In this document: in pieces, positions 1 through 33,127 of the stretch | Numbering within the stretch: the stretch's first letter is position 1 | How the letters are laid out: each line of letters opens with the position of its first letter | DNA from: Oscillatoriales cyanobacterium CG2_30_44_21 | GTDB lineage: Bacteria; Cyanobacteriota; Cyanobacteriia; Pseudanabaenales; Pseudanabaenaceae | Length of the DNA stretch: 33,127 nucleotides | Direction of reading: 5' to 3' | NCBI GenBank assembly: GCA_001873375.1 | Contig: MNZA01000048.1 | Span: forward strand, 1-33,127 | The notes under the pieces: model-generated | Database searches by the model: none | Told to the model about the DNA's origin: nothing | What the model saw: only the letters and a program-made list of their open reading frames with translations | Translations under genes and position numbers: made by a program

Positions 1-175
1 TGCAAGTTTTACACTGGTATCGCTGGCGAGCGGATTGTGTTTCATCTTTCCCTCGCTTTATTACCTCTGAGCCTTTACATTTTGGACAGCAAACTCCTGT
101 TATCCATCTCATTTGACGCACTGTTTCGTAGCATTTTGCGTCATCGATTAAATGTGTTAAGTTTATGCTCAGCAT
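1..175 (-). CDS. IS1595-type transposase, N-terminal fragment (runs off left edge)
   Basis: This reading frame is open for 58 codons from an ATG at 175 to the window edge. It starts MLSINLTHLIDDAKCYETV and contains a zinc-ribbon pattern: CCPKC near residues 29-33 and a second CKTC at the visible end, with the basic stretch IKRGKDETQ between them. A short helical lead (DDAKCYETVRQMRW) followed by such a ribbon is the usual start of IS1595/ISXO2-like transposases, whose DDE catalytic domain would lie outside this window. The family call is from memory of the motif order, not a search. An insertion sequence end should therefore lie in 176-245, but I could not define its terminal inverted repeat. 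Whether the element is intact cannot be judged. Confidence 0.65.
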   Translation of the reverse strand, partial: MLSINLTHLIDDAKCYETVRQMRWITGVCCPKCKGSEVIKRGKDETQSARQRYQCKTC

Positions 176-245
176 AGCGATCATCGCTTATAGATTTCCA
201 TACAATATTACCAATTTCTTCTTTTGACTCACCTCCCCGAAACAC

Positions 246-653
246 CTATTGAGCCAAGAGATTTAGGGGGAAATGACCATGTGTACCGCTGTAACCATCG
301 GCAAAGTCTGTATGAAAAGATAACAGCACCCCGCGATAGTTGCCTTTGTAGTTGTCGCAGTGGTAACGAAGGCGGCGCGGATTGTACTTGAGATACACGC
401 CATCATTAATTATTGGTAAGTCAGCTTCAGGAAGCTGATAGTGAAAATGGCTTGTATATTTTTGTAAAGCTGACATAGCATCGGCAAGGGTGTCAGCACA
501 GACCCCAAAAATGTGATAATCAGCCAGATTAGTTAAATAGTTTAGAGCTATGCAAATTTGCTGGCGTTGCTCTGAGGTTGCAGTCTCACTGTCTAAATCA
601 CTAAGTTCCCATAAGATTCGCTCAGCATCGTTGATGGTTAGGTTATTGCTCAT
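246..653 (-). CDS. DUF1824 family protein
   Basis: A 135-residue protein of unknown function that matches the cyanobacterial DUF1824 family. Recognisable parts are the centre (YHIFGVCADTLADAMSALQKY, about residues 54-74) and the C-terminal half, with VYLKYNPRR, a YKGNYRGVLLSF stretch and a GHFPLNL ending. I chose the ATG at 653 (MSNNLTINDAERILW). The frame stays open further upstream to 767, but that extension would overlap the divergent gene starting at 688 and reads as antisense to it. The start-to-start gap to the DUF3318 gene is 34 bases, so the two probably share a divergent promoter region. No enzymatic motif is visible. Confidence 0.8.
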   Translation of the reverse strand: MSNNLTINDAERILWELSDLDSETATSEQRQQICIALNYLTNLADYHIFGVCADTLADAMSALQKYTSHFHYQLPEADLPIINDGVYLKYNPRRLRYHCDNYKGNYRGVLLSFHTDFADGYSGTHGHFPLNLLAQ

Positions 654-687
654 GGTTGCACTGTTGACGAGAGGATAAATCTTACTT

Positions 688-1299
688 ATGAATATTAACG
701 AAGAAATTGTGCGTTTGCGCGATCTCCTAACTGCCTCTTGGAGAATGCACACCGCAATTAAATCCAAGCCTGAACAGATCGAACTAATTTCTAGCTCTGA
801 AATTTTACCTTGGCAGAAAGGTACGCAAGTAAATATAAATTTTCGGTTGTGGCGACAAATATCTGAGGCTGAGCGAGATCTGCTTTTACTCCATGAGATT
901 AGTTGGAGAGAGCAAACTAAGTGGCTGCAAGTGGGGGTCTATCAAGGCGTGGCTGCTATGGCGCTGCTCGGCGGAATTGTGGAAGGCTTGCAAGGCGATG
1001 TCACGGGTATCGCGATCGCCTTTTTATTGGGGACAGTGGGCGTTAATCAGGTCTTGCGAGCAAACAAAAGCGCACAGGTCAAGTTAGCGGCTGATCAAGA
1101 GGCGATCGCGGTTGCTCAAAGACGGGGCTACCGTGAAACTGAGGCGGCAAAAGCATTATTGGAAGCGATCCCTAGTGCAGCAAGGTTATCAGGGCGCAAT
1201 AGTCCTGAGTTTACAGAGTTGGTTCGTTGTCAAAATCTGCGGGCGATCGCGGGTTTGTCGAGAACAACAGTTCCTGAGACCTCTATCAATGATTTTTAA
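688..1299 (+). CDS. DUF3318 domain protein, probable membrane protein
   Basis: A 203-residue cyanobacteria-specific protein. Family hallmarks are the N-terminal EIVRLRDLLTASWRMHT, the segment WRQISEAERDLLLLHEISW (about residues 55-73), and the conserved C-terminal block AQRRGYRETEAAKALLEAI followed by LVRCQNLRAIAG. The middle, about residues 80-125, is hydrophobic (GVYQGVAAMALLGGIVEGL, then ITGIAIAFLLGTVGV-like) and probably makes two membrane spans. The function is unknown. It is transcribed divergently from the DUF1824 gene and is followed at once by a strong stem-loop at 1311-1363. The family call is confident; nothing in the neighbourhood suggests a role. Confidence 0.8.
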   Translation: MNINEEIVRLRDLLTASWRMHTAIKSKPEQIELISSSEILPWQKGTQVNINFRLWRQISEAERDLLLLHEISWREQTKWLQVGVYQGVAAMALLGGIVEGLQGDVTGIAIAFLLGTVGVNQVLRANKSAQVKLAADQEAIAVAQRRGYRETEAAKALLEAIPSAARLSGRNSPEFTELVRCQNLRAIAGLSRTTVPETSINDF

Positions 1300-1310
1300 T
1301 AAACAAACCC

Positions 1311-1363
1311 GTCAAAGAAATTAAGGCGGCGGAGCTTCGCGCCGCCGCCTTAATTTCTTTGAC
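1311..1363. terminator. 25-bp stem-loop after the DUF3318 gene
   Basis: The arms 1311-1335 and 1339-1363 are inverse complements with one mismatch, around the centre GC-TTC-GC. A/T-rich outer parts flank a GGCGGCGG core. The position just after the stop at 1299 suggests termination. Confidence 0.75.
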
Positions 1364-1501
1364 TTGCTATAAAAACCTTAAAGTTAACGCCTTAATAGAA
1401 ATTGCTGGTATAAACTTTTACTCAACTACTGTAATTTGCTTTTATGCTATTAATTAGAGCCTTATTCAAAGTTATACAGCGCTTTGCGTTTAATCAAAAC
1501 C

Positions 1502-1542
1502 CAGAAATATTTTTGAAAGCGCTGCTTTCAAAAATATTTCTG
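1502..1542. repeat. Perfect 19-bp palindrome
   Basis: The arms 1502-1520 and 1524-1542 are fully complementary (CAGAAATATTTTTGAAAGC on the left). The centre GC-GCT-GC fits the general pattern of this window. It is preceded by the TACAGCGCTTTGCG leader. Confidence 0.75.
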
Positions 1543-1590
1543 TACTACTCAAAGCCTTAATAGACTCTATAAAGGTTGCATCGTAAGATA

Positions 1591-1644
1591 AGTAATTAAA
1601 ATTTTGATGGTGCTATTTTGCAGCGCTATCAAAATTTAATTACT
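1591..1644. repeat. Imperfect inverted repeat
   Basis: 1591-1608 and 1628-1644 are complementary apart from one extra A on the left arm. The 19-base middle includes GCAGCGC. It lies about 90 bases upstream of the ComFB gene and could be part of its leader or a degenerate repeat copy. Confidence 0.55.
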
Positions 1645-1732
1645 TTAAGTAGTACAGAGAAATTTTGATTAAGCGCAAAGCGCTGTAATCTGTCGCTCAG
1701 CACCTCTACTTCTCAAAACAGAAGGTTTTTAT

Positions 1733-2755
1733 ATGAGCAGCTGTAGAAATGCGCTTGAAGAATTAGTAATCGAAGAGGCGGAGTCTCAATATAAAAAGCT
1801 GGGAGCCGATGTCAAAAAGCGAGTTGATCTCAGTGAAGTAATCGCTTACACGCTTAATCGATTGCCCCCGATGTATGCAACGACCCAGCGGGGTTGGGTG
1901 CAGCAGCGCAAAAAAGCAGCGCAAGAGATGGGAGCGGCGATCGTCAAAACTGTGCGTAATGGGTTTTTGACTACTCAAAGCGATGTACTGAGGCAAACTG
2001 ATCCAATCCCTGCCCATGAGTTGATTAGTCAAGCGCGATCGCTTGCCAAGTTGCGGAAGTTATTTGGCAAAGAGTATCTCAAGTGGAAAGACGTACCTGA
2101 AATCGTTCGAGACACCATGAATTCAGGCTATTACCAAAGCCTTGCTAACGGTAGTTATGTAAATTTAGATAGGCGAAATTCCTTACTAGCTCGCAGCTAT
2201 GCATTGCGTCGCAAAACTAATTCGAGTTTATTAGCAAATGCCAGCAAGGGTAATCGTACCGAAAAAGAAATATCGGCAGAGATCAAGAATTTTGAATCCT
2301 ATATGTCGGGCACTGTCTATCGGTACAGCAATATTTTAGAAAGTCTAGTCACAGCAATCATTGAACGACGATTACAACGTCTGGATAAGTCCACTCATCA
2401 GAAAATTAATGTTGACGATGTGGCGGCTTATGTTTTAAATCGTCTTCCTCCTATGTATGCCACTAGCCGTAAGGGATTACAAAATCTCAGGCAGAGGGTT
2501 AAGTCGGAAATGACCCAGCAGATTATCAATATGGTCAAAGAAGCTTTGAGTAAAGTTACTCAAGATCCTGATCGCGCTTTGTCGCCATTGCCTTTTGAAA
2601 AGTTCAATTTGGAATTGGAAGATACCTTAGTACATCTGCGCGAACTGCTTGGTCGAGATGACATAACTTGGCGCAATGTGGCGGAAGTGGTAGAGGAATG
2701 CTTGCGATCGCCTAGGTCTAGCTATCCAATGTGGAATGCTAAGCATGATGTTTAA
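1733..2755 (+). CDS. Tandem double ComFB-domain protein
   Basis: A 340-residue protein made of two similar halves. Each has a ComFB-like domain (about residues 5-80 and 200-275) with the repeated signature LNRLPPMYAT at 41-50 and 235-244. After each domain comes a matching tail: LRKLFGKEYLKWKDVPEIV (107-125) and LRELLGRDDITWRNVAEVV (302-320). The repeat offset is about 195 residues, so the whole unit is duplicated. ComFB was named from a Bacillus competence operon. Cyanobacterial members have been reported as cyclic dinucleotide receptors, so a c-di-GMP or c-di-AMP sensing role is plausible but inferred. No signal peptide or membrane span is seen. It stands alone, with repeats upstream and the glutaredoxin gene 56 bases downstream. 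ComFB proteins are usually single-domain, so the double form is notable. Confidence 0.82.
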   Translation: MSSCRNALEELVIEEAESQYKKLGADVKKRVDLSEVIAYTLNRLPPMYATTQRGWVQQRKKAAQEMGAAIVKTVRNGFLTTQSDVLRQTDPIPAHELISQARSLAKLRKLFGKEYLKWKDVPEIVRDTMNSGYYQSLANGSYVNLDRRNSLLARSYALRRKTNSSLLANASKGNRTEKEISAEIKNFESYMSGTVYRYSNILESLVTAIIERRLQRLDKSTHQKINVDDVAAYVLNRLPPMYATSRKGLQNLRQRVKSEMTQQIINMVKEALSKVTQDPDRALSPLPFEKFNLELEDTLVHLRELLGRDDITWRNVAEVVEECLRSPRSSYPMWNAKHDV

Positions 2756-2811
2756 TCAAGATTGCTATAGTAGAAATAGAAAATCTAATAATAACCAGTC
2801 TAAAAATTAAT

Positions 2812-3129
2812 ATGCTCAGTCCGATTCTGCAAACTAAGATTGAAAGTCAGATTAGTAGCAATAAGATCATGCTCTATATCAAAGGTACTCCCCAGCAACC
2901 TCAGTGCGGATTTTCCGCCGCCGTCGTACAGGTTTTTAATACTCTCGGTCAGCCCTACGAATCGGCAAATATTCTTGAAGACGCGGAGTTACGCCAAGGG
3001 CTGAAAGACTTTTCAAGCTGGCCAACTTTCCCCCAAGTTTATATTGATGGCGAGTTTGTCGGCGGCTGTGACATTGTGATGGAACTTAATGCCCGTGGTG
3101 AGTTAGCAGCAATGATGCAAAGTAGCTAA
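2812..3129 (+). CDS. grxD: Monothiol glutaredoxin, Grx4/GrxD type (CGFS)
   Basis: A 105-residue protein, the usual length for the single-domain CGFS glutaredoxins. The active site reads KGTPQQPQCGFS with the cysteine at residue 32. The cis-proline region WPTFPQVYIDGEFVGGCDIV and the GG-C-D glutathione-binding motif are intact. Such proteins carry or deliver Fe-S clusters in the cytoplasm and often pair with BolA, but no bolA is adjacent here. The start ATG at 2812 gives a complete N-terminal helix. It is followed by the perfect 44-base palindrome at 3146-3189, which separates it from the convergent MFS gene. Confidence 0.92.
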   Translation: MLSPILQTKIESQISSNKIMLYIKGTPQQPQCGFSAAVVQVFNTLGQPYESANILEDAELRQGLKDFSSWPTFPQVYIDGEFVGGCDIVMELNARGELAAMMQSS

Positions 3130-3145
3130 GCGCAATTAAATATAG

Positions 3146-3189
3146 AAACCCGAAAAAGTTGATGCGATCGCATCAACTTTTTCGGGTTT
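3146..3189. terminator. Perfect 44-base palindrome centred on HIP1
   Basis: AAACCCGAAAAAGTTGATGC and its exact complement meet at GCGATCGC with no unpaired bases. It lies between the convergent grxD and MFS genes and ends in a T-run, so it is probably a bidirectional terminator. Confidence 0.8.
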
Positions 3190-3203
3190 TTACTAGAGTC
3201 GTT

Positions 3204-4496
3204 TTAAAGCACAACTTCTAAGGCTTTTTTGGTTCGTCTCCAAGCCCAAGAACCAAGGGCAAACACAATTAAACTAAACACTACTAAAACAATTTGAAAA
3301 CCAATTTTTTGATTGCCGCCGCCCTGTGCCGCAAATATTCCTGTTAAGAAATCTAGGGACACAGCCACCAAAGCTAAAGGCAAGCTAGCGGCAATATTTT
3401 CGCCATTATTGAGCAAACCAAATACTTTGCCGCGCATATTTTCAGGGGTATGTTCTTGGATCGCCGTTCGCATCGGTACAACGATCAACCCGCCATTTAT
3501 ACCGATGAAAGCGCCGATCGCCCAAGCGAGCCAAAGGTCTGTCACAAAAGCATAGAGTAGCAAGCCGAAGGACATTCCCATAAATCCTAAAAGCGGCAAC
3601 GGACGATGGGCAAACTTCTTGCCAAATTTGCCTAATAATAATGCGCTAATCGCTAAACCCACACCCACCGAAGCCACAAAAGATCCAAACTCTTCTCGAT
3701 TACCTGTGACAACTTCGGCAAGGTTAATTGATAATTTTTGCATGGCTCCTAAAACTGCGTACAGCAAAGTTAGCTGGATCATCGCCCCACCGATCAAGTG
3801 ATTGTGTCGTACATATTGAAAAGCATCACGGAGATCTGACCAGATACCTGAGCCAACTTTTTTGGGATGAATGATTTCATCTTTGGGAAGAGCCAATAGC
3901 AACAAGCCCGAAATTAGATACAGGCTTCCCAATAACACTTCTCGACTAAAGGCGGTTGCTTGGGGCAATAGCCCCAGCGTCAAGGCAAGTATGGGTGCGC
4001 CGATCGCAAATCCCACAATTAGAGATCCCACTTCCGTAATCGTAAATAAGGCATTGGCAGGTAAGAGATCGCTTTTAGGCACAACAAGGGCGATCGCCGA
4101 TTGTTCGGCGGGCGCAAACACATTGGTAAAAGTGGAAATAATAAATGTAATCAGCAGCAGTACTGGGAAGGAGCGTGGGGCTAAGGGAATTGCAAATAAG
4201 CAAGCTGCCCGTAAAAAATTACATAAAATCAAAACTGCCCGCTTGGGATGCCAGTCCACAAAGATGCCTGCGATCGAGCCTAAAAATATCGCGGGCAAAG
4301 TCATCGCAATCATAATCGACGACTCGCGAGTATTGAGATCTTCTCCTCCATCGGCAACAGCTAAAGCAATCAAAAGAATCAACACAACTTTGTCTACAAG
4401 TTGAGCCAATATTTGAGCAAGCCACAGTGCGAGAAATTGACGGTTTCGCAACAGGACTAAGTAACCGGAAGGCGAGTTTAGATCGAGTTCAGACAT
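3204..4496 (-). CDS. MFS transporter, probable exporter
   Basis: A 430-residue protein with about 12 hydrophobic segments. The N-terminus SGYLVLLRNRQFLALWLAQ is typical of the MFS_3 (EntS-like) subgroup, which exports small molecules across the inner membrane. The loop between helices 2 and 3 has GIFVDWHPKRAVL, a form of the family's G-x-D-x-x-x-R-K/R loop motif. A second-half loop, RTAIQEHTPENMRGKVFGLLN, carries the conserved PEx-RG-x-VFG signature of this subgroup. The substrate cannot be told from the sequence. It converges with grxD and is followed upstream by a stem-loop and the ftsW gene on the same strand. ATG at 4496 is the only sensible start. Confidence 0.85.
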   Translation of the reverse strand: MSELDLNSPSGYLVLLRNRQFLALWLAQILAQLVDKVVLILLIALAVADGGEDLNTRESSIMIAMTLPAIFLGSIAGIFVDWHPKRAVLILCNFLRAACLFAIPLAPRSFPVLLLITFIISTFTNVFAPAEQSAIALVVPKSDLLPANALFTITEVGSLIVGFAIGAPILALTLGLLPQATAFSREVLLGSLYLISGLLLLALPKDEIIHPKKVGSGIWSDLRDAFQYVRHNHLIGGAMIQLTLLYAVLGAMQKLSINLAEVVTGNREEFGSFVASVGVGLAISALLLGKFGKKFAHRPLPLLGFMGMSFGLLLYAFVTDLWLAWAIGAFIGINGGLIVVPMRTAIQEHTPENMRGKVFGLLNNGENIAASLPLALVAVSLDFLTGIFAAQGGGNQKIGFQIVLVVFSLIVFALGSWAWRRTKKALEVVL

Positions 4497-4527
4497 CAGT
4501 TAAAGTGGCATTTCCCAAATTTATATG

Positions 4528-4558
4528 AGGAATGACGGCGCAAAGCGCCGTCATTCCT
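4528..4558. terminator. Stem-loop between ftsW and the MFS gene
   Basis: The 14-bp arms around 4528-4541 and 4545-4558 (AGGAATGACGGCGC and complement) have the centre GC-AAA-GC. The loop sits just past the ftsW stop, so it probably ends that transcript. Confidence 0.7.
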
Positions 4559-4561
4559 TTC

Positions 4562-5803
4562 TTAACTTACTGTATGCGATCGCCGTCTTGCAGTTTCGCT
4601 TTTTTCGGGACGCTTATTTTTAGGGTTTTGGCGATCGCTACGCGCAAACGGAATCACCACATCCGCAGTCGCCATCTCCCGCGCCGCACGGATTAATAGC
4701 CCCGCAATAAACAAACAAGATATGGTCGAACTACCGCCATAACTGAGAAAGGGAAAAGGTAACCCAGTAGTTGGCAAAACCCCTGTCGCCACGCCCACAT
4801 TCAGAAGTGCTTGTACCACAATCAAAGATGTTGAACCGAGGGCAACCAAGCGAGTTACAGGATCTTTGCACTTGTAAGTCACAGCTAACCCAATCGTGCC
4901 GTAAATCAAAACCAGCAGCAGCAAGCAGATACCACCAAACAAGCCGAACTCTTCAGCAAAGACCGCAAAAATAAAGTCAGTGTACTGAATTGGCAAAAAT
5001 AGTTTCTGTTGCGATAACCCAAATCCAGTTCCCCAAATTCCCCCTGAACCGATCGCCATCAAACTCTGCACTAGCTGATAGCCATCTCCTGCTTGATCTT
5101 GCCAAGGATCTAAGAACGACATGATGCGACGGCGTTGATATTCCCGAAAGCTAACACTGGCGATCGCCACCATAGCGCCTAAAGATGCCGTGCCTAATAA
5201 TTGAATCGTGGGCAGTCCTGCGCCAAGGGCAATTAACCAAAGTGTAATCCCACAAAGTGCGGTCACGCTCAAGCTGGGCTGCATCAAAATACCGCCCAAA
5301 ACCAGCATGAACACCAACAGCCAACCAACCCGCACCTTCCAAGGAGTGCGATTCCAATTACCAAAAAGTTGCGCCGCTTGCAAAATTAAAAATGGTTTGA
5401 TCAACTCCGATGGCTGTAACAAAAAAGAACTAGAACCAAGAGATAGCCAACGAGTCGCATCATTGCGAGTAGTTCCCAATCCAGGGATATGGGTTGCGTA
5501 AAGCAGAGCGAGAATAATGAACAAAAATATGGGACTGGTTTTGAGCAAAGCCCGCAATGGCAAATGCACCAACACATTAAAAATTAGTAATCCAATCACC
5601 GACCAAGCGAGTTGGTACTTAAAATAAAGCGTGCCGTCCTTAAATGCTAAATCGGCAACAGGATAGGATGCCGAAAATAAAATGGCTAGTCCTGCAAATA
5701 GCCATAAAAAAGTCAGCCATCGCAAAAGACGCGCTTCGGTTGCCCACTTATCGACAGTGCGATCAAAAAATGGCAGTACCTGAAAAATCTGGAGGAGTTT
5801 CAC
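4562..5803 (-). CDS. ftsW: Peptidoglycan polymerase/division protein FtsW
   Basis: A 413-residue SEDS-family membrane protein that polymerises septal peptidoglycan from lipid II together with a class B penicillin-binding protein. Motifs in order: TRWLSLGSSSFLLQPSELIK (about residues 115-135), YQLVQSLMAIGSGG, TDFIFAVFAEEFG, and PTTGLPFPFLSYGGSS near the C-terminus. These are characteristic of FtsW/RodA. The order and spelling of the last two favour FtsW over RodA. About ten hydrophobic segments are visible, followed by a basic hydrophilic tail (RSDRQNPKNKRPEKSETARRR region) likely in the cytoplasm. It lies downstream of dxr on the same strand, but two palindromes between them argue against a simple shared transcript. 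Confidence 0.9.
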   Translation of the reverse strand: MKLLQIFQVLPFFDRTVDKWATEARLLRWLTFLWLFAGLAILFSASYPVADLAFKDGTLYFKYQLAWSVIGLLIFNVLVHLPLRALLKTSPIFLFIILALLYATHIPGLGTTRNDATRWLSLGSSSFLLQPSELIKPFLILQAAQLFGNWNRTPWKVRVGWLLVFMLVLGGILMQPSLSVTALCGITLWLIALGAGLPTIQLLGTASLGAMVAIASVSFREYQRRRIMSFLDPWQDQAGDGYQLVQSLMAIGSGGIWGTGFGLSQQKLFLPIQYTDFIFAVFAEEFGLFGGICLLLLVLIYGTIGLAVTYKCKDPVTRLVALGSTSLIVVQALLNVGVATGVLPTTGLPFPFLSYGGSSTISCLFIAGLLIRAAREMATADVVIPFARSDRQNPKNKRPEKSETARRRSHTVS

Positions 5804-5844
5804 GGTTTGGGCGGCTGATCTAATTTGGTGATGCTATTTTAACC

Positions 5845-5872
5845 ACGATTTTTGGCGATCGCCAAAAATCGT
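5845..5872. repeat. HIP1-centred perfect palindrome upstream of ftsW
   Basis: ACGATTTTTGGCGA and its complement meet without a loop on GGCGATCGCC. It lies about 40 bases upstream of the ftsW start, so it could affect ftsW transcription or merely be a HIP1 relic. Confidence 0.6.
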
Positions 5873-5882
5873 ACATATCTCT

Positions 5883-5921
5883 TGCCTAAAATGGCGGCGC
5901 GATGCGCCGCCACTTTAGGCA
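5883..5921. terminator. Stem-loop after dxr
   Basis: The 18-bp arms carry one mismatch and the centre is GC-GAT-GC inside GGCGGCGC...GCGCCGCC. It lies just past the dxr stop. Confidence 0.7.
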
Positions 5922-5932
5922 GTTAAAATTTT

Positions 5933-7096
5933 TTAAACCTTGAGCATGACTTGCTCAATCACAGCCTGCCGCGCCCATTGATCGGCTTCCAGAATATCTT
6001 CGAGTTCTGGCTTACTAACATGACTATGGCGATCGCATACATATTTGATTAGGTCAGCAATCTGCATATAACTAATTTTTTCTTGTAAAAACAATTCCAC
6101 CACCTGTTCATTGGCAGCATTCAGCACCGCAGGCATGGTTCCCCCTGCCCGCCCTGCGGCATAGGCGAGATCCATGCAGGGATATTTTTGGTGATCGGGA
6201 GCGCGAAAGGTCAAAGTACCGCACTTAACAAGATCCAGACGTTCCCATTGGGTGGGAACTCGCTCTGGATAAGACAGGGCATAAAGCAAGGGCAAACGCA
6301 TATCAGGAAGCCCAAGCTGGGCTAGTACCGAAGTATCTTCTAGCTCGATTAGAGAATGCACAATACTTTGCGGATGGATCACGATCTCAATTTGGTCATA
6401 GTCAACCCCAAATAAATAATGCGCTTCAATTACTTCCAAGCCCTTATTCATCAGGGTTGCCGAGTCAATCGTAATTTTTTTACCCATCGCCCAATTAGGA
6501 TGTTTGAGAGCATCAGCAACGGTGACAGTAACAAGTTCCTCGGTGGGGCGATCGCGAAAAGCGCCTCCCGAAGCGGTAAGAATAATCCGCCGCAATCCGC
6601 GATCGGGAACGCCTTGCAAACATTGAAAAATTGCTGAATGTTCAGAGTCGGCTGGCAGTAGCTTCACGCCATATTTTTTAACCAGTGGCACAACCACTTC
6701 GCCCCCTGCGATTAAAGTTTCTTTATTGGCAAGGGCAATATTTTTGCCCGCTTTAATGGCGGCGATGGTGGGCAACATTCCCGCACAGCCCACAATCCCT
6801 GTCACCACCACTTCCGAGTCGCCATAGCCCGCCACAGTTTCCAGCGCTGCCGCACCTGCCAACACAATTGGCTGAGCCTCAAGATCAGCGATCGCCTCTT
6901 GAAGAGTAGTTAGTTTATTTTGATTAGCGATCGCCACAATCTCTGGACGAAACTGACGAATTTGCTGGGCAAATAGATCAATATTCCCCCCCGCCGTCAT
7001 CCCCACAACTTGAAATTGTTCAGGATATTCGGCAACGATATCTAGGGTCTGTGTACCGATCGAACCAGTCGAGCCAAGCAGGGTAAGGCGTTTCAT
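5933..7096 (-). CDS. dxr: 1-deoxy-D-xylulose 5-phosphate reductoisomerase
   Basis: A 387-residue enzyme of the MEP isoprenoid pathway. It converts DXP to 2-C-methyl-D-erythritol 4-phosphate using NADPH and a divalent metal. The N-terminal nucleotide-binding signature is [15 protein letters not shown] (about residues 5-19). The central catalytic region shows [25 protein letters not shown] and [21 protein letters not shown] with the following EVIEAH. The C-terminal helical region has [14 protein letters not shown]. Length and all motifs are complete. In cyanobacteria this pathway supplies carotenoids, phytol and quinone side chains. No partner gene of the pathway is adjacent. Confidence 0.96.
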
Positions 7097-7137
7097 AGGT
7101 AGAGGGGATTGTTAAAAATCATTAATAAATCTAAGAT

Positions 7138-7260
7138 TACAGCGCTTTGCGCTGACTTAAAACCCAGAGAAATTTTTGAAGGCGGCGCTCCGCGCCGCCT
7201 TCAAAAATTTCTCTAGATCCCTCAATAGGCTATACAGCGCTTTGCGTTTAAACCCAAACC
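7138..7260. repeat. Repeat unit with leader and 23-bp perfect palindrome
   Basis: Leader CAGCGCTTTGCGCTG (itself a mini-hairpin) at 7140-7154, then AAACCC, then a perfect palindrome: arms 7166-7188 and 7192-7214, centre GC-TCC-GC. A second leader copy, TACAGCGCTTTGCG, starts at 7233. This unit is the clearest member of leader family B (see findings). It fills the dxr-MBL gene gap. Confidence 0.75.
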
Positions 7261-7279
7261 CATAAAAAATTGGAAAGCT

Positions 7280-8164
7280 CTAAACCATTACCAGAGGCTT
7301 CGCATCAGCACGAATGGGAATAGAAATACACATTCCCTCCCTCGCCATTTCCGCTCCCGCAAACTGTGCCTTAGCCAATCGCCCAACTTCATCGAGTTGC
7401 TCATCGCTGTGCAGAGGATCGTGGTGAAAAATCACCAGAGTTTTGACATTAGCGGCTTGGGCTACCTTCACGGCTTCTTGCCAAGTGGAATGCCCCCAGC
7501 CCACCTTTGGCGATTTAGCTGACCAATATTCTTCATCAGAATAAGTGGCATCCATAATTAATACATCGGCGTTGCGAGCTAGATGAATTAAGCTTTCATC
7601 AAGGCGATCGCTAAAATGTTCAGTATCAGTGGCATATACCGCAACGCGATCACCGCAGGTAACTCGATATCCCGTTGCCTCCCCTGGATGATTGAGCATC
7701 CCTGCCTCCACAGTCACCCCACATCCTAGATCGATGATACTCGGCACTTCCACATCAAAAAACTCTAAACAAGAAGCCATTATTCTTAGCGGCACAGGAA
7801 AATTGGGATTATGCATCTGTTCTTCTAGGCGCTCTTGCATGGTTTGCCCCGTCGGCGCAACCTTGCCATAAATCTTAAACAGGTTGCCTTTGACAAATGC
7901 TGGCGTAAAAAAAGGAAATCCCTGCACATGATCCCAATGACTATGGGTAAAGAAAATATTTGCCTTGACAGGCATTTGCTTGAGCAAATACTGCCCTAAT
8001 ACCCTCAGTCCTGTGCCGCCATCAAAAATGAGCCGCTCTCCTTGACAACGCATCTCTACACATGGAGTGTTACCACCGTAGCGCACTGTGTCTGCTCCTG
8101 GTGTCGCTATGCTCCCGCGCACGCCCCAAAAATAGATAGAAAACTCGCTGTCAGAAATGGACAT
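7280..8164 (-). CDS. MBL-fold metallo-hydrolase
   Basis: A 294-residue metallo-beta-lactamase fold protein. The metal-binding motif is THSHWDHVQG with H74, H76, D78 and H79. Further metal ligands are probable in MLNHPGEATGY and in DATYSDEEYW, and the final histidine in VIFHHDPLHSD. The start WGVRGSIATPGADTVRYGGNTPC is the hallmark of a subgroup often annotated as cAMP phosphodiesterase-like or RNase Z-like hydrolases. The substrate is not predictable. It is preceded on its own 5' side by the 14-base tandem repeat at 8179-8220. Nothing is truncated. Confidence 0.87.
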   Translation of the reverse strand: MSISDSEFSIYFWGVRGSIATPGADTVRYGGNTPCVEMRCQGERLIFDGGTGLRVLGQYLLKQMPVKANIFFTHSHWDHVQGFPFFTPAFVKGNLFKIYGKVAPTGQTMQERLEEQMHNPNFPVPLRIMASCLEFFDVEVPSIIDLGCGVTVEAGMLNHPGEATGYRVTCGDRVAVYATDTEHFSDRLDESLIHLARNADVLIMDATYSDEEYWSAKSPKVGWGHSTWQEAVKVAQAANVKTLVIFHHDPLHSDEQLDEVGRLAKAQFAGAEMAREGMCISIPIRADAKPLVMV

Positions 8165-8178
8165 TAGTTAACTCATTG

Positions 8179-8220
8179 TCAAAAAATCTGGGTCAAAAAA
8201 TCTGGGTCAAAAAATCTGGA
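8179..8220. repeat. 14-base tandem repeat, three copies
   Basis: TCAAAAAATCTGGG occurs at 8179 and 8193, and a third copy at 8207 differs only in its last base. It lies 15 bases upstream of the MBL-fold gene start, so it is in that gene's leader or promoter. Confidence 0.85.
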
Positions 8221-8379
8221 ACCGTTTTGTCAAATCTAAAAGAGCCATTCAAAAAGTTATTTATTGAATCTAACTGGATGATTACCATACCTAAGTGATA
8301 GCGATCGCACTTGCTTTCCTAAACTGGGAAATGCCACATCCAATTAAAATAATTAAGCTTAATGGAAACCTAAATCTAG

Positions 8380-8414
8380 AAGTTGTTCCGCCCGCTTCGC
8401 GGGCGGAACAACTT
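8380..8414. repeat. Stem-loop of repeat family A, copy 1
   Basis: The 16-bp perfect arms AAGTTGTTCCGCCCGC and complement surround the loop TTC. The trailing sequence TTTTTAGTTTACTTATGCC recurs after the stem-loops at 18541 and 32979. Confidence 0.8.
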
Positions 8415-8622
8415 TTTTGGTTTTTAGTTTACTTATGCCGAGCTACTTATTAGCATTCTACTCGCAGATTTTAATGCTGCAAATTTAAAACAGCAGTTGC
8501 ACTACGAACAAATACAAAATCAATCAAACTTAGTTTGCGTATATGCTAACTCTATGAACTGCTTTGTGGCTATCAGCTTTTAGTACTAGCCGATTAGGAC
8601 TTCGCCATAAAATAAGGAACCC

Positions 8623-8659
8623 AATTTTGATGACGCGGCTGCGCCGCGTCATCAAAATT
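8623..8659. repeat. Perfect 17-bp stem-loop
   Basis: Arms 8623-8639 and 8643-8659 (AATTTTGATGACGCGGC and complement), centre GC-TGC-GC. First of three stem-loops in a row. Confidence 0.75.
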
Positions 8660-8675
8660 CAGGATTTACTCAACC

Positions 8676-8712
8676 CAGAGATTAATTAGTGCGGCGCACT
8701 AATTAATCTCTG
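8676..8712. repeat. Perfect 17-bp stem-loop
   Basis: Arms 8676-8692 and 8696-8712 (CAGAGATTAATTAGTGC and complement), centre GC-GGC-GC. The A/T-rich arm contrasts with its neighbours. Confidence 0.75.
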
Positions 8713-8720
8713 ATTGGTGC

Positions 8721-8790
8721 TAAACAAAGGAATGGCTCCGCCATTCCTTTGTTTAAAAATCCAATATGTGTTTGGTTTTCAATTCATAAA
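8721..8790 (-). repeat. Repeat family C, copy 1 (reversed)
   Basis: A perfect stem-loop at 8721-8755 (centre GC-TCC-GC) is followed by a stretch whose complement reads TGAATTGAAAACCAAACAC. The same order, in the other orientation, occurs at 14273-14338 and 21256-21323. This copy runs into the open frame of the copper ATPase and makes a false N-terminal extension. Confidence 0.8.
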
Positions 8791-8818
8791 AGTTTTAGTA
8801 AGTTTCGGATTCAAGCTT

Positions 8819-11173
8819 GTGATAGTTTCTCAATCGATCGCCCAATCTAACCGCCAGCCCAGTAGCCTATCTTTGGGAATCTCTGGCATGAAATGTGCTG
8901 GCTGTGTCGCCACGGTGGAAAAGCGTTTACTTGCTTGCGAAGGGGTCAAAGCGGCAAGTGTCAACTTGTTGACCGAGAGGGCGACTGTGATCTATGAGGA
9001 GGTGTATGCGGAGAGTTTAGCGCCACAACTACTGGAGGCGATCGCCAAAGCAGGCTTTACAGCAGAATTAATTGATAAAACTAAGCAAGTCTCTAAGAAA
9101 AATGCGCCAGAAAATGTAACTCATCCTTCTTGGTTCGGATTGACACGGGAAATTGCCATTCCTGCTTTTTTGGTGATTCTGGCGATCATTGGGCATTTGA
9201 GCTTAATTGGGATCACCGACCTGCCTTTGGTTGGCAATATGTATGCCCATTGGCTAGTCTCCACGATCGCCCTTGGCTGGATTGGTCGCCCAATTTGGTG
9301 GGATGGCTTGAAATCTCTCTGGTATCGCGCCCCGAATATGAACTCACTGGTGGGATTAGGCACAATTTCGGCATATTTGGCTAGCAGCGTTGCTCTATTT
9401 GTCCCACAGCTAAATTGGCAGTGCTTTTTTGAAGAGCCTGTGATGTTATTGGGCTTTGTACTGCTAGGTCAAGCTTTGCTAGAACGCGCCAAGGGAAAGG
9501 CTTCCCAAGCAATTCGCACATTGATAAATTTGCAGCCAGATCGCGCCCGCATGTTAGTCAGCAGCGCTGACGGCGATCTGCAAGTACCGATCGCTGTAGA
9601 AGATTTACAAGTGGGCGATCGCATTGTGGTGTGGTCGGGCGAAAAGATTCCCGTTGATGGTGAAGTGATTGGCGGTAACTCTAGTGTGGATGAGTCCATG
9701 CTCACGGGCGAATCTAGCCCTGTGGTCAAGCAAGTTGGCGCGACCGTCACAGGCGCAACCCTAAATTTGACAGGAGCGCTCACCGTCAAGGTTTTACAAA
9801 CAGGTGCAGAAACAACTCTAGCGAGAATCGTGGCGCTAGTGGAGTCGGCACAGGCGAGCAAAGCCCCCATTCAAAATCTAGCCGATCGCGTGGCAGGATA
9901 TTTTGCTTACTCGGTCATGGCGATCGCTGCTGCCACATTTTTAATTTGGTATGCACTGCTCCATGCTGAAATTGTATTTAGTTTGCGATTGGCGATCGCG
10001 GTTCTCGTTGTGGCTTGTCCTTGTGCGCTGGGCTTAGCGACTCCCACAGCGATCATGGTTGGCACAGGGCTTGGTGCTGAAAGAGGAATTTTAATTAAGG
10101 GTGGGGCAAGTCTAGAAAAAATTGACCAACTATCAGCAATAGTTTTTGATAAAACAGGGACTTTAACCACAGGTAAAGCCGAAGTTACCGATGTGATCAC
10201 CAATGACCTAATCATTTTTGGACGCAAACTAATCGAGCAGACCACATTTAAAAGCGTGGTGCGCGAAATTCCCGCTTCTGCCTTGAAAATTTTACAACTA
10301 GCCGCTAGTGCTGAAGTGGGCGCAAATCATATCCTCGGAGCTGCCGCGATCGCCAAAGCCGCCGAACTAAATATTGCACTCCTACCCACACACTCATCGC
10401 AAGTTGTCGCAGGCTGTGGAGTGGAGTCAGTCATGTCCACAGGCGAAACCGTTTTAGTCGGTAATTGCACTTGGTTACAGGAGCGTCATGTGGAAATTTC
10501 TGAAGAAATGCTGGAGCGATCGCAACAGTTAGCCCAATATGGCAAAACTCCAGTTTTTGTGGCAATCGCCAATGCTGATCAGAACCCAAATTTAGCAGGA
10601 ATTATCACCCTGCGCGATCGCCTCAAGCCCCAAGCCCCCGCAGTGATTCGCCAAATTATAGATATGGGGCTACAGGTGTGGATGCTGACAGGCGATCGTC
10701 AAGAAACAGCCGTGGCGATCGCCAATCAGTTAGGACTGCCATCAGAAAGAGTGATTGCCGAAATTAAACCCGAAGGCAAAGCCGAGGCGATCGCTAAATT
10801 AATCAATGCAGGTCAAGTCGTGGCAATGGTCGGTGATGGCGTGAATGATGCGCCCGCCTTGGCAAGCGCCAATGTCGGTATTGCCCTTAGTTCGGGAACT
10901 GATGTGGCGATCGAAACCGCCGATATTGTGTTGATGCGCCATGACATCAGCGATGTGGTTCCTGCTATTCAATTAAGCCGCGCTACCTTCAACAAAATTC
11001 GTCAAAATTTATTCTGGGCGTTTGCCTATAACACCCTCGCTATTCCCGTCGCCGCAGGGGTTCTTTATCCAAATTTTGGTATTTCCCTAAATCCGACGAT
11101 CGCAGGTTTAGCAATGGCGCTCAGTTCCGTGAGTGTGGTGGCAAGCTCGTTGTCATTACGGAACCAGAGATAG
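8819..11173 (+). CDS. Copper-transporting P1B-type ATPase, CtaA-like
   Basis: A 784-residue pump from a GTG start. The order is an N-terminal HMA metal-binding domain with MKCAGC (cysteines at 26 and 29), transmembrane helices, the actuator loop with TGES, the membrane motif ACPCALG (CPC at 400-402), the phosphorylation motif DKTGT with D444, and the hinge [10 protein letters not shown]. The CPC motif indicates Cu(I) (or Ag) transport. The HMA form [12 protein letters not shown] is closer to my memory of CtaA than of PacS. This is a weak basis, so I give no symbol. The frame is open from ATG 8714, but the first 35 residues of that version come from a dispersed repeat. GTG 8819 is the first plausible start without repeat sequence, though no good ribosome site is seen. 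The pump probably feeds copper to plastocyanin and cytochrome oxidase. Confidence 0.9.
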
Positions 11174-11175
11174 AG

Positions 11176-11237
11176 AGGCGCGTTGCGCCTATGATCAAAA
11201 TATAAGGGGCAGCGCTTCGCGCCGCCCCTTATATTTT
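11176..11237. terminator. Two stem-loops after the copper ATPase
   Basis: A small hairpin at 11176-11190 (AGGCGC-GTT-GCGCCT) directly follows the stop. A larger one has arms 11197-11215 and 11219-11237, with one mismatch, and the centre GC-TTC-GC. The A-run before and T-run after suggest a bidirectional terminator. Confidence 0.7.
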
Positions 11238-11261
11238 GGTTACAGAAAGAAAAATAAAATT

Positions 11262-11582
11262 ATGGACTGGATTAATTTAATTATTGCAGGGCTACTAGAA
11301 GTCGTCTGGGCAAGCAGCTTGAAATATACCCAAGGCTTCACTAAACCATTACCGAGCTTGCTTACCCTTGCCGCCCTAACCACTAGCTTTATTCTGCTAG
11401 CTCAATCCTTAAAAACTTTACCTGCGGGAACAGGCTATGCAGTTTGGACAGGGATCGGAGTTGTCGGCACCGCGATCGTTGGTTCAGTATTTCTCGGCGA
11501 ATCGCGCGACCCAGCCCGATTTGTTTGTATCGGCTTGATTATGGTAGGGATTGTCGGTTTGCGGTTTACAAGCCCACAGTGA
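11262..11582 (+). CDS. SMR-family exporter, SugE/Gdx-like
   Basis: A 106-residue protein with four hydrophobic segments, the standard SMR size. The membrane glutamate that binds substrate and protons is at residue 13 (GLLEVVWASSLKYTQGFT). The segment PAGTGYAVWTGIGVVGTA is the SMR signature in the form typical of SugE/Gdx. Gdx proteins export guanidinium; other SMR proteins export quaternary ammonium compounds. I chose ATG 11262 (MDWINLIIAG) because the longer frame reads through the ATPase end and the stem-loop. No guanidine riboswitch is recognisable in the 88-base leader. A single gene could work as an antiparallel homodimer. Confidence 0.88.
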   Translation: MDWINLIIAGLLEVVWASSLKYTQGFTKPLPSLLTLAALTTSFILLAQSLKTLPAGTGYAVWTGIGVVGTAIVGSVFLGESRDPARFVCIGLIMVGIVGLRFTSPQ

Positions 11583-11618
11583 TAGGATCACCAGCAAATC
11601 ACCTTAAAACGTTATCCC

Positions 11619-13202
11619 ATGGATTCTCAGCCTGTAAATGAAAAAACTTGGAATGCTAAATCAATACTACTAAGCATTCTGAGTCTATTTTCAATCCTAT
11701 TTATCGTCTTTTCATTACAGGCAAGCTGGAATAAACCACAGGAACAAACCAAGTTAGATTTATTGCAAACTGATCTCATTTTGCAGGCGACCCAAACTTC
11801 AGAATCCAACGCCGACAAGTCTGTCGAAGAGCTATTACAAGCCTTAGTCGGCGATGGTCAAAGTCAAGAAATTTACCTGCAAGCACTAAATAGCTATCGA
11901 GAAGTTCTCAAAACCAATAAATCTTCGCTGGCTTACATTGATCGCCTATCGACAGATTCGGAAACCAGCAATTCTCAAAATGACTTGCAGATATTATCAA
12001 AGTTAAAACAAAAAAAACAAAGCAATATCGGTGAAATCACCACAAGGACTGGCTTATTGCAGGTGCGGACTGGTGATATTCAAGGAGCGATCGCCACTTG
12101 GCAAGAATTAATCACCTCTGAAGATAGCTCCATAACCACCAACGGACTGACCGCCCAAATCCTCACAGGGCTATGGTCAGAGCCAACCATGCTATTTCCC
12201 AATGCGGAGCCACAAATTCGGCGTACCCTTGACGGCTGGTATCGCCAATTTGCCTTAAAAAAACTCTACCAAGCCCAACAAAGAAGCGAAAAAATCCCTG
12301 AACTAGCGGCTCAATCACAAATAGAAGCAAATTCGGCAATTAATCGATTAGTGATTGTTAACTCGATCCCTCTGCTAGGCGGCAGCATCGGCATCCTTGT
12401 CTGGCTAGGCTTATTGATCCAGTGGATATTTTTTCGCGGTTCCTCGCCATTTTCCACAAATGACACTGATCCCCAACCAATAAAATGGCAAGTCCCTTGG
12501 GGTTTGGCACTCACTTGGGAAGTAATGGTGCTATGGTTTACCACCTTTTGCTTGATCACCCAGTTTGTCTTACCCCTCATTTTCGAGTTACTAGGTATTC
12601 AACCACGAGCTAACGAAGATTTTACCGTGCAGTCCTTACTGGTCTTGATTCCTTACGTTGTGTCCGTAATGCCGATGCTGCCGATTTTACAAATTAGCCT
12701 TGCTCCCTATCAACCCTTACCCGATCGCTGGTTTCACTTTAAATTTCTGCCACCCTCATGGCTAGTCTGGGGATTTGGCGGCTACTTTGCGGCAGTTCCT
12801 TTAGTTTTAATAGTTTCGGTGATTAGTCAAAAGTTTCTACAAGGTCAGGGCGGCGGCAATCCTTTGTTACCAATCTTGGTTGATAGTCAAAATAATTTGC
12901 CAAAATTCTTGCTGTGGACAACCCTTGCGATCGCCGCGCCATTTTTTGAAGAATATTTATTTAGAGGATTTTTATTACCATCGCTAACCAAATTTTTACC
13001 AGCATGGGGCGCGATCGCCATTAGTGGATTTGTATTTGCGATCGCCCATCTCAATGTGGCTGACATTATTCCCTTAACGACTCTGGGGATAGTTTTAGGT
13101 TTTATTTATTGGCGATCGCAAAATTTATTGGCTTCGATGTTGCTGCACTGCCTCTGGAATAGCGGTAGCTTTTTAGCTTTGATCGCCCTCGGCGGCAAAT
13201 AA
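11619..13202 (+). CDS. CPBP family membrane protease (CAAX-type), long cyanobacterial form
   Basis: A 527-residue protein. One N-terminal membrane span (about residues 13-33) is followed by a soluble region of about 200 residues, then about seven hydrophobic segments. The C-terminal CPBP/Abi domain has FFEEYLFRG with E444, E445 and R449, then FVFAIAHLN, then LLHCLWN. These make up the glutamic protease active site of the Rce1-like family. The soluble region has a helical, repeat-like character (LLQVRTGDIQGAIATWQELI), possibly TPR-like. The substrate is unknown. The gene starts 36 bases after the SMR gene and could share its transcript. Confidence 0.87.
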   Translation: MDSQPVNEKTWNAKSILLSILSLFSILFIVFSLQASWNKPQEQTKLDLLQTDLILQATQTSESNADKSVEELLQALVGDGQSQEIYLQALNSYREVLKTNKSSLAYIDRLSTDSETSNSQNDLQILSKLKQKKQSNIGEITTRTGLLQVRTGDIQGAIATWQELITSEDSSITTNGLTAQILTGLWSEPTMLFPNAEPQIRRTLDGWYRQFALKKLYQAQQRSEKIPELAAQSQIEANSAINRLVIVNSIPLLGGSIGILVWLGLLIQWIFFRGSSPFSTNDTDPQPIKWQVPWGLALTWEVMVLWFTTFCLITQFVLPLIFELLGIQPRANEDFTVQSLLVLIPYVVSVMPMLPILQISLAPYQPLPDRWFHFKFLPPSWLVWGFGGYFAAVPLVLIVSVISQKFLQGQGGGNPLLPILVDSQNNLPKFLLWTTLAIAAPFFEEYLFRGFLLPSLTKFLPAWGAIAISGFVFAIAHLNVADIIPLTTLGIVLGFIYWRSQNLLASMLLHCLWNSGSFLALIALGGK

Positions 13203-13204
13203 AA

Positions 13205-13233
13205 GCATAGTGCCGCCCTCGGCGGCATTATGC
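13205..13233. terminator. Stem-loop between convergent CPBP protease and tilS
   Basis: The arms GCATAGTGCCGCC (13205-13217) and 13221-13233 have one mismatch and loop CTC. The core GCCCTCGGCGGCA repeats the last codons of the protease gene (ALGGK). Confidence 0.7.
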
Positions 13234-13238
13234 GTTAC

Positions 13239-14228
13239 TTAATGAATATGTAAAACAATCCAAGGATGGTCAACAGCCGCAATCACATTGCCTGTAAATG
13301 GCGAACACTGCGATCTATTTTGAGCAGTAAGTAAACTAAGAAACTTTTCAATATCAAAAAAACTAACTTGATGTAATAAATATTTTGATAGAAATTGCCT
13401 GACAATTCTTCTTTGCAAAGCTAAGGGATACTCCTGCAATTTTTTTCGATGTAAACGCGGCAATTGATTACACCAAACCACAAAACTACTATCTTCAAAA
13501 AACCGACTAGCTTGTGTTTCCAAATAAATTACATCTTCATACAACAGATCAGCAGTTTGGGCGATCGCCGTTTCTAATTGAGGATTGAAATGATTTTCTA
13601 AATAAGGAATTACCTCCAAGCGCAAACGATTGCGTTGATAATTTAAATCTTGATTGGTGTTGTCTTCCCAAACTTTAACTTGATTTTCACGACAAAAAGC
13701 AGCCGTCTCTTGACGACTAACATCAAGCAAGGGACGGACTAACTTAATTTCTGGGGTTAGCGATCGCATCCAATGCAGCGCCGCCAAACCATCCGCACCA
13801 CTGCCCCGTGTCAAGTTATATAACAAAGTTTCCACGCGATCGCTGCGAGTATGCCCCGTGACAATGCGATCGCATCCACATATTTCCGCCATCTTAATCA
13901 ACATTGCATAGCGCCATTTTCTCGCGTCAGACTCATTGAGCAGAGGCACTTCTGCGGTTCGCAGACTAAAATTTAACTGCCAATTTTGAGCCAACTCCGC
14001 CACATATTCGGCATTAGCTTGCGAGTCCTTACGCCAGCGATGGTCACAATGGGCGATCGTTAACTTGAGGTTAAGCTTATCTCGTTGCCCTAATAACAGA
14101 CTTGCTAAACACAAGGAATCCTGTCCACCTGAAACCGCAACTAACAGATTGCTGCCCCTAGGAATCATTTGCGGATGAGATCTTAGAGCGCGATTTAGCT
14201 TGATTTTTAGAGGCTTAATTTGTTGCAT
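13239..14228 (-). CDS. tilS: tRNA(Ile)-lysidine synthase
   Basis: A 329-residue enzyme that puts lysine on C34 of tRNA-Ile(CAU), changing its codon reading from AUG to AUA. The ATP pyrophosphatase P-loop reads AVSGGQDSLCLASLL with SGGQDS at residues 33-38. AHCDHRWRKDSQANAEYV and TGHTRSDRVETLLYNLTRGSG follow, both typical of TilS. The region after residue 210 is less conserved and should help bind tRNA. The length matches the short cyanobacterial form, which lacks the full E. coli C-terminal domain. It is an essential gene in most bacteria. Convergent with the CPBP protease. Confidence 0.95.
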   Translation of the reverse strand: MQQIKPLKIKLNRALRSHPQMIPRGSNLLVAVSGGQDSLCLASLLLGQRDKLNLKLTIAHCDHRWRKDSQANAEYVAELAQNWQLNFSLRTAEVPLLNESDARKWRYAMLIKMAEICGCDRIVTGHTRSDRVETLLYNLTRGSGADGLAALHWMRSLTPEIKLVRPLLDVSRQETAAFCRENQVKVWEDNTNQDLNYQRNRLRLEVIPYLENHFNPQLETAIAQTADLLYEDVIYLETQASRFFEDSSFVVWCNQLPRLHRKKLQEYPLALQRRIVRQFLSKYLLHQVSFFDIEKFLSLLTAQNRSQCSPFTGNVIAAVDHPWIVLHIH

Positions 14229-14265
14229 TACCTCAATCTAATACCGATTTACAAACACTTTGACT

Positions 14266-14343
14266 ACACTCTTGTAAATTGAAAACCAAACCCCATATAG
14301 TTTTTTAAACAAAGAAATAGCTAAGCCATTTCTTTGTTAGGTG
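14266..14343 (+). repeat. Repeat family C, copy 2
   Basis: TGTAAATTGAAAACCAAACC at 14273-14292 leads into a stem-loop with arms 14308-14321 and 14325-14338 (one mismatch) and centre GC-TAA-GC. It lies between tilS and the beta-barrel gene. The rest of this 312-base gap (14344-14540) is A/T-rich and holds nothing I recognise. Confidence 0.75.
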
Positions 14344-14540
14344 TAACTGGATCATCGGCTTGACAAGAAAATTCTTGGTATCTAAATTATTTATTGCCAC
14401 AATTCAATCATTAAAAATTTAAAAATAGGATATATTGAAATAATTGGAAACTGTACTGCTAGAGTTTTAAATCTCAAAGCAAACAATGTATAGTTTTGTA
14501 AATTACAGCAAAGTTAGCTTGTGGGTGAGGAATACAGCAA

Positions 14541-15578
14541 ATGTTAAAACAACTTTCTAGTGTAAGCAAAGTATTGTTAGCACTGACTGGAATCGCAGTT
14601 GGTTTCAGTGGTACTAATCAAGAAGTTTCGGCTCAATCAACAGTAGCTCAGAAGAAAGCAAGCCACTCGGCAAAAGATCTTCAAAAACGCCCAGCTAGCG
14701 TTACTGACGCTGCTTTCACTTTTAAGCCCAGCACTTCCATTTCTATCTCAACTAAGCCTGATGCAAATCTTATTGCTCAGTCCAGCACGGTGATCGCTCA
14801 GTCGGGAGCAGCCACATCGACATCCCCTGACATTCTCCGCAACCAACTATTGATCGAACCAATTGATGAAAATACCAAAAACGTATTCATCAGACGTATT
14901 TACACCCCATCCCTAAACGCTGGTACACCAGTCGCTTTTGGTTTAGAAACAGGTGATGTTTTTATCAGCTTAAATGGTGCTACCGCAGGTCGCGTCAGAG
15001 ACACTGTTGATGGCAGTATTTCCATAGGCGCAGGCTTGGGTGATGCCAGAAAAGTTTTTGCAGTTGAAGGTGTATACAACATCAACAGTCTTCGCCGCTT
15101 TGGTGAAAATGGCACCTTTGACCTCAAGGTACACCGCTCTGTCTATGAAGACGCGGACAAACAAGTTGCGATCGCCGCAGGTTGGACAAACTTTGCTAAC
15201 TATGGTTCTGACGCTGGTGGTACTCGCTCTTCAGTCTATGGCGCAGCCACTTTTTCTCAGTTAACCGATCCCCAAAACCTAGTCAATCCTAAGCCCTTAG
15301 TTGCAACCGTTGGTGTTGGTGGCGGTGTTTATCGCAAATCGACCACTAACGATGGTGTTGGTGTGTTTGCTAACTTGGGCTATCAGCTTGATCAACAATG
15401 GGGTATCAGTACCGCTTGGAGTGGTCAAGGCTTGAACTTTGGCTTAGGCTTTTTGCCAGAAGTCACTCTGCCTCTCAACATTAACTTGACCTACTCTGAT
15501 GTAACTAACAGCAGTGATGCAGGTTCTCAGATTATTCTAGGCATCAGCTATGGCGCTAACTTCACTGGTCGCCGATAA
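14541..15578 (+). CDS. Secreted protein, possible outer-membrane beta-barrel
   Basis: A 345-residue protein I do not recognise. It has a signal peptide, roughly MLKQLSSVSKVLLALTGIAV to an AQS-type cleavage region near residue 32. A low-complexity Ser/Thr/Ala/Gln linker runs to about residue 95. The remaining 250 residues alternate polar and hydrophobic residues, with many glycines and aromatics: VFIRRIYTPSLNAG, SISIGAGLGDARK, GVFANLGYQLDQQWGIS. The likely last strand is IILGISYGANF. This pattern suggests a small beta-barrel, but the terminal Phe is followed by TGRR, which is atypical. A second secreted gene follows after 94 bases on the same strand, and the pair may be co-transcribed. Confidence 0.7.
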   Translation: MLKQLSSVSKVLLALTGIAVGFSGTNQEVSAQSTVAQKKASHSAKDLQKRPASVTDAAFTFKPSTSISISTKPDANLIAQSSTVIAQSGAATSTSPDILRNQLLIEPIDENTKNVFIRRIYTPSLNAGTPVAFGLETGDVFISLNGATAGRVRDTVDGSISIGAGLGDARKVFAVEGVYNINSLRRFGENGTFDLKVHRSVYEDADKQVAIAAGWTNFANYGSDAGGTRSSVYGAATFSQLTDPQNLVNPKPLVATVGVGGGVYRKSTTNDGVGVFANLGYQLDQQWGISTAWSGQGLNFGLGFLPEVTLPLNINLTYSDVTNSSDAGSQIILGISYGANFTGRR

Positions 15579-15672
15579 AATTACATTCGCATTGGGGAAC
15601 AATCACACCATATCCTGTGCGTCTTGATGATGGTACATCGCAACATTAATCAACTAACCCAGTTTTAATCCT

Positions 15673-16137
15673 ATGAAAAAAATCCTCAGTTCACTGCTTG
15701 CTTCAGTCCTGTGCCTCAGCCCAGCTTTGCCTTCTTTTGCAGGTTCAACTTCCGTTGGAGGTTCCTCGACTGTGCCAGTTGGCTCACAATCAACTCTAGT
15801 GCTAATTCAAACTCCTTCTGGGAATGCTATCTTTTCAACTTCGCTTACGGCAACGCAAGTAGGGCAAATAGCAGCCATTTTACCTGCATTAAAGGCTGGT
15901 CAATTTGGAGGCGACATCCAACAAGCAGTCAATTTGTTATTCCCAGGAACGCCTAATTTCTCTGGAGGAAATTCGGTTACAGTTACTGTACAGATTAATA
16001 ATCTTGGCAAGTCGATCGCTGCATTTAATAAGGCTCTGACACCAGCTTTTTTTGGTAGTCTCTCAACCGCCCAACTAACTCAGCTTAGAGAGTTGTCAAA
16101 CTTACTTAAAGCACTGAGAGCGCAAGTGGACGCATAG
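15673..16137 (+). CDS. Small secreted protein of unknown function
   Basis: A 154-residue protein. The signal peptide is clear: MKKILSSLLASVLCLSPALP followed by SFAGS, with cleavage likely after AFA-like SFA at about residue 23. The mature part begins with a Ser/Gly/Thr-rich stretch, then contains a few short helices (TQVGQIAAILPALKAG, FNKALTPAFFGSLSTAQLTQ). No cysteines pair up and no catalytic motif is visible. I do not know the family. It follows the beta-barrel candidate by 94 bases and ends before a strong terminator at 16261-16301. Confidence 0.65.
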   Translation: MKKILSSLLASVLCLSPALPSFAGSTSVGGSSTVPVGSQSTLVLIQTPSGNAIFSTSLTATQVGQIAAILPALKAGQFGGDIQQAVNLLFPGTPNFSGGNSVTVTVQINNLGKSIAAFNKALTPAFFGSLSTAQLTQLRELSNLLKALRAQVDA

Positions 16138-16260
16138 TCACACCTGATCTAATACTTAATCAATAAATGATTATGCATTTTTTTTGATTTAAGAACCCTT
16201 ACTAGATGTGGTCTTCAATTGATACCCATGTTGTCGCATTTACATCGATTAGTATGAATC

Positions 16261-16301
16261 AAAAAAATAGAGGTGACGCTGTGCATCACCTCTATTTTTT
16301 T
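16261..16301. terminator. Bidirectional terminator between the secreted-protein genes and tyrS
   Basis: Perfect 16-bp arms 16261-16276 and 16286-16301 (AAAAAAATAGAGGTGA and complement) with a 9-base loop. A-run and T-run on either side fit termination from both directions. Its loop differs from the usual GC-NNN-GC centre. Confidence 0.85.
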
Positions 16302-16309
16302 AAGATTTT

Positions 16310-17536
16310 TTAAATAAGGCGCAAGAATTTCTTTTTGCCGACCTGTAGAACTTTACCTGCGAGTTCATTGCGCTCATTAAAGGCGCGATCGCCTAGTTTC
16401 TCGCCATCTAATTTCACAGCGCCATTTTTGATTTGGCTTTGGGCTTCGCTGTTGCTCTTACATAGTCCTGAAGCCTTGATCAAATAATGCAATGGGGCAG
16501 GGAAATTAATTTGCGACAGATCAAATTCAGGGATATCACCGAGATCGGCTGTATTGCCCGCCAGCACAATTTGTTCGGCATCATGCTTGGCTTGGAGCGC
16601 AGCATCATGTCCGTGATATTGACCAACGATCGCCAAAGCTAGCTGTTTTTGCTTTTCGCGAGGATTGTCAGGCAATGTCGCGAGATCAATATTGGTTAAC
16701 AGTTCAAAGTATTCATCCACCAGCGTATCAGGCACTTTTTCCAGCTTGGAATACATACTCAATGGCTCATCGGTGATCCCCACATAGTTACCGAGGGACT
16801 TGGACATTTTTTGAACGCCATCTAAACCAACTAGCAATGGTAAGAGCAACCCAAATTGAGCAGGCTTACCTTGGCGATCGCTATTTTTAATTTGTAAATC
16901 TCGACCGACCAGAATATTAAATTTTTGATCCGTACCGCCTAGCTCGACATCGGCATCGATCGCCACAGAGTCGTAACCTTGCAGGAGCGGGTACAAAAAC
17001 TCATGAAGATAAATTGGGTTGCCCTTGTCGTAGCGATCGCTGAAGCCTTCTTTGGCAAGCATCTGTCCCACGGTCATACTTGCTTGCAGGTTAATAATTT
17101 GCTGCAAGTCGAGTTTGTTTAACCATTCACCATTGCGGCGTAACTCAAAGCGATCGCCTGAAAAGTCGAGAATTTTTTGAGCTTGCTCTAAATAGGTTTC
17201 GGCATTGTAGGCAACTTCTTCAGGGGTCAGCCTTGGTCTTGCCTCCGATCGCCCTGTGGGATCGCCAATTTGGGCGGTAAAATCCCCAATGATTAAAACT
17301 GCTTTATGTCCTGCATCCTGAAATTGGCGCAATTTTCGCAGTGCCACCGTGTGACCTAAATGCAGGTCGGGACGGGTGGGATCGATCCCCAATTTGATCC
17401 GCAGGGGGCGATCGCTTTTAATCAGGCGATCGCTGAGGTTTTCCGATTCACTATTGGGAAATATTTCGACAACACCCCTTTCTAAGAGGATTGCCTGTGT
17501 TTGAGGAGCAGTTTGAGGATCGATACTTGAGGACAT
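16310..17536 (-). CDS. tyrS: Tyrosyl-tRNA synthetase
   Basis: A 408-residue class I aminoacyl-tRNA synthetase. The HIGH motif appears as HLGH in [19 protein letters not shown] (about residues 51-69). [18 protein letters not shown] follows. The tyrosine-site region has [24 protein letters not shown] is intact in [15 protein letters not shown]-terminal S4 RNA-binding domain starts near residue 350 ([21 protein letters not shown]). The domain order and HLGH form match the TyrZ-like bacterial type. No T-box leader is seen, as expected in cyanobacteria. Confidence 0.95.
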
Positions 17537-17616
17537 TCTAAAAATTTTGCTAAAGACTTGATTGCTTGGTAGCTATACATCATACAGCCCGTTGTGCTGA
17601 CTTAAAGGTTCCAATA

Positions 17617-17643
17617 TCAAAGCGCTGCTTCGCAGCGCTTTGA
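17617..17643. terminator. Stem-loop after the pilin-like gene
   Basis: Perfect 12-bp arms TCAAAGCGCTGC and complement, centre GC-TTC-GC. It lies just past the stop of the minus-strand gene. Confidence 0.65.
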
Positions 17644-17648
17644 ATCTA

Positions 17649-18380
17649 TTAGAGCGGTATGTAATCGTCTGGACATTTGATCTCTTTACCATCAAATTTT
17701 GGTAAGCCACTTTCTTTGGTTGTGGGTTGTTGCGATTCGCAACGAACTGAGAAGGTATTAATATCAGAGCCAGAATTAACGAGATAAGCAAACCCAACAT
17801 AGCTCTTGAGTCCATCTTTTTTAGCGATCCCTGTGTTGACAGCAATGCCAGGGTAATTTTTGATGTTTACCGTTTTAATTGAGTCAACAATTTTTGTTGT
17901 ATATCGATAGTTTTCTGATTCTGATTGAACGCCAATGCCAAGCTCATCGATTGTTTTCCCCCATCTACTCCTTTCTAAAAAATGGGCTTGTTGACTTTTA
18001 TTCATAGAGCCTACATAGGTCTTTGCTTCTGATTGCCTTGCTTTGGTTGCTTGATTTGCAAGGGGATTAGCCTGTAGGTTAGCGCCCTTGGGCAAATCAA
18101 CGACATCAGATACCTTTATGATCTTGCCGACTTCGATCGCTTCTGCGTTATTGCTAGGATTGAGAGCAATAACTTTGCCTTCATTGTTGATCACAACTGT
18201 GATCTCTGGTGTGCCTGCGGGTGCGCCATTGGTTTCTACTTTCCAAGTTCCTGCGACCTGTGTGGATTTACCCAAAAAGCTAGATGTCGCTAAAACAATT
18301 GCACCGACAACCAGCATTGATCCTGCGCCAAAGGCAAAGTAAAGCCAGTTTTTCTGACTACCTGAAGTTTGATGAGACAT
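17649..18380 (-). CDS. Type IV pilin-like G/H domain protein with single N-terminal membrane anchor
   Basis: A 243-residue protein. The C-terminal part, about residues 110-235, resembles the cyanobacterial Pilin_GH domain: AKTYVGSMNKSQQAHFLERSR, then DELGIGVQSESENYRY, and two cysteines (SVRCES, EIKCPDD). Pilins have an N-terminal GFTLIE-type helix. Here there is instead a plain membrane span, NWLYFAFGAGSMLVVGAIVLA, and no prepilin peptidase site. It is probably an anchored relative of the pilin head and not an assembled pilin. I start at ATG 18380 (MSHQTSGSQK); an in-frame ATG at 18401 would add MEIASPN. No pilus gene is nearby. Confidence 0.72.
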   Translation of the reverse strand: MSHQTSGSQKNWLYFAFGAGSMLVVGAIVLATSSFLGKSTQVAGTWKVETNGAPAGTPEITVVINNEGKVIALNPSNNAEAIEVGKIIKVSDVVDLPKGANLQANPLANQATKARQSEAKTYVGSMNKSQQAHFLERSRWGKTIDELGIGVQSESENYRYTTKIVDSIKTVNIKNYPGIAVNTGIAKKDGLKSYVGFAYLVNSGSDINTFSVRCESQQPTTKESGLPKFDGKEIKCPDDYIPL

Positions 18381-18441
18381 ATTTGGAGAGGCTATTTCCA
18401 TAAACTGTCATAAGTATAACTATAGATATCGATACTTACCA

Positions 18442-18482
18442 AACAAGCTATTGGAGGCGCAAAGCGCCACAAATAGCTTGTT
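18442..18482. repeat. Stem-loop upstream of the pilin-like gene
   Basis: Arms 18442-18460 and 18464-18482 have a few mismatches. Centre GC-AAA-GC. It abuts the next stem-loop with no gap. Confidence 0.6.
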
Positions 18483-18553
18483 AAAAAAACAGAAGGTTGG
18501 TTCTGCCCGCGTAGCGGACAGAACCAACCTTCTGTTTTTTTAGTTTACTTATG
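18483..18553. terminator. 28-bp stem-loop, repeat family A copy 2
   Basis: Arms 18483-18510 and 18514-18541 have one mismatch, centre GC-GTA-GC. A-run before and T-run after. The trailing TTTTTAGTTTACTTATG matches copy 1 at 8422. Located after the galT stop. Confidence 0.8.
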
Positions 18554-18563
18554 AGGAGCATTA

Positions 18564-19556
18564 TCATAATTCCCTCAAAAATTTAGCACTATCCTCTGGC
18601 ATCGCCGTATTGATATACATTCCACTGCCCAACTCAAAACCTGCGGCTTGGGATACTCGCGGCACGATCGCCAGATACCAATGGAAGTAATTGGCATGAC
18701 CCGAATCTGTCGGCATTGATCGAATCGTGAAATTATAGGCAGGATTATTTAATCCATAAAATAACTTCGCTAAGACTGTTTTGAGGGCAAAAGCAAGATC
18801 AGCGATCTCTAGATCAGAAATCTCGCCAAAGCAGGAACTATGGCATCGGGGAAAAACCCACATATGGAAAGGGGAAAGCGCCGCATAGGGAATAAAAGTT
18901 ACAAAATATTCTGTTTCTAAAACGATCCTTTCTTTCGCTTTTAGCTCATCAGCGAAGTTACGGCAAAATAAACATTCCCCCGTATCGTCAAAATAGTTTG
19001 CGGCATCAAATAGCCTCTGGCGAATTTGCGAGGGAACCACAGGCGTAGCCGTAATTTGCGAATGGGGATGTTCTAAAGACGTGCCTGCACTTTCACCATG
19101 ATTCTTAAAAATGATAATGCTTTCAATGCGCTTGTCTTGACAAATAATCTTGTAGCGCTGGCGATAGGCTTGGAAGATATCGCCAATATCTCTAATATCC
19201 ATCAGGGCGATCGTGGCATTGTGATGAGGATTTTCAATGAGAACTTCGTGATATCCCACACCCGTAATTGAGCGATGAATCCCTTCATTACAGCGCACAA
19301 GATCGCCTAGAGGAGAGAGAGCAGGATACTTGTTAGGAATTATTCGGACTCGCCAGCCGCGTTCATCTTCTAGTCTCAAGTATTCTATTTCTGAAGGATT
19401 TTCATTGCCTTTACAAAATGGACAATTCGATTTGTAAGCAGGGATTGGCGATCGCAGATCTTCAACAGGGCGGGCAAACTCGTGGGGACGTTTAGCTCGC
19501 TCGGTAGCGAAGATAACCCAATCTTTGGTAATGATATTTTGACGAAGATGGGACAT
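18564..19556 (-). CDS. galT: Galactose-1-phosphate uridylyltransferase family protein
   Basis: A 330-residue HIT-superfamily nucleotidyltransferase. Zinc-site cysteines are in CPFC (45, 48). The catalytic motif is EHPHSQ with H163 and H165, in which H165 would carry the uridylyl group. A second CLFC motif lies in the C-terminal half, and NYFHWYLAIVPR matches the later His motif of the family. GalT swaps UDP between glucose 1-phosphate and galactose 1-phosphate. Relatives include ADP-glucose phosphorylase, so the substrate is not certain. I start at ATG 19556; the longer frame reads through a palindrome and is repeat-derived. No galK or galE is adjacent. Confidence 0.85.
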   Translation of the reverse strand: MSHLRQNIITKDWVIFATERAKRPHEFARPVEDLRSPIPAYKSNCPFCKGNENPSEIEYLRLEDERGWRVRIIPNKYPALSPLGDLVRCNEGIHRSITGVGYHEVLIENPHHNATIALMDIRDIGDIFQAYRQRYKIICQDKRIESIIIFKNHGESAGTSLEHPHSQITATPVVPSQIRQRLFDAANYFDDTGECLFCRNFADELKAKERIVLETEYFVTFIPYAALSPFHMWVFPRCHSSCFGEISDLEIADLAFALKTVLAKLFYGLNNPAYNFTIRSMPTDSGHANYFHWYLAIVPRVSQAAGFELGSGMYINTAMPEDSAKFLREL

Positions 19557-19587
19557 GATAGCAATCCAGTAAAGTATGATCGCGTAA

Positions 19588-19653
19588 AGCCAAAATATTG
19601 TGAGGCAGCGCGCTGCCTCACAATATTTTGGCTCAGCGGCACAAAGCGATGTA
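19588..19653. repeat. 46-base perfect palindrome with family B leader
   Basis: 19588-19610 and 19611-19633 are exact complements, with no loop, meeting at GCAGCG|CGCTGC. An inverted leader (GGCACAAAGCGATGTA) follows at 19638-19653. It sits between the divergent galT and response-regulator starts. Confidence 0.75.
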
Positions 19654-19703
19654 AAGATGCTGTAATTACTTTGGCGGCAAACAGTCAAAATGTATAAAAA
19701 ACT

Positions 19704-20384
19704 ATGCGAATCTTATTAGTAGATGACGAAGAGGAACTAGCGGAACCTTTACAGAGAGTTTTAACAAATCAAGGATATGAAGTTGATAGCGCCAACAGTG
19801 GCGATCGCGGTTGGCAATTGGCGCAAACTGGTAATTATGATTTGCTGATTTTAGATTGGATGATGCCTGAGCGATCAGGAGTGGAAATTTGTCGGCAAAT
19901 ACGGCAACAGGGATATGCCACACCTGTGCTAATCCTGACCGCGAAAGATACATTAGACGATCGCGTGGAAGGACTCGATAGTGGAGCCGATGACTATCTG
20001 GTGAAACCCTTTGAGTTGCGGGAGTTGCTAGCCAGAGTCCGTGCTTTGCTGCGCCGTAAGCCCAATGTGGCAGCAGTCAATGAGTCAGTCAAACTGACTT
20101 ACGGGGATCTAGAACTTGATCGCAATAATCAAATTGTGCGGCGAGAACAGAGCGTGATTGCTCTCACGGAGAGAGAATATCAGCTTTTAGAATACTTTAT
20201 TCTCCATCCCAATCAACTCCTCAGCCATGAACAAATTTCCCAATATCTCTGGAAAGAAGGCGAAGACTCTCCCACCAGTAACGCGCTGGCGGCACAAATT
20301 AAACTATTGCGCCGTAAAATTGACCGCGATCGCCCCATATCGCTAATCAACACCGTTTATGGTAAAGGCTATCGCTTTGGCTAA
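19704..20384 (+). CDS. OmpR/PhoB-type response regulator, RppA-like
   Basis: A 226-residue two-component regulator. The receiver domain has the acidic pair D7/D8, phospho-acceptor D51 in LLILDWMMP, T79 and K101 (DDYLVKPF). A winged-helix DNA-binding domain follows from about residue 130 (LTYGDLELDRNN, LTEREYQLLEYF, SNALAAQIKLLRRKI, TVYGKGYRFG). The receiver, especially KDTLDDRVEGLDSGADDYLVKPFEL, is close to my memory of cyanobacterial RppA. That assignment is tentative. No histidine kinase is adjacent: the gene ends in a strong stem-loop and sodB converges on it. Its kinase partner must be elsewhere. Confidence 0.85.
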   Translation: MRILLVDDEEELAEPLQRVLTNQGYEVDSANSGDRGWQLAQTGNYDLLILDWMMPERSGVEICRQIRQQGYATPVLILTAKDTLDDRVEGLDSGADDYLVKPFELRELLARVRALLRRKPNVAAVNESVKLTYGDLELDRNNQIVRREQSVIALTEREYQLLEYFILHPNQLLSHEQISQYLWKEGEDSPTSNALAAQIKLLRRKIDRDRPISLINTVYGKGYRFG

Positions 20385-20430
20385 TAAAGCAGTGGCGGCG
20401 CTTCGCGCCGCCACTGCTTTATTAGCCAAA
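20376..20430. terminator. 26-bp perfect stem-loop including the regulator's stop codon
   Basis: Arms 20376-20401 and 20405-20430 pair perfectly, centre GC-TTC-GC. The left arm begins with TTTGGCTAA, the last codons and stop of the response regulator. The right arm is an exact inverted copy of that gene end. Confidence 0.85.
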
Positions 20431-20501
20431 AGCGTTGCTTTGCAGCGCTACTAAACAAACAAAAAAAGCATCGCTAAGCGATGCTTTTCTTGTTTGTTTA
20501 G
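20431..20501. terminator. Stem-loops between the regulator and sodB
   Basis: A small stem at 20431-20449 (AGCGTTGC-TTT-GCAGCGCT, one mismatch) is followed by a 24-bp stem, arms 20451-20474 and 20478-20501, with one mismatch and centre GC-TAA-GC. It ends 12 bases from the sodB stop. Confidence 0.75.
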
Positions 20502-20512
20502 TAAATGAAAAT

Positions 20513-21115
20513 TTAGACAGCCGCGAAGTTAGCAGCCACAAATTCCCAGTTGATCAGCTTTTCGACAAAGTTGCTCATGAAGTTAGGACGGCTATTTTGG
20601 AAGTCCAAATAGTAGGCGTGTTCCCAAACATCCATTGTCAAAAGTGGAACTTGCCCTTCATTGATTAAAGGATTTTCAGCATTAGCAGTTTTGGTGATCT
20701 TGAGTGTGCCACCTTCAGCTACTAGCCATGCCCAGCCGCTACCAAATTGAGTTGCGCCAGCATTTTTAAACTCGGTCTTAAAGTTTTCAAGGCTGCCGAA
20801 GCTAGCATTGATTGCGTCTAGCAAAGCACCAGTAGGAGCGCCGCCGCCAGCAGGCTTGATTCCATTCCAATAGAAGGTATGGTTCCAAACTTGAGCCGCA
20901 TTATTAAAAATGCCGGCTTTGCCTTCTTTATGGCTAATTTTGATTATCTCTTCTAAACTCTTGTCAGCAAGGTCGGTGTCTTTGATCAAGTTGTTGAGGT
21001 TATCGACATAACCCTTATGGTGCTTACCATAGTGAAATGCTAAGGTGTCGGAAGACATACCCGAATCTGCAAGCGCATCTTGGGCGTAAGGGAGTGTGGG
21101 AAGTTCAAATGCCAT
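20513..21115 (-). CDS. sodB: Superoxide dismutase, Fe type
   Basis: A 200-residue Fe/Mn-family dismutase that converts superoxide to peroxide and oxygen. Metal ligands are H28, H79, D162 and H166 (AFHYGKHH, VWNHTFYW, DVWEHAYYLD). Q75 in NNAAQVWNHT is the residue that marks the iron form, as does the AGGGAPTG segment. No signal peptide, so cytoplasmic. A Shine-Dalgarno-like AAAGGA lies about ten bases before the start. The gene converges on the response regulator. Confidence 0.95.
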   Translation of the reverse strand: MAFELPTLPYAQDALADSGMSSDTLAFHYGKHHKGYVDNLNNLIKDTDLADKSLEEIIKISHKEGKAGIFNNAAQVWNHTFYWNGIKPAGGGAPTGALLDAINASFGSLENFKTEFKNAGATQFGSGWAWLVAEGGTLKITKTANAENPLINEGQVPLLTMDVWEHAYYLDFQNSRPNFMSNFVEKLINWEFVAANFAAV

Positions 21116-21240
21116 TTTTGTATATCCTTTAAAGTTTGAAATGAAGTTCTAAGCTTTAAGTATTGTTACAATTATAGACGAGATTGTAAATCGTAGTGGC
21201 TGTTACAACTTTAAAAATTGCTTTATACCAACTAACTAAA

Positions 21241-21327
21241 GTGTAGTCACACTTCTGTGAATTGAAAACCAAACCCAGCATGGTTTTTCAAACCAAGAAA
21301 TGGCACAGCCATTTCTTGGTTTGTTAC
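21241..21327 (+). repeat. Repeat family C, copy 3
   Basis: TGTGAATTGAAAACCAAACC at 21256-21275, then a perfect stem-loop with arms 21289-21304 and 21308-21323, centre GC-ACA-GC. Same order as at 14266. The complement reads as a short peptide (NQEMAVPFLGLK...GFGFQF) like the false ATPase N-terminus. Confidence 0.8.
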
Positions 21328-21359
21328 TAAATGGTTCATATCAGCCCCTTGGCAAATCA

Positions 21360-21881
21360 ATGAAAAAAAGAGATCTTTTAATAACTGGTGCTGCCGCGAT
21401 CGCTGGCTCATGGTTATGGCAATCTTTACGATCGCCTGATCCCGAAATAGCGATCGCCTCAGACTCTGATCAACCCAAGAATGCAACTAAAAAATACAAA
21501 ATTATGAAAACCGAAGCCGAGTGGAAACAAGTCCTCACCCCCGAACAATTTCAGGTTTTGCGGAAGCATGGCACTGAGAGACCCTCTAGCAGCCCTTTAG
21601 ACAAGGAATACAGCCAAGGGGCTTATCATTGTGCAGGTTGTGACTTACCTTTATTTACGTCAGATACTAAGTTTGATAGCCGTACTGGTTGGCCGAGCTT
21701 TTTTGCTCCCCTCGAAGGAGCGATCGGCACAACTGTTGATAAGTCTTTGTTTATGCAGCGTGTGGAAGTCCATTGCAGTCGCTGTGGCGGTCACTTGGGT
21801 CATGTTTTTAATGATGGGCCCAAGCCAACGGGACAACGCTATTGCATGAATGGAGTTTCCCTCAAGTTCATTCCTGCTTAG
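21360..21881 (+). CDS. msrB: Peptide methionine-R-sulfoxide reductase with export signal
   Basis: A 173-residue MsrB that reduces methionine-R-sulfoxide in proteins. The catalytic cysteine is C162 in QRYCMNGVSLKF. Zinc is held by C91/C94 (CAGC) and C139/C142 (CSRC). FDSRTGWPSFF and GGHLGHVFNDGP are standard motifs. The first 22 residues, MKKRDLLITGAAAIAGSWLW, form a signal or anchor. A KKRDLL start is somewhat like a Tat signal, but the twin arginine is absent. So this MsrB probably acts in the periplasm or thylakoid lumen. I start at ATG 21360; the longer frame is repeat-derived. It is next to sodB but divergent from it. Confidence 0.92.
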   Translation: MKKRDLLITGAAAIAGSWLWQSLRSPDPEIAIASDSDQPKNATKKYKIMKTEAEWKQVLTPEQFQVLRKHGTERPSSSPLDKEYSQGAYHCAGCDLPLFTSDTKFDSRTGWPSFFAPLEGAIGTTVDKSLFMQRVEVHCSRCGGHLGHVFNDGPKPTGQRYCMNGVSLKFIPA

Positions 21882-21889
21882 CGATTGGC

Positions 21890-21970
21890 GGCGCTTTGCG
21901 CCTAATTAAACCCCAAAAATTTCTAGGCAAAGCATCACTAAAAAAGGCGGCGCTACGCGCCGCCTTTTTT
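21890..21970. terminator. Stem-loops between convergent msrB and the LptD-like gene
   Basis: A small hairpin GGCGC-TTT-GCGCC at 21890-21902 is followed by a perfect 14-bp stem (arms 21940-21953 and 21957-21970), centre GC-TAC-GC, between A- and T-runs. The right arm overlaps the stop codon of the minus-strand gene. Confidence 0.8.
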
Positions 21971-24011
21971 AATTACGAAGTTCCACTCCATTTTGAATAT
22001 TGGTTACATTGGCGGGGGGGCGCGTCCAGTTAAAGTCACTAATGCGGAGCAGCAACTCACCCAAACCTTGGGTAGGATTATACCGAATCACCACAGCGTA
22101 AGTGCGGCGAGCATATTCTAAGGAATAGGACGCATCAAATAGATTGCCAGTGTCGAGATTCCAGCTTTGTTGCACCCCAAAACGAATGGGACCATAGATC
22201 TGCTGCACGATACCTGCGGTCAGCGATCGCGTATCGGCGAGACGGTCAAACAAGAAAGGCGATCGCCCTGTGGAAAAAGCCTGTGTATAACTAACCGTCA
22301 GATTGGTGTAGTCAAAAAAGTCTTTGGCAAAACTGCCAACTTCCGCAGACAAGCCCAAAGTTCCAAATAGATTCGCTTGATTGGCACCATTGGAATAGAG
22401 AGAATTTACACCTTGCAACGCCATAAATGCATCAACTTTAGGCACAATCGGTTTGGGCGAAAATCGTAAACCAGTCTCTTTTGCCGCGGGCGCAGGTTCT
22501 CCACGATATATAGGAAAAGTTCGACTCAAAACAGCCGCACTCTGCAAGCGCAGCAAAGTGCCAACCGTATTGAAATTTTGGTCATCGCGGACAGCACTCA
22601 CTGCTTGCGCGGCAACTTGGTAGTTAAAATTTATTTGCGAGTCTCCCAGCACAAAATTGGGCGAAAGCAGAGTTGAACCCGTAATGTTGTTCACATCTTG
22701 GAAACCTAGGGAACCGTTAAAAATGCGATCGCGAAAGGCATATTGCGATAGCAAAGTATAGTTGCCAAAAATTGGAGTTTGATAGCTGGCATTAAACCGC
22801 AGCAAATTATCTAAACGCGAAAAGTCTAGTCCAGAAAGGCTAGCTCGCGCCGAAAAGGTCTGTCCATTATCAAAGTCTCCATTTAAAGTAGCAACCACGC
22901 CTAAAATGTCAAAACCTGAAAAGCCCCCCTGTCCTTCAGGACGGGAAAAAGCCCTTTGAATTAGCAATTGCGGTGATAGTTGAAAACTCAAATTTGGTTG
23001 CGTGATCACATCAAAACTCTGCTGGTAAAAAGCACCATCGCGATCGCGACGGTCAAAGCCAATCAAGGCAGGCGTAAATCGTTGAAAGCGATCAAGGATC
23101 AGGCTATTAATGGGCAACGGCAGGGAAAAACCTTGATCAAAAACAAGACGGGGCGATTCTAAATCCAGACGATTTTGGGTTGGGGAAATTGGAGTTAAAG
23201 TCGCTTTGCTAGTGATTATTTCCAGTTCGGGCGGACTGAATGGATCATTGGTGACGCGCAAATTTTCGGCTGTCCAAGTATCACCATCAATAATCAACCG
23301 TTCCGCAATAAACCCAACGCGGCGCACCTGTCCATCGCTGGAGTTGCTTGAGCCTGCGACCGCAACTGTCACTGAGCTGGAGGCAATTTCGGCAGGCGAT
23401 CGCGATACCTCCGAACTAGTCAGCGTACCAAGATCAACGGCTCCCGAAGCATTGAGCAATTCCCCTTTAATATCGCCATAGTTGTAAACCAGTCTTGTCC
23501 CCACAATTCTTTGATCGCCGCGTGTAAAAAAAACATTTCCCTCAGCAATTACCTCTTGGGTCTTAGTATTCAATTGCACCCGATCAGCCTTGAGATCTGA
23601 TTTTTTATAATTGATCGCCACATTGCCCTCAGCCACAAATATCTGAGTATTAATGTCATATTCTTGGCGATCGCTAATGACATTGAGCAAATCTCCCTGA
23701 GATGGATCTTTGGGTAAAACAGGTGCAGGCTTGTCTGTGGGCTTGGGCTTGGGAAGGCTGTTAGGTTTGATAGGACCCGCTTGAGCCAATACTTGCGGTA
23801 ACTGTGAGGCAAGCTGCCGTGCGATGGAATCAGGATCGGGCAACCTTTCAAGGAATAGCTGTAGCTGCGATCGCACTTCCGCAGGCAGTTGATCGATATT
23901 TTGGCGATCAGCTATGGGCGATCGCCTCAGCGCTTGAGGATCACTGGCTTGCCGAACTTCAGCGTAGGAGTGAAGTGGCGGTTGGGTTGAAGTCAGTAGT
24001 AAAAATTCCAT
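21969..24011 (-). CDS. DUF3769 LptD-like outer-membrane protein
   Basis: A 680-residue protein. Residues about 105-330 are LptA/OstA-like beta-strand repeats (YDINTQIFVAEGNVAINY, VQLNTKTQEVIAEGNVFFT, AENLRVTNDPFSPPELEI, NRLDLESPRLVFD). The C-terminal 350 residues look like a barrel with repeated aromatic and polar strands ending in LLLRISDFNWTRPPANV. This architecture fits the cyanobacterial LptD-like DUF3769 family, which would insert lipopolysaccharide into the outer membrane. The first 30 residues are not a clear signal peptide, and the region 30-105 is rich in Pro and Gln. The export signal could thus lie upstream of the chosen start. Same strand as dnaN, separated by a 27-bp stem-loop. 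Confidence 0.82.
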   Translation of the reverse strand: MEFLLLTSTQPPLHSYAEVRQASDPQALRRSPIADRQNIDQLPAEVRSQLQLFLERLPDPDSIARQLASQLPQVLAQAGPIKPNSLPKPKPTDKPAPVLPKDPSQGDLLNVISDRQEYDINTQIFVAEGNVAINYKKSDLKADRVQLNTKTQEVIAEGNVFFTRGDQRIVGTRLVYNYGDIKGELLNASGAVDLGTLTSSEVSRSPAEIASSSVTVAVAGSSNSSDGQVRRVGFIAERLIIDGDTWTAENLRVTNDPFSPPELEIITSKATLTPISPTQNRLDLESPRLVFDQGFSLPLPINSLILDRFQRFTPALIGFDRRDRDGAFYQQSFDVITQPNLSFQLSPQLLIQRAFSRPEGQGGFSGFDILGVVATLNGDFDNGQTFSARASLSGLDFSRLDNLLRFNASYQTPIFGNYTLLSQYAFRDRIFNGSLGFQDVNNITGSTLLSPNFVLGDSQINFNYQVAAQAVSAVRDDQNFNTVGTLLRLQSAAVLSRTFPIYRGEPAPAAKETGLRFSPKPIVPKVDAFMALQGVNSLYSNGANQANLFGTLGLSAEVGSFAKDFFDYTNLTVSYTQAFSTGRSPFLFDRLADTRSLTAGIVQQIYGPIRFGVQQSWNLDTGNLFDASYSLEYARRTYAVVIRYNPTQGLGELLLRISDFNWTRPPANVTNIQNGVELRN

Positions 24012-24045
24012 ACTTCAACTAAGTTTATACCAAATGCAGAAATCA

Positions 24046-24102
24046 CAATTAAAAAAAGGCTGTTGGCGGCGCATCGCGCCACCAACAGCCTTTTTTTAAT
24101 TG
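24046..24102. terminator. 27-bp stem-loop after dnaN
   Basis: Arms 24046-24072 and 24076-24102 pair with one mismatch, centre GC-ATC-GC. The arm overlaps the dnaN stop (24096). A- and T-runs border the stem. Confidence 0.8.
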
Positions 24103-25250
24103 CGAATTTGCACAGGCATTAATAAATAGGTCATCTTTGTTGCCCCAATCGGTACAAGTACCGCAGGGCTGGTGGGATTATTTAACTGAATTTGAATTTC
24201 ATTGCTAGGTAAAGCTTTCAGCCCATCCAGTAAATATTTGACATTAAAAGCAATTTCCACATCTTCCCCAGATACTTGAGCGGGCAAAGATTCGCGCCCA
24301 GTCGCCACATCAGGTGACTCTACTGATAGGGAAACTTCCTGCCCTGTGGAGTCAATGGTGATCTTGACAATGTTATTTTTTTGGTCAGCTAAAACTGCAA
24401 TTCTCTCCAGTGCCAAGAGAAACAACTTCCGTTCTAACGTAACCTGTCGCTCAAAACGATTGGGAATAAGCTGACGATAATTAGGATAAGTGCCATCTAG
24501 TAAACGCGAAATCAAGATTTGATTAGCACTTTGGAAAATCATGTTAGCGCGGTCAAACTTAACGGCGATCGCGCCCTCAGTCTGTTGGTTGAGCATCCGC
24601 TCCAACTCGCGCAATGCTCGGGCAGGGATGGTCACTTCCAAATTGGTAGTCACGGTGTCGCCCGTAACGGGTGGCTCATCAGCATCCAGAAAGCCTGTCT
24701 GCACAACTGACAAGCGGTGTCCATCGGTCGCCGCAAACTCAAGATGATCGCTATCGGCAGTCAAATGCACACCTGTCAAAATCCGCTTAGTCTCATCAGC
24801 GGAAGTGGCGAACAATGTCGAAGCTAACCCGCTCAACATCGCTTCGACAGGAAGGTAAGTTATTTGCCCATCATCGCCGATTTGCGGTAATTCAGGAAAC
24901 TCTTCCACGGGTAGCCCATGCATTTGATAGCGCCCAGAACCGCAGATGATGGAAACCATCGTGTTGTCCTTGTCCACGCTGAGGGTAATGTCTTCATCAG
25001 GCAGACGGGAAACAATGTCATTGAGAAGCTTGGCTGGCAGTGTAATTGATCCTGCTTCGACTACTTGCGACGCAAAGGAAACCTGAATACCAAGATTGAG
25101 GTCAAAAGCGGTCATACCAAGAGTTTGACTGGTAGCATCTGCGTCTATGCGGATATTTGCCAAGATCGGATGTGTGGGGCGGGAGGCAACAGCACGACCG
25201 ACAAGAGCGAGGTTAGCAGCAAGTTGGTTTTGAGGGCAGACTAGTCGCAT
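24096..25250 (-). CDS. dnaN: DNA polymerase III beta subunit (sliding clamp)
   Basis: A 384-residue clamp protein that forms a ring around DNA and tethers the replicase. The three clamp domains are visible in order: MRLVCPQNQLAANLALVGRAV with HPILANIRI; the middle with LFATSADETKRILTGVHL and ATDGHRLSVV; and the C-terminal VRIE-like end PTSPAVLVPIG followed by YLLMPVQIRN, which carries the conserved LMP pocket. Length and motifs are complete. It lies directly beside the predicted origin at 25251-26071, a common arrangement in cyanobacteria and other bacteria. Confidence 0.97.
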   Translation of the reverse strand: MRLVCPQNQLAANLALVGRAVASRPTHPILANIRIDADATSQTLGMTAFDLNLGIQVSFASQVVEAGSITLPAKLLNDIVSRLPDEDITLSVDKDNTMVSIICGSGRYQMHGLPVEEFPELPQIGDDGQITYLPVEAMLSGLASTLFATSADETKRILTGVHLTADSDHLEFAATDGHRLSVVQTGFLDADEPPVTGDTVTTNLEVTIPARALRELERMLNQQTEGAIAVKFDRANMIFQSANQILISRLLDGTYPNYRQLIPNRFERQVTLERKLFLLALERIAVLADQKNNIVKITIDSTGQEVSLSVESPDVATGRESLPAQVSGEDVEIAFNVKYLLDGLKALPSNEIQIQLNNPTSPAVLVPIGATKMTYLLMPVQIRN

Positions 25251-25399
25251 GGTGAAAAGTGTGGGTGAGAAATTGCTTGGGGAAAACTTTGTAAGGAATA
25301 TTCGGGACTGAATATTCTAATTTCTGTCTGGTCAACAGAATTCTCAACAGCAAATTAGAATCGTTCTGGATTAAGAAAAGTTTGAGAATGGAAGTTTAA

Positions 25400-25632
25400 A
25401 TCAGAATTTGAAAATAAATGAATTTTGGAATTGCAAATTAAAGAACTTTTTCGAGGAAGTTTTTTTGGATGCTTTAGCAATTTTAATTTTTCATTTGTGG
25501 GAGCCAATCATATCATCATTTGAATTTTTTGAACGTTTTGAAATTAATTTTTTTTAACCATTTCCAAAATATTCTTTCGTTATTTTTTCGTCCGATCTAA
25601 TAATTACGGATTTAAAGAATAAAAATATTAAA
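25400..25632. other. A/T-rich candidate DNA unwinding element
   Basis: Runs of A and T dominate, e.g. AAATTAATTTTTTTTAACC near 25541-25560 and AAAGAATAAAAATATTAAAT next to the trinucleotide repeat. It borders the leftmost DnaA boxes, as expected for the first strand-opening site. Confidence 0.6.
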
Positions 25633-25666
25633 TAGTAGTAGTAGGGGCTGTGGAAAATGTGGATAA
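25633..25666 (-). promoter_or_regulatory. DnaA boxes, GC spacer and DnaA-trio repeat
   Basis: On the minus strand this reads TTATCCACA (25666-25658), TTTTCCACA (25657-25649), a short GC-rich spacer, then TACTACTACTA (the plus strand has TAG four times in a row at 25633-25644), then A/T-rich DNA. The order box-GC-trio-A/T is that of the basal unwinding system described in Bacillus subtilis. Confidence 0.75.
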
Positions 25667-25710
25667 CTACAACAAATCTTTGTGCAATCATACTTCTAGC
25701 GATTTCTGCC

Positions 25711-25731
25711 TGTGGATAACTCTGTGGATAA
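25711..25731 (-). promoter_or_regulatory. Two DnaA boxes
   Basis: TGTGGATAA (TTATCCACA on the minus strand) at 25711-25719 and 25723-25731. The second, with flanking bases, makes a 13-bp inverted repeat with the first right-hand box (25719-25731 against 25741-25753). Confidence 0.85.
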
Positions 25732-25740
25732 AGTGGCTAG

Positions 25741-25854
25741 TTATCCACAGAGTATAAATACCTATAAAAAGTTATCCACATTTTCCCCAATGTTATCCCC
25801 AGATATTTAATAGTTTTCCACAAAAAAATAGGGCTTTTCCACAGGTTTTCCACA
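25741..25854 (+). promoter_or_regulatory. Regularly spaced DnaA box array
   Basis: Boxes begin at 25741 (TTATCCACA), 25772 (TTATCCACA), 25793 (TTATCCCCA, one base off), 25814, 25835 and 25846 (TTTTCCACA). TTTTCCCCA at 25781 is a further near-match. The starts 25772, 25793, 25814 and 25835 are exactly 21 bases apart, two helical turns, and the last is 11 bases on. Confidence 0.85.
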
Positions 25855-25984
25855 GGCAGAAATCAAATATTGGCATTCGATGACTGTTTTGATTATAAAA
25901 AATACTTGTAATAGTTGCTAATATTTTATGTTTTAAGCTTGTGATCTCGAATTAATATTTCTTAAAATATATAAAATTAAAGTA

Positions 25985-26047
25985 AACAAATAAAGTAATT
26001 TTTAATATCGCGGCTTTGCCGCGATATTAAAAATTACTTTATTTGTT
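25985..26047. terminator. 30-bp perfect stem-loop between oriC and holB
   Basis: Arms 25985-26014 and 26018-26047 pair perfectly, centre GC-TTT-GC, with an A/T-rich outer part and a GCGGC core. It follows the holB stop and could shield the origin from holB transcription. Confidence 0.8.
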
Positions 26048-26071
26048 CTAGGATTATCATTATTTTTCTGT

Positions 26072-27022
26072 TTAGAGCTTCCCTGCGATCTGTAAAAGAG
26101 TTACTTCCCAAACTAATCTTGGTTGTACATATCTTCCAATTAGCTCTCTCGCTTTATCCAGATATTGCAAAATTGATAGGGATTGATGATGTTCCCAAAA
26201 GTAGTTTTGCAGATAGTCAATCATCCATAGCTGCAAATCTACATCTAGTTCCTTATTGATTTGCTTGGCGATCGCTAGCGCACTCTTGGCATCAATGGGA
26301 ATTTGCTGCACGGAGTTGAGTAATTCTGATGGAATACTTTTAAATCTCTCAAAGGACTCGATCGCTTGTCCTGCGGAGCCTTGAGCTAGGGTGACAACGG
26401 TGGGCGGGATATCACTATATCCTTCGCGTGATAATACTGCTTGCGTTTGACTTTGATTTAGGCGGGTAAAGGGAATGCGCTGGCAGCGTGAGACTAGGGT
26501 GGGCAGGATTGAGCCAGCATCAGGCACAATTAGCACAATCGTGGCGTAGAGTGGTTCTTCTAGGGTTTTGAGCAAGCTATTGGCTGCCGACTCTGCCATC
26601 GACTGCGCTTCTTCGATAATCACAACGGAGCGATCGCACTCCAATGGAGAACGGCTGACAAATTCCCCGATCTCGCGCACTTGCTCGATCCTGATCTGCG
26701 GCATGGCTCGGCGTTTTAAGCCTGCGGCTTCGGCTTCTTTTGCCGTCAGCATTTTGCCCTTGTCCAAGTAGGTCGGCTCGACCCAAAGCAGGTCAGGATG
26801 GTTGCGATCGCCCAGTCTTTGGGTGGACTTGCGATCACCCAGTAAAACTTCGGCAAATGCTAAAGCGGTTTTGCTGCGCCCCACGCCACTCGTACCTGCA
26901 AATAGATAGGCGGGGGCGATGCGATTTTTTTGGATGGCGGCTTTTAGTAAGGCGATCGCTTGAACCTGCCCAATGATGCGGTCAAAGGGAGCTAAGGAAC
27001 AGGGAATCTCATGGCTAATCAT
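26072..27022 (-). CDS. holB: DNA polymerase III delta-prime subunit
   Basis: A 316-residue AAA+ clamp-loader subunit. FDRIIGQVQAIALLKAAI opens the fold. The P-loop reads GTSGVGRS (43-50), with Arg where active ATPases have Lys, consistent with delta-prime not hydrolysing ATP. Later motifs are VVIIEEAQSMAESAANSLLKTLEEP and the sensor-type LVSRCQRIPF. The four-cysteine zinc module of many bacterial forms is missing. I start at ATG 27022 (MISHEIPCSL). It overlaps the stop of the upstream gene by eight bases (ATGATTAG), which implies translational coupling. The frame is open further upstream but inside that gene. Confidence 0.9.
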   Translation of the reverse strand: MISHEIPCSLAPFDRIIGQVQAIALLKAAIQKNRIAPAYLFAGTSGVGRSKTALAFAEVLLGDRKSTQRLGDRNHPDLLWVEPTYLDKGKMLTAKEAEAAGLKRRAMPQIRIEQVREIGEFVSRSPLECDRSVVIIEEAQSMAESAANSLLKTLEEPLYATIVLIVPDAGSILPTLVSRCQRIPFTRLNQSQTQAVLSREGYSDIPPTVVTLAQGSAGQAIESFERFKSIPSELLNSVQQIPIDAKSALAIAKQINKELDVDLQLWMIDYLQNYFWEHHQSLSILQYLDKARELIGRYVQPRLVWEVTLLQIAGKL

Positions 27023-27728
27023 TCCAATTTTGCTGTTGCGATCGCCAAGAAGCGCTAGAGCGTAAGCTTGTCCGACTGGCACTAGATTCTGTATCAACTA
27101 GGCGGCGACGCAGCCACCAACGGATGGCTTCATCCACCGATGCTGAAGGGTCATCCGATATTTCCGAAAGCTCCGCAAATATTTCTGGAGAAACTTCCAC
27201 ATAGTGCTTACGTGGTAAAGCGGGAGGTTGATTTTGTTCTTCCAAATCAGAAGAAAGATTAAGGGTTGATTCTAAAGGTTCCATTGCGGTGCTAGATAGA
27301 TTTTCTGTGTGAGTATCTGAACTAGAGTTAATTGAATTGGGAAAGTCGGGCTTCTCTGCTTCGATAAATTCCGCCTTTTCAGGGCTTTCATGACTACGCG
27401 TTGTTGTTCCATTCTCGGCAATGTGGAACAGATGAAGCCTCAAGGCGGTGAAGGTTACGGCAAGATTGATGGCTGCTATTACTAGTAAATTTACTGATTG
27501 ACCTAGCCAGATGATGAGGGTCGCGGTTGTACTAATGATTAGCCCTGTGACTAGAAGATTGTAGCCAATGATTTTTTTGGAATGGGATGACTTAAATGGT
27601 TTGGTCGTAAATTCACTGCGATTGCGGGAAGGACGTGACTTGGAGCTAGTGAGAAAAACTAGGGAAATGATGATGTGGATTAGCCCTAGAGCCAAGAAAA
27701 ATCCGTTTAGTAGCCAAAAATCTTGCAT
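27015..27728 (-). CDS. Membrane protein with C-terminal ribbon-helix-helix-like segment
   Basis: A 237-residue protein of unknown function. Hydrophobic segments lie at about residues 6-26, 54-73 and 76-95 (FWLLNGFFLALGLIHIIISL, IIGYNLLVTGLIIS region, NLLVIAAINLAVTFTAL). An acidic, Ser-rich linker follows to residue 170. The C-terminal VEVSPEIFAELSEISDDP and VDEAIRWWLRRR (177-210) closely match residues 27-61 of the upstream 84-residue protein, and both proteins end in WND. The segment looks like the helical core of a VapB/Arc-type DNA-binding antitoxin. It is translationally coupled to holB. The shared tail suggests gene duplication, or a common partner. Confidence 0.75.
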   Translation of the reverse strand: MQDFWLLNGFFLALGLIHIIISLVFLTSSKSRPSRNRSEFTTKPFKSSHSKKIIGYNLLVTGLIISTTATLIIWLGQSVNLLVIAAINLAVTFTALRLHLFHIAENGTTTRSHESPEKAEFIEAEKPDFPNSINSSSDTHTENLSSTAMEPLESTLNLSSDLEEQNQPPALPRKHYVEVSPEIFAELSEISDDPSASVDEAIRWWLRRRLVDTESSASRTSLRSSASWRSQQQNWND

Positions 27729-27824
27729 AAATTTTGTTTAACTTGGTGTCTGCCGTTAAGAACTAAGGTGCGGTCGAACACCGCCTACCCTCAAACCTAG
27801 ATAACTACACTTAGTTGTTCCCAA

Positions 27825-28079
27825 TTAGTCGTTCCATTCTCCCCTTGGTGGGACTACAGGATTCATGGTTAGTGGGCGAGAGCGATCTGCTTCTTTGATC
27901 GCGCGGCGCTGCAACCATTGGCGAATGGCGGTGTCGATCGCCTGTTCAGGATCGTTGGTGACTTCTCCAAGCTCAGCCAGTAGAGCTGGATCGATTTCTA
28001 CACTTTTGAGAACCTCATTGAATAGTGCTTCACTAGCCGAGAGGTCGGTTGAGTTTGAGGTAGCTTTGTCTTCTGGCAT
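27825..28079 (-). CDS. Small protein with ribbon-helix-helix-like segment
   Basis: An 84-residue protein. Residues 27-61 read VEIDPALLAELGEVTNDP and AIDTAIRQWLQRRAI, a pattern seen in short antitoxin-type ribbon-helix-helix proteins. The C-terminus is PRGEWND, and the next protein ends in NWND. I cannot name the family. The gene is 96 bases upstream of the membrane gene on the same strand, so the two and holB probably form one transcription unit. No toxin-like partner is beside it, so a toxin-antitoxin role is unlikely. Confidence that it is coding is good because its shared motif is conserved in a second protein. Confidence 0.72.
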   Translation of the reverse strand: MPEDKATSNSTDLSASEALFNEVLKSVEIDPALLAELGEVTNDPEQAIDTAIRQWLQRRAIKEADRSRPLTMNPVVPPRGEWND

Positions 28080-28225
28080 AAGGACTATTTGAGTTTTAGG
28101 TTAGTTAACGAATTGGTGGGATCGTAAATGACGTTTTCTAAATTTTACCGAGATTTGTTACTTTGTGAATGTGCAGGGCGATCGCAATCTTGATTTTTAT
28201 AACGCTTTGCGCTCAAGTCCAAACC

Positions 28226-28274
28226 AATAAAAGCCTTAAAAGCGTTGCTTTGCAACGCTTTTAAGGCTTTTATT
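28226..28274. repeat. Perfect 23-bp stem-loop
   Basis: Arms 28226-28248 and 28252-28274, centre GC-TTT-GC. First of three consecutive perfect palindromes. Confidence 0.8.
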
Positions 28275-28275
28275 G

Positions 28276-28320
28276 TGCGGGTATGGGGATCGTTGCTCTG
28301 CAACGATCCCCATACCCGCA
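28276..28320. repeat. Perfect 21-bp stem-loop
   Basis: Arms 28276-28296 and 28300-28320 (TGCGGGTATGGGGATCGTTGC on the left), centre GC-TCT-GC. It starts one base after the previous stem-loop. Confidence 0.8.
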
Positions 28321-28365
28321 AGGCAATGTAAGGGCAATTCATGAATTGCCCTTACATTGCCTTGC
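28318..28365. repeat. 48-base perfect palindrome without loop
   Basis: 28318-28341 and 28342-28365 are exact complements meeting at AATTCATGAATT. It shares three bases with the preceding stem-loop, so the two cannot both be fully paired. Confidence 0.8.
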
Positions 28366-28420
28366 TTTGCGTAAGTCCTATGACTTTTGATACTGTATTC
28401 TGAAATATAGCAAAACCCCA

Positions 28421-28459
28421 AAACATAAGTGGCGGCGCTTCGCGCCGCCACTTATGTTT
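28421..28459. repeat. Perfect 18-bp stem-loop upstream of hisS
   Basis: Arms 28421-28438 and 28442-28459, centre GC-TTC-GC, GGCGGCGC core. It lies within the likely hisS leader or promoter region and is followed by an inverted family B leader. Confidence 0.75.
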
Positions 28460-28527
28460 GGATTTGAGCGCGAAGCGCTGTAAACAAGTTTTGCTTTGCC
28501 ATAAAAACACAGATCTTATTTGTATCC

Positions 28528-29793
28528 ATGTCTTCACTTCAGGTTACTCGCGGCACTCGCGACATTCTCGCCCCCGAAATTTATTATTGGCAGCAGCTAG
28601 AGACAAAGGCGCGACAAATTTTGGCTCTAGCTGCCTATAGCGAGATTCGTACTCCTATTTTTGAGTCAACAGAACTATTTGCGCGGGGCATTGGCGAAGC
28701 CACGGATATTGTCGGTAAGGAGATGTATACCTTTAATGATCGCGGCGATCGCTCTTTGACCTTGCGTCCAGAGGGGACAGCAGGAGTGGCGCGATCTTAT
28801 ATTGAAAATAAATTATTTGCCCAAGGTGGCGTACAGCGTCTCTGGTATATGGGGGCGATGTTTCGCTATGAAAGACCCCAAGCGGGTCGTCAGCGCCAGT
28901 TCCATCAGTTGGGAGTCGAAGTATTAGGCAGTGCCGATGCTCGTGCCGATGCGGAAGCGATCGCGATCGCCAGTGACTTTTTGAAAGCAGTGGGATTAAC
29001 GGATCTAGTTGTGGATCTGAACTCTGTGGGCAGTGCTGAAGATCGGGTTGCCTATCGTCAAGCATTGGTGGATTATTTCACGCCCTTTGTCGAAGAAATT
29101 GATGTGGACTCACGCGATCGCCTGACTCGCAATCCTTTACGCATTCTCGATAGCAAAGACAAACGCACCCAAGAAATTTCTCAAGATGCGCCCAGTATTC
29201 TCGACTATCTCAGCCCCGAATCACAGCAACATTTTGAGCAAGTCCAAAATTTACTGACCGATCTCCATATTTCCTACCGCATCAATAATCGCTTAGTGCG
29301 TGGCTTGGACTATTACACCCGCACCGCTTTTGAGATTCAGTCTAGTCAATTAGGCGCACAGTCGGCAGTCTGTGGCGGCGGGCGCTACGATCGCCTGATT
29401 GCGGAACTAGGCGGCTCCGATGTGCCTGCGGTGGGCTGGGCGATCGGGCTAGAGCGTTTGGTAATTTTGATGCAGCAAGTTGCGGAACAGGCTTCGGCGG
29501 CGATCGACTTTTACGTGATTTCCCGTGGTGAAGCTGCCGAAGCTAAGTCCTTATATATTGCTCAAGTTTTGCGTCAGGCTGGGTTTAGTGCGGAACTAGA
29601 CTTGAGCGGGGCAAAGTTTGACAAGCAGTTTAAACGGGCAAGTAATGCCAAGGCAAAAGCGGCGATCGTGCTGGGGGATGCGGAAATTGAGGCGGGACAA
29701 ATACAGGTTAAATGGCTAGAGTCGGGCGACCAAGAAGCGATCGCGATCGCGGATTTGGTCGCTAATCCTGAGATTTTGCGAGAAAAGTTGTAA
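28528..29793 (+). CDS. hisS: Histidyl-tRNA synthetase
   Basis: A 421-residue class II synthetase. The N-terminal RGTRDILAPE is the usual start. Motif 2 is seen as TLRPEGTAGVARSYIE and the adjacent FRYERPQAGRQRQFHQLGVE. The histidine-specific RGLDYYTRTAFEIQ and GGGRYDRLIAELGG, and motif 3 GWAIGLERLVIL, follow. The C-terminal anticodon-binding domain begins near residue 325 (IDFYVISRGEAAEAKSLYIA). Complete length. It begins after a palindrome-rich leader and ends before a 20-bp stem-loop. Confidence 0.96.
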   Translation: MSSLQVTRGTRDILAPEIYYWQQLETKARQILALAAYSEIRTPIFESTELFARGIGEATDIVGKEMYTFNDRGDRSLTLRPEGTAGVARSYIENKLFAQGGVQRLWYMGAMFRYERPQAGRQRQFHQLGVEVLGSADARADAEAIAIASDFLKAVGLTDLVVDLNSVGSAEDRVAYRQALVDYFTPFVEEIDVDSRDRLTRNPLRILDSKDKRTQEISQDAPSILDYLSPESQQHFEQVQNLLTDLHISYRINNRLVRGLDYYTRTAFEIQSSQLGAQSAVCGGGRYDRLIAELGGSDVPAVGWAIGLERLVILMQQVAEQASAAIDFYVISRGEAAEAKSLYIAQVLRQAGFSAELDLSGAKFDKQFKRASNAKAKAAIVLGDAEIEAGQIQVKWLESGDQEAIAIADLVANPEILREKL

Positions 29794-29810
29794 GGGCTTC
29801 GCCGCACCAT

Positions 29811-29882
29811 CCAAAATAAAAAAGCATTGCTTTGCAATGCTTTTTTATTTTGGGGTTGTTGACTGAGGCACAAAGCGCTGTA
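29811..29882. terminator. 20-bp perfect stem-loop after hisS with family B leader
   Basis: Arms 29811-29830 and 29834-29853, centre GC-TTT-GC, A-run and T-run around the stem. The inverted leader GGCACAAAGCGCTGTA ends at 29882. Confidence 0.8.
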
Positions 29883-29937
29883 GGGCAAAATAGCGCTAAA
29901 GTATTTGTAAATATACATAAATACATACGGCAAGCTT

Positions 29938-30702
29938 ATGTCTCGTTTACCTATCTTGATCGCCAATGCTCTCAGCAATCGCACTGCTCTCAAAATCATT
30001 AGCGGGCTGCAAAACTTTGATCACGACTCCGTAAAAATGGTTGTCCAAGCCGCCGATCGCGGTGGTGCTACTTTTGTGGATATCGCCGCCGATGCCGAAT
30101 TGATTGCGATCGCCAAGGCTAACTGCTCCTTGCCCATTTGTGTATCAGCAGTCGAAGCCAGCAAGTTAGTGGAAGCGGTTGCTCAAGGCGCAGATCTTGT
30201 CGAAATCGGTAACTACGACAGTTTCTATGCTCAGGGTCGGACTTTTACTGCCGATGAAATCATTGCTTTGACCATCGAAACCAGAGCCTTGCTACCTCAC
30301 ACCGCCATTTCTGTCACCGTTCCCCACACCTTGACCCTCGATCAGCAAGTTACCCTCGCCGAAAAACTTGCCGAAGTTGGCGCAGACCTGATCCAAACTG
30401 AAGGTGGTACGAGTGCTGCCCCAGTTCATGCAGGTGTATTGGGTGCGATCGAAAAAGCCGCACCAACCCTCGCGGCGGCTCATGCCATCAGCCGCGCCGT
30501 TGCCATTCCTGTTCTCTGTGCATCTGGCTTGAGCAATATCACAGCTCCGATGGCGATCGCGGCGGGCGCAGCAGGTGTTGGTGTTGGTTCGGCGGTTAAC
30601 CAACTCAACGACATGGTTTCCATGATTGCCACCGTTCGCGCTCTTAGAGAGTCCTTGTCCGAGTCTTTGGATCTCGCTGTTGCTAAGCAAGCAACTGTGT
30701 AG
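29938..30702 (+). CDS. ycf23: DUF561/Ycf23 TIM-barrel protein
   Basis: A 254-residue protein conserved in cyanobacteria and in red-algal plastids as Ycf23. The fold looks like a TIM barrel: ALKIISGLQNFDHDSVKMVV, GGATFVDIAAD, LPICVSAVE, VAQGADLVEIGNYD, LAEVGADLIQTEGG, IPVLCASGLS and a phosphate-binding-like end GAAGVGVGSAVN. The biochemical function is unknown to me. It starts at ATG 29938 and ends just before a bidirectional terminator. Confidence 0.87.
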   Translation: MSRLPILIANALSNRTALKIISGLQNFDHDSVKMVVQAADRGGATFVDIAADAELIAIAKANCSLPICVSAVEASKLVEAVAQGADLVEIGNYDSFYAQGRTFTADEIIALTIETRALLPHTAISVTVPHTLTLDQQVTLAEKLAEVGADLIQTEGGTSAAPVHAGVLGAIEKAAPTLAAAHAISRAVAIPVLCASGLSNITAPMAIAAGAAGVGVGSAVNQLNDMVSMIATVRALRESLSESLDLAVAKQATV

Positions 30703-30710
30703 TTTGCCAA

Positions 30711-30755
30711 CCCAAATAAAAAAAGGCTGGCGTAGCCAGCCTTTTTTTATTTGGG
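30711..30755. terminator. 21-bp perfect stem-loop between ycf23 and the recombinase
   Basis: Arms 30711-30731 and 30735-30755, centre GC-GTA-GC, with a T7 run in the right arm. It follows the ycf23 stop by about eight bases, so it is likely that gene's terminator. Confidence 0.85.
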
Positions 30756-30783
30756 GGGAGTCCAATTTACAAACATTACTGAT

Positions 30784-31725
30784 ATGCCAGTTCCAGAACC
30801 AGTTTTAGTTATTTACAGTGAACCGCCCAAGGCGATCGCCACGACAGACTTGCGCCAAGCGAGGATTGATGAATTCTTAGCATCCAGATCTTTGCAACCC
30901 AAGAGCCGTCAGGCTTATCAAGCCGACTTGCGGATATTTATGGATTGGTGCGATCTGGCTTGGGTGGAGGTGAGTCGGCGCAAAATGACGCAGTTTAAAA
31001 CTTTTTTGCTGAAGGAACGAAAACTAGCCCTGAGTTCAGTGAATCGGGTGTTGCGTACTTTGAAATCCTTTTATCGATGGATGTTGCTCTCGGAATATGT
31101 GGCGGCTGATCCTACTATTGGCATTCAGCAAGAGCGATTGCCTGATCCTGTGGCAAAGGATTTGGAAGATGAGGAGGTGTTGCGGATTTATGAGGCGATC
31201 GCCTTGAGTAAGGTGATGATGCGCGATCGGGCTTTGTTTTCGGTGTTGTTACATGGGTTGCGTGCCGAGGAGGTCTGTCGGCTAAATGTTGAGGACTATG
31301 TGAACGGGGAATTGGTGATCAAGGAGGCGAAGTGGGACAGTAAAGGAGAAGTGCCTTTGACGAAGTTGGGGACTCAGGATTTGGATGCTTATTTGGAATG
31401 GCGAAGCGAACAAAAAGAAGAATTATCACCTGAAAGTCCTTTGTTTGTGTCTTACTCCAATCGCAGTCAGGGTAGGCGATTGACCTATTGGGGCATCCGT
31501 CATGTGATGGATGATCTGGCGGAGAAGACAGGAATTGATTTGCATTCCCATCGCGGACGACATACCTTTGCCACAAATTTAATTGTCAAGTACGAGTTGG
31601 ATCCATCCTTGGCGATGGAATTAACGCGGCATCGCGATGTGAAAAGTTTTAGACGCTATACCAATCGCAAAAATAAGATCGCGGCGAAACGTGCTTTTTT
31701 AAAAGCAGCCGAAAAGTTGGATTAA
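30784..31725 (+). CDS. Tyrosine recombinase/integrase
   Basis: A 313-residue site-specific recombinase. The N-terminal SAM-like core-binding domain covers about residues 22-110 (FLASRSLQPKSRQAYQADLR, LSSVNRVLRTLKSFYRWM). The catalytic set is complete: R160 in HGLRAEEVCRL, probable K188, H256 and R259 in HRGRH, H283 and the nucleophile Y292 in FRRYTN. I start at ATG 30784; the longer frame begins at a TTG inside the terminator. It lacks visible att sites, an excisionase or phage genes nearby, so it may be a resident chromosomal recombinase, not a recent mobile element. Its target is unknown. Confidence 0.88.
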   Translation: MPVPEPVLVIYSEPPKAIATTDLRQARIDEFLASRSLQPKSRQAYQADLRIFMDWCDLAWVEVSRRKMTQFKTFLLKERKLALSSVNRVLRTLKSFYRWMLLSEYVAADPTIGIQQERLPDPVAKDLEDEEVLRIYEAIALSKVMMRDRALFSVLLHGLRAEEVCRLNVEDYVNGELVIKEAKWDSKGEVPLTKLGTQDLDAYLEWRSEQKEELSPESPLFVSYSNRSQGRRLTYWGIRHVMDDLAEKTGIDLHSHRGRHTFATNLIVKYELDPSLAMELTRHRDVKSFRRYTNRKNKIAAKRAFLKAAEKLD

Positions 31726-31728
31726 AGT

Positions 31729-31796
31729 TACAACGCTTCGCGCTTACTTAAACCACAGAGAAATTTTTGTGCATCGCGGCTCCGCCGCGATGCACA
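31729..31796. repeat. Family B leader and perfect stem-loop after the recombinase
   Basis: Leader TACAACGCTTCGCGCTT, then CAGAGAAATTTTTG, then 13-bp arms 31768-31780 and 31784-31796, centre GC-TCC-GC. CAGAGAAATTTTTG also occurs at 7165. Confidence 0.75.
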
Positions 31797-31802
31797 GACT
31801 TA

Positions 31803-31855
31803 CAGTAATACCAAATAAAGAAATGGCTCCGCCATTTCTTTATTTGGTATTACTG
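31803..31855. repeat. 25-bp perfect stem-loop
   Basis: Arms 31803-31827 and 31831-31855, centre GC-TCC-GC. The inner AAAGAAATGGC matches the stem of repeat family C. Confidence 0.8.
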
Positions 31856-31866
31856 GATTAGGCGCA

Positions 31867-31919
31867 AAACCAAAAAGGCTGATTCGCACGCTTCGCGTGC
31901 GAATCAGCCTTTTTGGTTT
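31867..31919. terminator. 25-bp perfect stem-loop after moaB
   Basis: Arms 31867-31891 and 31895-31919, centre GC-TTC-GC. It ends right beside the moaB stop and lies between convergent genes. Confidence 0.8.
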
Positions 31920-31920
31920 C

Positions 31921-32436
31921 TTAATGCAAACCTTTGAGTTGGCGTACAAGATGAATAATCTCTGGCAAAATCAACTGCTCGATCGCCAACTTAACTGCAT
32001 TACTCGAACCAGGTAAGGAAAATACTAATTTGCCCTGATAAATTCCTGCTGCCGATCTCGAAGCGATCGCCCTAGAACCGACCTCTTGCCAGCTTAAATA
32101 ACGAAACATCTCCCCAAACCCTGGCAAGGTTTTTTCCAACAAAGCGGCGATCGCATCATAGGTGGTGTCCCTTGGCGCAATTCCAGTGCCGCCATTAAGG
32201 ATAATTGCATCTAAGGTGGCGATCGCGGCTAATTTCTGCATTTGTGCGCGGATTTGGTCTGGTTCATCCTTGACCAGATCGTAATAATCAATTAAATGCC
32301 CTGCATTGATCATTGACTGTTTAATGAAGTTACCGCTTTTGTCAGTTTCAGGGGTGCGCGTATCGCTGACTGTAATTACCGCGCAATGCACTTGATAGGA
32401 AGGTGGATCGGGACAAGGATTTTGAGCGGGATTCAT
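31921..32436 (-). CDS. moaB: Molybdenum cofactor biosynthesis protein MoaB
   Basis: A 171-residue protein of the MoaB/MogA family. AVITVSDTRTPETDKSGNFI (19-38) and NGGTGIAPRDTTYDAI (81-96), which holds the GGTG molybdopterin-binding loop, are both complete. LVFSLPGSSNAVKLAIEQLILPEI is the C-terminal signature. These proteins bind or adenylylate molybdopterin on the way to molybdenum cofactor. The family name is sure; whether it acts as the adenylyltransferase is not. No other mo gene is close. Confidence 0.92.
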   Translation of the reverse strand: MNPAQNPCPDPPSYQVHCAVITVSDTRTPETDKSGNFIKQSMINAGHLIDYYDLVKDEPDQIRAQMQKLAAIATLDAIILNGGTGIAPRDTTYDAIAALLEKTLPGFGEMFRYLSWQEVGSRAIASRSAAGIYQGKLVFSLPGSSNAVKLAIEQLILPEIIHLVRQLKGLH

Positions 32437-32458
32437 AATTTTTAAAACAAATTTATAG

Positions 32459-32489
32459 TTTAAAAGCGTTGCTGGGCAACGCTTTTAAA
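32459..32489. repeat. 14-bp perfect stem-loop upstream of moaB
   Basis: Arms 32459-32472 and 32476-32489, centre GC-TGG-GC. It falls between psb28 and moaB, so either a psb28 terminator or part of the moaB leader. Confidence 0.7.
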
Positions 32490-32501
32490 GTTTTTTATAT
32501 C

Positions 32502-32539
32502 AAATTAGAGAGAGTCCGCTAGCGGACTCTCTCTAATTT
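32502..32539. terminator. 38-base perfect palindrome after psb28
   Basis: 32502-32520 and 32521-32539 meet at CCGCTAGCGG with no loop. Ends next to the psb28 stop and a T-run. Confidence 0.8.
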
Positions 32540-32540
32540 T

Positions 32541-32882
32541 TTAGGCTTTATTGAGACTCATGCCATTGGACTCAGCATAGCGATTCATAAACCGCAAGAA
32601 ACGCTCCCACTCGCCTTCACCGCTAAGTTTATGGATCGCCTCGATACCTGCGGACTTGCCATTGATGAATTTGGCATTGACGTTGCGAGTGACCATTTCA
32701 CCCTCTTCATCGATCATGTACATTCCCAAAATCTCATTGCTACCTGCGTTTTCGCCAGTCATGCAGTTAGGCGCTTCAAAGATAAACACCGCAACGCTGG
32801 TGTCTCCATCCTTCGATCTTGTTATTTTTACGTCCGTAGCTTCTTCATCAATTCCACGCGATAACTGTATTTTTGCTGCCAT
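32541..32882 (-). CDS. psb28: Photosystem II assembly protein Psb28
   Basis: A 113-residue protein of the Psb28 family. The matching parts are IQLSRGIDEEATDVKITRSKDG, the AVFIFEAP strand, ILGMYMIDEEGEMVTRNVNAKFINGKSAGIEAI, and EWERFLRFMNRYAESNGM. Psb28 binds the cytoplasmic face of photosystem II intermediates during assembly and is not part of the mature complex. The sequence looks like the Psb28-1 form, not Psb28-2. Together with the genome style it fixes the organism as a photosynthetic cyanobacterium. It is followed on its 5' side by repeat family A copy 3. Confidence 0.95.
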   Translation of the reverse strand: MAAKIQLSRGIDEEATDVKITRSKDGDTSVAVFIFEAPNCMTGENAGSNEILGMYMIDEEGEMVTRNVNAKFINGKSAGIEAIHKLSGEGEWERFLRFMNRYAESNGMSLNKA

Positions 32883-32930
32883 TTTTAAAACCTTGGATTG
32901 AAATTTCTTACAAGTAGATAGGGTTAATTA

Positions 32931-33010
32931 AAACCTAAAACCAGAGGTTGTTCCGCACGCTACGCGTGCGGAACAACCTTTTTGGTTTTTAGGTTACTTA
33001 TGCCTAGCTA
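32931..33010. repeat. Repeat family A, copy 3
   Basis: Inner stem-loop 32945-32979: 16-bp perfect arms, centre GC-TAC-GC. The outer AACCTAAAACCA and TGGTTTTTAGGTT also pair with one extra base. The trailing TTTTTAGGTTACTTATGCC and AGCTACTTA match copy 1 at 8422-8450. Confidence 0.8.
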
Positions 33011-33011
33011 C

Positions 33012-33127
33012 TTAAATTAATAAAACTATTCCAAAGTTTATAACTTTTTGGAACGATTCGGCTAAGCACTCATCGTAATTCACAGCAACTTTGGAGTTTT
33101 CCGCGCTAAAGTTGCTCTCACAAAACC
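33012..33127 (-). CDS. Possible C-terminal end of an unknown gene (runs off right edge)
   Basis: The minus-strand frame is open from the window edge to a TAA at 33012-33014, about 37 codons (visible end: SFQKVINFGIVLLI). Its composition (AENSKVAVNYDECLAES) looks protein-like, but it is too short to name. A second frame here also stays open for 14 codons. The inner inverted repeat AGCAACTTT...AAAGTTGCT at about 33082-33114 could be chance. Low confidence. Confidence 0.25.
   Translation of the reverse strand, partial: FCESNFSAENSKVAVNYDECLAESFQKVINFGIVLLI

Follow-up and report, generated by a model that had tools for sequence, protein, structure and literature searches.

A putative basal unwinding system with four regular DnaA-trios in the dnaN-holB gap of a Pseudanabaena chromosome, and its occurrence among cyanobacteria

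In Bacillus subtilis, the basal unwinding system (BUS) of oriC consists of two co-oriented DnaA boxes (boxes 6/7), a short GC spacer, and 3'-GAT-5' DnaA-trios that run away from the boxes and lead into A/T-rich DNA (PMC6669920, PMC8287927, PMC10721633). The published criteria for a BUS are one or more boxes that stay within mismatch limits and are often paired in tandem with the same orientation; a GC-rich spacer of 0 to 16 bp, with the trios typically ca. 4 bp from the last box and 13 bp from the better one; and at least three trios of the form 3'-NAN-5', the best being 3'-GAT-5', on the correct strand and in the correct direction. This type of element is already known, and its occurrence in cyanobacteria was demonstrated earlier in vitro with the DnaA of Synechococcus elongatus, which unwinds its own box and trio scaffold; scrambling of the trios abolished unwinding, cognate boxes and trios were both needed, and the protein also worked with ADP (PMC8287927). 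Origins that adjoin dnaN and carry TTTTCCACA boxes are described for cyanobacteria in DoriC (PMC6323995) and in a Cyanothece 51142 study (PMC4674748); the available part of the former covers box clusters and DnaA-trios in general, not the module described below. DnaA is reported to be dispensable in Nostoc 7120, Synechocystis 6803, and Synechococcus 7002 (PMC7198777). A literature search found no report of DnaA dependency or of an oriC in Pseudanabaena. The present analysis adds a lineage map, in which the module and DnaA are jointly absent, and the finding that picocyanobacteria vary the captured base between A and C only.

The window, i.e. the whole stretch of 33,127 nucleotides that was analysed, carries a dnaN whose closest named relative belongs to a Pseudanabaena metagenome-assembled genome (98% identity). 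The gap between dnaN and holB and its borders contain the following features:

24096-25250, minus strand: dnaN, sliding clamp, the usual neighbour of cyanobacterial oriC (TIGR00663, 342 bits)
25533-25632: A/T-rich stretch from the trios towards dnaN, 80% A/T over 100 bp; presumed duplex unwinding element, as suggested by the BUS order
25633-25644, plus strand: four DnaA-trios, TAG four times, i.e. 3'-GAT-5' away from the boxes; found in 0 of 30,000 shuffles; conserved
25645-25648, minus strand: 4-bp GC spacer GCCC; in the phylum mostly G[G/C]C[C/T]
25649-25657, minus strand: second DnaA box, TTTTCCACA, cyanobacterial type, directly abutting the first; invariant in the 17-sequence genus alignment
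25658-25666, minus strand: upstream DnaA box of the tandem pair, TTATCCACA, E. coli-type consensus; conserved in the genus
25711-25854: remaining box cluster in inverted arrangement, with boxes at 25711-25719 and 25723-25731 (minus) and at 25741-25749, 25772-25780, 25814-25822, 25835-25843, and 25846-25854 (plus)
26072-27097, minus strand: holB, DNA polymerase III delta' subunit, the other border of the gap (NF005638)

The plus strand of 25633-25666 reads TAGTAGTAGTAG GGGC TGTGGAAAA TGTGGATAA. Read on the minus strand, towards the dnaN-facing edge of the gap, this becomes TTATCCACA TTTTCCACA GCCC CTA CTA CTA CTA TTTAATATTTTT, with CTACTACTACTA, that is (CTA)4, at 25633-25644. The initial annotation had described two directly adjacent minus-strand DnaA boxes with TAG four times in a row beside them on the plus strand; both were borne out, and both boxes are perfect. 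Its letters, coordinates, and order of GC spacer, trinucleotide, and A/T-rich DNA also stood, while the register of the trios was refined to a 4-bp GCCC followed by four CTA. The spacer distances are 4 bp from the near box and 13 bp from TTATCCACA, and the A/T content of 25533-25632 is 80% as against 55% in the window. In the whole 3.5-Mb genome, the pattern TTWTCCACA-N5-TACTACTACTA occurs without mismatch at 25633-25666 only. When the gap was shuffled with its dinucleotides preserved, 0 of 30,000 shuffles contained (CTA)4, 0 the two boxes in tandem, and 0 a box followed within 16 bp by (CTA)3.

The dnaN-holB gap holds nine perfect TTWTCCACA boxes, where dinucleotide shuffles contain 0.03 on average, and the cluster lies next to dnaN, an indicator gene whose vicinity to a box cluster is a criterion for oriC. 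In the quasi-palindromic cluster at 25649-25864, one pairing joins 25649-25668 to 25770-25789 and another joins 25701-25720 to 25845-25864 (20 nt, 95%); despite this, the trio run is present on the dnaN side only. A second unwinding side facing holB, beside the plus-strand boxes at 25835-25854, was considered and rejected since no trio is found there. The dnaA flanks of the same genome were likewise rejected as an alternative origin, with 0 perfect boxes there. Single-strand folding of the A/T-rich side showed no excess over shuffles (z 0.42). An inverted repeat of 30 bp (AACAAATAAAGTAATTTTTAATATCGCGGC / GCCGCGATATTAAAAATTACTTTATTTGTT), perfect and with a loop of 3 nt, occupies 25985-26047, where the box cluster lies on one side and the end of holB on the other. 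It is not conserved in the genus alignment, is matched partially and more weakly at four other places in the genome, and is a candidate holB terminator or small palindromic element.

The initial annotation had named conservation of the trinucleotide and the box pair in the dnaN-holB gap of relatives as its test. Both proved to be conserved: the module was found in 26 of 26 genus members scanned and, with unchanged spacing and polarity, in much of the phylum, and the box pair, the 4-bp GC spacer, and the trinucleotide run are kept in all 16 aligned named loci of the Pseudanabaena clade. In the alignment of these 16 relatives and the window (17 sequences), the most conserved 20-mers of the gap are those spanning box, box, spacer, and trios (mean identity 0.98-1.0 versus a gap mean of 0.63). 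Two further box pairs reach ca. 0.96. The A/T-rich flanks are for the most part variable, as is the hairpin close to holB.

As compared to the B. subtilis BUS, the order of parts, the spacer, the register, and the polarity agree, as the initial annotation had proposed. The locus has two perfect tandem boxes, a GCCC spacer, four perfect 3'-GAT-5' trios, and 80% A/T beyond them; it is conserved in relatives, and the cognate DnaA has the capture residues. Unlike in B. subtilis, the boxes abut with no gap, the second box is of the cyanobacterial TTTTCCACA type, the element adjoins dnaN and not dnaA, and the four CTA are unusually regular, whereas the B. subtilis trios are described as degenerate. 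The putative Pseudanabaena BUS shares its phylum and its place next to dnaN with the origin of S. elongatus (PMC7198777), whose BUS was predicted and reconstituted in vitro (PMC8287927). In gene neighbour and box type it resembles the dnaN-adjacent cyanobacterial origins, and differs from them in mixing TTATCCACA and TTTTCCACA boxes within one gap. Based on these comparisons, we consider 25633-25666 to be very probably (about 87%) the BUS of the Pseudanabaena chromosomal origin. Directly observed are the parts with their order, spacing, and polarity, the deep conservation, the shared absence of module and DnaA, the intact capture residues, and the A or C middle base in relatives; that replication would start here is deduced from anatomy and phylogeny.

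The genome encodes one DnaA, on another contig, and dnaA is unlinked to the module. In the B. subtilis structure, Asn187, Ile190, Ile193, Arg202, and Glu228 hold or flank the trio bases, Lys222 and Glu223 are located at the fork, and Arg264 is the arginine finger (PMC10721633). The five base-holding residues are identical in the Pseudanabaena DnaA, as are Lys222, Glu223, and Arg264, and the same eight are identical in 26 other cyanobacterial DnaAs. Conservation, the published criteria, and these residues support the equivalence to the B. subtilis BUS that had been suggested, functional equivalence being presumed. By analogy with B. subtilis and S. elongatus, two DnaA molecules would dock on the abutting double-stranded boxes via domain IV, and the GCCC spacer would place the box-proximal DnaA at a distance from which its AAA+ domain reaches the fork. 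The oligomer would then grow 3' to 5' towards dnaN on the plus strand, to which DnaA is expected to bind, with one protomer per 3'-GAT-5' trio, each capturing the first two trio bases (G and A). The A/T-rich stretch at 25533-25632 beyond the trios would be kept open for helicase loading. Loss of base-capture residues in lineages lacking the module was considered and rejected, as none were lost; since the residues are kept there too, they indicate that DnaA can capture trios and say nothing on whether it does.

To define the distribution of the module, 96 regions upstream of dnaN from 37 families were sampled. The strict rule required a box with at most two mismatches, a spacer of exactly 4 bp, CTA as the first trio, and at least three C[TG][AG] trios; six misplaced matches of an initial tandem-box tally (L032, L074, L147, L151, L152, and L185) were set aside in favour of this rule. 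On the dnaN strand, it was satisfied by 43 of 86 DnaA-encoding regions, representing 19 of 35 families, with 0 matches on the opposite strand and 0 in 192 reversed control sequences. Four further families (f9, f12, f20, and f21) have the module with TTA as trio 2 or with a 5-bp spacer. The module lies upstream of dnaN in about two-thirds of the DnaA-encoding families sampled and is missing there in about one-third, f31 and f32 among them. The number of CTA units ranges from 2 to 5 among relatives. Genome-wide, TTWTCCACA-N2-8-TACTACTA was found in 83 of 390 genomes of the class as compared to 19 genomes with a reversed control pattern, and nearly all real matches have the same five letters, GNNNC, before TAC, which equals a 4-bp spacer before CTA. 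In genomes lacking DnaA, the module was found in 0 of 10 and perfect boxes at dnaN in 0 of 10, although these genomes are interrelated (five families) and do not represent ten independent losses.

Several lineages depart from this arrangement. In f32, the family containing Anabaena, 4-7 perfect boxes occur upstream of dnaN (L133, L134, L135) or beside dnaA (L293, L294) with no recognisable trio run; DnaA boxes may thus outlive the unwinding element. Lineages that have DnaA and no module are consistent with the reported dispensability of DnaA, the equation of family to strain being uncertain. In and near f16 (L074, L151, L152), tandem boxes are accompanied by GTACAATAGTAC instead of CTA trios, possibly a divergent or lost trio array. 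In f19, the module lies just past dnaA (G018:C1:1868-1889), and in genus g35, a part of f26 (G140 at least; G140:C1:2464166-2464187), it is distant from dnaA as well as from dnaN. These displaced modules are probably relocated origins, and that of f26 recalls a remark on Synechococcus lividus PCC 6715 in the DoriC article (PMC6323995).

A rival reading takes the box cluster with its trinucleotide to serve mainly in DnaA titration or in DnaA-dependent regulation of the dnaN promoter. Replication would then begin in another place or at multiple sites, as it does in Synechocystis or Nostoc. The position of the module upstream of dnaN on its coding strand is compatible with this, as are the replication of some cyanobacteria without DnaA (PMC7198777), the f32 box clusters by dnaA or dnaN that lack trios, and the flat GC skew, 20-kb samples of which showed no significant side-to-side difference at the module in the two single-contig genus genomes sampled, a result that speaks neither for nor against initiation at this site. 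The dispensability of DnaA in several cyanobacteria, the one-third of DnaA-encoding families without the module, and the unlinked dnaA were also counted against the BUS reading. A promoter needs neither an exact 4-bp spacer with a trinucleotide run in register nor a captured base confined to A or C, and the modules of f19 and of part of f26 show no tie to the dnaN promoter. A mainly regulatory or titrating site is improbable.

Even less probable is that the gap is an origin opened by general A/T-rich melting together with box-bound DnaA, the trinucleotide having no role in single-strand binding. Both flanks of the box cluster are A/T-rich (72% and 78%), the array is inverted with many boxes, and flexible origin architectures are deemed possible (PMC10721633), all of which such melting would accommodate. 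Against it, the trio run and the boxes are equally well conserved, whereas the A/T-rich DNA past the trios varies, the trios are found on one side only at fixed spacing, and S. elongatus DnaA stopped unwinding when the trios were scrambled (PMC8287927). A chance repeat beside the box cluster, as slippage might produce and as the varying CTA number could hint, is scarcely credible given the shuffles and the reversed controls set against the 43 of 86 DnaA-encoding regions, and is refuted by the genus-wide invariance of the module.

The trios of GC-rich picocyanobacteria show natural variation of just the kind that the recent structure of DnaA on its origin permits. In B. subtilis, C is the only tolerated substitution of the middle A, with which it shares an amino group, and G and T impair function (PMC10721633). 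Low-GC members of f2 (upstream GC 0.18-0.31) have mostly pure CTA, and GC-rich members have CTA CGA CGA CGG, CTA CTA CGG CTG, and similar arrays. At L187, L197, L255, L279, L289, and other f2 loci, CGA or CGG (3'-GCT-5' or 3'-GCC-5') replaces CTA, together with TTTTCCCCA-like boxes. When 300 genomes were searched with trios 2 and 3 left unconstrained at their middle position, the module was found in 69, and the 138 middle bases were 73 T, 65 G, 0 C, and 0 A, while nearby coding-strand composition was 30% C and 28% G, C being no rarer than G. On the bound strand, a coding-strand change of T to G reads as A to C. A dnaN tree with 25 of these genomes, from which five f2 dnaN sequences that did not pass the extraction rule were left out, requires at least five T/G changes in trio 2 and one or more in trio 3; by independent events, the evidence is thus moderate and not overwhelming. 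Outside this picocyanobacterial set, a few T to A changes occur inside arrays (L251, L254, L062, L173), and T to C is confined to trio 4 at the array end (L021, L065). These observations moderately suggest that the bound-strand middle base in picocyanobacteria is A or C, in agreement with the amine rule of B. subtilis. It seems rather likely that GC-rich picocyanobacteria evolved a captured cytosine, with 3'-GCT-5' or 3'-GCC-5' for 3'-GAT-5', and avoided guanine. Since the published search demands 3'-NAN-5', such origins would be missed or mis-registered. No report of natural cytosine trios was found in a literature search that covered few subscription journals, and priority is not claimed.

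If this is true, nature has performed the base-capture model's own A/C/G swap experiment, and the restriction to A or C would be comparative support for the mechanism derived from the B. subtilis structure; origin-finding motifs should then widen the middle base to A or C and not keep A alone. The module appears to be kept almost letter for letter over much of the cyanobacteria. It would pinpoint where origins open in this phylum, whose origins GC skew often does not locate and some of whose lineages replicate without DnaA, and its presence or absence would make the use of DnaA and oriC predictable and testable lineage by lineage.
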